Assembly: GCF_903970965.1 (NCBI RefSeq)
Contig: NZ_CAJCKW010000004.1
Span: 248,001-312,000, forward strand
From: Aureimonas sp. ME7
GTDB lineage: Bacteria; Pseudomonadota; Alphaproteobacteria; Rhizobiales; Rhizobiaceae
DNA length: 64,000 nucleotides
Direction: 5' to 3'
The notes under the pieces: generated by a model
What the model was told of the DNA's origin: nothing
Databases searched by the model: none
The model's input: the letters and a program-made list of their open reading frames with translations, nothing else
Shown: piece after piece, positions 1 through 64,000 of the stretch
How positions within the stretch are numbered: position 1 is the first letter of the stretch
Layout: the number at the start of each line of letters is the position of its first letter
Program-made: the position numbers and the translations under genes

Positions 1-1008
1 GATCTTGACCTCGTTGTCGGCATAGGCGCGTTCCAGCGACGACACTTCCGAATGAACGATGCCTTCGAGTTCGCCCATGCGCGAAAGCGCGCGCTCGACA
101 CCCTCGCCGAGCGCCGCGACCTCGCGGCGGATCGCGTTGCCGACGCTGGTCACCTTTTCGGAAGCGATGTTCTCCGGCTCGGCGAGACGCAAGGCCACTT
201 CGGCCAGCGAGCGGCTCATCAGGCGAAGGTCCTGCGAGCGGCGAACCATCACCGCGAAGGCGAGAATCAGGAGGGCCGGCAGGATGATGGCGCTGGCGAC
301 GATCGCCAGCGTCACGCCCGCGGCGTTTCCGGCTCCCGTCCCATTGGCGCCGAGGAACGCGACGGCGGCCGCCGTCGCCAGGGCGACCCAGGCGGCTGCG
401 ACGGCCGCACCGACGACGAGTGTCTTGCGGGACGAGCGTCGGTTCAGAAGCGCGTCCGCCATGACGGCAGCCGAGCGCTGCTCGTCGTTGGCAACGGTGG
501 ACTTGAAGTCGCGAGTGCGCGAAGCGCGAGCAAGGGGCGGTTCGTTGCCGGGTTCGGACTGACGTGGCATTTCCGGCGAAACGCGCGGCGTCGCCGCAGC
601 TGCGGTTGCTGCGGCTGTCGCCGTAGCCGCGTTCAGCCGGTCGCCGGAGGTCGGCGGATCGATCGTGTCGGCCGGAGCGCTCGAAGCGATCAGCTGCTCC
701 TCGCCGAGATGGAAGGGGGCCTCTTCGGAAGCCGCCTCGGGCTCATCCGGTTTGGCGGGCGCGTCGTCCTCGGCCTCCGCCTGATCGCCGCTGGTCGCTT
801 CCTCGACGGACCGGTCGAATTCGCTGAGTGCGAAGTCGATGGACACTTCGTCCGCCGTCAAGCTTTCTTCCTCGACATGCCCCTGGGCCTGCCCGGAAAG
901 CCGAGGTTCGCCCCCCTCGGTCGACATGAAGTCGGTATCCTGAAGCGCCGCTTCGAGTTCGTTGACCGCTTCTTCGGAAAGCTGTTCCGCCGTCTTGATC
1001 TTCGACAT
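1..1008 (-). CDS. membrane/coiled-coil protein of unknown function, 3' end cut by window
   Basis: The frame is open from an ATG at 1008 to the window edge (336 codons, no stop), so the C-terminus is missing. The first ~150 residues are acidic and rich in Ala/Glu/Asp with low complexity and look disordered. Two strongly hydrophobic segments follow (around residues 195-250), beginning after a short basic stretch and separated by a Gly/Asn-rich turn. The rest is a helical, charged stretch with heptad-like spacing. Proteins of this layout (disordered acidic N-terminus, two membrane helices, long coiled coil) occur in Rhizobiales and are often annotated as kinesin-like or apolipoprotein-like hypotheticals. 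No function can be assigned. A cell-envelope or division role would be speculation. Several overlapping frames on the other strand are shadows. Confidence 0.7.
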   Translation of the reverse strand, partial: MSKIKTAEQLSEEAVNELEAALQDTDFMSTEGGEPRLSGQAQGHVEEESLTADEVSIDFALSEFDRSVEEATSGDQAEAEDDAPAKPDEPEAASEEAPFHLGEEQLIASSAPADTIDPPTSGDRLNAATATAAATAAAATPRVSPEMPRQSEPGNEPPLARASRTRDFKSTVANDEQRSAAVMADALLNRRSSRKTLVVGAAVAAAWVALATAAAVAFLGANGTGAGNAAGVTLAIVASAIILPALLILAFAVMVRRSQDLRLMSRSLAEVALRLAEPENIASEKVTSVGNAIRREVAALGEGVERALSRMGELEGIVHSEVSSLERAYADNEVKI

Positions 1009-1506
1009 GATCCGCCGCGCCCCGTACTCGTTACATTCGGAAGGACGGGTTCGCGCCTCGTAACCGCGAAACCACCCGCCTGATCCGTCTGCCTGACCCG
1101 CTCGCCGGAAGGCGGAACGCGGGCATGCTACTGAGCGTCAAATTAGATACCGCCGCGTGCGAAGGAAACCTTAAAAACGGGCGTTAGATACAAGTTTAAA
1201 CATTTGGTTAACGACATGGCGAAGATGCCCTCAATTTTCGACATCTTTCGTTTGCCATGCAAACCGTCCGTTGGACGGAACGGGGCTCCGGCGGAGACGC
1301 GCGGGAAGCCAGCGTTTGCGCCCGTTTCGATGGGTTCGTGACCTGAAGGCCGTACCGGGCGCGAATTGGAAGGGCGATCCTACCCGAACTCCACTGCGTT
1401 CCAAACCGCTAGGGGTGCGTTGGGTGCGGGAGCTGTTGATAACCTTCTCACAAGCGGGAATCGGGCATGCTGTTGACCCCAATCCTCGGCCGGTCTACGC
1501 GCAGCA
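1009..1506. other. 498-bp gap without a recognisable gene
   Basis: This stretch separates the leftward membrane-protein gene from the rightward ferredoxin gene, so it should hold two divergent promoters. The first 200 bp are AT-richer than the surroundings, as expected for promoters. The second part (about 1260-1440) is GC-rich with local inverted repeats, for example a 7-bp arm near 1319 matching one near 1357. Two overlapping short frames (79 and 83 codons, opposite strands) have no recognisable domain and arginine-rich shadow-like composition. I compared it by eye with tRNA, SRP RNA, 6S and RNase P RNA and saw no match. A small RNA remains possible. Confidence 0.4.
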
Positions 1507-1827
1507 ATGACCTCGATCATCTTCATCGCCCATGACGGTACACGCTACGACGTCGATGCCGCCGACGGCTCCAGCGTCATGCAGAACGCGATCCGCAACG
1601 ACATACCCGGCATCGACGCCGATTGCGGCGGTGCCTGCGCTTGCGCCACGTGCCACGTCTATGTGGAAGAGGGTTTCCTCGACCGGCTTCCGCCGATGGA
1701 GCCGATGGAAGAGGACATGCTCGACTTCGCCGTCGACGTGCGCGCCAATTCCCGACTTTCGTGCCAGATCCGGGTTCGCCCGGAGCTCGACGGGCTGACG
1801 GTCAGCGTGCCCGCACGTCAAGGCTGA
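1507..1827 (+). CDS. [2Fe-2S] ferredoxin, adrenodoxin type
   Basis: A 106-residue soluble electron-transfer protein. The cluster ligands follow the adrenodoxin/ISC-ferredoxin spacing: Cys40, Cys46 and Cys49 (C-x5-C-x2-C), with the fourth ligand Cys87 in an S-C-Q-I context. Cys44 is an extra cysteine inside the loop. Length and the acidic stretch after the third cysteine fit this family, whose members feed electrons to Fe-S cluster assembly or to cytochrome P450-type monooxygenases. No isc/suf gene and no P450 is nearby, so the partner cannot be named. It begins at ATG 1507 without a strong ribosome site and is followed 15 bp later by the convergent DUF922 gene. Confidence 0.9.
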   Translation: MTSIIFIAHDGTRYDVDAADGSSVMQNAIRNDIPGIDADCGGACACATCHVYVEEGFLDRLPPMEPMEEDMLDFAVDVRANSRLSCQIRVRPELDGLTVSVPARQG

Positions 1828-1842
1828 CGCGCGGGCCTTGGC

Positions 1843-2457
1843 TTACCTGGCGGCGGCTACGCGGCGGTTCTGCTCTGCGTTAAGCTTGTCGCGGAGCCGG
1901 GCATCGACGACCTTGGCTTCCTGCATGTCGAAGTCGCGCTGAGCCTTTTCGTGGGCGAGCAGCAACTGATTGGACCGGCGGGTGGCGATCGCCTCCATCT
2001 TGGCGCAGTCGGCCGAGGGGGGGAGGGCGATCAGCTCCTTCTCCATCCGGCGAAGCCAGGACTTGGCGATCTCGCCATGCTTGGCTTCATGCGTGGCGAT
2101 GTCCTTATGCAGCACCTTCCACATGGCCTTGGTCTGCGCATCCGCCCCGCTCGGCGCGTTCCACCGAGGAAGAGTGGTGTGGAGATCAAGGCGCAGGTTG
2201 GTGCGCTTCAGGGCGCAGCCGAGCTTCTGGGCCTGGTACTGGAAGTCGCCGGTGAAGGAGACTTCGGTCGCTCCCGCCCGGCGCTCGCGTCCGGACAGAA
2301 GCGGGCCCTTGAGGCCCAACGCCCTGTCGATTTCGGCGAAGGTGGAACCCTTGACCATGAAATAGGTCGTTCGTTCCGTCACCGAGCCGGCGAAGGCGAG
2401 GCCTGGGGTCAAGAATCCCGCCGCGAGGCAGGAGAACAGAAGTCGCCGCATGCCCAC
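1843..2457 (-). CDS. secreted DUF922 protein, putative Zn-dependent protease
   Basis: 204 residues with an N-terminal signal peptide (positive start, hydrophobic core, Ala-Phe-Ala cleavage context near residue 23). The body matches the DUF922 family, often described as predicted secreted Zn-dependent proteases. The sequence H-E-A-K-H at residues 123-127 has the H-E-x-x-H form of a zinc metalloprotease site and lies in a predicted helix. Two cysteines (residue 81 and one near 151) could form a disulfide. It is convergent with the ferredoxin gene and probably monocistronic. The protease activity is inferred from the motif; no substrate is suggested by the neighbours. Confidence 0.75.
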   Translation of the reverse strand: MGMRRLLFSCLAAGFLTPGLAFAGSVTERTTYFMVKGSTFAEIDRALGLKGPLLSGRERRAGATEVSFTGDFQYQAQKLGCALKRTNLRLDLHTTLPRWNAPSGADAQTKAMWKVLHKDIATHEAKHGEIAKSWLRRMEKELIALPPSADCAKMEAIATRRSNQLLLAHEKAQRDFDMQEAKVVDARLRDKLNAEQNRRVAAAR

Positions 2458-2559
2458 TCCCTTGAGCCTTGAAACCTCTACTCGCTACGCTACGCAGGTT
2501 ACGCGTCGTTACAAGAGACGATTGCGAAATAATTGCGGCCTCGAAGCCGTTGAACGGGA

Positions 2560-3438
2560 ATGCATTCCTTGCGCGACATCTCGATGACGACCGAACGGGT
2601 TTGGCAACTGGCCGGAGGAGCTTCGCTCATCCTGGGGCCTTGCTCCACCATCATGGGCGTCTTGAACGTTACGCCAGACAGCTTCTCCGACGGCGGGCGA
2701 TACGACAAGTCGGTGGAGGACGCGGTCGGCGCCGCTCTGCGGATGATCGACGAGGGAGCGGCCATCATCGACATCGGCGGCGAATCGACGCGGCCGGGTG
2801 CCGCGCCCGTTTCGGCGGCCGAGGAGCAGGCACGCGTACTGCCGGTGATCCGCGAACTTCGCTCGCGGACCGGGGTCCCGATCTCGATCGACACCTATCG
2901 CAGCGAAACGGCGGCACTGGCGATTGAGGCGGGGGCCACCATCGTCAACGACGTATGGGGGGGGCAGCGCGACGCTGATATTCTGAACGTCGCGGCCGCA
3001 ACCGGCGCCGGGCTTTGCCTGATGCACACGGGTAGGGACCGCGAGCGCGACCCGGATGTGATCGTCGATCAATTCGCCTTTTTGAAGCGATCGATCGCCT
3101 TGGCGAGGGAGGCGGGCGTTGCCGACGATCGCATCGTCCTAGATCCCGGCTTCGGCTTCGCGAAGACTACGGAGGAGAACCTGTCACTGATGATGCGCAT
3201 GGGCGCACTGGCCGCGCTCGGATTTCCGCTTCTGGCGGGAACATCGCGCAAGCGTTTCGTCCGGGCGGCCCTTGGCGAGGACCGAGGCGATCCGGACGTC
3301 GCGACGGCCGCCACGAGCGTTCTCCTGCGCGAGCGTGGCGTCTCGATCTTCCGTGTCCATGCGGTCGGGCCGACGCGCGACGCGTTGGCGATCGTCGATG
3401 CCGCGCTCGGCGCGATGCAGGATCGGACGCGCTCGTGA
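2560..3438 (+). CDS. folP: dihydropteroate synthase
   Basis: Condenses 6-hydroxymethyl-7,8-dihydropterin pyrophosphate with p-aminobenzoate to give dihydropteroate, the sulfonamide-sensitive step of folate synthesis. The 292-residue TIM-barrel protein has the family signatures: the N-V-T-P-D-S-F-S-D loop at residues 36-43, D-I-G-G-E-S-T-R-P-G that follows, N-D-V in strand 4, D-P-G-F-G-F and the C-terminal G-T-S-R-K-R and R-V-H motifs. The start at 2560 could be replaced by an ATG at 2584, since neither has a strong ribosome site. Its stop overlaps the folK start by 4 bp, so the two are translationally coupled. The usual middle gene of this alphaproteobacterial cluster, folB, is absent here. 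Confidence 0.96.
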   Translation: MHSLRDISMTTERVWQLAGGASLILGPCSTIMGVLNVTPDSFSDGGRYDKSVEDAVGAALRMIDEGAAIIDIGGESTRPGAAPVSAAEEQARVLPVIRELRSRTGVPISIDTYRSETAALAIEAGATIVNDVWGGQRDADILNVAAATGAGLCLMHTGRDRERDPDVIVDQFAFLKRSIALAREAGVADDRIVLDPGFGFAKTTEENLSLMMRMGALAALGFPLLAGTSRKRFVRAALGEDRGDPDVATAATSVLLRERGVSIFRVHAVGPTRDALAIVDAALGAMQDRTRS

Positions 3439-3938
3439 CGATCGCGTTCCTGGGACTGGGCGGAAATCTCGGCGACCCGATCGCGGCCATGGCCGAAGCC
3501 CTGCGCCGGCTCGATATGGACGCGCGGACGGAAGTGCTCGGCGTATCCTTGGTGTACCGGACACCGCCTTGGGGGCCGGTGGAGCAGCCCGCCTTCCTGA
3601 ACGCCTGCGCCCGCGTTCGGACCGCGCGGTCTGCGCCGGAGCTTCTGGAGCTTTGCCTCGCGACCGAAGCTGCGCTTCATCGTCACAGGCTGGTCAGGTG
3701 GGGACCACGGACGATCGATCTCGACATCCTCGATTTCGGAGGCGAGGAAATCCATGGCGAGCATTTGACGCTGCCCCATCCCCGCATGGCGGAGCGCGCT
3801 TTCGTGCTGGTGCCGCTCGCCGAGATCGCGCCCGATCTCGACATCGCAGGCGCGAGCGTTCGCGAGAGATTGCAGGCGCTGGACCGAAGCGGAGTCGAGG
3901 TGGCGCTCGCGGGGCCCGATTGGTGGCGAGGCGCCTAG
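3435..3938 (+). CDS. folK: 6-hydroxymethyl-dihydropterin pyrophosphokinase
   Basis: Transfers pyrophosphate from ATP to 6-hydroxymethyl-7,8-dihydropterin, producing the substrate of the upstream FolP. The 167-residue sequence has the HPPK N-terminal G-L-G-G-N-L-G-D, the Y-R-T-P-P-W-G loop, and the signature R-W-G-P-R-T-I-D-L-D-I-L around residues 93-104 that holds the two Mg-binding aspartates, followed by L-x-x-P-H-P-R. The start is GTG at 3435, overlapping the folP stop in a GTGA junction. The gene ends 4 bp before a convergent secreted-protein gene, with no obvious terminator between. Confidence 0.96.
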   Translation: MTIAFLGLGGNLGDPIAAMAEALRRLDMDARTEVLGVSLVYRTPPWGPVEQPAFLNACARVRTARSAPELLELCLATEAALHRHRLVRWGPRTIDLDILDFGGEEIHGEHLTLPHPRMAERAFVLVPLAEIAPDLDIAGASVRERLQALDRSGVEVALAGPDWWRGA

Positions 3939-3942
3939 ACGC

Positions 3943-4500
3943 TCACTTCTCGAGCGAGGCGCGTTTGACACTCTCGTCGCGCTTCAAAGTCATTCCGATC
4001 ACCGGCACGAGTTCGTTGGCGACTTGCACGGAAATGGTGATCTTCAGCTTGTCCTGCTCTTCCAGCCGGGCGACCATCGCGCCTTTCAGCTGCTTGCGGT
4101 CGAGGCCGACCACGACCCGATTGCCCGTCACGTCACCCGAGACGATGTCGAGCCCCTTGCCCTTGGAGCCGTCCAGGAAAGAGCCCTTGTAGGAGGCGCC
4201 GCCGCGCGTGAAGGTCGCGGTCATCGGCTGGGAGAACATACCGACGCGGCAGGAGCCGTCGAGCGACATGCCGACCGCCTTATCCGGCTGAATGCCAGCG
4301 AGGTCACACACGAACTTGGTGCCCTTGTACTTGCCGGCGACGATTTCGCCCGGGCCTGTCCACCGGCCGAACACGGACTGGAAGAACGCCTCGTCGCCAT
4401 CGGCGCGAGCCGGCTGGACGGAACCGAAGGCGAGCGAAAGAAGGGTGAGACCAAGGGCGATCGGGCGGATCATGGCGGGCCTTCGGAACGGCAAGGACAT
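3943..4500 (-). CDS. secreted protein of unknown function (paralogue of the gene at 22550-23056)
   Basis: 185 residues with a cleavable signal peptide (hydrophobic core about residues 10-28, Ala-Arg-Ala before the mature end). An alternative start at 4473 removes nine residues and gives a more standard signal peptide. The mature part is beta-rich: a short F-x-x-W-x-G-x-G-x-I opening, then a cysteine (C-D-L-A-G), then a G-S-C-R motif. The protein at 22550-23056 has the same opening and the same Cys plus G-S-C-R spacing, so the two look like members of one small periplasmic family, perhaps with a disulfide-bonded barrel. I do not recognise a functional domain. It is convergent with folK. Confidence 0.75.
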   Translation of the reverse strand: MSLPFRRPAMIRPIALGLTLLSLAFGSVQPARADGDEAFFQSVFGRWTGPGEIVAGKYKGTKFVCDLAGIQPDKAVGMSLDGSCRVGMFSQPMTATFTRGGASYKGSFLDGSKGKGLDIVSGDVTGNRVVVGLDRKQLKGAMVARLEEQDKLKITISVQVANELVPVIGMTLKRDESVKRASLEK

Positions 4501-4590
4501 GGGAGCTATCTATCGCTCCGAACGGTTAACCGATCCTTTCTGAAGGCGCCATGCCTCCTGCCGTCGCACGTCGCGCGTTGCACGAAATCC

Positions 4591-5634
4591 TCAGCTGCGC
4601 TTGGCCCCCAAGTTCGTCAGATCGCTCATGAAATCGCCGATGCGAGGGCGCTGGACGCCGAGGAAGGGCAGGGGACGGCAAAGGTCCATCGTCGCGATGC
4701 CGATGCGGGCCGTCAGCAGGCCGTTGACGACGCCCTCGCCCAGCTTGGCCGACAGGCGCGAGGCAAGCCCATGGCCGACGACCTCGCTGACCAGACTGTC
4801 GCCGACGGCGATGGAGCCGGTGACGGCGAGATGGGCGAGCACGTCCCGCACCAGACGGACGAGGCCAATGGTGCCAGGGCGGCTGCCATAGAGCGCCGCG
4901 ATCGCGCGGATCAGGCGAACGGTTTCGAAGAGAACGAAGGCGAGGTCCACCAGCGCGCGCGGACTGACGGCGGTCACCACCGAAACGCGCTTGGCCGAGG
5001 CCAGGACGATTGCGCGAGCCTTCGCGTCCAGAGGCAGTAGCAACTCGCGCTCCGCAAGGCGGATCAGGTCCCGTCCGTCGATGACGTCGTCACGCAGCGC
5101 CGCGAGGCGATCGCGCCCCGCCGCCGTCTCGGCGCGGGAGGATACCAGTGCGACGAGCCTTGCCACGACATCCGTCGCTTCGGCAGCGGAGTCCGTTTCG
5201 AAGGCGCGTCTGCCGTCTTCCCGTTCGCGCTCGATCGTGTCGAGGCGAAGGATGCCAAGCGCTTCGCGAAGGGCGACGCCGACGACGCCGATCAACAGAA
5301 GTGCGCTCAAGGCGACCGCGACCCAGCCCAGCCAGTCCGCGCGCGTGAAGAGCTCGCGGATGAAGCTGTCGAGCGCGAGTCCGAAGAGGATCGAGACGAT
5401 CGCACCGAGCGCGCCCATCGCGAGCTTGCCGAAGGAGAAGCCTCGCTTCCGAGCCCGCACGGGTGAGCCGGCGTCCAGCGCTGCTGCCGCCTCGGCTTCC
5501 AGTTCGTCGTCGGCTTCGATGCGGACCTGAGCGAGATCGCTGAAGCTGCGAGGCTCCCTTGGTGTTGGGATCGGGATTTCAGGTGCCGGATCGAGCGAAA
5601 AGGCGGCGGGCCGTCGCGGAGGGGTCTCGCTCAT
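4591..5634 (-). CDS. TIGR01620 / DUF697 inner-membrane protein (YcjF type)
   Basis: 347 residues from ATG 5634. The frame continues upstream inside ycjX, but that extension is a shadow. The N-terminus (about 70 residues) is Pro/Glu/Ala-rich and basic near its end. Two hydrophobic segments follow (about 70-95 and 102-125), then an amphipathic helical domain and a more hydrophobic C-terminal region. This arrangement and its position directly after YcjX match the TIGR01620 family, the membrane partner of the YcjX GTPase. The start codon overlaps the ycjX stop by 4 bp (ATGA), indicating coupled translation. Cellular role is not settled for the family; phage-shock and envelope-stress links are known for the enterobacterial pair. 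Confidence 0.85.
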   Translation of the reverse strand: MSETPPRRPAAFSLDPAPEIPIPTPREPRSFSDLAQVRIEADDELEAEAAAALDAGSPVRARKRGFSFGKLAMGALGAIVSILFGLALDSFIRELFTRADWLGWVAVALSALLLIGVVGVALREALGILRLDTIEREREDGRRAFETDSAAEATDVVARLVALVSSRAETAAGRDRLAALRDDVIDGRDLIRLAERELLLPLDAKARAIVLASAKRVSVVTAVSPRALVDLAFVLFETVRLIRAIAALYGSRPGTIGLVRLVRDVLAHLAVTGSIAVGDSLVSEVVGHGLASRLSAKLGEGVVNGLLTARIGIATMDLCRPLPFLGVQRPRIGDFMSDLTNLGAKRS

Positions 5635-7085
5635 GCCAACCGGTCCCCCAGGAGAAACTGAAGTGAGCGGTCCAGCCGGATATGGGGCAGAGACAGGGTC
5701 AGGCCCTCTGCCGTCTTCTCCAGCCGAGGCGGCTTGAAGCGCACGAAGGTCACGGGATCCAGTCGTGCGCCGCCGTCTCCGCCTTTCAGGACACGCCCGG
5801 CCTCTTCCGGCAGGTCGCCCGGGAAGACGGCGGTTTCCGTATGGCCGTCGAAGCGTTGCCCTGCGATCTCCTCTCCCGCGATCGGCGTTCCGACGATCAC
5901 GGGAAGGGTGTCGCCCCGGTCGGCGACACTGGCTTCGCGCGTCGCGCGAATGGCGGCCATAGCGACGACTTCCGTTTCGGCGCCCGACAGCTTGGCGCGC
6001 GACACGGCGCCGTCGACGAGACGACGGACGATGTTCTCCAGGCGCTGGTGGTTGCTCCTGTGGAGGTGGTCGGCCTTGGTGGCGGCAACGAGGATACGAT
6101 CGATCCGCCGCGTCACGAGCGAGCCGAGCCAACTGGCTCGTCCCGGACGGAAGCAGGCGAGGATGTCCGCGAGCGCTGTTTCGAGGTCCTGCACCGCTTC
6201 GGGGCCTGCATTGATCGCCTGCAGCGCGTCGATCAGGAGGATCTGGCGATCGAGCCGCGCGAAGTGGTCGCGGAAGAAGGGCTTCACGACCACGGTCTTG
6301 TAGGCTTCGTAGCGCCGGGCGTGAACGGCGGCGAAGCTGCCCTTCTCGTAGATCCGTCCCGGTTCCACCGCCAGCGGCGCGAAGGTGAGGGCGGGCGAGC
6401 CATCGAGGTCGCCCGGCATCAGGAAGCGGCCGGGGGGAAGGGTGGATAGTGCCGTCCTGTCTTCTCGGCAGGCCCGGAGATAGGCTGCGAAAGCCGCGCT
6501 CAGCCGCTGGCTATCGGGCTCGTTCGCGGGAGCGGCGAGGTCGATCGTTGCGAGCGCTTGGAGGAACGGTTCGGCCATCGCGGCGCGCGAGGGCATGCGC
6601 GCACGCTCCAAGGCTTCGGCCGAGAACGTCTCGTAGCGCTTTTCCAAAAGCGGGAGGTCGAGAAGCCATTCGCCGGGATAATCCACGATGTCGATCGAAA
6701 GCTTGCCCGCGCGCACGAACCGCGCCCAGCCGGACGCCGACTCGAACTCTACCGTCAGCCGCAGTTCCGAGATCGCCCGCGTCGATTGCGGCCAGACGCG
6801 CTCCTCGACGATGGCGCGGATGTGCTCTTCGTACTGGAAGCGCGGCACGGCATCGTCCGGCTGCTCCTCCAGATAGGTTCGCGAAATCCGCCCCGAACTC
6901 TGCGCCTCGAACAAGGGCAGCCGGCCGCCGTGGAGAAGGTTGTGGATCAGCGAGGTGATGAAGACGGTCTTGCCGGCGCGCGACAGTCCCGCCACGCCCA
7001 ATCGAATCGTGGGATGAAACAGGCCTGCGCCTCGATCCGCCAGATTGTCGAACGCGATACGGGCTTCGTCGGCGATGGAAGGCAT
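5631..7085 (-). CDS. YcjX-family GTP-binding protein (DUF463)
   Basis: 484 residues, the normal length for YcjX. The Walker A / G1 loop is G-L-S-R-A-G-K-T at about residues 33-40, followed by V-F-I-T-S-L-I-H-N-L-L, a hallmark of this family. D-Y-P-G-E-W near residue 137 is the G3-type motif and A-T-K-A-D-H about two-thirds along resembles the G4 base-specificity motif. The protein is predicted soluble or peripheral, acting with the membrane protein encoded immediately downstream. The pair forms a two-gene operon with a 4-bp overlap. Function is inferred from the family: a stress-related GTPase of unknown target. Confidence 0.92.
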   Translation of the reverse strand: MPSIADEARIAFDNLADRGAGLFHPTIRLGVAGLSRAGKTVFITSLIHNLLHGGRLPLFEAQSSGRISRTYLEEQPDDAVPRFQYEEHIRAIVEERVWPQSTRAISELRLTVEFESASGWARFVRAGKLSIDIVDYPGEWLLDLPLLEKRYETFSAEALERARMPSRAAMAEPFLQALATIDLAAPANEPDSQRLSAAFAAYLRACREDRTALSTLPPGRFLMPGDLDGSPALTFAPLAVEPGRIYEKGSFAAVHARRYEAYKTVVVKPFFRDHFARLDRQILLIDALQAINAGPEAVQDLETALADILACFRPGRASWLGSLVTRRIDRILVAATKADHLHRSNHQRLENIVRRLVDGAVSRAKLSGAETEVVAMAAIRATREASVADRGDTLPVIVGTPIAGEEIAGQRFDGHTETAVFPGDLPEEAGRVLKGGDGGARLDPVTFVRFKPPRLEKTAEGLTLSLPHIRLDRSLQFLLGDRLA

Positions 7086-7155
7086 TCTGTCTCGATGTTT
7101 CCCGATGATGCGAGGCCACGACGCATATAGGCATCGGCCAACGGGAATCGAAGGT

Positions 7156-7656
7156 TCAGGGTCGGATCACGGCATGCAAATAACCGCGAAGCGTGCCGTC
7201 CGGCGCATCCGGCAGTCGGTGGATCGTGATCCAGTGAGCCGTTCCGATGCCATGGCTGGCGATCCCGACCGCGCCCCGATCCCCATTGATACAGGTCGCG
7301 CGGACGAACTCCTCGATCGATGGGTTGTGCCCGATCAGCAGCGTTTCGGCGACGCAATGAGCCCGTAGCGCGGCTGCATACGCGGGGGCGCCGAGCGCGT
7401 AGAGATCGTCGGAGATATGGATCGCGATGTCGCTCGGCAGCGCCGGGCGTATCCCTTCAAGCGTTTGTCGGGCTCGCCTCGCGGAGGAACACACGATGGT
7501 CTGGATCCCACTCGACACATCGCGAACCCGCTCGGAGATCGATGCGATGTCGGCGTTGCCGCGCTCGTCGAGCGGTCGCTCATGGTCCCTTTCGCCGGGA
7601 ACCGCCCATGACGAATGCGCATGGCGAAGAAGATGGAAGCGATGAAAGGTGACCAT
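7156..7656 (-). CDS. SixA-like histidine phosphatase
   Basis: 166 residues of the histidine phosphatase (phosphoglycerate mutase-like) superfamily. The catalytic R-H motif is L-L-R-H-A-H-S at residues 8-14, the second arginine lies in C-S-S-A-R-R-A-R-Q-T, an acidic E-T-L-L-I-G-H-N-P segment supplies the second histidine, as in SixA, which dephosphorylates phosphohistidine on HPt domains or PTS proteins. Members in Rhizobiales are common and their targets unknown. It ends 70 bp before the ycjX start and may share a transcript with it. Confidence 0.85.
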   Translation of the reverse strand: MVTFHRFHLLRHAHSSWAVPGERDHERPLDERGNADIASISERVRDVSSGIQTIVCSSARRARQTLEGIRPALPSDIAIHISDDLYALGAPAYAAALRAHCVAETLLIGHNPSIEEFVRATCINGDRGAVGIASHGIGTAHWITIHRLPDAPDGTLRGYLHAVIRP

Positions 7657-7938
7657 GTCCGCTCATAGGGCCTGCGCCGACGCTTGGTCGAGGACAGAAA
7701 TGGATCGATTCCCCTGATCCTCACAACCACAGGGAGTTACCTCGGTTGTCCCTCGCTACTCCCGGACGATGGGTCGCGCCCATGGGGCGCGCTCCCCGGT
7801 TTCACCAATCCGTCATGAATTTCGTTTGATTATCGAGGCTTAGGAAGAGCCTGTGTTTCGGCTGGTGCGTTACAGGCCGCTTGTCCCCGGCGAAAGCGGT
7901 CGCTATAAGCCCGGCCACGTCGTTGATGGAGGAAGCGA

Positions 7939-8355
7939 ATGAGCGAGACCTTACCCTTCGAGGCCGGTCTTCCCGAAGACGGCCCCTTCATGAACGACCG
8001 GCAGAAGGAGTATTTTCGCAAGAAGCTCCTACGCTGGAAGTCCGACATCCTGAAGGAAGCGCGCGAGACGCTGGACGCCTTGGCCAGCGAAAGCGCCAAT
8101 CTGGCCGATGCCGCCGACCGTGCATCGTCGGAAACCGATCGCGCCATCGAGCTTCGCGCCCGGGACCGCCAACGCAAGCTCATCTCGAAGATCGACGCAG
8201 CGATCGAGCGGATCGACGACGGAACCTACGGCTATTGCGAGGAGACCGGCGAGCCGATCAGCCTTCGCCGTTTGGACGCGCGTCCGATCGCCACCATGTC
8301 GCTCGAAGCGCAAGAGCGGCATGAGCGCCGCGAGAAGGTCTATCGCGACGAGTAG
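7939..8355 (+). CDS. dksA: DksA-type RNA polymerase-binding transcription factor, single-Cys variant
   Basis: 138 residues. DksA binds the RNA polymerase secondary channel and, with ppGpp, retunes rRNA and biosynthetic promoters. The coiled coil spans about residues 20-95, and its tip carries the D-x-x-D-x-A motif (Asp57, Asp60, Ala62). In the zinc-finger region only Cys100 remains of the four E. coli ligands; the equivalents are Thr103 and non-cysteine residues near 121 and 124. Such cysteine-poor forms are usual in alphaproteobacteria and should fold without zinc or bind it poorly. A good ribosome site (GGAGG, 5 bp before ATG 7939) fixes the start. A strong terminator follows at 8378. Confidence 0.93.
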   Translation: MSETLPFEAGLPEDGPFMNDRQKEYFRKKLLRWKSDILKEARETLDALASESANLADAADRASSETDRAIELRARDRQRKLISKIDAAIERIDDGTYGYCEETGEPISLRRLDARPIATMSLEAQERHERREKVYRDE

Positions 8356-8377
8356 TTCGTCCCCATCGACGAGTTAT

Positions 8378-8415
8378 AAACGAAAACGGGCCGCGAAAGC
8401 GGCCCGTTTTCGTTT
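8378..8415 (+). terminator. Rho-independent terminator of dksA
   Basis: A perfect 17-bp stem with a GAAA tetraloop (arms 8378-8394 and 8399-8415). The outer arms are A-rich on the left and T-rich on the right, so it can work in both directions, also for the convergent gene ending at 8434. Confidence 0.93.
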
Positions 8416-8433
8416 GCCTCGATGAAGGAGCGA

Positions 8434-10161
8434 TCAGCGACGATCGGACACGTCGATCGTGAAGTCGTGGAGCAGTCTCTCCATCTCCTCCTCCAGCGTC
8501 AACGGGCGTTCGTCCGCCGGAGAGTCCGCCGATCCGACCGGTGGGGCGACGCTAGGTTCGGAGGCCTGACGTGCGGCTTCCGGCGAGCGGGGTTCGGCTT
8601 CCGTCTCGCGTGCCCTCGGAGCGGGCACCGGCTCCGCAGGGGAGGTAGGCGTTGCACGACGCTCCTGGATCGAGGTCGCGAAGCTCTTGACCGACAACGG
8701 CGATCGAGCACCTTCGTCCGCAACCGGCTCCGGTCCGGCGAACCCGACCTGACCGACCATCGTCTGCGCTGGCTGTGCTGACGATTGCGCCGGTTGCGCG
8801 ACGGGAGGTGCCGGCGGACCGCGATAACCCTCCGGGGGAGCCACGGGCGTCGCGACGGAGGCCCGTGTCGCCTGCACCGGGGTCGGCGGAGTGGAAGGCG
8901 GAGCGACAACCGACTGATTTCCGCTCGACGTTCCGGCAGCCGCGGCCCAGAGCGATCGCGCCGGCGTCGGCGTCGGCTCCACCTTCGGCGGAAGCGATGG
9001 GGCGACCGGCGAGCCGGCCACCGGCTGGTTGGTGCGCGGGGGTGCGAGCGTCGGCGTCGCCATGGAGCGGGGAGTCTGAACCGGAGGAAGGGGAGCCGCC
9101 TGCGGTGTCGAAACCGGCTCCGGCGCGCTGGCAGGGTTGGCCTTTAGCTTGTCCGAACTCTCGGTCCGCTTCACCTCGCTTCCCGTCGGCGAAACGGCAG
9201 GAGCGATCGGCGCTTCACGGGGCGCTACGCGAATGTCGGCCGGGACAGGCTGCGAGCGAGTCGCCGGAGGCGAAGCGTTCGGCGAGGCCGGCGCCGCGGC
9301 GACGGGCGCATTTACGGGGCGAAGCGGCACCGCGGCGACGGGTGTCGACGGTTCGGGCGCGAACGAGGGCTCCCGGCGCTGTGGAGCGGCTGGGATAGCC
9401 TGCGGAAGCCCGCGCGCCTGGATTTCGGCGGGCCTCGGCGATGGCGCCTCGACGCGCGGCGCCACGGGAGCTGCAACGATCGGCGCCGGTTCGGGCTGTG
9501 GACGCGGCGGAAGGCGATCCTGTTCGACGGACGGTTCGGCCGCGCGAGCCGGTTGAACCTGCGGCACCGTGAGAGACGGCGTGTCCCGTTCCGGCGGGAT
9601 CGAAGGCGCCGTTTCGGTCGCTTGCGGGCGAGGGGGGATGGGAGCAGATGGAAGCGGACGGCTCCGCGCGTCCGGTTCGGCGCGTGGCTCGGCGACGGGC
9701 GCGAGCGCTATGGGGGTCCCGGCGGACTGGCCGACATCGGGAATCGGCTGAACGCTCGGCTGCGGCTGCGGCTGCGGCTGCGGCGTGCGGCGATGCGGCA
9801 GCGGACCTTGGCTGGCGCGCTCGGCCTCGGCGAAGTTCGGCTCCTGGCGCTGACGACGAGGCTGGCCGCGCACGATCCCGGGCTCCACGACCAGATCGTT
9901 CTGACCGCCGATCAGAATGAGATGTTCGACGTCGTCACGCCGCACCAGAACGAGCTTCCGCTTCGGATCCACCGCCGCCATGTCGAGAACCGCGAGCCTC
10001 GGCGCCCGCGAGCGCCCGCCGATACCGCCGCTTCCCGCCAGCACACGCTTGGCCAGACCGATCAGAACCAACGCCAGCAACACGACGAGTGCCGCCGCCA
10101 GAACCACCGTAACGATGGGAGCCAGACTGTCGCCCACGACGCCGGCAAGCCATTCGCGCAT
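8434..10161 (-). CDS. FliO-like membrane protein with long proline-rich tail
   Basis: 575 residues. One N-terminal membrane helix (about residues 15-40) is followed by a compact domain R-L-A-V-L-D-x-A-x-V-D-P-K-R-K-L-V-L-V-R-R-D-x-x-x-H-L-I-L-I-G-G (about 53-95), which is the FliO/MopB pattern seen in flagellar export protein FliO. The remaining ~450 residues are Pro/Ala/Glu/Arg-rich low complexity with a P-Q dipeptide run, ending in a short acidic helix that may be a docking segment. No other flagellar gene is in the window, and in Rhizobiales this gene regularly lies between dksA and cckA, so a true role in flagellar export is doubtful. It is divergent from cckA across 254 bp. Confidence 0.75.
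   Translation of the reverse strand: MREWLAGVVGDSLAPIVTVVLAAALVVLLALVLIGLAKRVLAGSGGIGGRSRAPRLAVLDMAAVDPKRKLVLVRRDDVEHLILIGGQNDLVVEPGIVRGQPRRQRQEPNFAEAERASQGPLPHRRTPQPQPQPQPSVQPIPDVGQSAGTPIALAPVAEPRAEPDARSRPLPSAPIPPRPQATETAPSIPPERDTPSLTVPQVQPARAAEPSVEQDRLPPRPQPEPAPIVAAPVAPRVEAPSPRPAEIQARGLPQAIPAAPQRREPSFAPEPSTPVAAVPLRPVNAPVAAAPASPNASPPATRSQPVPADIRVAPREAPIAPAVSPTGSEVKRTESSDKLKANPASAPEPVSTPQAAPLPPVQTPRSMATPTLAPPRTNQPVAGSPVAPSLPPKVEPTPTPARSLWAAAAGTSSGNQSVVAPPSTPPTPVQATRASVATPVAPPEGYRGPPAPPVAQPAQSSAQPAQTMVGQVGFAGPEPVADEGARSPLSVKSFATSIQERRATPTSPAEPVPAPRARETEAEPRSPEAARQASEPSVAPPVGSADSPADERPLTLEEEMERLLHDFTIDVSDRR
9757..9784. repeat. hexanucleotide tandem repeat CGGCTG, about 4.7 units
   Basis: Four complete units (9757-9780) plus a partial one. 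Read on the minus strand each unit encodes Gln-Pro in the tail of the FliO-like protein. A change in copy number would alter the length of the Pro-Gln run without shifting the frame. Confidence 0.9.
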
Positions 10162-10415
10162 TTACCATATCCTCCGAGGGGCACCGAAACCGCTCACCGC
10201 ATGAGGGAGCGTCGATCGCCTTTCATATTGCATTCTAGGGCGTAGCCGACGCCGCTCCAGCGCCGCGTCAGCTACGGAACATAGTGCCGTCGTATCATGT
10301 CGAACGATTGCGCCAGGCGCAAATTCGACAGAATCTCGTGATCGTGCCGCCTCCGGTCCTATTCTGTTCGTCACTGTCTCGGAAGGGTCGTTCTCCCGTA
10401 TATGGAAGTTGAGCT

Positions 10416-12962
10416 GTGGACCGAAACAGGGCAATGCCGACCCGAATGAGCGACAAACCTTTGATCGACGGGCATTTTGATGGCGGTGGCGTCCGGCGCC
10501 TGCTGTTCCTCGCAGGGTTCGTCTTCGTGTTCGCGGCGACCCTCGCGCTTCTCGGTCACTCCTACGGGGCGATCGCGCTTCTCGCGATCTTCGGCATCCT
10601 GGCGATGTTCGGCATCGTCGCGATCTTCGGCCTCGCGCTCGGTTTCCTGCGATTCGGCGCGCGTGAGAGCGATGCCAACGTGGCGCGCGAGGCGCTCAAC
10701 GCCCTGCCGACCGGCATGCTGGTGACGGATCGGCGCGGGCGTATCGTCTATGCCAACCGCGCCTATGGCGAGGAAACCGGGGCAAGCGGCTCCAGCGGCG
10801 TTCGCAGCCTGGAGCGGCTTCTGTCGCGCGAGCCCGAAGCGTCGGAGGCGATCTACCGCCTCGCCAACCTGGCGCGCGAAAACCGCATGGGCCAGGAAGA
10901 GTTTCGTCTGACCCGCAAGCTCGGCGGAGCAGGGCCTTCGGCGCCGCACTGGTATCGCGCATCCGTCAGCCCGTTCGGCGCGGAGGCAGATGGCTTGCAA
11001 CTCTGGCAGATCTCGGACGTCACGCCGGAGCGCGAGGAGCAAGAAAGCTTCTTCAAGGACCTTCAACACGCGATCGACTACCTCGACCATGCGCCGGCGG
11101 GTTTCTTCGCCTCCGATACGTCGGGCCGCCTCGCCTATATCAACGCGACGCTTGCCGATTGGCTGTCGCTGGATCTGGCCGCCTTCAAGCCGTACGCCCA
11201 TTCGATCTCGGACCACCTCAGCGAGGAATCGGCGGCGGTCCTGCGGCGCGCCCAGTCCACCGCCGTATCGGGCGAGGTGCAGACGGTGGATCTCGATCTC
11301 GTCACGGCTGCCGGACAGCGGCTGCCGGTGCGTCTCCTGCGCAACGCGACCGCTGGAACAGACGGTGCGCTCGGTCTTAGCCGGACGCTGGTCCTCAACC
11401 GCTCGCCGCAGGGCAACGACGAGAACGCGCTACGGGACGCCGAGGTGCGCTTCACCCGCTTCTTCAACTCCTCGCCCATGGCGATCGCCGCGATCGACGC
11501 CGCCGGGCACGTGACCCGCGCCAACCCCGCCTTCGCCGCCCTTTTCGGCGAAGAAACGGCGATGGGTCGCAGCCTCGTGTCCAGCGGCGTACGGGACGAG
11601 AACCGAGAGGCGATCCGTCAGGCGCTCGGCTCAGCGCTTCGAGGGCAGGCCGGCATTCCGTCGGTTGACGCCGAGCTGACGACCGAGCCGGTGCGCTCGG
11701 TTCGCCTGTATTTCAGCGCCAACGCCGATGTCGGCGATGGTTCGGGCGAGGTCGTCATCCTCTACGGCGTCGACATCACCCAGCAGCGTACGCTGGAGGA
11801 CCAGTTCGCCAAGGCCCAGCGGATGCAGGCCATCGGCAACCTCGCCGGCGGCATCGCGCACGATTTCAACAACGTGCTGACCATCATCACCGCGTCCGTG
11901 GATTTCCTCCTCCTGAACCACCGCACGGGCGACCCGTCGTTCCAGGACCTTCTGCTGATCAAGCAGAGTGCCAACCGCGCCGCCTCGCTCGTGCGCCAGC
12001 TTCTCGCTTATTCGCGCCGCCAGACGATGCGTCCCAAGATGCTGAACCTGACGGACGTGATCGCCGACATGCATCTCCTTCTGAAGCGGATCTCCGGCGA
12101 TCTCGTGAAGCTGGAGCGCCAGCATGCGCGCGATCTCTGGCCCGTCATGGCCGATATCGGCCAGTTCGAGCAGGTGGTGACCAACCTCGTGCAGAACGCG
12201 CGCGACGCGATGTCGACGAACGGGCGCGTCACCATCGCCACGCGCAACGTGCCCGCCGACGAGGCCGCCCGCTTCGGCTACAGCGAACTCGGCGAGGGCG
12301 ATTACGTCCTGATGGAGGTTTCCGACACGGGCTCGGGCATGCCGGCCGACGTCGCCGAGCGCATCTTCGAGCCGTTCTTCACGACCAAGGAGATCGGCAA
12401 GGGAACGGGCCTCGGCCTGTCGATGGCCTACGGCATCATCAAGCAGTCCGGCGGCTCGATCTTCGTCGAAAGCAAGCTCGGCGAAGGAACGACCTTCCGC
12501 ATCTTCCTGCCGCGTCATATCCCGGCGGAAACAGCCGTGGTGAAAGGCGAGACGCCCTCCGCGGCAGCATCGAACGCCAAGCTCGACCTGTCGGGCACCG
12601 CCTCGATCCTGCTCGTGGAGGATGAGGACAACGTGCGCGCCGGCAATGTCCGCGCGCTCAAGATGCGCGGCTACGAGGTGCACGAGGCGTCCAGCGGCGT
12701 CGAGGCGCTCGACGTCATGGAAGAGCTCGACGGCCGGATCGACCTCGTCGTGTCCGACGTCGTCATGCCCGAGATGGACGGGCCGACCCTCCTGCGGGAA
12801 ATGCGCAAGCAGCGGCCCGAACTGAAATTCATCTTCGTGTCCGGCTACGCGGAAGATGCCTTCGCGAAGAACTTGCCAGAGGGCGAGAAGTTCGGATTCC
12901 TTCCAAAGCCGTTCTCGTTGAGAGAGTTGGCAGTGGCGGTGAAGGAAGCGCTCGAAGAGTAG
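10416..12962 (+). CDS. cckA: hybrid sensor histidine kinase CckA
   Basis: 848 residues. CckA sits at the top of the CckA-ChpT-CtrA phosphorelay that controls cell cycle and motility in alphaproteobacteria, and can act as kinase or phosphatase. The order of domains is two N-terminal membrane helices (about 25-80), PAS-like sensory domains (about 85-460), a histidine kinase core with phospho-acceptor His482 in [11 protein letters not shown]1 and G2 boxes ([21 protein letters not shown]), and a receiver domain with phospho-acceptor Asp781 in V-V-S-D-V-V-M-P. The chosen GTG at 10416 has a GGAAG site 7 bp upstream; ATG 10434 or 10446 are alternatives. Location next to dksA/FliO-like and recA is typical for Rhizobiales. 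Confidence 0.95.
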
Positions 12963-13173
12963 GTGATTGGGTTTCCGGCCTGTTGAGCAAAGCCTGCGGG
13001 ACCAAGAGCGTCGTCCGATCTAGGAAGGCTGCACTTGAAGGCGAACGCGAACGACAGGACCTAACCGGCGGAAATCCGCCGCCAAAGGCATCCACGATCG
13101 GTTGTAGTAGGCACAACGATTCACTGGCCGCGGAGCCCTTGCTTCCGATCCAACTGTGATGCCGTGCCATGCA

Positions 13174-14061
13174 TCATTCAGCGTGCCTCGAACGAGCGGC
13201 CGCCATGGCCGCTCGTGCCGCAACCGGGAACGGCTGGGCTGCCAGCATCTTGGCGATGAGGGTGCCGGCAATGAGCCCCTCGCAGTCGTCGCCGGGTGTG
13301 CCCTCCACCTCCTGTGGAAGGATCGCGCCTGCATCGAGGATCAGGAAAGTTCCGCAACCACAGACGATCGCGTTGCGAACGCCGAGGTCGTGCAACCGTT
13401 CGGCAAGTTCTTCCTGGGTCGTATCGGGCCGCGCATCGCAGACCGATATCGCGCAAGGTCGCGGGAGCACGACGACGTCGGCATGACGAAGGATGGGGCG
13501 CAGTCTTCGAGCTTCCACGCCGGAATGGCTCATGGCGAGGAGGAGTGGGCGCGCCGGGCGCGTCGCAAGGTGCTCAAGCGTTACCTCCGGCAGGCTCGCA
13601 TCGATGATCCATGCGTCGGCCTGATCCAGGGCGTGGCGAACATGGCGACGAGACAGAACGCGCGGTGTCAGACGATCGGCGATCGAGAACTCTTGGCGGT
13701 CTTCGATGACCTGCCCTTGCGTATCCAACCGTGTCGTGCGCCGGGCGCCCAAGCGATCGAGCCAGACGATGCGACCGTCGAGAATGCCGGCTTCGACCAG
13801 AGCCTCACCCACGACGTCGGCTTCCTCGTCCCCGCCGCAAGCGCTGACGAGATGGGCCGAGATGCCGGACGCGCAAAGCACCCGTGCCGCATGGAAACAG
13901 TGGCCGGACGCCCGCACATGACGCTGAACCGGCACCGCATTCTCGATACCGGCGACTTCCGTATGGTGCGGGTAGGCGAGCCCGACAAGCACGACGGAGC
14001 GGGACTTTGGAATCCGTGTCATCCGTTTGTCGATGCCACCTGACGGGTGATCGAAAACCAT
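13174..14061 (-). CDS. PfkB-like carbohydrate kinase fold protein, degenerate active site
   Basis: 295 residues (or 282 from ATG 14022). The overall pattern is that of ribokinase/PfkB proteins: an N-terminal strand S-V-V-L-V-G, a C-G-G-D-E-E-A-D-V-V-G-x-x-L segment, a middle A-D-V-V-V-L-P block and a C-terminal A-I-V-C-G-C-G-x-F-L-I-L-D. The diagnostic signature that should read D-T-x-G-A-G-D-A-F is replaced by E-G-T-P-G-D-D-C-E around residues 259-267, and the N-terminal G-G-N substrate motif is also unlike the consensus. I infer an altered or lost sugar-kinase activity. It is convergent with cckA and divergent from recA, and might therefore be expressed from the DNA region holding the SOS sites. 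Confidence 0.6.
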   Translation of the reverse strand: MVFDHPSGGIDKRMTRIPKSRSVVLVGLAYPHHTEVAGIENAVPVQRHVRASGHCFHAARVLCASGISAHLVSACGGDEEADVVGEALVEAGILDGRIVWLDRLGARRTTRLDTQGQVIEDRQEFSIADRLTPRVLSRRHVRHALDQADAWIIDASLPEVTLEHLATRPARPLLLAMSHSGVEARRLRPILRHADVVVLPRPCAISVCDARPDTTQEELAERLHDLGVRNAIVCGCGTFLILDAGAILPQEVEGTPGDDCEGLIAGTLIAKMLAAQPFPVAARAAMAAARSRHAE

Positions 14062-14083
14062 CTCCTCATCCCATTCGAGCGGA

Positions 14084-14129
14084 GAACAAATCAGGATCAG
14101 AGCTTGCGGAATGAGAACAAAAAGGGTAC
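14084..14129 (+). promoter_or_regulatory. two LexA-like half-conserved SOS boxes upstream of recA
   Basis: The alphaproteobacterial LexA box is a direct repeat GAAC-N7-GAAC. Two near matches lie before recA: 14084-14098 (GAAC-N7-GATC) and 14115-14129 (GAAC-N7-GTAC). Both keep the first half-site and the exact 7-bp spacing, with one mismatch in the second half. The second lies 60 bp from the recA start, a suitable position for repression. Confidence 0.6.
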
Positions 14130-14189
14130 ATCAATCCCAGCCAACCGCATTGCAGCTCATTCTTCCTCGTGGAATAAGGTCTTGCCCTC

Positions 14190-15263
<1,074 letters not shown>

Positions 15264-15274
15264 TCGATCAGGAG

Positions 15275-15297
15275 AAAGCGCCGAAAGGCGCTTTTTT
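15275..15297 (+). terminator. Rho-independent terminator of recA
   Basis: An 8-bp stem (15275-15282 with 15287-15294) with GAAA loop, directly followed by T residues to 15297. Confidence 0.92.
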
Positions 15298-15438
15298 CTT
15301 GTCTACCGTTTTCGATGGGTCGACGTCCTCGACCGAAGGGCGAGTGGTCATTCGGCGTCCCCAGCCCACTTCCTTCTCAAGTCTGCCTTGATTTCCGCCC
15401 ACGTTGATGGGCGGGTCTCGCTTGTGGAGGATGTTCGC

Positions 15439-16209
15439 ATGGATCTCTTTGCCGGTATCGACGGCACCGGGCCGATCAGCAATCCGACCTATGCCGCACA
15501 GTTCGCCCATAGTTTCGTCAACCGCCTCCATTCTCGCGGTGGTTGGGGAAAGAGCTACTATCTGCGTGGCCCCAATATGGATGGGCAGGACACACGACAG
15601 CTGTCCCGAATGATCCTGCGTGAAGTGGAGGGCGATCTCCATCGCACCTCGGCGCGCAAGGTTTCGCGCGTCTTCCTGGCCGGCTACAGCCGTGGTGGCG
15701 CGGCGGTGATCCGCGTGTGCCGCGAACTCGCCCAACATGGACACGTGGTGGACGGGCTGATCCTCTTCGATGCGGTGGACCGTTCGCTGACGGTCGCCGC
15801 CGATCGCATTCCTTCCAACGTGCGCAATTGCTACCACGCGCGCCGCCACCCAAGCGCGTTGTCGCGCAACTGGTGGCACAATTGCGGAAATGGGCCGGAG
15901 AACGGTGCCCGAACGAACTACGTCCAGGAATATTTCCTGTGCACGCATGGCGCGATGGGCGGCATGCCATGGCTCACGGCCGATACCGATGGGAAGATCA
16001 ACGAAGCGATGACGGACCGCACCGTGTCCGGCCGCCTGCTTCAGGCCGGACCCTTGTCTCTGCCGTTCGTGATCGCCAACGAGGCGCACCGGCTCGCCAG
16101 CAAGACGAACATCACGATCGAAGAAGATCGAAAGGCGTCCGCGCGCGTCTTCGTGGCTGCCAACACGTTTCTGACCTCGCTTCGTGCGGCGCGCGTCGCC
16201 GCTGCCTGA
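15439..16209 (+). CDS. alpha/beta-hydrolase-like protein, family not recognised
   Basis: 256 residues from ATG 15439, chosen because GGAGG lies 8 bp upstream; the frame could start 51 bp earlier. The first strand reads D-L-F-A-G-I-D-G-T-G, and a nucleophile-elbow motif L-A-G-Y-S-R-G-G-A-A follows at about residues 81-90, so Ser85 or so would be the nucleophile. A later D-A-V-D-R-S strand end and C-T-H-G-A-M-G-G could supply the acid and histidine. The D-G-T start and S-R-G-G elbow recall DUF2235/Tle1-type hydrolases, including type VI phospholipase effectors, but this protein is short, has no signal peptide and no VgrG, Hcp or immunity-like gene next to it. It lies between recA and alaS, which are usually adjacent. 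Confidence 0.6.
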   Translation: MDLFAGIDGTGPISNPTYAAQFAHSFVNRLHSRGGWGKSYYLRGPNMDGQDTRQLSRMILREVEGDLHRTSARKVSRVFLAGYSRGGAAVIRVCRELAQHGHVVDGLILFDAVDRSLTVAADRIPSNVRNCYHARRHPSALSRNWWHNCGNGPENGARTNYVQEYFLCTHGAMGGMPWLTADTDGKINEAMTDRTVSGRLLQAGPLSLPFVIANEAHRLASKTNITIEEDRKASARVFVAANTFLTSLRAARVAAA

Positions 16210-16357
16210 ACGTCCGCCCGCCGCCCCTTGGCAACAGGGCCCGGGTCTCTCCGCTTCCTCGAAACCCGGACCATGGACAGGTTTTCGGGCGCTCGCTAAA
16301 AGGCGGCTGCGGCAGCGTTTCCCGCCGACCGCTTCTCTTCGAGCGTAGGACTATTCC

Positions 16358-19012
16358 ATGAGCGGCGTGAACGATATCCGGTCGACGTTCCTTCAGTATT
16401 TCGCGAAGAACGGACATGAGCCGGTCGCCTCGTCCCCGCTGGTGCCGCGCAACGATCCGACCCTGATGTTCACGAACGCTGGCATGGTTCAGTTTAAGAA
16501 CGTCTTCACGGGTCTGGAAAAGCGCGACTATTCGCGCGCCACCACCGCGCAGAAGGTCGTGCGTGCCGGCGGCAAGCACAACGATCTCGACAATGTCGGC
16601 TACACCGCGCGCCATCACACCTTCTTCGAGATGCTCGGTAATTTCTCGTTCGGCGACTACTTCAAGGAGGAGGCGATCAGCCTCGCCTGGAACCTGGTCA
16701 CCAAGGAGTTCGCGCTCGACCAGTCGCGCCTGCTCGTCACCGTTTATTCGGAGGACGAGGAGGCTGCGCGCCTCTGGAAGTCGATCGCCGGCTTCTCCGA
16801 CGACCGGATCATCCGCATCCCGACCTCGGACAACTTCTGGACCATGGGCGAGACCGGCCCCTGCGGTCCGTGCTCGGAGATCTTCTACGACCAGGGCGAT
16901 CAGGTCTGGGGCGGTCCCCCGGGCTCGGCGGAGGAGGACGGAGACCGGTTCCTGGAGTTCTGGAACCTCGTCTTCATGCAGTACGAGCAGGTCGGCCCCG
17001 GCCAGCGCCACGATCTGCCACGCCCGTCGATCGACACCGGCATGGGCCTCGAGCGCATGGCGGCGATCCTGCAGGGCGTTCAGTCGAACTACGAGATCGA
17101 TCTCTTTAAGCGCCTGATCGCAGCGGTCGAGGACGCCATCGGCTCGCGCGCCGAGGGCGACGCCCTGGCGTCGCACCGCGTGATCGCGGACCATCTGCGC
17201 GCCACCGCCTTCCTGATCGCCGACGGCGTCCTTCCGTCGAACGAGGGACGCGGCTATGTGCTCCGCCGCATCATGCGCCGCGCCATGCGCCATGCGAAGC
17301 TGCTGGGCGCGCGGGAACCGGTGCTCTACAAGCTTCTGCCCACGCTCGTCTCCGAGATGGGCCGCGCCTATCCCGAGCTGGTGCGCGGCGAGGCGCTGAC
17401 CTCCGAGACGCTGAAGTTGGAGGAAAAGCGCTTCCTGACGACGCTCGATCGCGGGCTCGTCCTTCTGAACGAAGCGTCGCAGAGCCTGAACCAGGGCGAC
17501 AGCCTCGACGGTGAAGTCGCCTTCAAGCTCTACGACACCTACGGCTTCCCGCTCGACCTGACGCAGGACGCGCTTCGCGCGCGCGGTGTCGGCGTCGATC
17601 TCGGCAGCTTCCAGGCCGCGATGGAGCGGCAGAAGGCCGAAGCGCGTGCAAGCTGGGTCGGGTCGGGCGAAGCGGCCGCCGAAACCGTCTGGTTCGCCAT
17701 CCGCGAGCGCGAGGGTGCAACCGAGTTCCTCGGCTACGACACGGAAACGGCCGAAGGCGAAGTGCGCGCCATCGTGCGCGACGGCGCCGAGATCGAGAGC
17801 GCGGCCGCTGGAACGGAAGCGGCGGTGATCCTGAACCAGACGCCGTTCTACGGCGAATCCGGCGGTCAGGTGGGCGATACCGGCGTGCTGCGCGGTGAGG
17901 GCGTCGTGTTCGAGGTGTCCGACACGCAGAAGGTCGCGAACGGCCTCTTCATCCATCGCGGCCGGGTCGCCGAGGGCACGCTCAGGAAGGGCGCCGCACT
18001 GGAGCTCGTGGTGGACCGCGAGCGTCGGGGCAAGATCCGCGCCAACCATTCCGCGACGCACCTCCTCCACGAGGGCCTTCGCGAAGTGTTGGGCACCCAT
18101 GTCGCGCAGAAGGGCTCGATGGTCTCGCCCGAGCGCCTGCGCTTCGACTTCTCTCACCCCAAGCCGATGGACGCGAAGGAACTGGCGCGCGTCGAGACGC
18201 TGGCGAATGCCGTCGTCCTCGAGAACGCGCCGGTCGAAACGCGCCTCATGGCCGTGGACGACGCGATCGCGCTCGGCGCCATGGCGCTGTTCGGAGAGAA
18301 GTACGGCGACGAAGTGCGCGTCGTCTCCATGGGCGGTGCAAAGGACGGCAGCGGCAAGGCTGCCTATTCGATCGAGCTTTGCGGCGGCACCCATGCACGC
18401 GCGACGGGCGATATCGGCTTGGTTCATATCCTGTCCGAAAGCGCGGTCGGTGCAGGCGTTCGCCGTGTCGAAGCGCTGACGGGGCGCGCGGCTCTGGACT
18501 ACTTGCTGGAGCAGGACGCGCGCGTTCGCCGCGTCGCGTCTTCGCTGAAAGTCGGGGCGTCGGAGATCGCGGATCGCGTCGAGGCTCTGGTCGAGGAGCG
18601 CCGACGCCTCGAGCGCGAACTCGCCGAGGCCAAGAAGCGTCTGGCCTTGGCCGGTGACGGATCCGCATCCGCCGCCGCGCCGAAGGAGGTCGGTGGCGTC
18701 TCTTTCCTCGGACGCGTTCTCGAAGGCGTGGCCGCCAAGGATCTGAAGGGGATGGTGGACGAGGCGAAGGCGGGGCTCGGCTCCGGCATCGTCGCGTTCA
18801 TCGGCGTCGCGGACGGCAAGGCGAGCGTCGTCGTCGGCGTGACGCCCGACCTGACGGAGCGCTTCAGCGCGGTGGATCTGGTTCGCACGGCGTCGGAGGC
18901 GATCGGCGGCAAGGGCGGCGGTGGCCGGCCCGACATGGCGCAGGCCGGTGGCCCGGACGGCGAGCGCGCCGATCAAGCCATATCGGCGATCGAGGCTCGT
19001 CTCGCTGCCTGA
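16358..19012 (+). CDS. alaS: alanyl-tRNA synthetase
   Basis: 884 residues, the usual length. The class II catalytic core is at the N-terminus ([11 protein letters not shown] and the E-x-F-x-x-L-x-N-F-S-F-G-D motif). The editing domain carries the zinc-binding H-x-x-x-H in A-T-H-L-L-H-E-G and the C-x-x-x-H in C-G-G-T-H, which hydrolyse mischarged Ser/Gly-tRNA. A coiled-coil and C-Ala domain complete it, ending with the Gly-rich [17 protein letters not shown] very long frame on the opposite strand covers the whole gene and is a codon-bias artefact. Confidence 0.98.
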
Positions 19013-19030
19013 ATATCGATCGTGATCCAA

Positions 19031-19068
19031 ACGAAGAAGGGGCGTCCAGCGGCGCCCCTTTTCTTCGT
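19031..19068 (+). terminator. bidirectional terminator between alaS and the PRC-barrel gene
   Basis: Arms around 19037-19044 and 19053-19060 form an 8-bp GC-rich stem, extended outward by a further complementary 6 bp after two unpaired T. A on the left and T on the right allow use from both convergent genes. Confidence 0.85.
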
Positions 19069-19436
19069 TAGTCGGCATATTCGGGGAAGGATGCCACTTC
19101 GGCCGCCGAGGTGGTCAGCGTCAGGCGTGCGCCATCCGGCGAAAAGCGGTCGATCGGAATGACCTTCTTGCCGGTGAAGCCGGTCGTCGCGCCGTCGAAG
19201 TCCACCACGAGTGCGACGGGCGTGTTCGCGTCGGTGCCCAGCACCTCGTCGACCTCGCCGAGTTCCACTCCGTCGCCGCTTTTCAGAACCTTCGCGTCCT
19301 CCACCGCATCGACGGTCTTGTTCCAGGGCATGAGCACCACGTTGTCGTTGACTTCGACAAGGGCGGCGTTCTGCGCCTGGGCGGCCACCCCGGACAGGAG
19401 GACAGCGGTGGCGGCGGCAAATAGCATACGCTTCAT
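19068..19436 (-). CDS. secreted PRC-barrel-like protein
   Basis: 122 residues. A clean signal peptide (M-K-R-M-L-F-A start, Ala-rich core, A-Q-A cleavage site at about residue 22) precedes a single domain. The pattern D-A-K-V-L-K-S-G-D-G-V-x-L-G-E-V-D-E-V-L-G, a central V-V-D-F-D-G strand and K-K-V-I-P-I-D-R-F is that of PRC-barrel proteins, small beta-barrels that occur alone or in RimM and photosynthetic reaction centres. Secreted single-domain versions are numerous in Rhizobiales and of unknown function. It lies between alaS and icd and has its own terminator on each side. Confidence 0.8.
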   Translation of the reverse strand: MKRMLFAAATAVLLSGVAAQAQNAALVEVNDNVVLMPWNKTVDAVEDAKVLKSGDGVELGEVDEVLGTDANTPVALVVDFDGATTGFTGKKVIPIDRFSPDGARLTLTTSAAEVASFPEYAD

Positions 19437-19519
19437 TCGAAGGGCTCCGTTGGGATTGATGGACCCCTAACGGAAGGCCGGAACGCTGGTTCCCCTCAGC
19501 GAATGCAGCAGCCCAACAC

Positions 19520-19545
19520 GAAAAACCCGGCCGCTGAGGCCGGGT
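19520..19545 (-). terminator. Rho-independent terminator of icd
   Basis: An 8-bp G/C stem (19525-19532 with 19538-19545) with a 5-nt loop. On the minus strand it is followed by a run of T (A 19521-19525 on plus), 28 bp after the icd stop. Confidence 0.9.
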
Positions 19546-19572
19546 CCGTTGGGTTCGCGAAGCTCGACCCGA

Positions 19573-20790
19573 TCAGGCTGCGTTCATCGCCGTCTTCAGG
19601 TTCTCGTCGATCTTGTCGAGGAAGCCGGTGGTCGAGAGCCAGGGCTGATCTGGGCCGATCAGGAGCGCCAGATCCTTCGTCATGTGGCCGGCCTCCACCG
19701 TCTCGATGCAGACCCGCTCCAGCGTCTCGGAGAAGCGCTTGAGCTCGTCGTTGCCGTCGAGCTTGGCGCGGTGCGCGAGACCACGCGTCCAGGCGAAGAT
19801 CGAGGCGATCGAGTTGGTCGAGGTTTCCTGACCCTTCTGGTGCTGGCGGTAGTGGCGCGTCACCGTGCCGTGCGCGGCTTCCGCCTCGACGGTCTGGCCG
19901 TCCGGCGAAAGAAGGACGGAGGTCATCAGGCCGAGCGAGCCGAAGCCCTGCGCCACGATGTCGGACTGGACGTCGCCGTCGTAGTTCTTGCAGGCCCAGA
20001 CGTAGCCGCCCGACCACTTGAGCGCAGACGCCACCATGTCGTCGATCAGGCGGTGCTCGTAGGTGAGCTTGCGGTTGTCGAACTCGGCCTTGAACTCGGC
20101 ATCGAACACTTCCTGGAAGATGTCCTTGAAGCGGCCGTCATAGGCCTTGAGGATCGTGTTCTTGGTCGAGAGGTAGACCGGGAAGTTGCGCAGAAGCCCG
20201 TAGTTGAACGAGGCGCGGGCGAACTCGCGGATCGATTCGTCGAGGTTGTACATGGCGAGCGCCACGCCGGAGGAGGGCGCCTGGTAGACCTCGTGCTCGA
20301 TCGTCTCGCCGTCCTCGCCGACGAACTTGATCGACAGCGTTCCCTTGCCGGGGAACTTGAAGTCGGTCGCGCGGTACTGATCGCCGAAGGCGTGGCGCCC
20401 AACGACGATCGGCTGCGTCCAGCCCGGCACGAGGCGCGGCACGTTCTTCATGATGATCGGCTCGCGGAAGATCACGCCGCCGAGGATGTTGCGGATCGTG
20501 CCGTTCGGCGACTTCCACATCTTCTTGAGCTTGAACTCTTCGACGCGCTGCTCGTCCGGCGTGATCGTGGCGCATTTCACGCCGACGCCGTGCTTCTTGA
20601 TGGCATTGGCCGAATCGATCGTCACCTGGTCGCCCGTGGCGTCGCGGTTCTCGACCGACAGATCGTAGTACTCGAGGTTCACATCGAGATAGGGGTGGAT
20701 CAGCTTGTCCTTGATGTACTGCCAGATGATCCGGGTCATCTCGTCACCGTCGAGCTCCACGACCGGATTCTGGACCTTGATCTTCGCCAT
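19573..20790 (-). CDS. icd: NADP-dependent isocitrate dehydrogenase
   Basis: 405 residues, a homodimeric type II enzyme like eukaryotic cytosolic/mitochondrial NADP-IDH and unlike E. coli Icd. It oxidatively decarboxylates isocitrate to 2-oxoglutarate in the TCA cycle and provides NADPH. Typical segments are [10 protein letters not shown] at the N-terminus, [20 protein letters not shown], the metal-binding N-Y-D-G-D-V-Q-S-D region, and [10 protein letters not shown] for NADP binding. The ribosome site AGGGGA is 9 bp upstream. It follows recA-alaS as is common in Rhizobiales, here read in the opposite direction. Confidence 0.98.
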
Positions 20791-20996
20791 CGCTGCTTAT
20801 CCCCTGGAAGATCGCCCCGCCGGATGGCGCGGGCGCATTCTGAATGAAAAGGGGGACGGTTTCCCCCTGCGTCCGTTTCGGGCCTATAGCATCCGCCCCC
20901 CGGCACGCAAAGCGCGGGCGCTCGACGATCGGCTTTGCGTGGGGTGGGCGCATCGGCTAGTGGCTAGCGCTGGTACGGATAGAAGGACGCGAGGCC

Positions 20997-21770
20997 TTGG
21001 CAGGCACCAATCGAACTGACGAGAACAGGACGGGCGGCCCGGCGATCATTCTCGTGGAACCACAACTTGGTGAGAACATCGGCATGGTGGCGCGCGCCAT
21101 GGCCAACTTCGGCCTGGACGACCTGCGCCTCGTCAACCCGCGCGACGGCTGGCCGAACGAGCGCGCCCGCGCCAGCGCATCGCGCGCCGACCACGTGATC
21201 GATGCCGTTCGGCTGTATGATACCGTAGAGGCGGCGGCGGCTGACGTCACCTATCTCCTCGCGACTACCGCCCGGCCGCGCTACTCGCTGAAGGCCGTTC
21301 GCGGCCCGGACGAGGCGGCGCAGGAAATGCGCGTGCGCGTTTCGAAGGAGCAGCCGGTCGGCATCCTGTTCGGGCGCGAACGCTTCGGCCTGTCGAACGA
21401 GGAAGTCGATCTCGCCGACGAGATCGTGACCTTTCCGGTCAATCCCGCCTTCGCCTCGCTCAACATTGCCCAGGCCGTGCTCCTGATGAGCTACGAATGG
21501 ATGAAGTCGGGGCTGGAGGAGGGCGCGGCGCCCCGCTTCACCGCGCCGGAGATCGTCCCGGCGGAGAAGGACGAGCTTTATCGCTTCTTCGCCCATCTGG
21601 AAGAAACGTTGGACGGGACGAGCTACTTCTTCCCGCCCGAAAAGCGCGACACGATGGTCCACAACCTGAGGACCATGTTCACCCGCGCCTCCTTTTCCGA
21701 GCCCGAGATCCGAATGCTGCGCGGCGTGCTCCGTTCGATCGATCACCGCTTGGCGCGAGGCGGGGAGTGA
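20997..21770 (+). CDS. TrmH/SpoU-family RNA 2'-O-methyltransferase, TrmJ-like
   Basis: 257 residues. SPOUT-fold methyltransferases use S-adenosylmethionine; TrmJ methylates the ribose at tRNA position 32. Family motifs are present: the N-terminal [19 protein letters not shown] motif 1, [15 protein letters not shown] motif 2 and [10 protein letters not shown] motif 3. A C-terminal helical extension of about 80 residues matches TrmJ rather than TrmL. The only suitable start is TTG 20997 since no ATG lies before motif 1. Its stop overlaps the murI start (GTGA), so the pair is coupled. Confidence 0.88.
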
Positions 21771-22549
21771 GCGCGGGGCCGGTTCTCCTGTTCGATTCGG
21801 GCATCGGCGGGCTGACGGTGCTGCGTGAGGCGCGGGTCCTGATGCCGGAGCGGCGGTTCGTCTACGTCGCCGATAACGCCGCCTTTCCCTATGGCGACTG
21901 GGAGGAAGAGGCTCTTCGCGAGCGCATCGTCGGCTTGTTCGGCGCGCTGATCCGGGAGCACAAGCCGGCGCTGTGCATGATCCCATGCAACACCGCCTCG
22001 ACCTTGGTGCTGGGCGATCTGCGTACGACCTTCCCCGATATGCAGTTCGTGGGAACCGTGCCGGCCATCAAGCCGGCAGCGGAGCGCACCTGCTCCGGCC
22101 TCGTCAGCGTTCTGGCGACACCCGGCACGGTGAAACGTCAATACACGCGCGACTTGATCGCCCAATGGGGGGCGCGCTGCGAGGTCAACCTCGTCGGCAG
22201 CGTGCGTCTGGCGGCGCTCGCCGAAGTCTACATGCGCAACGGCTTCGTGGAGGAGGATGCCGTTCGCGCCGAGATCGAGCCGTGTTTCGTCGAGAAGGGG
22301 GGACGGCGGACGGACATCGTCGTCCTCGCCTGCACGCACTATCCCTTTCTCGTGAACCGTATGCGCAAGACCGCGCCCTGGCCGGTCGATTGGCTCGACC
22401 CGGCCGAGGCGATCGCGCGCCGCGCAGCCTCGCTGCTTTCCGCGTCCCGCGATGATCGAGACGCCAGTGCGGATCGCGCCATCTTCACGGCGGGCCCGCC
22501 CGATGCCGCGACCCGTTCGCTGGTTCGCGGCTTCGGTCTCCAGGCCTGA
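21767..22549 (+). CDS. murI: glutamate racemase
   Basis: 260 residues from GTG 21767. The frame is open further upstream, but the overlap with the methyltransferase and the family N-terminus [13 protein letters not shown] identify this start. The two catalytic cysteines are seen in I-P-C-N-T-A-S-T (about residue 73) and L-A-C-T-H-Y-P-F (about residue 186). The enzyme provides D-glutamate for peptidoglycan. It forms a two-gene unit with the TrmJ-like gene. Confidence 0.96.
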
Positions 22550-23056
22550 TCAGCCGGCCCGAAGGGTGACGTCCGACGTCTTCTTCGGCTGGCCGTTCAC
22601 CTGATCGGTCACCGAAAGACTGAACTGGCCGCCGCCCGCGTTGCGAATCGTCATGGTCGCCTTTCTGTCTCCGTGAACCGGGGTCGGGTAGGTGAGATCG
22701 AAGGTCAGCGTGTCGCCGCGCACACGCCCGTTGGACAGTTGCGCCGGGCCTTTCGACGATCCCGTATAGGTTCCGGAATAGCGCTGCGAACGAGGGTCGA
22801 AGCGGATGTCGGCACCGATCTGCCGACGCACGATGATCGCCGCCCGGCACGAGCCTGAAATCCGCAGCTGATCCTGCGAGGGCTGTGAGCCTTCGACGCT
22901 GCACGTGACCCTGCGCGGAGACGTGTCCTGCTCGCGCTGCACGAACCCGGTTCCCCGGAAGCTGCCGTCGAAGCGCGTGAGAAAGCCGGTATCCGCATGG
23001 GCGGCACCGGGGGCGATAAAGGCTGCCAGAAGCAGCGGACGGATGATGGATCGCAT
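22550..23056 (-). CDS. secreted protein of unknown function (paralogue of the gene at 3943-4500)
   Basis: 168 residues from ATG 23056. The frame runs 69 codons further upstream without a family-like sequence, while this start gives a normal signal peptide (M-R-S-I-I-R-P-L-L-L-A-A, cleavage after A-H-A). The mature protein is beta-rich: F-D-G-S-F-R-G-T-G, then V-T-C-S-V-E-G, then I-S-G-S-C-R, and a lipocalin-like alternation of Gly and aromatic residues (R-Y-S-G-T-Y-T-G-S). The Cys/G-S-C-R spacing matches the protein at 3943-4500. No known domain is recognised. The stop directly abuts murI. Confidence 0.72.
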   Translation of the reverse strand: MRSIIRPLLLAAFIAPGAAHADTGFLTRFDGSFRGTGFVQREQDTSPRRVTCSVEGSQPSQDQLRISGSCRAAIIVRRQIGADIRFDPRSQRYSGTYTGSSKGPAQLSNGRVRGDTLTFDLTYPTPVHGDRKATMTIRNAGGGQFSLSVTDQVNGQPKKTSDVTLRAG

Positions 23057-23168
23057 ACGACTATCCCGGACTGGCCGTCTCCAGGGGATTGGAGGGCCTT
23101 CGAACTCACTGCGGAACGGATGGCGCGCGGTTTCGTTCGTCCGTTGAACCGGAGTTGAGTGGACCCTC

Positions 23169-23327
23169 ATGGACCTGATCAAGATCATATTCGCCATCCT
23201 CCTTCCGCCGCTCGGCGTGTTTCTGGAGGTCGGCCTCGGCAAGCAGTTCTGGATCAACATCATCCTGACGCTGCTCGGCTATATTCCCGGCATCGTCCAT
23301 GCGGTCTGGGTGATCGCCCGCAAGTGA
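23169..23327 (+). CDS. small Pmp3/YqaE-family membrane protein
   Basis: 52 residues made of two membrane helices: M-D-L-I-K-I-I-F-A-I-L-L-P-P-L-G-V-F-L-E-V-G-L, a short G-K-Q-F-W-I-N turn, and I-I-L-T-L-L-G-Y-I-P-G-I-V-H-A-V-W-V-I. The P-P-L-G-V-F, L-T-x-L-G-Y-I-P-G-I-x-H-A pattern is the Pmp3 (UPF0057) signature. Members are plasma-membrane proteins linked to salt, low-temperature and membrane-potential stress. A terminator follows about 50 bp after the stop, so it seems monocistronic. Confidence 0.9.
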   Translation: MDLIKIIFAILLPPLGVFLEVGLGKQFWINIILTLLGYIPGIVHAVWVIARK

Positions 23328-23376
23328 GCGGGACTGCTTGACATATTCGGCTTCGGGCCATAGTCACGGCGTCATC

Positions 23377-23406
23377 GGCGGGTCGAAAGGCCCGCCGGTT
23401 CTTTTT
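23377..23406 (+). terminator. terminator downstream of the Pmp3-like gene
   Basis: An 8-bp stem (23377-23384 with 23389-23396) with GAAA loop and a T-rich tail to 23406. It ends the Pmp3-like message unless the TTGACA at 23338 starts a transcript that runs through it (see findings). Confidence 0.85.
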
Positions 23407-23490
23407 ACGTGTCCCGTGGATCGCCGTGCGCTTCGTTCGGCGGTCCTGTCGGCCTCGGGTTGATCCGGGGCAAAGGAGGGCGCGTTTCCT

Positions 23491-23516
23491 GGCGTCGCGG
23501 ATGGTCCGCGAGCGCC
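23491..23516 (+). promoter_or_regulatory. stable hairpin in the rpsD leader
   Basis: A 7-bp perfect stem (23495-23501 with 23505-23511, loop TGG) extended by 4 more GC pairs (23491-23494 with 23513-23516) across one bulged base. It ends 18 bp before the rpsD start, just upstream of the T-T-T-G-G-G-A ribosome-site region. Ribosomal protein S4 often represses its own translation by binding leader structure, so this is a candidate autoregulatory element. Confidence 0.5.
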
Positions 23517-23534
23517 GCACCTTTGGGAAATGCG

Positions 23535-24152
23535 ATGTCAAAGCGCGAGTCTTCCAAGTACAAAATCGATCGCCGCATGGGCGAGAACATCTGGGGACGT
23601 CCGAAGTCCCCGGTGAACCGCCGCCAGTACGGCCCGGGCCAGCACGGCCAGCGCCGCAAGGGCAAGATGAGCGACTTCGGCACGCAGCTGCGCGCCAAGC
23701 AGAAGCTCAAGGGCTACTACGGCGATATCTCCGAGAAGCAGTTCCGCAAGACCTACGAGGAAGCCGCCCGTCGTCGTGGCGATACCTCGGAGAACCTGGT
23801 CGGCCTGCTCGAGTCGCGCCTCGACGCGATCGTGTATCGCGCCAAGTTCGTGGCCACGATCTGGGCGGCGCGCCAGTTCGTCAACCACGGCCACGTGAAC
23901 GTCAACGGCGTGCGCACCAACATCGGTTCGTACCGCTGCAAGGCGGGCGACGTGATCGAGGTCCGTACCAAGTCGAAGCAGCTGACCGTCCTCATCGAGG
24001 CGACGCAGCTCGCCGAGCGCGATGTGCCGGAATACATCGAGGCTGATCACTCCAAGATGGTCGCCACGTTCCAGCGCGTTCCGGGTCTGGCCGACGTGCC
24101 GTATCCGGTCATCATGGAGCCGAACCTCGTCGTCGAGTTCTACTCGCGCTGA
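23535..24152 (+). CDS. rpsD: 30S ribosomal protein S4
   Basis: 205 residues from ATG 23535; the frame extends upstream but the sequence [14 protein letters not shown] is the S4 start. S4 nucleates 30S assembly by binding the 5' domain of 16S rRNA. The S4 RNA-binding domain ([12 protein letters not shown] and [10 protein letters not shown]) lies in the second half. The N-terminus has no zinc-binding cysteines, so it is the C-minus form. It stands alone with its own terminator, as in other Rhizobiales, not in the alpha operon. Confidence 0.99.
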
Positions 24153-24175
24153 TCGGTTCCGCACCGAACCTTTCG

Positions 24176-24206
24176 AAAGGCCGCCCTCGGGCGGCCTTTT
24201 GTTTTT
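24176..24206 (+). terminator. Rho-independent terminator of rpsD
   Basis: A perfect 10-bp stem (24176-24185 with 24190-24199), 4-nt loop and a T-rich tail. Confidence 0.95.
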
Positions 24207-24253
24207 CGGCTGGGCTTGTTAACGCGGAGCGCGAAGCGAAGGATCGATCCCCG

Positions 24254-25135
24254 ATGCTGGATGAAGCGCCAGTTCACGAAGCCGACGAGGCGTCCGAGAC
24301 CCACGAGGGGACCGGGGCGCATGCCCTGTTCCGGGACGCACCGGACACCGTTTCCTTCAAGAAGCTGCGCAAGCGCCTCCTGCGCGAGGTGCGCGACACG
24401 ATCGAAACCCACGCCATGGCTCGCCCGGGCGCGCGCTGGCTGATCGGGATTTCCGGCGGCAAGGATTCCTATTCTCTCCTGGCGTTGCTCCTCGATCTGC
24501 AATGGCGGGGTATGCTCCCCGTCGAGCTTCTAGCCTGCAATCTCGACCAGGGTCAGCCGAACTTCCCGAAGCACATTCTGCCGGAATGGCTCAGCGCGCA
24601 TGGCATCCGGCATCGGATCGAGTATCGCGACACCTACTCGATCGTGAAGGAAAAGGTGCCTGCGGGAGCGACCTACTGCTCGCTCTGTTCGCGCCTTCGG
24701 CGCGGCAACCTTTATCGCATCGCACGCGAGGAAGGCTGCGAGGCGCTGGTCCTAGGCCACCACCGCGACGACAGCCTGGAAACCTTCTTCCTCAACATGT
24801 TCCACGGCGGCAAGCTCTCGGCCATGCCTGCCAAGCTTCTGAACGACGAGGGGGACCTCACGGTTCTGCGCCCGTTGATCCGCTCGGGCGAAGACGACAT
24901 CGCGCGCTTTGCGAGCGCCATGCGCTTTCCCATCATCCCCTGCGATCTCTGCGGCAGCCAGGACGGGCTGCAGCGGAATGCGATGAAGACGTTCCTCTCC
25001 GACATGGAGCAGCGCTTTCCCGGCCGCAAGGAAACGATCGCCCGCTCGCTCGCCAACGTGCGCGCGAGCCATCTCCTCGATACCTCGCTCTTCGACTTCA
25101 CCAGTCTCCAGCCCCGAACGGATGCCCCGACGTGA
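24254..25135 (+). CDS. ttcA: tRNA cytosine-32 2-thiolation protein TtcA
   Basis: 293 residues. TtcA inserts sulfur at C32 of several tRNAs using ATP and a [4Fe-4S] cluster. The PP-loop S-G-G-K-D-S is at 67-72. The cluster cysteines are seen as C142-x-x-C145 and C230 with C233, and the [13 protein letters not shown] motif is characteristic. An acidic extension of about 30 residues precedes the core. The stop overlaps the start of the following phosphatase-family gene (GTGA). Confidence 0.95.
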
Positions 25136-25959
25136 CCTTTGATATCGATACGCTTGCCACGATCCTGCGCGACGCCGCCGCCGCCGAAATCATGCCGCGC
25201 TTCCGCCGACTGGACGAGGGCGACATCCGCGAGAAGACCTCGGCCATCGATCTCGTGACCGAGGCGGACGAGGCGGCCGAGCGCTTCATCAAGGATGCCT
25301 GTTCGGGCGCGTTTCCAAACGCGCTTTTTGTGGGCGAGGAAAGCGTCGCGGCCGACCCGGCGCTGCTGGCCGAGATCGGCAAGGCCGATCTCTCCATCAT
25401 CGTCGATCCGATCGACGGGACCGCCAACTACGCGATGGGTGCGCCGCTGTTCGGCGTCATGGCGGCTGTGGTGTCCAAGGGCGAGACGATCGGCGGCATC
25501 ATCTACGATCCGCTCGGCGACGACTTCATGATCGCCGAAAAGGGAAGTGGTGCCCACTTCGTTCGACCCGCCGGTGATCGTCAGCGTCTGGCAGTCGCCG
25601 CGCCGGCGCCGATCGACGAGCTGTTCGGGGTGGCGTCGTCGAGCTTCCTGCCGCTCGAGCAGCGTCGGCTGCTCCTGTCGCGTCTCGCCGATATTCGCAT
25701 CCTCGCGAACTACCGTACGGCCGCGCACGAGTACCGTCTGGTGGCGTCGGGCAGCATCCACTTTCAGTTCTACCTGAAGCTCATGCCGTGGGATCACCTG
25801 GCCGGCACGCTCCTAATCGAGGAGGCTGGAGGCTACGTGCGCAAGCTGGACGGGTCGCGCTACCTCCCGACCGACACGGGCGGCGGCCTCCTGACCGCGC
25901 CGGATGCCGAAACTTGGAGGGCCGTCCGCGAGCTGGTCGGCCGCGATATCACGGCTTGA
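25132..25959 (+). CDS. inositol monophosphatase family protein
   Basis: 275 residues from GTG 25132, translationally coupled to ttcA. Metal-binding motifs of the family are present: G-E-E at 68-70, V-D-P-I-D-G-T at 91-97 and W-D-H-L-A-G-T near residue 221. Members hydrolyse inositol-1-phosphate or related substrates such as histidinol phosphate, PAP or fructose bisphosphate, and the sequence alone does not decide between them. It is usual for this gene to follow ttcA in Rhizobiales. Confidence 0.9.
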
Positions 25960-25968
25960 AACGACGAA

Positions 25969-25998
25969 GGCGGCACCCCGAGGGTGCCGCCCTCCTTT
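25969..25998 (+). terminator. terminator after the ttcA operon
   Basis: A 10-bp stem (25969-25978 with 25982-25991) with a 3-nt loop followed by a T-rich tail. It also covers the stop of the convergent efflux gene. Confidence 0.9.
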
Positions 25999-27260
25999 TA
26001 TTCTACAAATGCCGTTTCGCCGACGCTTCGCTTCTCCGCCGGGTCGCGGAACAACCGTCCGTTCTCGGCCACGAGAGCACAGATGAACGCGCCGATCGAT
26101 AGCGCGACGTAGCCGGCTAGAAGCGGGATCAGCGTTCCGTTGTAGAGATAGCCGATCAAGGCGCCGAGTACGCCGCCGCCGAAGGTCTGCATGAAGCCGA
26201 GGACCGACGAGGCCGTACCTGCGACATGGCCGAGTGGGTCCATCGCCAAGGCGTTGAAGTTCGTGCCGATGAAGCCGAACATGCAGAGCGACAGGATCGT
26301 CATCGGCAGATAGACCGCAAAGGGTGGAACGCCGCCGTAAAGCAGCGCGATCGCCAGATGCAGGATGTTGAGCCCCAGGAAGATGCACAGGGCGCCATGC
26401 GATAGGTGCCGCATCCCGAACCGCTCGACAAGGCGCGAGTTGCTGAACGAAGCGACGGCCATGAAGATGGCGCCCGCCGAGAAGTAGAGGGTGAACTCCG
26501 GTCCGAGCTGGTAGACCGAAACGTAGATCTGCTCCGCCTGGTTAATGAAGGCGAAGAGGACGCCGAAGATCAGCGCCGTGGACAAGGTATAGGCGAAGGC
26601 ACGCCGATTGGTTAGGACAACGCCGAACGCGTGGCGAACGCGACTGAAGGTCAGCGGGAGCCGATCTTCTGGATGCTGCGTCTCGGGCAAGCGGAGATAG
26701 GTCCAGAGCGTTACGAAAGCGCCGAACGCAGCGACGCCCCAGAAGATCAGGTGCCAGTCGCCGACGAACAGGAACAACTGACCGAGATTGGGGGCAAGCA
26801 CCGGGATCGCCATGAAGATCATCATCACGAGCGACATCACGCTCGCCATGCGCGCGCCGCCGAAACAGTCCCGCACCACCGAAACCGCGATGACGCGGGT
26901 CGCCGCCGCGCCGATGCCCTGCAGCGCGCGCAGCGCGAGGAGCATGCCGAATGTCGTCGAGAACGTCGCGAACACCGAGGCCGCGACGTAGACGAGAAGG
27001 CCGAACAGGAGCACCGGCCGCCGCCCGAACCGGTCCGACAGGGTTCCGTAGATGATCTGTGCGATCCCGAAGCCCATCACGTAGGACGAGATCACGAACT
27101 GTGCGCGGTTGGGATCGGCCAGTTGCAGCGTCTGGCTGATGTTGGTCAGGGCGGGAATGAAGATATCGATCGCGGCTGCGTTTAGGGCCATGATGCAGGC
27201 GATCAGCGTCACGAGCTCCCAATAGGGGAGCCCACGCACGGTCTTCGGCGCGTTCGTCAT
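25998..27260 (-). CDS. multidrug efflux MFS transporter, Bcr/CflA type
   Basis: 420 residues with about 12 hydrophobic segments. The loop between helices 2 and 3 is G-x-L-S-D-R-F-G-R-R-P, the MFS signature A, and D-I-F-I-P-A-L in helix 1 with R-A-L-Q-G-I-G-A-A in helix 4 are characteristic of the Bcr/CflA drug-resistance group (bicyclomycin, chloramphenicol, sulfathiazole). It works as a proton antiporter in the inner membrane. No regulator gene is adjacent, and the substrate cannot be predicted. Confidence 0.88.
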   Translation of the reverse strand: MTNAPKTVRGLPYWELVTLIACIMALNAAAIDIFIPALTNISQTLQLADPNRAQFVISSYVMGFGIAQIIYGTLSDRFGRRPVLLFGLLVYVAASVFATFSTTFGMLLALRALQGIGAAATRVIAVSVVRDCFGGARMASVMSLVMMIFMAIPVLAPNLGQLFLFVGDWHLIFWGVAAFGAFVTLWTYLRLPETQHPEDRLPLTFSRVRHAFGVVLTNRRAFAYTLSTALIFGVLFAFINQAEQIYVSVYQLGPEFTLYFSAGAIFMAVASFSNSRLVERFGMRHLSHGALCIFLGLNILHLAIALLYGGVPPFAVYLPMTILSLCMFGFIGTNFNALAMDPLGHVAGTASSVLGFMQTFGGGVLGALIGYLYNGTLIPLLAGYVALSIGAFICALVAENGRLFRDPAEKRSVGETAFVE

Positions 27261-27351
27261 CGGGTCGATCTTTCGTAAGGACGGATCCTTCTATCCCTTC
27301 GCTTCAGGAAAGCAAGGAACCCTGATGAACTTGAGGTTTCCATCGGCCAAC

Positions 27352-27382
27352 GAAAAAGGCCCGCTCGGATCGAACGGGCCTT
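27352..27382 (-). terminator. Rho-independent terminator of the purine/grxD unit
   Basis: An 8-bp stem (27356-27363 with 27375-27382) with an 11-nt partly paired loop; on the minus strand it is followed by T residues (A 27353-27357 on plus), 25 bp after the grxD stop. Confidence 0.88.
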
Positions 27383-27407
27383 CTCGAAACCTTTGAAACC
27401 GGACCCT

Positions 27408-27752
27408 TCAGGCCGCGGGCGAGGCGGCCTGGACGGCCACGCCCTTGTCGGTGAAGAAGTCCTGGAGTTCGCCGGCCTGGAACATCTCGCGCAGGATGTC
27501 GCAGCCGCCCACGAACTCGCCCTTCACGTAGACCTGCGGGATCGTCGGCCAGGAGCCGTATTCCTTGATGCCGTTGCGCAGATCGTCCGACGACAGAACG
27601 TTGACGCCCTTATAGTCCACGCCGAGATAGTTCAGGATCTGAACGACCTGACCCGAGAACCCGCACTGCGGAAAGTCCGGCGTTCCCTTCATGAAGACGA
27701 TCACATCGTTCGTCTTCACCTCGTTGTCGATCCAGTCGATGATGCCGGTCAT
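27408..27752 (-). CDS. grxD: monothiol glutaredoxin, CGFS type (Grx4)
   Basis: 114 residues from ATG 27752 (the frame extends 21 codons upstream without family sequence). The active site is C30-G-F-S within [10 protein letters not shown], with the W-P-T-I-P-Q-V-Y glutathione-binding strand and G-G-C-D-I near the C-terminus. CGFS glutaredoxins bind a glutathione-ligated [2Fe-2S] cluster, transfer it to targets and pair with BolA proteins. bolA lies 107 bp upstream on the same strand, consistent with a Grx4-BolA complex. Confidence 0.96.
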
Positions 27753-27859
27753 GGAAGATCCCGTCGCTTGGTCAAGTTTGAATGGCGGTGGCGCGGCGCG
27801 CTCTCGAACACACATACGGTGTGCCGGCCCCGGTTTAAAGATTGGCCACAGCCGCAGCT

Positions 27860-28093
27860 CTATTTCGGCGCGCTGGTCTGCAGCGCCAGTGCATGGAGAA
27901 TACCGCCCATGTTTCCTTGCAGCGCCTGATAGACCATCTGATGCTGCTGCACGCGCGACTTGCCTCGGAAGCTTTCGGCGACGACCTCCGCCGCGTAGTG
28001 GTCTCCGTCGCCGGCCAGATCGCGAATGGTGACGGTGGCGTCGGGAATGGCGTCCTTGATCATCTGTTCGATGTCGTGGGCGTTCATAGGCAT
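27860..28093 (-). CDS. bolA: BolA family protein (IbaG/BolA2 type)
   Basis: 77 residues from ATG 28093, which has AGGAG 8 bp upstream; the longer open frame lacks support. The sequence has the short BolA fold: I-K-D-A-I-P-D-A-x-V-T-I-R-D, a [11 protein letters not shown] strand, F[13 protein letters not shown] with the conserved histidine that can ligate an Fe-S cluster, and H-A-L-A-L-Q-T. It acts with the downstream Grx4 in Fe-S trafficking or iron sensing. Confidence 0.94.
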
Positions 28094-28186
28094 AGGTGCG
28101 TCTCCTGCCGGCGGTCGCTCGTGCGGCGCGACCGTCGACTTCAAGCTAAAGCCGATCCGAACGATCGGCAATCGATCGTTGGCGGG

Positions 28187-30403
<2,217 letters not shown>

Positions 30404-30496
30404 ATTGCCTCCGGTTCGGGCGGCGGAAGGGAAAGCGTAGGGTTTTGCGTCAGCAGCGCGGTGCCGCGCACGCGAAATGCGAGTGTGTGGGGCGTC

Positions 30497-30898
30497 TCAT
30501 CTCGCCGGTACCCAATCCGTCCGGTTGCGGCAAGCACCGACATCGGATGCGGCACGAAGGATCGTTGCGTCGTCCTCGACCTGGCTGACGGCCCCGTCGA
30601 TGCGCCGCTGGAGGATCAGAAGCGTATGATCGAAACGACCACCCTGCATCGGCGCACGCAGACAGACGGCATATCCCGATGCGAATCCGGCGGAGACGAA
30701 GCCACGGCTGCGCTCGAAAGGGCGACCCCGATAGATGGCACGGCCGGTTTCGTTGATATAGCGCACCTCCGCCGCGTTCGGCGCTCCGGCGCTCGCGGGT
30801 ACGGGGGCGGCATCGGTGCGGCATCCCGCCAGCAGGCTGCCCGCGACGGCGAGAATCACAACGCCGATTTCGCGCATCGAAGCCGGACGATCAGGCAT
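30497..30898 (-). CDS. small lipoprotein of unknown function
   Basis: 133 residues from ATG 30898 (or 126 from ATG 30877, which gives the tighter signal peptide). The N-terminus V-I-L-A-V-A-G-S-L-L-A-G-C carries a lipobox L-A-G-C, so the mature protein is lipid-anchored. The rest has a Y-I-N-E-T-G-R-A-I-Y-R-G-R segment, a G-Y-A-V-C-L-R strand and ends with I-L-R-A-A-S-D-V-G-A-C, with two mature cysteines besides the lipid one. No domain recognised. It overlaps the preceding lipoprotein gene by 8 bp and lies 93 bp before purL. Confidence 0.72.
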   Translation of the reverse strand: MPDRPASMREIGVVILAVAGSLLAGCRTDAAPVPASAGAPNAAEVRYINETGRAIYRGRPFERSRGFVSAGFASGYAVCLRAPMQGGRFDHTLLILQRRIDGAVSQVEDDATILRAASDVGACRNRTDWVPAR

Positions 30899-31313
30899 CG
30901 CAGCTGGAGGATCCGGAACGCCAGCGATCGATGTCCGCTTCGAGGCGAGCGCGCAGCGGCGATGCCAGAAGCGGCCCGTAGGTCGAAACCTCCGAGGATC
31001 CGCGCTGGCCTTCGACGACGAGGAGCGGACGCGCTTCAAGGCGCCCCTTGGGCACCAGAAGGAAGCGAGGCTTGCCGGAGAAGGAGGACAGCTCTGGCGC
31101 AAGGCTGTAGGCGGCGAACGCCGGATCGCGCGACTTGAACCAGCAGCGATTGGCCGCGAGCGTCAGCCGCTCCATTCGATCGAGACCGGTATCGGCGCGT
31201 TGCGGAGCGCGGGCCGGTGCCTGAGGCGCGGGCGAGGCGCAGCCGGCAATGAGCGCGAGCCCGATCAGCGCCGCTCCGGAGATCGTCCTACCGCCGAGGC
31301 CGAGCTGTTTCAA
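30891..31313 (-). CDS. small lipoprotein of unknown function
   Basis: 140 residues starting in an ATGA overlap with the purQ stop. The N-terminus I-G-L-A-L-I-A-G-C has a lipobox. The mature part contains a [10 protein letters not shown] segment and L-L-V-P-K-G and L-L-V-V-E strands, then ends S-S-S-C-D-A. It is translationally coupled to purQ and to the next lipoprotein, so both must be made with the purine operon. The function is not known and the relation of a lipoprotein to purine synthesis is not evident. Confidence 0.75.
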
Positions 31314-31993
31314 GCCGCGATCCCTCGGCTGACCAGACCTAGCGCGCCTTCGAACAAGGCGCGCCCGTCCGTTCCCCCGTGCTCCGGCTCGACGAGGTTT
31401 TCGGGGTGGGGCATCATGCCGAGCACGTTGCCGCGATCGTTGACGATGCCGGCGATGTCGTTGATGGCGCCGTTGGGGTTGGTTCCCTCGGCATAGCGGA
31501 ACACGACCTGCCCGTTGTCTTCCAGCCGCGCGAGCGTGTCGGCGTCGGCGAAGTAGTTGCCGTCATGATGGGCGACGGGGCAGCGGATGATCTGGTCCTG
31601 TGCGTAGCCCGTCGTGAATCGCGTCTGAGCGTTCGCCACCTGGAGCTTCACTTCGCGGCAGACGAACCGGAGGCTCGTGTTGCGCATGAGCGCGCCGGGC
31701 AGGAGGCCGGCTTCGCACAGGATCTGAAACCCGTTGCAGACACCCAGGACCGCGACCCCTTCGGCCGCCTTGCGCGCCACCGCCTGCATGACGGGCGAGC
31801 GGGCGGCGATGGCGCCGCAGCGCAGATAGTCGCCGAAGGAGAAGCCGCCGGGAACGACGATGAGATCCACGTCCGGAATCTCGGTCTCGGTCTGCCAGAC
31901 GGTGACGGGGGGGCGGCCGGCGATGCCCGTCAGCGCCGCGATCATGTCGCGGTCGCGGTTGAGGCCCGGCAGGAGGACGACGGCGGACTTCAT
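31310..31993 (-). CDS. purQ: phosphoribosylformylglycinamidine synthase, glutaminase subunit
   Basis: 227 residues. PurQ releases ammonia from glutamine for PurL. The class I glutamine amidotransferase triad is visible: Cys86 in L-G-V-C-N-G-F-Q, and histidine and glutamate in M-M-P-H-P-E near residue 199. [10 protein letters not shown] is the oxyanion-loop region. It follows purS after 10 bp. Confidence 0.98.
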
Positions 31994-32003
31994 GGACGGA
32001 TCC

Positions 32004-32246
32004 TTAGGCGAGCTCGACCGCGTAGTTCTCGATCACCGTGTTGGCCAGGAGCTTCTCGCACATGGCCTTCAGGTCGGCTTCGGCCTTCGCGCGGTCGGAG
32101 CCCTCGACCTCGACGTCGAAGACCTTGCCCTGGCGAACGCCGCCCACGCCCGAAAAGCCGAGCGTGCCGAGAGCGCCTTCGATGGCCTTGCCCTGCGGGT
32201 CGAGGACGCCGTTCTTCAGGGTGACGACGATACGGGCCTTGATCAC
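32004..32246 (-). CDS. purS: phosphoribosylformylglycinamidine synthase subunit PurS
   Basis: 80 residues, the standard PurS size. The sequence [21 protein letters not shown] and the [10 protein letters not shown] strand are the family pattern. It bridges PurL and PurQ in the complex. It lies between purC and purQ. Confidence 0.98.
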
Positions 32247-32313
32247 GTTTTCTGCCTGCCTTGCGAGTAAACCAGTCTCAGTGCCGGCGCCGGTTGCGAC
32301 GCAGGACGACGCG

Positions 32314-33078
32314 TCACTTCACCAGCACCGGCCCGGAAGGGCGGGGCGGCTCGTTCTCGTTCATGATGCCGAGGCGCCGGGCGACCTCCTGGTAAGCCTC
32401 GACGAGGCCGCCCATGTCGCGGCGGAACCGGTCCTTGTCGAGCTTGTCCTGCGTCTGGACATCCCACAGGCGGCAGGAGTCGGGCGAGATCTCGTCGGCC
32501 ACGATGATGCGCATCATGTCGCCCTCGAACAGGCGGCCGGTCTCGATCTTGAAGTCCACGAGCTGGATGCCGACGCCGAGGAACAGGCCGGACAGGAAGT
32601 CGTTGACGCGGATGGCGAGCGCCATGATGTCGTCGATTTCCTGCGGGCTCGCCCAACCGAAGGCCGTAATGTGCTCTTCCGACACCATCGGGTCGTCGAG
32701 CTGATCGGCCTTGTAGTAGAATTCGATGATCGAGCGCGGCAGCACGGTGCCTTCCTCGATGCCGAGGCGCTTGGCGAGCGAGCCCGCCGCGACGTTGCGC
32801 ACCACCACTTCGAGCGGAATGATCTCGACTTCCTTGATCAGCTGCTCGCGCATGTTGAGCCGCTTAATGAAGTGGGTCGGGATGCCGATCCGGTTGAGAT
32901 GGCTGAAGATGTATTCGGAGATGCGGTTGTTGAGGACGCCCTTGCCGTCCACCACCTCGTGCTTCTTCTTGTTGAAGGCGGTGGCGTCGTCCTTGAAGAA
33001 CTGAACGAGGGTGCCGGGCTCCGGGCCTTCGTAGAGGATCTTGCCCTTGCCTTCGTAGATACGGCGGCGACGTGTCAT
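32314..33078 (-). CDS. purC: phosphoribosylaminoimidazole-succinocarboxamide synthase (SAICAR synthase)
   Basis: 254 residues from ATG 33078; the longer open frame upstream is not family-like. PurC joins CAIR with aspartate using ATP. Family features include [11 protein letters not shown] at the start, F-K-D-D-A-T-A-F-N, and L-V-D-F-K-I-E and [12 protein letters not shown] in the C-terminal half. It is the first gene of the leftward purine unit; the product of PurC goes to PurB encoded at 37438. Confidence 0.98.
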
Positions 33079-33297
33079 GAATGTTGCCTGATCGCAAAAA
33101 GGCGAGTCGAGGCCCGACCCGCTAAAAACCATATGTCTCCCGCGGGTGAATAGACCAAACACCCGCCCTAAACAATCGCAAACCCGAATTGACGGGGTCT
33201 TAAGGCCTCCTGACAACCGGAAAGTCGGCTGGACATCGCGACCGAGGCCGCTAGCCTACCCACCCGACGAACAGACCGGAATGGAAAGGACGAACGC

Positions 33298-33615
33298 ATG
33301 TCGCTGAACGATCGTGGCCAGGATTTCGAGTCCCGCTATGCTCACGACCAGGACCGCAAGTTCCGCATCGAAGCGCGCGCGACCAAGCTCCTCGGCCTTT
33401 GGGCGGCCGGCAAGCTCGGCCACGCGGGAGCGGAGGCGGACGCCTATGCGGCGGCCCTCGTTCAGCTCGACCTGGGGGCTCGCGGTTCGAAGGACGTGAT
33501 CGACCGGATCCGTCAAGACTTCCGCTCGGCCGGCGTCCAGCAGTCGGACCATCAGATCGAGCGCCACTATTCCGAAAGTCTCGAAGAGGCGGAGAAGCAG
33601 ATCGCGGCGTCCTGA
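33298..33615 (+). CDS. F1-ATPase inhibitor subunit zeta (DUF1476)
   Basis: 105 residues, all-helical and charged. The N-terminus M-S-L-N-D-R-G-Q-D-F-E-S-R-Y-A-H-D-Q-D-R-K-F with K-F-R-I-E-A-R-A-T-K-L-L-G-L-W-A-A is the DUF1476 signature. In Paracoccus this protein is the zeta subunit, whose N-terminus inserts into the F1 alpha/beta interface and blocks ATP hydrolysis. The start has an AAGGA site 7 bp upstream. No ATP synthase genes are in the window, which is usual for this gene. Confidence 0.92.
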   Translation: MSLNDRGQDFESRYAHDQDRKFRIEARATKLLGLWAAGKLGHAGAEADAYAAALVQLDLGARGSKDVIDRIRQDFRSAGVQQSDHQIERHYSESLEEAEKQIAAS

Positions 33616-33617
33616 GG

Positions 33618-34385
33618 ATGCCCGTCGGCCTTCGTGAACTGTTTAAACGCAGGGAGCCCGTTCTTTCCGGCTGGTCCACCTTGAGCGATCCAGTGGTGCA
33701 GGAAGTGCTCCTGCGCAGCTTCTATTCGATCGTGCTCGACGGGCAGCACGGAATGCAGGGTTTCTCGGAATTGCGCGAGGGCTGTGCGCGTGCGGCCTTT
33801 CTCGGCAAACCCGCGATCGTTCGCGTCGCGCCCGGCGATCTCGCATCGGCGGGCCGCATGGCGGACCTTGGCGCTGCGGGCATCATTCTGCCCATGGTGG
33901 AAAGCGCTGAGGAAGCCAGCCGTTTTGCCAAGTCCCTTCGCTACATGCCGGAGGGAACGCGCTCCTTCGGCCCGACCCGAGCGGCCGACCTTCTGGGCTA
34001 CGGGTCGGGCCGTGCCTATCTCGACGAGGCAGGGCGCAGCGTCGTGTCCTTCGCGATGATCGAAACGGCCTCGGCTCTGGCCGAGCTGGACGCCATTCTG
34101 GCCGTGCCGGAACTCGACGGCATCTTCGTCGGCCCGTCCGATCTGTCCCTGGCGATCGGGGACGGAGTGCTGGACCCCAACGGCGAAGGAACGGATCGGC
34201 AGATCGGCGAGATCGTTCGAAAGGCTCGCGAGGCCGGCAAGGCCGCCGCGATCTACGCGCTCAGCGCGGCCGACGCGCACCGCTATGCGGCGATGGGCTG
34301 CCAGTTGATCGGGGTCGCGTCCGATCTCGGCATTCTCAAGGAGGGCTGCCGGCGCGTCGTCAACGAGTTTCGCGGCGCGCGATAG
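33618..34385 (+). CDS. HpcH/HpaI-family aldolase
   Basis: 255 residues from ATG 33618, two bases after the zeta stop. The TIM-barrel class II aldolase pattern is visible: L-D-G-Q-H-G-M near residue 45, A-I-V-R-V, the M-I-E-T-A metal-ligand strand and G-I-F-V-G-P-S-D-L-S-L-A-I-G. Family members cleave 4-hydroxy-2-ketoacids (for example 2,4-dihydroxyhept-2-ene-1,7-dioate) to pyruvate plus an aldehyde. The substrate here is unknown and no catabolic genes are adjacent. Confidence 0.88.
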   Translation: MPVGLRELFKRREPVLSGWSTLSDPVVQEVLLRSFYSIVLDGQHGMQGFSELREGCARAAFLGKPAIVRVAPGDLASAGRMADLGAAGIILPMVESAEEASRFAKSLRYMPEGTRSFGPTRAADLLGYGSGRAYLDEAGRSVVSFAMIETASALAELDAILAVPELDGIFVGPSDLSLAIGDGVLDPNGEGTDRQIGEIVRKAREAGKAAAIYALSAADAHRYAAMGCQLIGVASDLGILKEGCRRVVNEFRGAR

Positions 34386-34391
34386 CCTCAA

Positions 34392-34925
34392 TCAGCTTGC
34401 GGGCAACCGAGACAGGAACTTGCCGAAGGTGAGAAGACCCTCCGGCCAAGGGCCATGACCGCTTTGATGGTCGATGCCGCCCGATTCTCCCGCGTCGATA
34501 AAAAGCGAACCCCAGGAGGCGGCGATATCCTCCGCCGCTTCGAACGCACCTGCCGGATCGTTGCGGCTGGCCACCACGATGGATGGAAACGGCAGGGGAT
34601 CGTTCGAATAGGCCGGGAAGCCCGCCCGCGGTTCGCTGAGATCGACGGGTGCCACGAAGAAAGCGCCAACGACCGGTTTCGTCAGCTGCGGAATGGCGCC
34701 GACCGCCGCCGCGACGCCGAGGGCGTGGGCGACGATCACGCTCGGACGCGTGGCGGCGTTGACGGCATCCGCCACCGATCTCGACCAGGCCTCCGCGTCA
34801 CCCGCTCCCGCCGGCACGACGCGGCTGGCGGTGGGAAGCTTGGCCTCCCATCTGGACTGCCAATGCTGCTCCGACGCGCCGTCGGCGCCCGGAACGATCA
34901 GGATATCGACTTCTGAAACTCGCAT
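34392..34925 (-). CDS. RBBP9/YdeN-family alpha/beta hydrolase fold, nucleophile serine missing
   Basis: 177 residues from ATG 34925. The start V-D-I-L-I-V-P-G-A-D-G-A-S-E-Q-H-W-Q-S-R-W-E is the RBBP9/YdeN serine hydrolase pattern, and the S-R-N-D-P and S-G-H-G-P-W-P-E-G segments would supply acid and histidine. At the nucleophile elbow the family reads V-A-H-S-L-G, but here it is V-A-H-A-L-G: residue 68 is alanine (codon GCC, one base from TCC). The protein therefore probably lacks hydrolase activity, or uses a different residue. It is convergent with the aldolase gene. Confidence 0.82.
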   Translation of the reverse strand: MRVSEVDILIVPGADGASEQHWQSRWEAKLPTASRVVPAGAGDAEAWSRSVADAVNAATRPSVIVAHALGVAAAVGAIPQLTKPVVGAFFVAPVDLSEPRAGFPAYSNDPLPFPSIVVASRNDPAGAFEAAEDIAASWGSLFIDAGESGGIDHQSGHGPWPEGLLTFGKFLSRLPAS

Positions 34926-34972
34926 CGTCGGCAGATGCGAAGCGGGACGGGGGATGTCAAGTCGCGGGGGTT

Positions 34973-36418
34973 TCAGAGAAGGGGGCTGATCAGGCGCGTC
35001 ACGTTTTCTCCGAGCTGGATGAAGAAGCCGCGCTTCTGCCACTTCTCAAGACGCAGGCGATGGCTCTTGGACCGATAGTCGTCCTCGATCGCGCGCAGGT
35101 CGCGGACCGTATCCTCGCTGTAGCTGATCAGCGTGACTTCCGAATTCAGCTCGAACGAGCGCCGGTCCATGTTGGCTGAGCCGATCACGGCGATGTCGTC
35201 GTCGATCGAGAGGTGCTTGGCATGCAGGAAACGCTCGCGATACAGCATGACCTCGACGCCGGCTTCCAGAAGCTCGTCGTAATAGGACTGTTGGGCCCGG
35301 TCGATTAGCAGGCTGTTGGTGGTGGATGTGACGAACAGCGTGACCCGCACACCCTTGGAGACGGCCGTGCGCATGGCCAAAAGCAGCGGTTCGTTGGGGA
35401 TGAAGTAGGGGGTCGCCAGAACCACGCGGTGCCGAGCGCTGTAGATCAGGTCGGTGAACAGGATATCGACCCCGGCGTCCGGGTAGTCGGGGCCCGAGGG
35501 AAGCACCTGCGCCGTCGCGGTATGGTCGGCCGATGGGGGGCCGGGAGCGGGCATCAACTCGTGCGAAGCAATATCTTCGTTCGTTTCGAGATACCAATCG
35601 CCGATGAAGATCGCCTGCAGTTCGAGAACGACCGGCCCTTCGACGCGCGCCATCAGCTCGCGGTAGAACGTCTTCGGCTCGTACTCGATGCGGTGCATGT
35701 TCTGCGAGCCGACCCAGCCGATCCGGCCATCCACCACCACGATCTTGCGATGGTTTCGCAGGTCCATCCGCGTCGCCTGGTTCCAGAATCGCAAAGGCAG
35801 GATCAGGCGTAGCTCGACGCCGGTTCCCTCTAGGCGCTTGGCGATTGCTCGGCGGTCTCGCGAAGAGCCGACGGCGTCGATCAGGAGGCGGCACTTCACC
35901 CCCCGCGCAGCCGCTCGCTCCAAGGCGTTCAACACCTTGTTGCCGGCCTGATCGTTCTGAAGAATGTAGACCATCACATGCGCGTGGTGACGCGCGGAGT
36001 CGATATCGGCGGCGATCCGGTCAACCACGCGGTTGTAGTCTGCATCCAGAACGATGCGGTTGTCGGCAAGGCTTGGAAAACGCCCGATCCGATGGACGAG
36101 ATGTGCGGTCATCCGGTGGTGCGGGCGCAGGGTGCGCATGCCGCCCATGCTTTCCAGCGTGATGTGGTTGATCGCCTTGCGGATGATGTCGGGAACGCGC
36201 TCGATCCGATCCCGCCGCCACTTCGGATGGCGGGCGTTGCCGACCGCGAGATAAACGAGGAGCGCGGCCCAGGGTAGGAAGAAGAAGAGGAGCAGCCAAG
36301 CCTGCGCCGCCACGGGGCTGCGGCGAAACGGGATGTAGATCACGGCGCCGATCAGAATGGCCCAGCTCAGGAACGAAAGCGCCATCGGCAGAAGCGTTCC
36401 GTCGAAGAATTCAACCAT
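34973..36418 (-). CDS. cls: cardiolipin synthase
   Basis: 481 residues. Two N-terminal membrane helices (residues ~8-60) anchor the enzyme, and the catalytic part has two phospholipase D HKD motifs: H-R-K-I-V-V-V-D-G-R-I-G-W-V-G-S-Q-N and H-A-K-H-L-S-I-D-D-D-I-A-V-I-G-S-A-N-M-D-R-R-S. It condenses two phosphatidylglycerols (or PG with PE) into cardiolipin. Length and architecture fit ClsA. It is divergent from the nuclease-fold gene at 36600. Confidence 0.95.
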   Translation of the reverse strand: MVEFFDGTLLPMALSFLSWAILIGAVIYIPFRRSPVAAQAWLLLFFFLPWAALLVYLAVGNARHPKWRRDRIERVPDIIRKAINHITLESMGGMRTLRPHHRMTAHLVHRIGRFPSLADNRIVLDADYNRVVDRIAADIDSARHHAHVMVYILQNDQAGNKVLNALERAAARGVKCRLLIDAVGSSRDRRAIAKRLEGTGVELRLILPLRFWNQATRMDLRNHRKIVVVDGRIGWVGSQNMHRIEYEPKTFYRELMARVEGPVVLELQAIFIGDWYLETNEDIASHELMPAPGPPSADHTATAQVLPSGPDYPDAGVDILFTDLIYSARHRVVLATPYFIPNEPLLLAMRTAVSKGVRVTLFVTSTTNSLLIDRAQQSYYDELLEAGVEVMLYRERFLHAKHLSIDDDIAVIGSANMDRRSFELNSEVTLISYSEDTVRDLRAIEDDYRSKSHRLRLEKWQKRGFFIQLGENVTRLISPLL

Positions 36419-36599
36419 TCACTTTCGAACCTCGAAACTCGGCGGCACGCTTCGGGCGCCTTGTATCGGCCCCCTTCCGACGATATGGGCGCGGGCAACT
36501 TCGAGGCGAGGGCGGGCGCACCAACTTTGCCCGCCTGGGAACGCGCCGTTCCGAAGGCACGTTACCCGAACCCCAGCCCAACGGCACACTGGTCGAGAC

Positions 36600-37433
36600 A
36601 TGTTGCGGATCGTCTACGCGAACCTTGGATACAGCCGCGATATCAACGGCTCCATCGGCCACCACGTCCGCCGTGCGCATCACCATGTCTTCACGACAAA
36701 GCGGGTACAGCTCCGAAGCCTCGGCTTCGTGCGCGAGCGTCTGCGCGAGTTGAAGCCCGATCTGTCCTGTTTCGTCGAGATCGATCGCGGTTCGTTGACC
36801 AACGGCTTCTTCGATCAGCTTCCAGCCCTGGCCGAGCCGCATCACACGACGGTTCGCATCGACAACAAGTACAGCGCCGATCGTCGCTTTCGCCGCCTTT
36901 CGGTGTCGCGCGGCAAGTCCAACGCGTTTCTATCCGCCCGGCCGCTGCGCTATGACGCGCGCTACCTTTCGTTCGGCAAGAAGCGGCTGGTCTACGATAT
37001 CGCGATCGCCGGCATCCGGGTTCTCGTGGCCCATCTCTCGCTGCGCTACCGCATTCGCAGTCTGCAGATCGCGGAGCTCGCGCGCTGGGTCGCAGAGCGG
37101 GAAGAGCCGACCGTCGTGGTCGGCGACTTCAACCTTTTCCGCGGACCGGGGGAACTGGAGCCGCTGATCTCCGGTGCCCGCCTTATCCACGCCAACGCGC
37201 ATTCGGGCCCGACCTTCCGCCTTGGTCCCTACCGCGCGACGTTGGATTCGTGCCTCGTGTCGCGCGATCTAGCCGACCGAGTCCGCGTCGCGATCCTCGA
37301 TCAGCCGTTTTCAGACCATCAGATGATCCAGCTCGATATCGACGGCATGCAGGACGAGCTCCCCGCGCCGCTCCCAACGCCGATCCTCGTCGAGGACGCC
37401 GCCGACCCGTCCGAAGGGACCGTAGCGGCCTAG
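36600..37433 (+). CDS. endonuclease/exonuclease/phosphatase-fold protein
   Basis: 277 residues from ATG 36600. Motifs of the EEP superfamily are present: the first strand L-R-I-V-Y-A-N-L-G, D-L-S-C-F-V-E-I-D-R, V-V-V-G-D-F-N-L-F (Asp and Asn of the active site), L-D-S-C-L-V-S and F-S-D-H-Q-M-I at the C-terminus. The superfamily includes DNases, sphingomyelinases and phosphatases. Without a signal peptide or membrane segment it is probably cytosolic. Its location opposite cls (36-kb region) suggests but does not prove a lipid-related role. Confidence 0.8.
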   Translation: MLRIVYANLGYSRDINGSIGHHVRRAHHHVFTTKRVQLRSLGFVRERLRELKPDLSCFVEIDRGSLTNGFFDQLPALAEPHHTTVRIDNKYSADRRFRRLSVSRGKSNAFLSARPLRYDARYLSFGKKRLVYDIAIAGIRVLVAHLSLRYRIRSLQIAELARWVAEREEPTVVVGDFNLFRGPGELEPLISGARLIHANAHSGPTFRLGPYRATLDSCLVSRDLADRVRVAILDQPFSDHQMIQLDIDGMQDELPAPLPTPILVEDAADPSEGTVAA

Positions 37434-37437
37434 GAGG

Positions 37438-38745
37438 TCAGACCGATCCGAACACGCGGGCGAAGATCGTGTCGACGTGTTTGGTGTGATAGCCGAGATC
37501 GAACTTCTCGCGGATGTCCGCTTCGGACAACGCGGCCGTGACCTCGGCGTCGCCGAGCAGCTCGGTCAGGAAGTCCGCCCCCTGTTCCCAAACCTTCATC
37601 GCGTTGCGCTGGACGAGGCGATAGGCGTCCTCGCGGCTGACACCGGCCTGCGTCAACGCCAGAAGAACGCGCTGGGAATGCACCAGCCCCTTGAACTGGT
37701 TGAGGTTCTTTTCCATCCGCTCGGGATAGACGAGGAGCTTGTCGATCACCCCGGTCAGGCGGGCGAGGGCGAAGTCGAGCGTCACGGTCGCATCCGGGCC
37801 GATCATGCGCTCGACGGAAGAATGCGAGATGTCGCGCTCGTGCCAGAGCGCCACGTTCTCCATCGCCGGCATGGCATAGGAGCGGACCATGCGCGCAAGG
37901 CCCGTGAGGTTTTCCGTCAGGACGGGATTGCGCTTGTGTGGCATGGCCGACGAGCCCTTCTGGCCGGGCGAGAAATACTCCTCGGCCTCCAGAACCTCGG
38001 TGCGCTGCAGATGGCGGATTTCCGTCGCCAGCCGTTCCACGCACGAGGCGATGACGCCGAGCGTCGCGAAATACATCGCGTGCCGGTCGCGCGGGATGAC
38101 CTGCGTGGAAACGGGCTCGGGCTTCAGACCAAGCGCCTTGGCGACATGCTCCTCGACGCGCGGATCGATGTTGGCGAAGGTCCCGACCGCGCCCGAGATG
38201 GCGCAGGTCGCGATCTCTTCGCGCGCCGCGCGCAGCCGGTCGCGGCAGCGATCGAACTCGGCATAGGCGAGGGCAAGCTTAACGCCGAAGGTCGTCGGCT
38301 CGGCATGAATGCCGTGGCTGCGGCCGATCGTGACCGTGTCCTTGTGCTCCATCGCCCGACGCTTCAGCGCGGCCAGAAGCGCATCGAGATCGGCGAGCAG
38401 GAGGTCCGAAGCGCGCGCCAGCTGAATGTTGAAGCAAGTGTCGAGGACGTCTGACGAGGTCATCCCCTGGTGGATGAAGCGCGAATCCGGACCGACGAAT
38501 TCGGCGAGATGCGTCAGGAAGGCGATGACGTCGTGTTTGGTGACGCGCTCGATCTCATCGATCTTGTCGACGTCGAACGTCGCCGCGCCGCCCTTTTCCC
38601 AGATCGTGCGGGCCGCTTCCTTCGGGATCACGCCGATCTCGGCCAGCGCGTCGCAGGCGTGCGCCTCTATCTCGAACCAGATCCGGAACTTCGTCTCCTG
38701 CGACCAGATCGACACCATTTCGGGGCGGGAGTAGCGAGGGATCAT
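37438..38745 (-). CDS. purB: adenylosuccinate lyase
   Basis: 435 residues from ATG 38745. PurB cleaves SAICAR to AICAR and adenylosuccinate to AMP. The superfamily signature G-S-S-A-M-P-H-K-R-N-P lies around residue 262-272, and H-E-R-D-I-S-H-S-S-V-E-R and T-S-S-D-V-L-D-T are the other active-site regions. It is near but not in the purC operon (opposite flank, same strand), and convergent with the EEP gene, with 4 bp between stops. Confidence 0.97.
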   Translation of the reverse strand: MIPRYSRPEMVSIWSQETKFRIWFEIEAHACDALAEIGVIPKEAARTIWEKGGAATFDVDKIDEIERVTKHDVIAFLTHLAEFVGPDSRFIHQGMTSSDVLDTCFNIQLARASDLLLADLDALLAALKRRAMEHKDTVTIGRSHGIHAEPTTFGVKLALAYAEFDRCRDRLRAAREEIATCAISGAVGTFANIDPRVEEHVAKALGLKPEPVSTQVIPRDRHAMYFATLGVIASCVERLATEIRHLQRTEVLEAEEYFSPGQKGSSAMPHKRNPVLTENLTGLARMVRSYAMPAMENVALWHERDISHSSVERMIGPDATVTLDFALARLTGVIDKLLVYPERMEKNLNQFKGLVHSQRVLLALTQAGVSREDAYRLVQRNAMKVWEQGADFLTELLGDAEVTAALSEADIREKFDLGYHTKHVDTIFARVFGSV

Positions 38746-38830
38746 GGCGGCTTGAGCTTTCACAACGATGGGCGGGATGCGTGCTCCTAACAGGAAGCAG
38801 CCCGGCCCTCAATCGCGACCGACCGCGCCG

Positions 38831-39844
38831 TCAGGCCATGTCCCGCCAAGCCGGCAGCGTGTCGCCGAGGCGCGAGCGCGCATGGAACACGCCGCGCGCG
38901 ATGGCGCGGGCCATGGTGGCGGAGGCGGCGCTCGCCAGTTCCAGCCCTTCGACCGGCGAGGGCGCGATCCCGCTTCGTCCCGTCGCGGCTGCGAACACGA
39001 GGTCGCCGTCGAAGTCGGTATGAGCGGGGTAGAGCGCCCGCGCGAATCCGTCATGTGCCGCGACCGCCAGCCGCTTGCAGCCGGCCTTGGTCAGCACAGC
39101 GTTGGTCGCGATCAAACCGATGGTCGTGTTGGTGCCGGGGCGCGGATCGAACTTCGTGCGGGGGACCATCGCCTCTCCGGGACGGAAGGATGGCCACGCC
39201 CCGGCGCCGAACTCGCCGTCCAACTCGAACGGGGCAGCCCAGAACGCCGACGTTCCACCGACCAGCGGCGATCCGACCGCATTGACGGCGACGAGCGCCG
39301 CAACGCAAAGGCCGGAGGGCAGGATTGTGGACGCCGAGCCGAGGCCGCCGCGCACCGTGGCCGTGGTCGCGCCCGTTCCGGCGCCTGCCGTCCCGAGGTC
39401 GAAGCTCGATCCGGCGTTGCGGGCTGCTTCCCATCCGAATTCCCGATAGGGCGACCAGAGGCCCCAGTCCTTGTCGCCGCCGTTGGCGAGGTCGAACAGG
39501 ATCGCGCCCGGCACGATGGGTACGCGCATGCCCGCCACTTCGAAGCCTCGATTCTCGGCTCGTAGATGCGCCTGAACGCCGGAGGCGGCGTCGAGGCCAA
39601 AGGCGGATCCGCCGCTGAGGACGATGGCGTCGACTTGGGAAACTGTCTGCGTCGGATCGAGAAGCTCGGTGTCGCGCGTGCCCGGCGCGCCGCCGAGGGT
39701 AAGGCTGGATGCGACGGCCGGCTCGTCGAACAGGACGACGGTCGTGCCGCTGCGCAGCGTTTCGTCCGAAGCGTTGCCGACGCGGATGCCGTCGAGATCG
39801 GTCAGGAGGTTTCGAGGGCCGGGCGTCCAGGCGTTCGGGCTCAC
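38831..39844 (-). CDS. P1-family peptidase (DmpA/BapA type)
   Basis: 337 residues from GTG 39844, which overlaps the stop of the upstream binding-protein gene by 4 bp; the open frame upstream is shadow. The sequence L-T-D-L-D-G-I-R-V-G-N-A-S, the V-L-S-G-G-S-A-F-G-L-D-A-A-S-G-V segment and G-A-G-T-G-A-T-T-A-T-V-R-G-G-L-G are P1-family features; the N-A-V-G-S segment should provide the self-processing site where an N-terminal Ser/Thr nucleophile forms. Members are L-aminopeptidases D-Ala-esterases and beta-aminopeptidases. The coupling with a periplasmic amino-acid-binding gene hints at peptide or amide use. Confidence 0.88.
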   Translation of the reverse strand: MSPNAWTPGPRNLLTDLDGIRVGNASDETLRSGTTVVLFDEPAVASSLTLGGAPGTRDTELLDPTQTVSQVDAIVLSGGSAFGLDAASGVQAHLRAENRGFEVAGMRVPIVPGAILFDLANGGDKDWGLWSPYREFGWEAARNAGSSFDLGTAGAGTGATTATVRGGLGSASTILPSGLCVAALVAVNAVGSPLVGGTSAFWAAPFELDGEFGAGAWPSFRPGEAMVPRTKFDPRPGTNTTIGLIATNAVLTKAGCKRLAVAAHDGFARALYPAHTDFDGDLVFAAATGRSGIAPSPVEGLELASAASATMARAIARGVFHARSRLGDTLPAWRDMA

Positions 39845-40905
39845 CCTTGCGTCTCCGCGACGAACCGCGTTCCGTCCCAGCGATAGGTCCGGAACGGGAC
39901 GACGTCGGCCGTACCGTCCACATCGAAGCGGATCATGCCGGCCGAAGTCGCGAAGGTCTCGGTGTTGAGGACGTCGGCGATCGAGCGGGAGCTTTCCCAT
40001 GCGCGCTTTGCGGCCTGTACGGCGATCTCCGTGCCCACCGCCGCGATACGCGCGTAGCCTTCCTCGACCGGCGCCGTTTCGCTCGGCGGCCAGTCCACGT
40101 CGAAACCGGACACGACGGCGATTGCACCCTCGGCAAGGGCAGGCCCGTTCTCGGTTTCGTCGAAGAGCGATTCGCCGCTGGCCGCCTCGAGCGACAGGCC
40201 GACCTCCGCCGCGTCGCGCAGGATGATGGCGATGTCGGAGCGGGTCCCGAGGATGAGGGCATGCCCGACGCCGCTTTGCGACAGTCGCCTTGCGATCGCG
40301 AACTGTTTCTCCTCAGCGGGGCGATAGTTGTCGATCAGGGCAGGGCGGATGCCTTGTTGCTCCAGGCTCTGGCGCACCGTATCGGCAAGGTCGCGGGCAT
40401 AGGGCGTCCCGTCCTCGATCAGCGCGAAGGGCTGCGCCGACCAGCGCTCCCGGACGAAGCGGGCGAGCGCTTCGGCTTCCGCAGCCGTGCCCGGCGCCAG
40501 CCGCCAGACGAGCGCACCGTCCTTCTCGCGCTGGCGTAGGACGCGCTCGGCACGCACGCCGACATTGATGGCCGGAATTGCCGCCGCTTTCAGGATCGGA
40601 AGCGCCGTTTCGAGCGAAGCCGCGCACAGGAAGCCGACCGCCACGGCGACCCTCGCCTCCACCAGCGCCTTGGCACTTTCGGTTCCCGTTTCCGCCGTGC
40701 AGCCGTTGTCGACCGGAACGACGGCGTCGTCGCTGCCGACGATCTCCCTGGCGCCAGCCACGATCTGCCGCCCGAGAATCTCGCTCGATCCGCTGAGCGG
40801 CGCGGCGATGCCAATCCTAGCCCCGCCTTCCTGCGCCACGACAGGTGCGCCGAGGAGAAGGACGGGAATCAGAAGCGCGAGTGAGCGGAACAGGACCGTT
40901 GGCAT
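39841..40905 (-). CDS. branched-chain amino acid/amide ABC transporter binding protein, LivJ-like
   Basis: 354 residues with a signal peptide (M-P-T-V-L-F-R-S-L-A-L-L-I-P-V-L-L-L-G-A-P-V-V-A-Q). The mature protein has the Leu/Ile/Val-binding two-lobe pattern: I-G-I-A-A-P-L-S-G-S start, V-V-P-V-D-N-G-C, a G-F-L-C-A hinge region with paired cysteines, and a C-terminal F-D-V-D-G-T-A-D. It lacks strong identity to the binding protein encoded divergently at 41078. It is the first gene of a leftward pair with the P1 peptidase and could share the Liv permease. Confidence 0.85.
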   Translation of the reverse strand: MPTVLFRSLALLIPVLLLGAPVVAQEGGARIGIAAPLSGSSEILGRQIVAGAREIVGSDDAVVPVDNGCTAETGTESAKALVEARVAVAVGFLCAASLETALPILKAAAIPAINVGVRAERVLRQREKDGALVWRLAPGTAAEAEALARFVRERWSAQPFALIEDGTPYARDLADTVRQSLEQQGIRPALIDNYRPAEEKQFAIARRLSQSGVGHALILGTRSDIAIILRDAAEVGLSLEAASGESLFDETENGPALAEGAIAVVSGFDVDWPPSETAPVEEGYARIAAVGTEIAVQAAKRAWESSRSIADVLNTETFATSAGMIRFDVDGTADVVPFRTYRWDGTRFVAETQG

Positions 40906-40993
40906 TCGTTCCTTTTACAGGGTCGTCCGGCTGGGGACGAGTGGCTTCACGCCTTGCTTGCTTGACCCTGTCCGACTGCGCCGCTTAAGTCGG

Positions 40994-41018
40994 AAAATCG
41001 GGCGTTTCGCCCGTTTTT
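40994..41018 (+). terminator. terminator-like hairpin between divergent binding-protein genes
   Basis: A 6-bp GC stem (40999-41004 with 41008-41013) with TTT loop, A-rich before and T-rich after. No gene ends here: it sits 59 bp upstream of the rightward binding-protein start, so it would interrupt that gene's own leader. It could be an attenuator or the end of a short leader RNA. Confidence 0.6.
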
Positions 41019-41077
41019 GTCGTTGCAAAGGCGCGAGTGAAGCGCCGGGGCCGAAGGCCCAACAGGGAGTTGACCGA

Positions 41078-42289
41078 ATGATCGGCGGAACGAAAGCCAT
41101 TCTGGGCCTGACGGCCTCTCTTCTCGCGCTCGGCGTTTCCGCCGCGTCGGCGCAGGACGCCAATGTGAAGCTCGGTTTCATCGGCGGCATCACCGGCCCG
41201 ATCGAGAGCCTCATGCCGCCGATCACGGCGGGCGCACGCCTGGCGGTGTCGCAGGTGAACGAAGCCGGAGGCATCGGCAAGAACGGCGCCAAGGTGGACA
41301 TGGTGATCGGCGACGACGGCTGCGTCGATGCCGCACGGGCTTCGGACGCGGGGGATCGTCAGGTCAACTCGGAGAAGGTCGCCGGGATCGTCGGCGCCAT
41401 GTGTTCGGGCGCGACGATCGCGGCCGCCAACGCCGCCGCGATTCCCGGCGGCGTCGTCATGGTTTCGCCGGCCTCGACCTCGCCGGCCGTAACCGAACTC
41501 AAGGACAACGACCTCGTCTTCCGCACCGCGCCGTCCGACGCTTATCAGGGTGAGGTTCTGGCGCGAGTGGTGAAGCGCAACGGCGTCGAGAACGTTGCCG
41601 TCACCTACGTCAACAACGACTACGGCACCGGCTTCGCGCAGGCGTTCCAGAAGGCGTTCGAGGCCGAAGGCGGCAAGGTTACGGTGTCCTCGGCCCACGA
41701 GGACGGCAAGGCCGACTATCGCGCCGAGATCGGCTCGCTGGCCTCCAGCGGCGCGGATGCGCTGGTGGTTCTCGCCTATGTCGACGGATCGGGCGGGCGC
41801 ATCATCCAGCAGGCGCGCGAAACGGGCGACTTCTCGACCTTCATCGGCGGCGACGGCATGGTGGGCGCCAACCTCACCAACGTGACGGGCGGCGACGAGA
41901 AGCTGATCCTGACCCGCCCGGGCGGGTCGGCGGCCGCTGGCGCCGAACTCTTCGCCACGGCGGCGAAGGGCGTGGATCTCGATCCCGGCGCCACCTATGC
42001 CGCGACGTCCTACGACGCCGCGTTCGCTCTTCTCCTGGCTCTCGAAAAGACCAACGGCTCGCGCGAGGGCGTTTCCGCCGCGCTGCGCGAGGTCGCCAGC
42101 GCGCCGGGCGAGGTGATTCTGCCAGGCGAGTGGGCGAAGGCCAAGCAGCTGATCGCGGCCGGCACCGACATCAACTACGAGGGCGCTTCCGGCTCGCTGG
42201 AGTTCGATGCGCAGGGCGACGTTCCCGGCTCGTACGACGAAGTCACGGTGACCGACGGCAAGATCGTCGTGGTCGGTCCGGCTCAGTAA
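41078..42289 (+). CDS. livJ: branched-chain amino acid ABC transporter substrate-binding protein
   Basis: 403 residues from ATG 41078 (the open frame upstream is not used). A signal peptide (M-I-G-G-T-K-A-I-L-G-L-T-A-S-L-L-A-L-G-V-S-A-A-S-A) precedes V-K-L-G-F-I-G-G-I-T-G-P-I-E and the type I periplasmic-binding fold with N-D-Y-G-T-G-F-A and A-Y-V-D-G-S-G-G segments. Gene order (LivG-LivF-LivH-LivM converging from the right) makes it the binding protein of that system. Its exact ligand, for instance Leu/Ile/Val, amides or urea, cannot be read from the sequence. Confidence 0.92.
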   Translation: MIGGTKAILGLTASLLALGVSAASAQDANVKLGFIGGITGPIESLMPPITAGARLAVSQVNEAGGIGKNGAKVDMVIGDDGCVDAARASDAGDRQVNSEKVAGIVGAMCSGATIAAANAAAIPGGVVMVSPASTSPAVTELKDNDLVFRTAPSDAYQGEVLARVVKRNGVENVAVTYVNNDYGTGFAQAFQKAFEAEGGKVTVSSAHEDGKADYRAEIGSLASSGADALVVLAYVDGSGGRIIQQARETGDFSTFIGGDGMVGANLTNVTGGDEKLILTRPGGSAAAGAELFATAAKGVDLDPGATYAATSYDAAFALLLALEKTNGSREGVSAALREVASAPGEVILPGEWAKAKQLIAAGTDINYEGASGSLEFDAQGDVPGSYDEVTVTDGKIVVVGPAQ

Positions 42290-42310
42290 GGCGTAGCACT
42301 GCTACAAAGG

Positions 42311-42346
42311 AAAAGGCCCCGGAGCGGCAAGCTTCGGGGCCTTTTT
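42311..42346 (+). terminator. bidirectional terminator between livJ and livM
   Basis: A 10-bp stem (42311-42320 with 42336-42345) with T run at 42342-42346 and A run at the left arm, serving the convergent genes on both sides. Confidence 0.92.
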
Positions 42347-42357
42347 CGTGACCGCAA

Positions 42358-43653
42358 TCAGTCTGCGCGCCGTCGTTCGGGCAGAACGCCGTGCGGGGCG
42401 AAGCGCAGAACCAGCGTGACGGTGAGCCCGATCACGAAGACGCGCATCTGCAGGGCGCGCGAATCGAGATCGGCGGGAGCGACCCAGCCGAAGGCGCTCT
42501 GGCCCCAGTCGCGCGCCAGGCCGAAGAGCGAGAGAGCGACCGGCTCCGACATCGTCCAGACGATGTAGACGAAGACCGCGCCGAAGATGGCGCCGCGATT
42601 GTTGCCCGCCCCGCCGAGGATCACCATCACCCAGATCAGGAACGTGTGGTTGAGGTCGACGAAGCCGGACGGGTCGAAGATCGAGGTGAAGTGGGCGAGG
42701 ATCGCGCCACCTAGGCCCATCAGCATGGCACCGAGAATGAAGATCTCCAGGCGACGACCATCGACGTTCTTGCCCATGGAAGAAGCGGCGGCTTCGTTGT
42801 CTCGGATGGCGCGCATCATCCGGCCCCAGGGGGCGCGATAGGCTCGCTCGATCAGGAGGTAGATAACGAGGAGCAGGGCGGCCGTCAGCGCGAGGTAGAG
42901 GCTGCGGCTCCAAAGGAAGCCGACCTCGCTCGGCGTCGGCACCGGCCAGGGCAGCGGCGAGACGGTGAGCGTGCCGCGCGTCAGCCAGTCGGCATTGCGC
43001 AGGAAGGTCTTGATGATCTGCGCGATGCCGAGCGTCGCGATGGCGAGATAGTCCGCCCGAAGGCCGAGGCAGATCTTGCCGATCACGAAGGCGATGGCGC
43101 CCGCGACGACGCCGGCGGCCGCCCAGCCGACGCCGACGGGAAGCCCGAAGCCGCCGATGAAGCCCGCCTCGGCCTCGATCGCCACCGTCGCCGGATCGAA
43201 CTTCGCCGTCACCACCATGAACGCGACGGCGCCTGCGATCACAGTCATGGCGGTCACCAGCCCTTGCCGCAGGCCGAGGCGGTGCGTATGCGAGATAAGC
43301 CCGACGACGACGACCGAGCCGACCAGCCAGAGCAACGCCTCGCCGAGGAGCGGCGCGCCGCTCGACGCCCAGAACGCGTCGTTGACGGGAAAGGTCATCA
43401 GGACGGACGCAAAGGCGCCCGCAACGATGAAGCCCATGACGCCGACGTTGAAGAGGCCGGCGTAACCCCATTGAATGTTCAGGCCGATCGCGATGATGGC
43501 GTAGGCGGATGCCTCGACCAGCATGCGCGTCGCATAGGCGGAGCCCTGAAGCCAGAACACGGCGGCGACGAGCGCGGCCAGCGCCGCGACGAGAAGGAGA
43601 CCGCGCTGCATGTCGGCGCCCTTGCGGGCGGAAGTGGAGACCGCCGCGCTCAT
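42358..43653 (-). CDS. livM: branched-chain amino acid ABC transporter permease LivM
   Basis: 431 residues with about ten hydrophobic segments; it contains the LivM signature A-Y-A-I-I-A-I-G-L-N-I-Q-W-G-Y-A-G-L-F-N-V-G and the cytoplasmic E-A-A-x-S-M-G-x-N loop that contacts the ATPases. The N-terminus is slightly longer than E. coli LivM counterparts lacking an extension, and two long helical inserts lie in the middle. Start at 43653 shares one base with the livH stop. Confidence 0.94.
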   Translation of the reverse strand: MSAAVSTSARKGADMQRGLLLVAALAALVAAVFWLQGSAYATRMLVEASAYAIIAIGLNIQWGYAGLFNVGVMGFIVAGAFASVLMTFPVNDAFWASSGAPLLGEALLWLVGSVVVVGLISHTHRLGLRQGLVTAMTVIAGAVAFMVVTAKFDPATVAIEAEAGFIGGFGLPVGVGWAAAGVVAGAIAFVIGKICLGLRADYLAIATLGIAQIIKTFLRNADWLTRGTLTVSPLPWPVPTPSEVGFLWSRSLYLALTAALLLVIYLLIERAYRAPWGRMMRAIRDNEAAASSMGKNVDGRRLEIFILGAMLMGLGGAILAHFTSIFDPSGFVDLNHTFLIWVMVILGGAGNNRGAIFGAVFVYIVWTMSEPVALSLFGLARDWGQSAFGWVAPADLDSRALQMRVFVIGLTVTLVLRFAPHGVLPERRRAD

Positions 43654-44645
43654 CAGAACACCCGCCCTTTGAAGATGCCGGTCGGCCGATAGATCAGAAC
43701 GACGACAAGGATGAAGAAGGGAACGACGAGGCGATACTCGGTCTGCACCAGCGCGAGATTGGTGGGCAGGTCGACGCCTTCCGGCAACCAGGACTGGAAC
43801 GGCCGAAGGATCACGGACAGATTGAAGATCGACAGCGTTTCGGCAAAGCCGATGAGGTAGCCGCCCGCGATCGCGCCATAGGGCTGGCCGATGCCGCCGA
43901 GAATCGCGGCGGCGAAGATCGGCAGCAGGATGTTGTAGGCCAAGTCGGGCTTAAGCTGGACGTCCATCGCCAGCATCGTTCCCGCGATCGCGGCGAGCGA
44001 GCCGCCGATCACCCAGGTCGCCTTCACCACGGTCTCCAGTGGAATGCCGGTGACGCGCGCGAGATCGGGATTGTCGGACACCGCGCGCATGGCCTTGCCG
44101 AGGCGCGAGCGCGTCAGGAAGAAGTGGAGAGCGATCACCGACAGAACCGTCAGCGCGATCAGCGCGATCTGCGGTTCGGTGATGACGATGGGGCGACCGC
44201 CGGTCGGGATGCGGAAGATTTCCTTGGGTGCGTTGAAATACATATCGCGCGAGCCCGTGCCGGCGAAGAGGCGGATCAAGCCCTGCATCATCAGCGTCAC
44301 GCCGATCGACGCCATCACGAGAACCACGGGCCGCGCGCCGCGATCGCGCAGCGGCTTGTAGAACGCCTTGTCGAGACCGATCGCGAAAAGCGAGGTCAGC
44401 ACCATGACGACCGGGAGGAGCGCCAGGACCAGCGGAATGGGAAGCGAGATGCCCCAGGCCGCGCAGAGCCCCGCCAGCATGAAGGCGAAGAAGGCGCTCG
44501 CCGTCATCATGTCGCCATGCGCGAAATGTGCGAAGCGCAGGATGCCGAAGACGAGCGTCACGCCCACCGCGCCCAATGCGTAGACCGACCCGAGGATCAG
44601 TCCGCCCATCAGGCCTCGGTTGATAAAGAAAATGAGCTCGTCCAA
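43653..44645 (-). CDS. livH: branched-chain amino acid ABC transporter permease LivH
   Basis: 330 residues. The family N-terminus is L-D-E-L-I-F-F-I-N-R-G-L-M-G-G-L-I-L-G-S-V-Y-A-L-G-A-V, so translation must begin at TTG 44645; no ATG is available there, and an ATG further upstream lies inside livF. The sequence G-I-L-R-F-A-H-F-A-H-G-D-M-M and the S-D-N-P-D-L-A-R-V-T-G-I loop are typical LivH. It forms the membrane channel with LivM. Confidence 0.93.
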   Translation of the reverse strand: MDELIFFINRGLMGGLILGSVYALGAVGVTLVFGILRFAHFAHGDMMTASAFFAFMLAGLCAAWGISLPIPLVLALLPVVMVLTSLFAIGLDKAFYKPLRDRGARPVVLVMASIGVTLMMQGLIRLFAGTGSRDMYFNAPKEIFRIPTGGRPIVITEPQIALIALTVLSVIALHFFLTRSRLGKAMRAVSDNPDLARVTGIPLETVVKATWVIGGSLAAIAGTMLAMDVQLKPDLAYNILLPIFAAAILGGIGQPYGAIAGGYLIGFAETLSIFNLSVILRPFQSWLPEGVDLPTNLALVQTEYRLVVPFFILVVVLIYRPTGIFKGRVF

Positions 44646-44685
44646 CGTGATGTCTCGTCTCGTTCGAATACGGGATGAAGAAGGG

Positions 44686-45390
44686 TCAGCCGCCCAGGAA
44701 GGAGCGGGCGACTTCCGGATCGGCCAGAAGCGCAGCCCCGCTGTCGGTGAAGCGATTGCGCCCACCCGCCAGGACGAAGCCCTTGTGCGCGATGCCGAGC
44801 GCCTGCTTGGCGTTCTGCTCGACCATCGCGACGGTGACGCCGGTGGCGTTGACCGCCAGGATCCGGTCGAAGATCTCGCTCATGAAGCGAGGCGATAGAC
44901 CGGCGGTCGGCTCGTCCAGAAGGATCAGCTTCGGGTCGATCATCAGGGCGCGGCCGACCGCCACCATCTGGCGCTGCCCGCCGGATAGTTCGCCCGCCGG
45001 TTGGCGGCGCTTGTCTTTCAAGGGCGGGAAGATGTCGTAGACGCGCTCCAGGAGGGAGGACACGTCGTCCCGGCGCACATAGGCACCCATCTCAAGGTTC
45101 TCGTGCACGCTCAGCGTCTTGAAGACGTTGTGCTCCTGCGGAACGAACGCCATGCGCAGTGCGCTGAGCGTCTCGGTCGGGCGGTTGGTGATGTCGTGCC
45201 CGTCGAAGGTGATGCGGCCGGACGAGACGCGAAGGAGGCCGAAGATCGCCTTCAGCGTCGTCGACTTGCCGGCGCCGTTCGGCCCGACGATGACGCCGAT
45301 CTCCTTCGGCGCCAGGCTGAGATTGACCCCGTTGAGGATCGTGGCTTCGCCATAGCCGGCGACGACGTTTTCGAGCGCGAGTAGGCTCAT
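44686..45390 (-). CDS. livF: branched-chain amino acid ABC transporter ATPase LivF
   Basis: 234 residues from ATG 45390, overlapping the livG stop (ATGA). Walker A is G-P-N-G-A-G-K-S-T at about residues 36-44, the ABC signature L-S-G-G-Q-R-Q at about 138, Walker B L-I-L-L-D-E-P at about 159. The D-E-P-T-A-G-L-S-P sequence and the short length (no C-terminal LivG extension) identify LivF. It lies 40 bp before the livH start. Confidence 0.94.
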   Translation of the reverse strand: MSLLALENVVAGYGEATILNGVNLSLAPKEIGVIVGPNGAGKSTTLKAIFGLLRVSSGRITFDGHDITNRPTETLSALRMAFVPQEHNVFKTLSVHENLEMGAYVRRDDVSSLLERVYDIFPPLKDKRRQPAGELSGGQRQMVAVGRALMIDPKLILLDEPTAGLSPRFMSEIFDRILAVNATGVTVAMVEQNAKQALGIAHKGFVLAGGRNRFTDSGAALLADPEVARSFLGG

Positions 45391-46190
45391 GCGGCGCTCT
45401 CCGCCGGCGTGGTGGCATGGCCCGTCGGGGAGCCGCCGAAATAGGCCTCCACCACCGCTTCGTCGGCCTGGATTTCGGCGAGGGTCCCGGTGCGCATGAC
45501 CTCGCCCGCCGCCATCACGATGACCGGGTCGCACAGGCGGCCGATCAGATCCATGTCGTGCTCGATGACGAAGAACGTGTAGCCGCGCTCGCTATTGAGC
45601 CGCTCGATATTGGCGGCGATGTCGTTGAGGAGCGTGCGGTTCACGCCCGCCGCGATCTCGTCGAGGAGCACGATCTTGGCGTCCACCATCATCGTACGTG
45701 CCAACTCGACGAGCTTCTTCTGGCCGCCCGACAGGTTGCCGGCGAGCTCGTGCTTCACGTGCTCGATCTTGAGGAAGTCGATGACGTCTTCCGCGCGCTC
45801 GCGCACTTCGCTCTCGAACTGCCGCACACGGCGGCCGCGGAACCACGTGTCGAGAATGTTCTCGCCCGGCTGGCCGCCCGGAACCATCATCAGGTTCTCC
45901 AGAACGGTCAGGCGTGAGAACTCATGGGCGATCTGGAAGGTGCGCAGAAGCCCGCGACCGAAGAGTTCGTGCGGCTTGAGCCCCTGGATCTCGCGGCCCT
46001 CGAACACGATCTTGCCCGAGGACGGCGCCAGGTTGCCGGCCACCATGTTGAACAGGGTCGACTTGCCCGCGCCGTTCGGGCCGATCAAACCGGTAATGCT
46101 ACCTTTTTCCACCGAAAGCGAGCAGCGATCGACAGCCACGAATCCGCCGAAGCGGCGTGAAACCTCCCTGACCTCGAGGATCGGCGCCAT
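45387..46190 (-). CDS. livG: branched-chain amino acid ABC transporter ATPase LivG
   Basis: 267 residues. Walker A is G-P-N-G-A-G-K-S-T, the signature N-L-S-G-G-Q-K-K and Walker B K-I-V-L-L-D-E-I. The Walker B of this protein ends D-E-I-A-A-G-V-N instead of D-E-P, seen in part of this family. The C-terminus is V-x-x-A-Y-F-G-G, the LivG end. It is the first gene of the livGFHM operon; the promoter should lie in 46191-46387. Confidence 0.93.
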   Translation of the reverse strand: MAPILEVREVSRRFGGFVAVDRCSLSVEKGSITGLIGPNGAGKSTLFNMVAGNLAPSSGKIVFEGREIQGLKPHELFGRGLLRTFQIAHEFSRLTVLENLMMVPGGQPGENILDTWFRGRRVRQFESEVRERAEDVIDFLKIEHVKHELAGNLSGGQKKLVELARTMMVDAKIVLLDEIAAGVNRTLLNDIAANIERLNSERGYTFFVIEHDMDLIGRLCDPVIVMAAGEVMRTGTLAEIQADEAVVEAYFGGSPTGHATTPAESAA

Positions 46191-46387
46191 CGCGGCTCCT
46201 TATCGTATTGAAACGGCTTCCGAAGAGGCCGCGGGTTGACGTGTGCGTTTCCGCGGCCGGCGTGTCCTGAATGGTAACGGTTGTGATGTCAAACCATTCC
46301 GAACGCCGCGTTTGACCCGCGGATCGCGAGATCGCCGTCACCGATGGGTGCGAAATCGAGGGCGAGGCTCTATCTCTCGCGAAGACC

Positions 46388-46933
46388 GTGGAGCGCCCCG
46401 AGTCGGAAGGATCGAAATTGCTGCTTGCCGATGCCGAAATCGACCGACTGGCCTTTCGCGAGGCCATGAGCCACTTCACGGCGGCCGTCAGCCTCGTCAC
46501 CACCGATGGCGAGGCGGGGCGCCGGGGCGTGACCGTTACCGCCGTCTGTTCCGTTTCGGACGATCCGGCGACGCTTCTGGTCTGCCTCAATCGATCGAGC
46601 GAGGCCAACATCCGCTTCGAACAAAACGGCGTGTTCGCCGTGAACGTGCTCGCCGATCGCAACGAGGGCGTCGCGCGCGCGTTCGCCGGCGAAGGTGGGT
46701 TGGATCTCGAAGGCCGGTTCGCCACCGCACAATGGTCCCGGCTGCAGACCGGCGCGCCCATTCTCGAGGATGCGATCATCAGCTTCGACTGCCGCATTCT
46801 GGAGAGCCGCGAGGTCGCCACGCATCGCGTGATGATGGGCCGGGTCGTGGCTCTTTCCGTACCAAAAGCCGGGCATAGTCTTCTCTACCGGGCCCGGCGC
46901 TATCATGCCCTGCCTTATCAGGACGAGCGCTGA
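46388..46933 (+). CDS. flavin reductase domain protein
   Basis: 181 residues, start GTG 46388 with no clear ribosome site, so an internal start is possible. The core matches flavin-reductase-like (HpaC/RutF) proteins: M-S-H-F-T-A-A-V-S-L-V-T-T-D, G-V-T-V-T-A-V-C-S-V-S-D-D-P, L-L-V-C-L-N-R-S-S and a final G-R-V-V-A-L-S. Such enzymes reduce FMN with NAD(P)H, supplying a monooxygenase partner. No monooxygenase gene is next to it, and the XdhC-like genes follow 33 bp later on the same strand. Confidence 0.85.
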   Translation: MERPESEGSKLLLADAEIDRLAFREAMSHFTAAVSLVTTDGEAGRRGVTVTAVCSVSDDPATLLVCLNRSSEANIRFEQNGVFAVNVLADRNEGVARAFAGEGGLDLEGRFATAQWSRLQTGAPILEDAIISFDCRILESREVATHRVMMGRVVALSVPKAGHSLLYRARRYHALPYQDER

Positions 46934-46966
46934 GGGCCGTCCGGACTGCCAACCTTCGAGGCCGAC

Positions 46967-47293
46967 ATGGACGCCATCCCGATCGCCGACCCGCTCGACA
47001 CCGCGCATCGCTGGACCGGCGAGGGGCGGGGTGTCGCCTTGGCCACCGTCGTCGAAACCTGGGGCTCGGCGCCGCGCCCGGTCGGCAGCCACCTCGTGAT
47101 CGACGCAGAGGGCGGCTTCGAGGGCTCGGTCTCCGGCGGCTGCGTCGAGGGTGCGGTGATCGCGGAAGCGGCGGACGTCATCGCAAGCGGCGTGCCGAAG
47201 GTTCTCGAGTTCGGCGTCGCGGACGAAACGGCCTGGCAGGTCGGTCTCTCCTGCGGCGGACGTATCCGCGTCTTCCTCGAAAAGATCTCCTGA
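46967..47293 (+). CDS. XdhC/CoxI N-terminal domain protein
   Basis: 108 residues. The sequence G-V-A-L-A-T-V-V-E-T-W-G-S-A-P-R-P-V-G-S-H-L-V-I, G-S-V-S-G-G-C-V-E-G-A-V and V-G-L-S-C-G-G-R-I-R-V-F is the XdhC/CoxI N-terminal domain. XdhC-type proteins bind molybdenum cofactor, protect it and deliver a sulfurated form to xanthine dehydrogenase or CO-dehydrogenase-like enzymes. The domain is a separate gene here; its stop shares a base with the next start. Confidence 0.9.
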   Translation: MDAIPIADPLDTAHRWTGEGRGVALATVVETWGSAPRPVGSHLVIDAEGGFEGSVSGGCVEGAVIAEAADVIASGVPKVLEFGVADETAWQVGLSCGGRIRVFLEKIS

Positions 47294-47988
47294 TGCGTGC
47301 CGAACTGCTGGCGGAGGTCGTCGCTGAACGTTTGGCGCGCCGAGGGTGCGCCGTGGAAACCGATCTGGACAGCGGGGCGCAGCGGCTGATCCGCGAGGCC
47401 GAGGCGTCCGACGAAGTCCGTCAGGCGCTGAGGATGGGGCGCTCCGGCCTGATCGACGGATCCAGCCGCTTTCTCAACGTCTACCTTCCACCGCCGCGCA
47501 TTCTGGCGATCGGCGCGGTGCATATCACGCAGAGCCTGTCGCCGATGGCCCGGCTCGCGGGCTTCGATATGCGCATCGTCGATCCCCGCACGGCATTCGC
47601 GACGCCCGAACGGTTTCCAGGGGTCGATCTTCGCGCGGAATGGCCCGAGATCGCCCTGCGCGAACAGCCGCTCGATCCCTACACCGCACTTGTCGCGGTG
47701 ACGCACGATCCGAAGATCGACGATCTGCCGTTGCGCGCGGCGCTCGAAGCGGGGTGCTTCTATGTCGGAGCGCTGGGCAGCCGCAAGACGCATGCACGCC
47801 GCGTCGAACGCCTGCTCGCCGCCGGTGTGCCGCAGCATCGCATAGACCGGATCGAAGCGCCGATCGGCGCCGATATCGGGGCGGCGACGCCGGCCGAGAT
47901 CGCGGTCGCGATTCTGGCTTCGGTGATCTCCGCCTTCCGAAAGCGGAAGATGCACGCGGACCGACGCGGGGAAACCGAGGCGGCATGA
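47293..47988 (+). CDS. XdhC C-terminal Rossmann-domain protein
   Basis: 231 residues; the second half of an XdhC split over two genes. The segment R-I-L-A-I-G-A-V-H-I-T-Q-S-L is the Rossmann entry, D-P-R-T-A-F follows, then V-A-V-T-H-D-P-K-I-D-D and G-A-L-G-S-R-K-T-H-A-R-R and R-I-x-A-P-I-G, all characteristic of the XdhC C-terminal domain. Coupled by a 1-bp overlap to the gene before and an ATGA overlap to the gene after, so the three are co-translated. Confidence 0.9.
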   Translation: MRAELLAEVVAERLARRGCAVETDLDSGAQRLIREAEASDEVRQALRMGRSGLIDGSSRFLNVYLPPPRILAIGAVHITQSLSPMARLAGFDMRIVDPRTAFATPERFPGVDLRAEWPEIALREQPLDPYTALVAVTHDPKIDDLPLRAALEAGCFYVGALGSRKTHARRVERLLAAGVPQHRIDRIEAPIGADIGAATPAEIAVAILASVISAFRKRKMHADRRGETEAA

Positions 47989-49622
47989 AGTTCGGCCCTG
48001 TCCCGCTCGCGCTGGCGGAGGGCGCGCGGCTGGCGCATGCGAACACGAGCGGTGGAAGGCGGCTCGCCAAGGGGCATGCCTTGGCTGCCGCCGATCTTCA
48101 AATGTTAGCGGCGGCCGGCATCGACGAACTCGTCGTCGCTCGTTTGGACGATGGAGATATTGGGGAGGACGAGGCGGCCGGACGTATCGCGCGGGCGCTG
48201 GCGTCGAGGCACATCGAAACCGCGCCATCGGCCACCGGGCGAGCCAACCTCTACGCTCGCACCGCCGGGCTCTTGCGCCCCGATAGGACGCTCGTCGACG
48301 CGCTGAATCGCATCCATTCCGGAATCACGCTGGCGACCCTGCAGGAGAATGCTCCGGTAGCGCCCGGGCGGATGGTGGCGACGGTGAAGATCATTCCGCT
48401 GGCGGTTCCTGGCGATGCCGTTCGGGCGGCGGAGCGTCTTCTTCAGAACGGTTCGGCGCTCGATTTCGCGCCCTTCCGCGCGCGGCGAGTGGGTCTTCTC
48501 CAAACCGTGCTTCCCCAGTCCCGTCCGGGCGTTCTCGACAAGACGCGCCGCGTCCTGGAAAGCCGGCTTGCCCCATCCGGCTCGCAACTGGCACGTGAAG
48601 TTCGCTGCGCGCATTCGGCGGCCGAACTCAGCGTTGCGATCGCCGATGGAGACGGGGCGGAGGACGTAACCATCGTCTTCGGAGCCTCCGCCGTGATCGA
48701 TGCGGAAGATGTGGTCCCCAATGCGATCCGCGCCGCCGGCGGTACGGTGGAGCATCTTGGAATGCCGGTAGACCCCGGCAACCTGCTTCTCATCGGCCGC
48801 GTCGGGGAGCGCATCGTCATCGGGGCGCCCGGTTGCGCCAGAAGCCCGGCGGAAAACGGCTTCGACTGGGTGCTCGACAAGGTGTTGGCGGATATCCCGG
48901 TCACCACAGACGATCTCACCGCCATGGGAGTCGGGGGCTTGCTGATGGAAATCGCGTCTCGTCCGAAGCCGAGGGAAACGCGAAGCGAAGGACCGGCCGA
49001 AGGGCCTCGCATAGGCGCGCTGGTACTGGCTGCCGGGCAATCGCGGCGCATGGGTGGGCCGAACAAGCTGTTGGCGAGATTTGAAGGCGTTCCCTTGGTT
49101 CGCCGCAGCGTCGAGACGGTTCTGGCGAGCCGGATCGGCGATGTGGTGGTGGTCACGGGGCACATGGGCGACGAGATCGGTGCGGCGCTCGAAGGGTTGC
49201 CAGTCCGATCCGTCCGAAATCCACGATATGCGGAAGGGCTGTCGACATCCCTCGCGCTCGGGTTTGCCGAACTGGTTGGATCCTGCGACGGCATCCTGGT
49301 GGTTCTCGCCGATCAGCCGTTCCTGACCGCAGCCGATCTCGGTCGCTTGATCGCGGAGTTCTCGCCGGTCGGCTCCGGCAGCATCGTCATGGCGACCGAC
49401 GGGGGGCAGCGTGCCAACCCGGTCATCCTATCCAGCATCTATGCGGCGGCCGTTCGAGGTCTGGAGGGAGACATCGGGGCCCGTCCGATCGTTCAGTCGC
49501 ATCGCGAACTCGTTCGCGAGGTGGAAATCGGATCGGCGGCATCGTTCGACGTCGATACGCCGGAGCGGCTTCGCGATGCCGGAGGCATCGTTGGGGACGA
49601 GACGGGAGATCGGGCGCGTTAA
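47985..49622 (+). CDS. molybdopterin-binding MoeA-like / MobA-like nucleotidyltransferase fusion
   Basis: 545 residues from ATG 47985. The first ~340 residues resemble the molybdopterin-binding domain of MoeA-type proteins (A-T-V-K-I-I-P-L-A-V-P, V-I-D-A-E-D-V-V-P-N-A-I-R-A-A-G-G, P-V-D-P-G-N-L-L-L-I-G). From about residue 343 an NTP-transferase domain starts with A-L-V-L-A-A-G-Q-S-R-R-M-G-G-P-N-K-L-L, as in MobA/MocA, and contains L-A-D-Q-P-F-L-T. The likely task is adding CMP to molybdopterin for xanthine-dehydrogenase/CODH-like enzymes. No such enzyme is present in the window. Confidence 0.88.
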   Translation: MKFGPVPLALAEGARLAHANTSGGRRLAKGHALAAADLQMLAAAGIDELVVARLDDGDIGEDEAAGRIARALASRHIETAPSATGRANLYARTAGLLRPDRTLVDALNRIHSGITLATLQENAPVAPGRMVATVKIIPLAVPGDAVRAAERLLQNGSALDFAPFRARRVGLLQTVLPQSRPGVLDKTRRVLESRLAPSGSQLAREVRCAHSAAELSVAIADGDGAEDVTIVFGASAVIDAEDVVPNAIRAAGGTVEHLGMPVDPGNLLLIGRVGERIVIGAPGCARSPAENGFDWVLDKVLADIPVTTDDLTAMGVGGLLMEIASRPKPRETRSEGPAEGPRIGALVLAAGQSRRMGGPNKLLARFEGVPLVRRSVETVLASRIGDVVVVTGHMGDEIGAALEGLPVRSVRNPRYAEGLSTSLALGFAELVGSCDGILVVLADQPFLTAADLGRLIAEFSPVGSGSIVMATDGGQRANPVILSSIYAAAVRGLEGDIGARPIVQSHRELVREVEIGSAASFDVDTPERLRDAGGIVGDETGDRAR

Positions 49623-49697
49623 CGCTTCGTTAGTCATGAGGGCGCAGCCTTGCTTCCGGAGGTCGGATGCCTCGGTCTCCCGAACGAAGGAGCCGAC

Positions 49698-49982
49698 ATG
49701 CCGCGAGCCAGCGTTCCCGACCCGCAATTCCTCAAGATGCTGTCCGGCTACGGCCTGACCTTCGCCGAGGTCCTCTACCGCATGCCGGATCATCCCGCGC
49801 TCCTCCAGACATTCTCGTGGCAGTTCGAGGATCTGGCGCCCGAATATCCTCGCCTTCGCCGTTTCCTTAATCATTGGAAGCGCGAGGTGGAGGCGGAGAT
49901 CCGAAGCGTTCGCGTCATGCATCGCGGGCTGATCCGGCCGGCAGAGGTCCGTCTCGTGCGCGAGATCGGCTACCTCAACTGA
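49698..49982 (+). CDS. Usg-family protein
   Basis: 94 residues from ATG 49698 with a GAAGGAG site 5 bp upstream. The sequence L-S-G-Y-G-L-T-F-A-E-V-L-Y-R-M-P-D-H-P-A-L-L-Q-T-F-S-W-Q-F-x-D-L-A-P matches the small Usg family of alphaproteobacteria, named for a gene near trp genes. The function is unknown. It is immediately followed by the convergent radC. Confidence 0.9.
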   Translation: MPRASVPDPQFLKMLSGYGLTFAEVLYRMPDHPALLQTFSWQFEDLAPEYPRLRRFLNHWKREVEAEIRSVRVMHRGLIRPAEVRLVREIGYLN

Positions 49983-49985
49983 GCC

Positions 49986-50753
49986 TTAAAGGAGGTCCTC
50001 GGCTCGAAAGCTGAAGTGCCCGTAGCGTCCGATGATCAGGTGATCGTGGATACGAATGCTCAACGCTTCGGCAGTGCCGACCAGCGTCTTCGTCATCTCG
50101 ATATCTTCCCTGGACGGCTTCGGGTCACCGGAGGGATGGTTGTGCACGAGCACCAGCGCGCTTGCCGACAGTGCCAAGGCTCGCCCGATGACCTCACGCG
50201 GATAAACCGGCGTATGGTTCACGGTGCCGATCTGCTGCACTTCGTCGGCGATCAGCGTGTTCTTCCGATCCAGAAACAGGATGCGGAACTGCTCGCGCGT
50301 CTCGTGCGCCATCGCGGCATGGCAATAGTCGAGAACGGCCGACCAGGACGACAGGATCTCGCGGGAATGGATCTGCGAGCGCGATGCACGCTGGTTTACC
50401 GCCGTGACGATGCGCAGATCCTGCGCGACGGATGGTCCGATGCCGTCCACCTCCTGTAGGAGATGGGCCGGCGCGTTGACGACGTCCGCTAAAGTGCCGA
50501 ACCGGCGCAGGAGATCCTTGGCGATGGGCTTGGTATCCCGACGCGGGATGAAGCGGAAGAGGAGGAGTTCCAAGAGCTCGTAGTCCGCCAGCGCATCCGG
50601 GCCGGACTTGGCGAAGCGATCGCGCAGACGATCTCGGTGACCGCTTGCCGGCGAGACCGGCGGCGGCTCGCGCTTTTTCGGAGAAAGGTCGGACACGTCT
50701 CCGCTCAAGAGCGGAAGCGGCGCCTCGTCGAACCCATCCTCCCGATCCTTCAT
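49986..50753 (-). CDS. radC: RadC family protein (JAB-domain)
   Basis: 255 residues. An N-terminal helix-hairpin-helix-like region ([11 protein letters not shown]-x-x-I-P-R-R-D) precedes a JAB/MPN domain with the metal site H-N-H-P-S-G-D-P-x-P-S-x-x-D (about residues 201-215) and E upstream. Despite the historical DNA-repair name, RadC is not known to be required for repair, and it has been reported in competence and mobile-element contexts. The map gene starts 8 bp upstream on the same strand. Confidence 0.93.
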
Positions 50754-50760
50754 CGCAGGC

Positions 50761-51612
50761 TCAACTCGTCCAAGCAGCCCATGTTTCTGGTGCGAAGCCC
50801 GGCATGTCGTTGCCGTTCAGCGAGGACGTGAAGATCTCGCAGCCGCTCTCCGTCACGCCGACGGTATGCTCGTATTGTGCGGAAAGCGAGCGATCGCGCG
50901 TGACCGCCGTCCAGCCGTCGCCGAGCACCTTCACGTGCGGCCGGCCGAGATTGATCATCGGCTCGATCGTGAAGATCATGCCGGGCCGCATCTCGACGCC
51001 CTCGCCACGTCGCCCGTAGTGGAGGATGTTGGGCGCGTCGTGGAACAGGCGGCCGATGCCGTGGCCGCAGAAGTCCCGAACCACCGAGCAGCGTTCGCCT
51101 TCGGCATAATCCTGGATCGCCGCGCCGATGTCGCCGACGTGCCCGCCGGGCTTCACCGCTTGAATGCCGAGAAGCAGCGAGCGGTAGGTGATCTCGCAAA
51201 GCCGCTCGGCGGCCCGCTTCGGGCGGCCGATGGGATACATGCGTGATGTGTCGCCATAGTAGCCGTCGAGGATCAGCGTCACGTCGATGTTGACGATGTC
51301 GCCGTCGCGCAGCGGCTTGTCGTTCGGAATGCCATGGCAGACGACGTGGTTGATCGAGGTGCAGGTGTTCTTGGTGTAGCCGCGATAGTTGAGCTGCGCC
51401 GGCAGGGCGCCGTTGTCGCGGGTGAACTCGAAGACGAAGCGATCGATCTCATTGGTGGTCGTGCCCGGTTTCACGACGTCCGCAAGCTGATCGAGCACGG
51501 TCGCCGAAAGCCTGCTGACGCGGCGCATGCCTTCGAACGCCTCGGCGTCGTAGAGGCGAATCGAGCCCGTATTTCGCAAGGGCTGGGCTTCGGCTTCGAG
51601 ATAGACGGTCAT
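50761..51612 (-). CDS. map: type I methionine aminopeptidase
   Basis: 283 residues. Removes N-terminal methionine co-translationally. Metal ligands are visible in the order Asp in [10 protein letters not shown], Asp in Y-G-D-T-S-R-M, His in C-G-H-G-I-G-R-x-F-H, Glu in F-T-I-E-P-M and Glu in Q-Y-E-H-T-V. The substrate histidine is in V-V-C-H-G-I-P. Length and lack of an N-terminal zinc finger fit bacterial type 1a. It ends 7 bp before radC, one likely operon. Confidence 0.97.
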
Positions 51613-51688
51613 CGGTTCAAGCGCTGTGTCGGAATGGAGAGATCAGGTTTTGATGTCGCACCGAATGCCGACGGCTTCAACCCTGCGA

Positions 51689-53509
51689 TCATTGGCGGAC
51701 ATAACGTCCGGGCGCATCCTCAATCACGGGAAGACCGTTGTCGCCGGGATAGCGCGGGGCCACGTGCTCGTGCGAAAGCGCGGTGACCCAGCCGTGCCAA
51801 TGCGGCCACCACGAGCCTTTGGTTTCCTCTGCGCTCTTCCACCAGTCGTCGAAGGTGAGCGCGTCCGAGGGCGGCCGGCCGACCCAGAACTGATATTTGC
51901 CCCGCGACGGAGGGTTCACGACGCCGGCGATATGCCCTGACCCGGTCACGACATAGGTCACCTCGCTGCCGAAGACCCGGCTGCCGGCATAGACGCTGCG
52001 CGCCGGCGCGATGTGATCGTCCTTGGTCGCTAGGTTGTAGATCGGGATGGTAACGTCCGACAGGTCGAGCCGAACGCCGCCGATCTCCATCTCGCCCTTC
52101 GCCAGACGGTTTTCCAGGTAGCAGTTGCGAAGATAGAAAAGGTGGTTCGCCTTCGCCATCCGCGTGGCGTCGGCGTTCCAGAAGAGGAGATCGAAGGGCA
52201 GAGGCTCCTTGCCCTTCAGGTAGTTGTTGACGAAGTAGGGCCAGATCAGGTCGCCCGAGCGCAGGAGGTTGAACGTGTTCGCCATCCGCGCGCCCTCGAG
52301 ATAGCCCTTGGCCATCGTGCGCTCGATCTCATCGAGTTGCGCTTCATCCACGAACACCTTCAGATCGCCGGCATGGCGGAAGTCGATCTGTGTGGTGAGG
52401 AACGTCGCCGAGGCGATCCGCTCGTCACCCTTCGCTTTCAGGTAGGAAAGGGCTGCGGCCAGAAGCGTGCCGCCGACGCAGTAGCCGATGGCGTTGACCT
52501 CTGTCTCGCCCGTCGCACGCGAGACCGTGTCGAGCCCGAAGACGAGGCCTTCGTCGATATAGGCCTGCCAGCCCTTGTCGGCGTGGCGTTCGTCCGGGTT
52601 CACCCACGAGATGACGAACACGGTATGCCCCTGTTCCACCATCCAGCGGATCAGCGACTTTTCCGGGTTCAGGTCGAGAATATAGAACCGGTTGATCCAG
52701 GGCGGGGAGATCAGGATCGGTCGCCGGAGCACCGTCTCGGTCGCTGGGCTGTACTGGATGATCTGGCAGATCTCGTTTTCCGCGACGACCTTGCCGGGCG
52801 TCATCGCGACGTTGACGCCGAGCGCGAAACGGCTGGCGTCGGACTGGCGCATGCGCAGTTGGCCGCCGCCGCGCGCCAGATCCTCGGCGAACATCTTCAT
52901 GCCGCGCACGAGGTTCTCGCCGTTCTGAGCCACCGTCTCGCGGTAGAGTTCCGGGTTGGTCAGCACGAAGTTGGAAGGCGACAGCGCGTCGGTGATCTGC
53001 CTGATGTAGAATACCGCCTTGCGCCGCGTGTGCGGGTCCAGCCCGTCGGCGCGCTCGACCAACGAGTTCGCCCAGTCGGCGGTCGCCACATAGGCCTCGC
53101 GCAGGAAGCCGAAGAACAGGTTGCGGCGCCAGTCCTCGTGCGTGAAGCGCTTGTCGGACGAAGGGGGCAGTTCGCTCGCATCGATGCCGGAGGCGCGGCG
53201 CATCGAGTCCGTCCAGATCCCCATGAAGCGCAGCATCAGCGTCGTCTGCGCTTCCAGCGCGCGTGCCGGGTCGCTCAGCCAGTAGTCACCGACCTTCGAC
53301 AGCGTCGCGACTACGTCGGGATAGTTGATCGGGCTATCCTGCGTATCCCCGCGCTCGCGCGGCTCGACCCACGCGGATGCGGCCTGGCCGAGATGCTCCA
53401 GCATGCGCGCCATGTTGCGCGCGAAGAGCTCGGGATCGCGTACGGCATAGTCCGAGAGGGGCGGCATGCCGGACTGCGGTGTTTCGTTCCCGTCCTTCAT
53501 GCCAGTCAT
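51689..53509 (-). CDS. phaC: class I poly(3-hydroxyalkanoate) synthase
   Basis: 606 residues from ATG 53509 (or 603 from ATG 53500); the frame is open upstream but without family sequence. PhaC polymerises 3-hydroxyacyl-CoA on granules. The lipase-like box is G-Y-C-V-G-G with nucleophile Cys344; the conserved N-terminal PhaC domain, W-I-N-R-F-Y-I-L-D-L-N-P, and G-S-G-H-I-A-G-V-V-N-P-P with the catalytic histidine are present. No phaA, phaB, phasin or phaR is next to it in the window, so the remaining pathway is elsewhere. Confidence 0.95.
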   Translation of the reverse strand: MTGMKDGNETPQSGMPPLSDYAVRDPELFARNMARMLEHLGQAASAWVEPRERGDTQDSPINYPDVVATLSKVGDYWLSDPARALEAQTTLMLRFMGIWTDSMRRASGIDASELPPSSDKRFTHEDWRRNLFFGFLREAYVATADWANSLVERADGLDPHTRRKAVFYIRQITDALSPSNFVLTNPELYRETVAQNGENLVRGMKMFAEDLARGGGQLRMRQSDASRFALGVNVAMTPGKVVAENEICQIIQYSPATETVLRRPILISPPWINRFYILDLNPEKSLIRWMVEQGHTVFVISWVNPDERHADKGWQAYIDEGLVFGLDTVSRATGETEVNAIGYCVGGTLLAAALSYLKAKGDERIASATFLTTQIDFRHAGDLKVFVDEAQLDEIERTMAKGYLEGARMANTFNLLRSGDLIWPYFVNNYLKGKEPLPFDLLFWNADATRMAKANHLFYLRNCYLENRLAKGEMEIGGVRLDLSDVTIPIYNLATKDDHIAPARSVYAGSRVFGSEVTYVVTGSGHIAGVVNPPSRGKYQFWVGRPPSDALTFDDWWKSAEETKGSWWPHWHGWVTALSHEHVAPRYPGDNGLPVIEDAPGRYVRQ

Positions 53510-53678
53510 CCCGGTTCGCTTATCGCCTGTTATGCACGAAAGATAAGGCGGCGACAGTTCCCGGTCTCGGCCTCCCGCGCACTTTCGTTGCGGCGCTGCA
53601 CCATGGCCCCTCGCGGTTTCCGGCCATTCCCATGCCGCCGAGCTTGGTTTATGAAGGGCGCGTTTTGGAAAAGGCATT

Positions 53679-54080
53679 GTGACGATGGCGCTGCGAGCGG
53701 TTCGACTGACGGCGATGTGCGTGTCGCTCGGACTTCCCTTGTCCGCGTGCCAAGCCTTTCTGCCGCGTGACGAAACGCCCGTCATTCCCGTCTCGCTCGC
53801 CGCCGCGCCGCCGATCGGCTCGTCCGGTCAGAAGCTGGACGCGCAAGGCTTTCCGATGATCGGACACAAGCCGCGCGGAGCGATGGCTCAAGTGTCCGAC
53901 GAGGAAGTCACCAAGACCGAAACGCAGTATTCCCGCCGCGCTGCCGGTAACGCGCGCGCGTCCGACGCCGGCTATCGGCGCGATGTCGCCGAGCTGCAGG
54001 CTTTGGCCGCGCGCCAGCAGGCCGAGGCGGACCGAGCGCTCGCCGCGCCGGCCGAGGATGCCAGCAGCCGGGCGCGATAG
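53679..54080 (+). CDS. small putative lipoprotein
   Basis: 133 residues from GTG 53679 (131 from ATG 53685). The N-terminus A-M-C-V-S-L-G-L-P-L-S-A-C has a lipobox L-S-A-C, so lipid anchoring at about Cys24 is expected. The mature part is short, Ala/Arg/Glu-rich and helical towards the C-terminus (R-D-V-A-E-L-Q-A-L-A-A-R-Q-Q-A-E-A-D). No domain is recognised. It is divergent from phaC and lies 118 bp before the aminotransferase start, in the same orientation. Confidence 0.7.
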   Translation: MTMALRAVRLTAMCVSLGLPLSACQAFLPRDETPVIPVSLAAAPPIGSSGQKLDAQGFPMIGHKPRGAMAQVSDEEVTKTETQYSRRAAGNARASDAGYRRDVAELQALAARQQAEADRALAAPAEDASSRAR

Positions 54081-54197
54081 AGCGCCGCCGACCGGGAACC
54101 GGTCGATGCGCCCGGCCCCAGCGGACGCTCAAGGACTTTCGCGAGGAGCGGCTTCGTGCCGCCTCAACTCATTGCGTCCAGCCTGAGACAGCTTCCC

Positions 54198-55418
54198 ATG
54201 AGCGAAGAATATCACAAGATCCGCCGCCTTCCTCCTTACGTGTTCGAGGAGGTCAACAAGAAGAAGGCCGCCGCGCGCGCCCGCGGGGTCGACATCATCG
54301 ACCTCGGCATGGGCAATCCGGACCTGCCGACACCCAAATTCGTCGTCGACAAGCTGTGCGAGGCGATCCGCGATCCGCGCACGCACCGCTATTCCGCGTC
54401 GAAGGGCATCGCCGGCCTCCGCCGCGCCCAGGCGGCCTACTATGAGCGCCGCTTCAACGTGAAGCTCAACCCGGACACACAGGTCGTCGCGACGCTGGGC
54501 TCCAAGGAAGGCTTCGCCAACATGGCGCAGGCCATCACCGCGCCGGGCGACGTGGTGCTTTGCCCGAACCCGACCTACCCGATCCACGCCTTCGGCTTCC
54601 TGATGACGGGGGGAACGATCCGCTCGATCCCCGCCAAGCCCGACGAGGACTTCCTGCGCGCGATCGATCGGGCGGTGCGCCACTCGATCCCGAAGCCCAT
54701 CGCGATCATTCTCAACTATCCGTCGAACCCGACCGCGTACGAGGCCGATCTCGACTTCTACGCGGAGGTGGTGAAGTTCGCGAAGGAGAACGAGATCATC
54801 GTTCTCTCCGATCTCGCCTATTCCGAAATCTTCTTCGACGGTGCGCCGCCGCCGTCCGTCCTGGAAGTGCCGGGCGCGATGGATGTCGCGGTCGAGTTCA
54901 CCTCCATGTCGAAGACCTTCTCCATGCCCGGATGGCGCGTCGGCTTCGCGGTCGGCAACGAGCGGCTGATCGCCGCTCTGGCGCGCGTGAAGTCCTACCT
55001 CGACTATGGCGCCTTCACGCCGATCCAGGTGGCGGCGACGGCGGCGCTCAACGCCGGGGATGCGGCGATCGAAGAGGTGCGGGCGGTGTATCGCCACCGG
55101 CGCGACGTTCTCGTCGAATCGTTCGGGCGGGCGCATTTCGAGGTGCCGCCTCCCTCGTCCACCATGTTCGCCTGGGCCCCGATCCCGGAGGCTTACCGCC
55201 ATATGGGCTCGCTCGACTTCTCCAAGCTGCTGATCGAGAAGGCGGATGTCGCCGTGGCGCCCGGCATCGGCTTCGGCGAGTATGGCGACGACTACGTGCG
55301 CATCGCGCTCGTCGAGAACGAGCATCGCATCCGGCAGGCCGCCCGCAATATCCGGCGCTTCCTTGCAACCGAGGGCGAAGCCAGCCACAAGGTGGTCTCG
55401 CAAAGCGCGCAGCAATAG
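54198..55418 (+). CDS. class I/II pyridoxal-phosphate aminotransferase (AlaC/LL-DAP aminotransferase-like)
   Basis: 406 residues from ATG 54198 (a GTG at 54156 would add 14 residues). The family N-terminus E-E-Y-H-K-I-R-R-L-P-P-Y-V-F-E-E-V-N and G-M-G-N-P-D-L-P-T-P identify the group annotated as LL-diaminopimelate or alanine aminotransferase. Lys239 in S-M-S-K-T-F-S is the cofactor Schiff-base lysine. The gene stands just before hom, as usual in Rhizobiales; it may serve alanine, aspartate or lysine-pathway amino transfer. Confidence 0.9.
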   Translation: MSEEYHKIRRLPPYVFEEVNKKKAAARARGVDIIDLGMGNPDLPTPKFVVDKLCEAIRDPRTHRYSASKGIAGLRRAQAAYYERRFNVKLNPDTQVVATLGSKEGFANMAQAITAPGDVVLCPNPTYPIHAFGFLMTGGTIRSIPAKPDEDFLRAIDRAVRHSIPKPIAIILNYPSNPTAYEADLDFYAEVVKFAKENEIIVLSDLAYSEIFFDGAPPPSVLEVPGAMDVAVEFTSMSKTFSMPGWRVGFAVGNERLIAALARVKSYLDYGAFTPIQVAATAALNAGDAAIEEVRAVYRHRRDVLVESFGRAHFEVPPPSSTMFAWAPIPEAYRHMGSLDFSKLLIEKADVAVAPGIGFGEYGDDYVRIALVENEHRIRQAARNIRRFLATEGEASHKVVSQSAQQ

Positions 55419-55460
55419 CTGCGCGCCTTTCCCATCGAAGCTGAAGTCTCAAGGATTCCC

Positions 55461-56765
55461 ATGGATCGCCCGCTGCGTCTCGGTTTGGCCGGACTTGGTA
55501 CGGTCGGCGCATCGCTCGCCCGGCTGCTCGCAACGCGTGCGGAAACGTACGCCCTGCGGGCCGGGCGTCCGATCGAGATCGTCGCGGTTTCGGCCCGCGA
55601 TCGCACGCGCGATCGCGGCGTCGACCTGTCGGCCGTGTCGTGGTTCGACGATCCGGTGGAACTGGCGGCGAAGGCCGAGATCGATCTTTTCGTGGAACTC
55701 GTCGGCGGCGCGGAAGGCGTGGCGCTGGCGAGCGTAAAAGCCGCGCTCGGGCGCGGCATTCCGGTCGTCACCGCCAACAAGGCGTTGCTCGCCCACCACG
55801 GCGTCGAGCTGGCCAAGCTCGCGCAGCGCAAGGATGCGACGATCTTCTACGAGGCGGCGGCTGCCGGCGGTATCCCGATCATCAAGACGATGCGCGAGGC
55901 GCTTCGCGGCAACGCGGTCGAGCGCGTCTATGGGATCCTCAACGGCACCTGCAACTACATGCTGACGCGCATGGAGGACGAGGGCATTGCCTTCGACGAC
56001 TGCCTCCGGGACGCGCAGCGGCTCGGCTATGCCGAGGCCGACCCGACCTTCGACATCGGCGGCTTTGACGCCGCGCACAAGCTGGCGATCCTGACCTCGC
56101 TCGCCTTCGGCTGCGAGATCGATCTCGAGTCGATCTTCATCGAGGGCATCTCCTCCGTCACCAATGAGGATATCGAGGCGGCGGCTGAACTCGGCTTCCG
56201 GATCAAGCTTCTGGCGGTCGCGCAGCGCACCGACAGCGGCATCGAGCAACGCGTGCACCCGACGATGATCCCCGCGCATTCGGCGCTGGCGCAGGTCGAT
56301 GGCGTGACCAATGCGGTGGCGGTCGACACCGATCTCCTCGGCTCGATCCTGCTAGTTGGTCCAGGGGCGGGCGGCAACGCCACGGCATCGGCCGTCCTGT
56401 CCGACATCATCGACGTGGCGCAGGGCGCGCGCATGCCGACCTTCGCGGTGGATGCGAAGAAGCTGGTTCCCTACAAACGCGCCAAGATGCGCGCCCACGA
56501 GGGCGGCTACTACATCCGCCTCGAGGTTCTCGATCGGGTCGGTGCCTTCGCCTCCATCGCGCGTCGCATGGCCGACAACGACATTTCGCTGGAATCGATC
56601 GTTCAGCGTCGCCGGGAAGGCGACGACGCCAGCGACGCGACGCCGGTGATCCTGATCACTCACGAGACCACCGAAGCGGCTGTCAAGAAGGCGCTGGAAG
56701 CGGTGTCGAAGGACGGCCACCTGAAGGCCGCGCCCCGGATGATTCGGATCGAAACGCTGGATTGA
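55461..56765 (+). CDS. hom: homoserine dehydrogenase
   Basis: 434 residues. Reduces aspartate semialdehyde to homoserine, the branch point to threonine and methionine. The Rossmann start is G-L-A-G-L-G-T-V-G-A-S-L; the catalytic domain has T-A-N-K-A-L-L-A, Y-G-I-L-N-G-T-C-N-Y and G-F-D-A-A-H-K-L-A-I-L. A C-terminal ACT domain (Y-Y-I-R-L-E-V-L-D-R-V-G-A-F-A-S-I-A) suggests feedback control by threonine. It follows the aminotransferase gene after 42 bp. Confidence 0.97.
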   Translation: MDRPLRLGLAGLGTVGASLARLLATRAETYALRAGRPIEIVAVSARDRTRDRGVDLSAVSWFDDPVELAAKAEIDLFVELVGGAEGVALASVKAALGRGIPVVTANKALLAHHGVELAKLAQRKDATIFYEAAAAGGIPIIKTMREALRGNAVERVYGILNGTCNYMLTRMEDEGIAFDDCLRDAQRLGYAEADPTFDIGGFDAAHKLAILTSLAFGCEIDLESIFIEGISSVTNEDIEAAAELGFRIKLLAVAQRTDSGIEQRVHPTMIPAHSALAQVDGVTNAVAVDTDLLGSILLVGPGAGGNATASAVLSDIIDVAQGARMPTFAVDAKKLVPYKRAKMRAHEGGYYIRLEVLDRVGAFASIARRMADNDISLESIVQRRREGDDASDATPVILITHETTEAAVKKALEAVSKDGHLKAAPRMIRIETLD

Positions 56766-56809
56766 TCGGCGCGGCGTTTCGGCGCGCAAAGCCAGAGGGC
56801 AGGCAAGTC

Positions 56810-57799
56810 ATGGAACACAGCGGTCTGGACGGCGCGCACTCGCTCGATCGGCTCCTTTCGGTCGAGATCGCGCGGGTGACCGAGCGCGCCGCCGTGGCCG
56901 CCGCCATGCTGCGCGGCAAAGGCGACGAGCGCGCCGCCGACCAGGCGGCGGTGGACGCCATGCGTTCGGAACTCAACACGCTCGCGGTCGAGGGCACGGT
57001 CGTCATCGGCGAGGGAGACGAGGACAGCGCTCCCATGCTCTTCGTCGGCGAGCGGGTGGGGCAGGGCGGCCTGCCCGTCGATGTCGCGCTCGATCCGCTG
57101 GAGGGCACGACCCTCTGCGCGAAGAACCTGCCAAACGCGATTACCGTCGTCGCGGTCGCGGCGAAGGGTTCGCTTCTGAACGTGCCCGATGTCTACATGG
57201 AGAAGATCGCGATCGGCCCGGGCTACGCCGAGGGCGTCGTCGGGCTCGATCGATCGCCGCGAGAGAACCTCGAATCGCTCGCCCGTGCCAAGGGCGTGCC
57301 GGTCGACCACATCACCGCCTGCATTCTCGATCGCCCGCGTCATGCGAAACTGATCGAGGAGGTTCGTGCAACGGGCGCTTCCATTCGTCTGATCGGGGAC
57401 GGGGATGTTGCCGGCGTCATCCACGCGAGCGACCCGCTGGAAACTGGAATCGATATCTACATGGGCATCGGCGGAGCGCCGGAGGGCGTCCTGGCGGCGG
57501 CTGCGCTCCGCTGCACCGGCGGGCAGATCCAGGGCAGGCTGCAGCTCAACACGGGCGAGAAGCGCAACCGCGCCGACCGCCTCGGCCTAACAGATCCCGA
57601 GCGCATCTATCGGCTGGACGACATGGTATCCGGCGACGTCGTCTTTGCCGCGTCCGGCGTGACCGACGGCAATCTCCTGGAAGGCGTACGCTTCCACGCC
57701 AACCGGATCGAGACCCATACGATCGTGATGCAGTCGCGCGGCGGGACCATTCGCCAGATGCGCACTCGCCATTTCGACCTCGCGCGTTTCAAGCGCTAG
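56810..57799 (+). CDS. glpX: fructose-1,6-bisphosphatase class II
   Basis: 329 residues from ATG 56810; an in-frame TTG at 56762 is less likely because it sits in the hom stop. GlpX hydrolyses fructose-1,6-bisphosphate in gluconeogenesis. The motifs V-I-G-E-G-D-E-D-S-A-P-M and D-P-L-E-G-T-T hold the metal-binding residues, and the sequence contains G-I-G-G-A-P-E-G-V-L-A-A-A-A. The order aminotransferase-hom-glpX-recJ, all in one direction, is conserved in related organisms. Confidence 0.97.
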   Translation: MEHSGLDGAHSLDRLLSVEIARVTERAAVAAAMLRGKGDERAADQAAVDAMRSELNTLAVEGTVVIGEGDEDSAPMLFVGERVGQGGLPVDVALDPLEGTTLCAKNLPNAITVVAVAAKGSLLNVPDVYMEKIAIGPGYAEGVVGLDRSPRENLESLARAKGVPVDHITACILDRPRHAKLIEEVRATGASIRLIGDGDVAGVIHASDPLETGIDIYMGIGGAPEGVLAAAALRCTGGQIQGRLQLNTGEKRNRADRLGLTDPERIYRLDDMVSGDVVFAASGVTDGNLLEGVRFHANRIETHTIVMQSRGGTIRQMRTRHFDLARFKR

Positions 57800-57822
57800 C
57801 GGTCGCCGACACGCACTCTCCG

Positions 57823-59616
57823 ATGACCGATCATTCGCGGACTTTCCTCGGGGTCGAGCGCTCCGTGAACGGTCGGCGCTGGGTTCATGCTCTTACCCCA
57901 CGCACCGAAGCGGTTGCGGCGCGCATGGCGCAGTTGCACGCCATCCCCGATCTCGTGGCCCGCGTCATGGCGGCCCGTGGTGTCGCGGCGGACGATGCCG
58001 GACGATTCCTCGATCCGACGATCCGCGACCTGATGCCCGACCCGTCCACCCTGACGGATATGGACAAGGCCGCCGCTCGTCTCGCCGACGCGATCGAACG
58101 CGGGGAACGGGTGGCCGTGTTCGGCGACTACGACGTGGACGGCGCGGCGTCCTCGGCCCTCCTGTATCGCTACCTCACGCATTTCGGCATCGAATGCGAG
58201 ATCCGCATCCCGGACCGGGTGACCGAAGGCTATGGGCCAAACGCACAGGCCTTGCGGGAGCTTGCCGGGCGTGGCGCGACCCTGATCGTCACCGTCGACT
58301 GCGGCTCGACGAGCTTCGAGGCGCTGGACGCGATCGCCAAGGAAGATGTCGATCTCCTCGTCCTCGACCACCATCAGGTCGGCACCGAGCTTCCGCCGGC
58401 CATGGCGATCGTCAATCCGAATCGTCAAGACGATATCTCGGGACAAGGACACCTGTGTGCTGCCGGCGTCGTGTTCCTGACGCTAGCCTCCGTATCGCGT
58501 GAGTTGCGACGGCGCGGGCGCTCGGCCGCCCAACTGCCGGATTTGCGCCACGAGCTCGATCTTACGGCGCTGGCGACCGTTTGCGACGTCGTGCCACTCA
58601 TCGGATTCAACCGCGCGCTGGTGGTCAAGGGGCTGCAGGTCCTACGAGCGCGCTCGAGCGTCGGCTTGCGGGCTCTCGCAGATGTCGCGCGGCTACAAGG
58701 ACCCATCGAGGCGTTCCACCTCGGTTTCGTTCTCGGGCCGCGGATCAACGCTGGCGGGCGGATCGGTTCGGCGGACCTTGGCAGCCGCCTCCTGACGCTC
58801 CGCGACGATGCGAAAGCGCAGGAGATTGCCGAGCAGCTGCATCTCCTCAATGCCGAGCGTCAGGCGATGGAACGTGAGATGCTGAGCGAGGCGGAGGTCG
58901 AGATCCGCGCCGAGATCGGCAACGGGGAGGGGCCGCCCATTCTCGTGGCCGGACGTGAAAGCTGGCATCCGGGAATCGTCGGTCTGATCGCCGCTCGGCT
59001 GAAGGAGCGCTTCAGCCGACCCGCCTTTGCCATTTCCTTCGACGGCAGCGGGCGGGGAACTGGCTCAGGACGCTCGATCGGCGGGTTCGACATCGGCCGC
59101 TTCGTCCGCGAAGCCGTGGCGGACGGTATCCTCGTTCGCGGCGGCGGGCATGCGATGGCGGCGGGCCTGACGATCGAGCGCAGCCAGCTTGCGGAGTTTC
59201 GGCTGCGTGCCGAAACCCACGCGCGCTCGGCGGTAGACGCCCTTCGGGCAAACGACGTGCTTTCGATCGATGGTGCGCTCGGCGCCCGCGGACTGACGGT
59301 CGATCTCGTCGGAATGGTCGAACGGGCAGGGCCGTTCGGCTCGGGCCACCCCGCGCCCGTCTTCGCGCTTCCAAGGCATCGCGTCGCTTCGGCATCTCAT
59401 GTCGGAACGACCGGACATATCCGGGTGAGTCTGCGCTCCACGGACAACGCGACCCTGTCGGCGATTGCCTTCCGCGCGGCGGATGCGCCGGTGGGGAACG
59501 CGCTTTTACAGCGGATCGGGCAGGAGTTGCACGTGGCGGGGACTGTTTCGATCGATCGCTATCAGGGCAACGAGAAGCCGGCGTTCCGTATCACGGATGT
59601 CGCGGTACCAAGCTGA
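57823..59616 (+). CDS. recJ: single-stranded-DNA-specific exonuclease RecJ
   Basis: 597 residues. RecJ degrades single-stranded DNA 5'-3' in recombination and repair. The DHH-family motifs are G-D-Y-D-V-D-G (Asp102, 104, 106), V-D-C-G-S, D-H-H at 182-184 and H-P-G-I-V-G-L in the DHHA1 part with G-G-G-H-A-M-A-A-G. The OB-like C-terminal region follows. Last gene of the hom-glpX-recJ run; no clear terminator before the tRNA. Confidence 0.97.
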   Translation: MTDHSRTFLGVERSVNGRRWVHALTPRTEAVAARMAQLHAIPDLVARVMAARGVAADDAGRFLDPTIRDLMPDPSTLTDMDKAAARLADAIERGERVAVFGDYDVDGAASSALLYRYLTHFGIECEIRIPDRVTEGYGPNAQALRELAGRGATLIVTVDCGSTSFEALDAIAKEDVDLLVLDHHQVGTELPPAMAIVNPNRQDDISGQGHLCAAGVVFLTLASVSRELRRRGRSAAQLPDLRHELDLTALATVCDVVPLIGFNRALVVKGLQVLRARSSVGLRALADVARLQGPIEAFHLGFVLGPRINAGGRIGSADLGSRLLTLRDDAKAQEIAEQLHLLNAERQAMEREMLSEAEVEIRAEIGNGEGPPILVAGRESWHPGIVGLIAARLKERFSRPAFAISFDGSGRGTGSGRSIGGFDIGRFVREAVADGILVRGGGHAMAAGLTIERSQLAEFRLRAETHARSAVDALRANDVLSIDGALGARGLTVDLVGMVERAGPFGSGHPAPVFALPRHRVASASHVGTTGHIRVSLRSTDNATLSAIAFRAADAPVGNALLQRIGQELHVAGTVSIDRYQGNEKPAFRITDVAVPS

Positions 59617-59677
59617 CGAACCGGAACAACAAAGCGACGAACAGCTCTTTTCCAGTCGATCGAGATGTAGGGGAAGT

Positions 59678-59752
59678 GGTACGCCCGAGGGGAATCGAAC
59701 CCCTCTCTCCACCGTGAAAGGGTGGCGTCCTAACCGATAGACGACGGGCGCG
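59678..59752 (-). tRNA. tRNA-Glu (UUC)
   Basis: 75 nt on the minus strand with encoded CCA. The acceptor stem (59746-59752 with 59682-59688) closes with one G-U pair; anticodon stem C-C-A-C-C / G-G-T-G-G encloses C-T-T-T-C-A-C giving anticodon TTC; the T-loop reads GTTCGATTCC. It reads opposite to recJ and towards it. Confidence 0.97.
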
Positions 59753-59817
59753 GACAAGGGCTCTATACGGTGAGTCGTTTGGCGGTGCAACCCGAAAACC
59801 GCCCCGTATTGGTTTTC

Positions 59818-60882
59818 TCAGGTCGACTGCCGGCGACGGCACGGCCAGTTCCAGTCGCGCTGCGCTCCGACGTCGATATGGATCGCTGCGGTGTGACAAT
59901 AAGTGCCGACGCCACCGCGTCCCGGCAGCGCGCGAACGAAGCGAGCGACTTCCTGGCCGTTGACGCCGGGCACGTGCAGATCGGCTGCCTTGCAGGCCAT
60001 ATGCATCGAAGCCTTGGCGCCGTTGACCCGCCGATTGTGCGCCGGGGACCGGAAGCCGGATGTGATCACCACACGCTGCTTGAAGCGCCGCTCGATCTGG
60101 GAGATCAGGTTCATCAGGTTGGTGTCGAAACAGTTGGTCACGACATCGTCGCGCTGAATCATCAGGCCGCTCGGTGCGAGCCTTGCGATGCCGGATAGCG
60201 AGGCCAACTGGTAGCTGCTACCGATGTCGTCCATGAGTTCGGAATCGACCGAAGCGCGCTGACCGATTTCGAACAGCGACTTCGGATCGACGCCCGGAAG
60301 CGCGTTCGCGGTCGGGTCGCTCGCCTGATCGCTGCGTTGGTGAACGATCACCCGTTCGCTCTTGCCCTTCTCGGCATTGCGCAAGGGCGTCTTCGCTTCG
60401 GACTGCGTGAAGAGGGAGGCGTAAAGGGACTGGTCCGCCTCCTTCCCCTTCTTGCCCGGAGCATAGGCGGCGACGGCGGCTCCGGCGGTTGGGGTCAGGA
60501 ACGAACCGGCCTTGATCCCACCGTCTGCCGAAGCCGTTCTCTCGGCGGCCCCATCGGAGGCTTCGGTTGCAGCCACCTCTTCCGCCTCGGGGCTCGCGGC
60601 GACGCTTGCAAGTTCGCGAGCGGGATCCGCCGGCTTCGCGTTCGAAGGCGATGCCTTCGAGGCTGCGACGTCCGAGGGAGCGTCGCGCGTCGGGTCGGCT
60701 GCGATCGCATCCTCCACCGTCGCCGGCTCGGGCTTGTTCGCAAACCCGAACGCCGTCGTCTCGTCGACGGCGGAAACACACCCGCCGATAATCGGGAGGA
60801 GCGTCAAGACGCTGGCCGCCAAGAGCGCCCTACGAGATGACGCGCGGCGAAAGATATCGTGACTGGTCAATCGGTCGTCCAC
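59818..60882 (-). CDS. lipoprotein with C-terminal peptidase M15A / DUF882-like domain
   Basis: About 354 residues from GTG 60882; the open frame begins at 60999, and the start is uncertain. The hydrophobic segment ending L-P-I-I-G-G-C-V-S-A is a lipobox. A long, Ala/Glu/Asp-rich linker follows. The last ~120 residues match YcbK/DUF882 and peptidase M15: V-V-I-T-S-G-F-R-S-P-A-H-N, the zinc site H-M-A-C-K-A-A-D-L, and H-I-D-V-G. Such proteins cut or bind peptidoglycan peptides, here probably from the periplasmic side of a membrane. It shares the intergenic space with tRNA-Glu. Confidence 0.8.
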   Translation of the reverse strand: MDDRLTSHDIFRRASSRRALLAASVLTLLPIIGGCVSAVDETTAFGFANKPEPATVEDAIAADPTRDAPSDVAASKASPSNAKPADPARELASVAASPEAEEVAATEASDGAAERTASADGGIKAGSFLTPTAGAAVAAYAPGKKGKEADQSLYASLFTQSEAKTPLRNAEKGKSERVIVHQRSDQASDPTANALPGVDPKSLFEIGQRASVDSELMDDIGSSYQLASLSGIARLAPSGLMIQRDDVVTNCFDTNLMNLISQIERRFKQRVVITSGFRSPAHNRRVNGAKASMHMACKAADLHVPGVNGQEVARFVRALPGRGGVGTYCHTAAIHIDVGAQRDWNWPCRRRQST

Positions 60883-61073
60883 CCTCTTGACGACGGATCG
60901 GCACGATCCGTGTCCAAGCCATGACCGAAATGTCCCCCAAACGAACATCCGGTAGACTGCCGTTTCCTTCGCGCACGCTCCCCAAAGCGAGGGTTCCAAT
61001 AAACCCGCTGCGCGAATTGTGACTAAGATGTTACCACTGTGGTGTTTCCAAGGCTAGTCCACAGAAACTCTCG

Positions 61074-61514
61074 TCACCAGGCGCCGGTATTGGCCATGGA
61101 CGACCAGGGTTCGGCAGGAGCTTTCGCAGCACCCTTCTGAAGAAGTTCGAACGAGATTCCGTCCGGCGATTTGACGAAGGCCATGCGGCCGTCGCGCGGC
61201 GGACGGTTGATCGTGACACCGCTGTCGTGCAGCCGCTGGCATGTCTCGTAGATGTCGTCCACCTCGTAGGCGAGATGGCCGAAGTTGCGCCCGCCCGAAT
61301 AGGTTTCGGGGTCCCAGTTGTAGGTCAATTCCAAGAGCGGCGATGCGTGCGAGCGGCCGGATGACTCGTTGTCGCGCGCTGCCAGGAAGATCAGGGTGAA
61401 CCGACCCTGCTCGCTTTCCGAGCGGCGAACTTCCACCATGCCCATCTTGCCGCAGTAGAAATCGAGCGATCGGTCGATGTCCGTGATCCGGACCATGGTA
61501 TGCAGATAGCGCAT
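61074..61514 (-). CDS. gloA: lactoylglutathione lyase (glyoxalase I)
   Basis: 146 residues from ATG 61514, which has GGAG 9 bp upstream. Isomerises the methylglyoxal-glutathione hemithioacetal to lactoylglutathione. Metal ligands appear in order: His in L-H-T-M-V, Glu in L-L-E-L-T-Y-N, His in F-G-H-L-A-Y-E-V and Glu in [17 protein letters not shown] is the usual glyoxalase I loop. It appears monocistronic. Confidence 0.93.
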
Positions 61515-61838
61515 GTGGCGATACTCCAAACGTCGGTGCTCTGCGAGCTAGGACACTTCGGCGATCCGCCAATGCGAAACCCGGTCGCCGGAGCATAATT
61601 CGGATGCTTGGGGCGAAGCTTGCGAGAAAGCCGGGACCGTCCTTCGTGCCGATTTCCAAGAAAAACTTCCCGCCGAGGATTCCCAAATTCAACCTTCAAA
61701 CTATTCTGAAACCTCAGGTGATCGTTTGACGGATGACATCGGTTTGCCAATGCTGTCGGTTCAGGCGAGTTGGGTAGGGCCTTTCGAAGCGTTCGTGGCT
61801 TTTGAACGGGCGTCGGTAGGTCAAGGGCGGGATTTTCG
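61515..61838. other. 324-bp leader region between gloA and the cold-shock gene
   Basis: Two genes diverge here. The stretch is AT-richer than its surroundings in the middle (about 61670-61740) and has no frame with recognisable domains. Long 5' leaders of cold-shock genes often regulate translation by structure, so an RNA switch is possible, but I cannot pick out a clear stem or promoter. Confidence 0.4.
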
Positions 61839-62414
61839 ATGACGGGCCGAGAACCTTCACGGATCTCCGATAATGCCGAGCCTTCCGAGCCGAACCTCGA
61901 CCTTCAGGTCGTCTCGGGTCATATCAAGTGGTTCGATGTGGCCAAGGGTTTCGGCTTCGTCGTCCCGGACGAGGGCGGCGACGACGTCCTTCTGCATGTC
62001 ACATGCCTACGCCGCGACGGTTTCTCCACCGTCCTCGAGGGTGCGCGAATCGTCTGCGAGGTTCAGCGCGGCGAGCGGGGCCTGCAGGCCTTTCGCGTTC
62101 TTTCGATGGATACGTCTACCGCAGTCGCTCCCACGGGCGGCGGGACGGGGCGCACGCATGCGCAGGTCGTGGCTACAAGCGATCTCGAGCGGGCGTCGGT
62201 GAAATGGTTCAATCGCAGCAAGGGCTACGGTTTCATCTCGCGTGGCGAGAACACCGAGGACATCTTCGTGCATATGGAAACATTGCGACGTTACGGCATG
62301 GCGGAGCTCCGTCCTGGACAGGAGGTTCTCGTGCGCTTCGGCTATGGCGAGAAGGGCTTGATGGCCGCCGAGATCCACCCGGCCTCCGGCCCCGTTCACC
62401 CGGCCACGCACTGA
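61839..62414 (+). CDS. double cold-shock-domain protein
   Basis: 191 residues with two CSDs. The first (about residues 24-90) has I-K-W-F-D-V-A-K-G-F-G-F-V-V-P, with the RNP1 motif and the second RNP motif V-L-L-H-V-T; the second (about 118-183) has V-K-W-F-N-R-S-K-G-Y-G-F-I-S and I-F-V-H-M-E. A Gly/Thr-rich linker joins them. Double-CSD proteins bind single-stranded RNA or DNA and are typical of alphaproteobacteria. It overlaps the DUF192 start by 1 bp. Confidence 0.93.
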   Translation: MTGREPSRISDNAEPSEPNLDLQVVSGHIKWFDVAKGFGFVVPDEGGDDVLLHVTCLRRDGFSTVLEGARIVCEVQRGERGLQAFRVLSMDTSTAVAPTGGGTGRTHAQVVATSDLERASVKWFNRSKGYGFISRGENTEDIFVHMETLRRYGMAELRPGQEVLVRFGYGEKGLMAAEIHPASGPVHPATH

Positions 62415-62878
62415 TGGCGGGTCTGGCAAAGGGCGTGGCGTCGTTCGCAGCGGGGATGGCGCTTGTGATGGGCGTCCTCGCCGCGACGACGCTAAGTGCG
62501 ATCGCCGATACGGCGACGTTGGTCACCGCCACCGGGTCTCATCCCATCGCCGTCGAGATCGCGGACACGCCGAGTGCGCGCGAGATCGGTCTCATGAATC
62601 GCGAAAAGCTTGATAAGGGCACCGGCATGCTCTTCGACTTCAAGCAAAGCCGTCCGGTCAGCATGTGGATGAAGAACACGCTGATCCCGCTCGACATGCT
62701 CTTCGTCGCATCGGACGGGGAGGTCGTGCGGATCGCCCGCAACGCCAAGCCGATGTCGCTCGACGTGATTCCCTCGGGCAAGCCGGTGCGCTACGTCCTC
62801 GAGATCAACGGTGGAGAGGCGGCTTCCTATTCCGTCAAGGCCGGCGATCATTTGGAGCACGCGTTGATCAAGCGTTGA
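62414..62878 (+). CDS. DUF192-family secreted protein
   Basis: 154 residues from ATG 62414; the open frame upstream is the cold-shock gene in another frame. A signal peptide (hydrophobic stretch to A-I-A near residue 32) is followed by the DUF192 core: A-x-E-I-G-L-M-N-R-E-K-L, G-M-L-F-D-F, V-S-M-W-M-K-N-T-L-I-P-L-D-M-L-F. Function is unknown. The pairing with a double cold-shock gene is common in Rhizobiales. Confidence 0.88.
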   Translation: MAGLAKGVASFAAGMALVMGVLAATTLSAIADTATLVTATGSHPIAVEIADTPSAREIGLMNREKLDKGTGMLFDFKQSRPVSMWMKNTLIPLDMLFVASDGEVVRIARNAKPMSLDVIPSGKPVRYVLEINGGEAASYSVKAGDHLEHALIKR

Positions 62879-62954
62879 CCCAAGCATTCGTTTCGCGTTG
62901 CGCCCGCCTTTGGGTTCCGCTAGAAGCGCGGCATCCCGGTCGGTTCCGGTGTGT

Positions 62955-63031
<77 letters not shown>

Positions 63032-63070
63032 ATCCGGATCATCGGAACTTAGATCTCGGAGTTGTTCGGA

Positions 63071-63376
63071 ATGGTCGCTCGCATCTACCGCCCCGCACGC
63101 ACTGCCATGCAGTCGGGCAAGGGAAAAACCCGCGAGTGGCTCTTCCTCTACGAGCCCGAACAGGCCAAGACCGTCGAGCCTCTGATGGGCTATACGTCTA
63201 CCGGCGACATGCGTTCGCAGATCCGCCTTTCCTTCGAAACGAAGGAACTCGCGATCGAATACGCCGAGCGCAACGGCATTCCCTACACGGTGGAAGAGCA
63301 GTACATCGCCGGCCGTCCGAAAGTTTCCTATTCCGACAACTTCCGCTACGATCGTCGCCAGCCTTGGACGCATTGA
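63071..63376 (+). CDS. ETC complex I subunit, NDUFS4-like
   Basis: 101 residues from ATG 63071 (a TTG three codons upstream is less likely). The pattern A-R-I-Y-R-P-A-R-T-A-M-Q-S-G, W-L-F-L-Y-E-P-E, S-Q-I-R-L-S-F-E-T-K-E-L-A-I-E-Y-A-E-R-N-G-I-P-Y and Y-S-D-N-F is the ETC_C1_NDUFA4 / NDUFS4 family, an accessory subunit of respiratory complex I present in alphaproteobacteria and mitochondria. It lies between two tRNA genes, apart from the nuo operon. Confidence 0.93.
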   Translation: MVARIYRPARTAMQSGKGKTREWLFLYEPEQAKTVEPLMGYTSTGDMRSQIRLSFETKELAIEYAERNGIPYTVEEQYIAGRPKVSYSDNFRYDRRQPWTH

Positions 63377-63396
63377 TGCGTCGAGGCGTCTAGTTC

Positions 63397-63472
63397 GGCC
63401 CCGTAGCTCAGAGGATAGAGCACCGGCCTTCTAAGCCGATGGTCGCAGGTTCGAATCCTGCCGGGGTCGCCA
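63397..63472 (+). tRNA. tRNA-Arg (UCU), likely attachment site
   Basis: 76 nt with encoded CCA. Acceptor G-G-C-C-C-C-G pairs with C-G-G-G-G-T-C; anticodon loop C-T-T-C-T-A-A gives anticodon TCT; T-loop GTTCGAATCC. The adjacent integrase gene reads towards its 3' end, the usual arrangement of a tRNA used as an integration site. Confidence 0.97.
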
Positions 63473-63504
63473 AAATTCTAGCAAAAACAACACCTTACAT
63501 GGGT

Positions 63505-63537
63505 GTTCGCCAAGGCAGTTCGCCACCCGGTTCGCCA
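63505..63537. repeat. three direct repeats GTTCGCCA next to the integrase
   Basis: Copies start at 63505, 63518 and 63530 (spacing 13 and 12 bp) in the 70 bp between the tRNA-Arg end and the integrase stop. They resemble the tRNA 3' end GGTCGCCA and could be integrase or excisionase arm sites. Confidence 0.7.
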
Positions 63538-63542
63538 GCGGA

Positions 63543-64000
63543 TTATCCAGCCCTTCGACGCAGCGCCACGACCTTGTTCATCCCCTCCATTGCAAGCCGG
63601 ATCTGGGCCGCCTCACGGCTGTAGAGTTCGGCATGCTCGATGTCGTCGTGGCCGAGGATATCCATGATCTGTCGAGTGGACGCGTCGCTCTCAGCCAGGA
63701 TCCGGCCGAGTGTCTTCCGTAAGCCGTGAAGGGTGCAGCCCTCCGGCAGCTTGGCGGCCTTCGTCCACGCCCGCATGCGTCCGGTGATGGACTTATCCGT
63801 GAAGGGCTTCCCGTAGGCGGTGACGATCACCGTCTCGCCTCTGACCGGCGAGCCGTCCAGAACCTCAGCCAGCATAGGCACGATGGGGATAGTCAGCTGC
63901 TTGCCGGTTTTCTTCTGCGCGAGCACGAACGCATCGATCTCGACGTTCTCGCCTCGATCTCGGAACGTCAGCTTCTGGCGCTGGTCCCATCGAAGGCGGG
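63543..64000 (-). CDS. tyrosine recombinase (phage-type integrase), C-terminal part, cut by window
   Basis: At least 151 residues; the frame is open to the right edge (24 further codons beyond the last in-frame GTG at 63926), so the N-terminus is outside. The catalytic region is present: H-G-L-R-K-T (His and Arg), L-G-H-D-D as the second histidine and the nucleophile Tyr in A-E-L-Y-S-R-E. The first catalytic arginine would lie upstream, outside the window. Composition resembles integrases of rhizobial genomic islands and prophages. It reads towards tRNA-Arg(UCU). Confidence 0.93.
   Translation of the reverse strand, partial: RLRWDQRQKLTFRDRGENVEIDAFVLAQKKTGKQLTIPIVPMLAEVLDGSPVRGETVIVTAYGKPFTDKSITGRMRAWTKAAKLPEGCTLHGLRKTLGRILAESDASTRQIMDILGHDDIEHAELYSREAAQIRLAMEGMNKVVALRRRAG

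Follow-up and report, generated by a model that had tools for sequence, protein, structure and literature searches.

Integration in a tRNA gene with displacement of a tRNA fragment is the Islander signature (PMC4383910). Among phages, Salmonella phage epsilon34 and E. coli prophage DLP12 integrate at argU; their attP, located just downstream of int, holds 43 bp of this tRNA-Arg gene, and the 3' part of the gene is replaced when the phage integrates (PMC2629481). Both are lambdoid enterobacterial phages, to which the locus described here is likened by its att layout. The argU tRNA-Arg reads with UCU. By integrase sequence, the closest named relatives in 32 phage records are Agrobacterium phage Rivra (PV764937; 54% identity over 285 residues) and Microcystis phage Mae-JY35 (49%), both of which carry an annotated repressor. 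In Rivra, int is followed by GGCTAACC repeats, by a core that resembles a tRNA 3' end and, 38 bp past that core, by an inverted repeat. The core, TGGTGGGCCCGGAGGG, corresponds to the end of tRNA-Met(CAU), as found beside its relatives. A search of the literature yielded no paper on Rivra and, among the titles listed, none on an Aureimonas prophage at such a site.

The stretch of DNA analyzed here (hereafter the window; 64,000 nucleotides) belongs to the draft genome of Aureimonas sp. ME7, which comprises 60 contigs. It corresponds to C4:248001-312000, and contig C4 ends at 312552, just 552 bp beyond the window (window-equivalent 64552). The right part of the window very probably contains the attL of an element that was integrated at the 3' end of tRNA-Arg(UCU) by a Rivra-type integrase, with its likely attR at C10:105605-105623 and an int gene that was later cut by an insertion sequence (IS). 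The element appears to be decayed and of phage type. It adds one more case of known tRNA-site integration and is ordinary in itself; what is gained is a map of the target tRNA, the core, the arm-type repeats and the two likely junctions with the chromosome, together with an explanation for its probable immobility.

The tRNA-Arg(UCU) gene, its flanks and the same site in relatives

The tRNA-Arg(UCU) gene (63397..63472, + strand; anticodon TCT), an intact gene of 76 nt detected with ARAGORN and present in relatives too, would be the attB target. It is preceded by tRNA-Pro(UGG) (62955..63031, +) and an NDUS4-type gene (63062..63376, +), which form a conserved chromosomal flank: this stretch shows 75-85% identity in 20 same-genus genomes, in one of which (G002) the contig ends before tRNA-Arg. 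The first-pass annotation regarded everything left of the tRNA as housekeeping, which holds for the six left-side proteins tested, all of which have ordinary chromosomal Pfam matches (RecJ, M15 peptidase, glyoxalase, cold-shock, DUF192 and NDUS4-type). It also described a tyrosine recombinase gene 70 bp from the 3' end of the tRNA and aimed at it, an arrangement confirmed by ARAGORN, the open reading frame and Pfam.

The attL core is a 19-bp sequence, ATCCTGCCGGGGTCGCCAA (63455..63473, +), which is repeated exactly on contig C10. Between int and tRNA-Arg there are three GGCTAACC-type repeats on the - strand. The first of these arm-type-like repeats, TGGCGAAC (63505..63512), has the same layout in homologues, and two further copies lie at 63518..63525 and 63530..63537. 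The integrase most likely binds, as arm sites, the three TGGCGAAC repeats beside int and an inverted copy found 39 bp beyond the attR core. The window's element resembles Rivra in its integrase, its arm-type repeats and the spacing of its core, and it differs from Rivra by the sequence of this core, which is the end of tRNA-Arg(UCU), by its repeat, GGCGAAC versus GGCTAACC, and by the truncation of int.

Comparison with relatives that lack the element had been proposed as a check. In none of the 19 same-genus relatives with downstream sequence do the 1.5 kb that follow tRNA-Arg contain an integrase homologue, and six more distant genomes are likewise devoid of an integrase match after tRNA-Arg. 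Similarly, a set of 22 integrase ORFs used as queries, including a short one of 42 aa, gave zero matches in the post-tRNA stretches of these 19 relatives (20 kb each, except for four of 3.3, 10.2, 14.3 and 17.4 kb), while the same queries gave 21 matches in the stretches of the ME7 genome itself, as a positive control. A site without integrase in relatives and the 19-bp copy of the tRNA end both support the proposal that the tRNA marks a boundary between chromosome and element. The nearest relatives carry a ROK gene after tRNA-Arg. In ME7, the genes that come after tRNA-Arg in close relatives form a block at C1:344652-355008, inside another contig; one further rearrangement is therefore needed, which counts against the proposed integration. 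In six relatives (L033, L037, L039, L040, L041 and L042) a loosely similar A/T-rich motif, e.g., AATCAATGACTTAG, comes right after tRNA-Arg, with no integrase match in the stretch examined; these motifs are possibly traces of other integrations.

The integrase gene and its lineage

The integrase ORF (63543..64000, - strand) is closed by a stop codon at 63543; its frame leaves the window at the right edge to continue up to window-equivalent 64421 (C4:312421). It encodes the C-terminal part of a tyrosine integrase, 292 residues in all, which matches PF00589 (Phage_integrase, 3.4e-17) as well as PHROG integrase families. Residues R136, K171, H232, R235, H258 and Y267, which we take to be the catalytic set of the integrase, are invariant in a five-member alignment. 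The frame is interrupted by the left end of an IS, assigned to the IS3 family from its annotated homologues, at C4:312429 (window-equivalent 64429), and some 75 N-terminal residues are gone relative to full-length relatives. With a 356-residue relative as query, the N-terminal piece was not found in the genome. A search of the 44 examined stretches (0.53 of 4.38 Mb) did not find it either, the best E value there being 0.27.

The IS in int has 11 further matches in the genome. IS3-family ends are found at many contig ends, with 12 left and 14, perhaps 15, right ends, as a 15th contig end clusters with the 14 right ends identified. None of these 14 right ends carries, as judged by eye, the 4-bp flank that would belong to the copy in int. 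Since only two of the 12 left ends can be paired, also by eye, with a right end by an identical 4-bp flank (CTCC and CGAC), IS-driven rearrangement is suggested.

These features are best explained by the following scenario. The attP of the element would have recombined site-specifically with the 3' end of tRNA-Arg(UCU), a reaction that would be catalyzed by the Rivra-type tyrosine integrase. As known for tyrosine integrases, recombination within the 3' end would leave the gene intact, and the tRNA would have stayed whole because a copy of its 3' end came in with the element. The displaced 19-bp end would be the attR at C10:105605-105623. An IS3-family IS later entered the 5' part of int and removed an N-terminal segment, which by analogy with lambda would be the arm-binding one. 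Because of this cut, the element has most likely become immobile, with loss of excision.

A profile scan yielded 66 genomic integrase loci, the first 31 of which (L231-L261) were examined. In 17 of the 31, a tRNA gene lies within 400 bp of the integrase with its 3' end toward it; the offsets are 58-78 bp (71 in the window, when counted in the same manner), and the tRNAs are tRNA-Met(CAU) in 12 cases, tRNA-Glu(CUC) in four and tRNA-Arg(CCU) in one. Three or four GGCTAACC/GGCGAACC-type repeats separate int from the tRNA in 16 of these 17 loci, and the stop codon often lies within the first. On the other hand, 14 of the 31 have no facing tRNA within 400 bp, which counts against the proposed integration; in L233 it is found only at 583 bp. 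Among these 14 is the copy of Aureimonas sp. Leaf324 (L074:8863-10060, genome G010), the closest same-genus integrase, with no tRNA found beside it; the adjoining gene is presumably Tad-pilus-like, and GGGCCCACC after this integrase is perhaps a tRNA-end relic.

Relatives of the integrase are also found in 93 viral contigs. From the 80 that were retained, 48 were examined, and two of these have a complete tRNA gene facing the integrase (L307, Met; L349, Glu); many end at the integrase. Another contig, L322 (IMGVR_UViG_2627854086_000002), provides an independent tie of this integrase type to the tRNA, as its integrase (57.6% identity over 255 residues) is directly followed by 49 bp identical to the 3' end of tRNA-Arg(UCU), with two GGCTAACC/GGCGAACC repeats. 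It differs from the window in that its sequence departs from the tRNA past these 49 bp, as in an attP or attR, and that its integrase matches in two frames.

We lean toward the view that these proteins form a lineage of mostly Hyphomicrobiales phage integrases with a near-fixed attL ruler, in which int stops within or next to the first of its three or four repeats and the facing tRNA end lies 58-78 bp further on. The lineage would have switched among four or more tRNA targets (Met-CAU, Glu-CUC, Arg-CCU and Arg-UCU), the repeats drifting along (GGCTAACC, GGCGAACC, GTCTAACC and GGATAACC). If so, it would represent a natural series for the study of target switching between tRNA genes by a tyrosine integrase. 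With the homologue set, related integrases that are directed at different tRNA genes can be compared while the spacing stays nearly constant.

The copy of the tRNA end on contig C10

The last 17 bases of tRNA-Arg recur exactly once, at C10:105606-105622, and the match extends to 19 bp (C10:105605-105623); the chance copies expected per genome are 0.004 and 1.1e-4 for 17 and 19 bp, respectively. Counting against this, a search with the 17-mer at up to two mismatches gave three more places, each with 2 mismatches, and a reversed control gave one match. A 25-base probe of the tRNA end with up to three mismatches missed the C10 copy. A cross-match among tRNA genes was rejected as a source of the repeat, as the 25-mer matched only its own gene and tRNA-Arg(CCG), and no tRNA gene covers the exact 17-mer match on C10. 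Two other places for the right end were also discarded: at the displaced C1 block, C1:326000-345900 has no exact match to the tRNA end longer than 10 bp, and the ROK gene of C18, with 52.7-55.2% protein identity, was taken as a paralogue.

On the element side of the C10 core, the inverted copy of the 8-mer repeat stands at 39 bp, as compared with 38 bp in the attP of Rivra. On the other side, the core is followed by a 112-aa ORF, tRNA-Val and tRNA-Asp. In all five best-matching relatives (G016, G010, G008, G004 and G006; 83-85% at the tRNA-Arg region), the latter two genes are located downstream of tRNA-Arg, on the same contig and the opposite strand, 22-43 kb off (29.9, 22.0, 27.6, 42.5 and 24.4 kb, respectively), with tRNA-Val preceding tRNA-Asp as on C10. 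G012 (54 kb) and G005 (76 kb) share this arrangement, which brings it to seven of 20 same-genus relatives; counting against it, five (G003, G007, G013, G017 and G018) have the genes on one contig in another arrangement, and eight have them on different contigs. The exact core, the arm repeat at the Rivra spacing and a tRNA-Val/Asp flank that lies downstream of tRNA-Arg in relatives indicate, at the level of sequence, that the C10 copy is likely the attR partner of attL.

A copy of the tRNA 3' end had been expected within about 200 kb. The search has indeed revealed an exact one, which is flanked by an arm-type repeat toward the element and by syntenic DNA toward the chromosome; the two ends sit on different contigs, and hence no distance can be given. 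The Islander signature (PMC4383910) calls for an intact tRNA gene at one end, which is present, for an integrase inside, which is there though IS-truncated, and for a tRNA fragment on the same replicon with the element in between, for which the candidate here is an exact 19-bp copy in the right orientation with a syntenic flank, on another contig.

Alternative explanations and the interior of the element

The attL might be genuine and the C10 copy the end of another, related element, the true attR having been lost by IS-mediated deletion. The displacement of the downstream block to C1 and the IS copies, which break the assembly and whose flanks so rarely pair, would fit such a history. Nevertheless, the exactness and orientation of the C10 core, the Rivra-like distance of its arm repeat and the synteny of its flank in all five best-matching relatives make it very improbable. 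Sequence of the C10 locus reaches 737 bp into the element and breaks off there, at the presumed end of the contig, within a repeat common to C35 and C36 that resembles the start of an IS1182-type transposase. ORFs of Rivra, Mae-JY35 and the Leaf324 prophage were compared by tblastn with the 44 stretches, part of which reads as N, and apart from the integrase this gave two isolated matches, a SRAP gene on C35 (47.7% identity with a Rivra ORF) and one on C25, which is what the stretches yielded toward the structural, lysis and repressor genes of a Rivra-type temperate phage. No gene run like that of Rivra, Mae-JY35 or the Leaf324 prophage was detected in these stretches, a comparison that would miss an unrelated body. 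A single-sequence scan of genome contigs (28 stretches) returned no relatives.

It is conceivable, though somewhat less likely than not, that only a remnant is left, in which the prophage body was deleted and attL, the cut integrase, IS copies, a small ORF and attR remain. The IS cut in int, the end of C10 so close to attR in a repeat common to other contig ends, and the lack of a phage body in the examined stretches are consistent with this; these stretches, however, amount to just 0.53 Mb, the interior of the element lies outside the assembled ends, and the SRAP gene is located on C35, which carries the C10-end repeat. A satellite or a non-phage island may also have used the integrase, since islands and phages share integrases and attL is not linked to any phage gene in this genome. 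This appears rather unlikely, as the closest named relatives are the integrases of Rivra and Mae-JY35 and others lie in viral contigs. Plasmid integrases reach a best identity of 35% among the matches listed (best 10 of 31 records).

Other integrases are found next to tRNA genes in the same genome. A second one, of 548 aa (DUF6538 and Phage_integrase), adjoins tRNA-Leu(CAG) on contig C31 (L053, 811-2620), and the left end of an IS3-family copy lies about 0.7 kb further on; this locus probably represents one more element that integrated at a tRNA gene and then decayed. A third match to a tyrosine recombinase (L004/L080, C9:181671-182322) faces tRNA-Arg(CCU), about 100 bp away.
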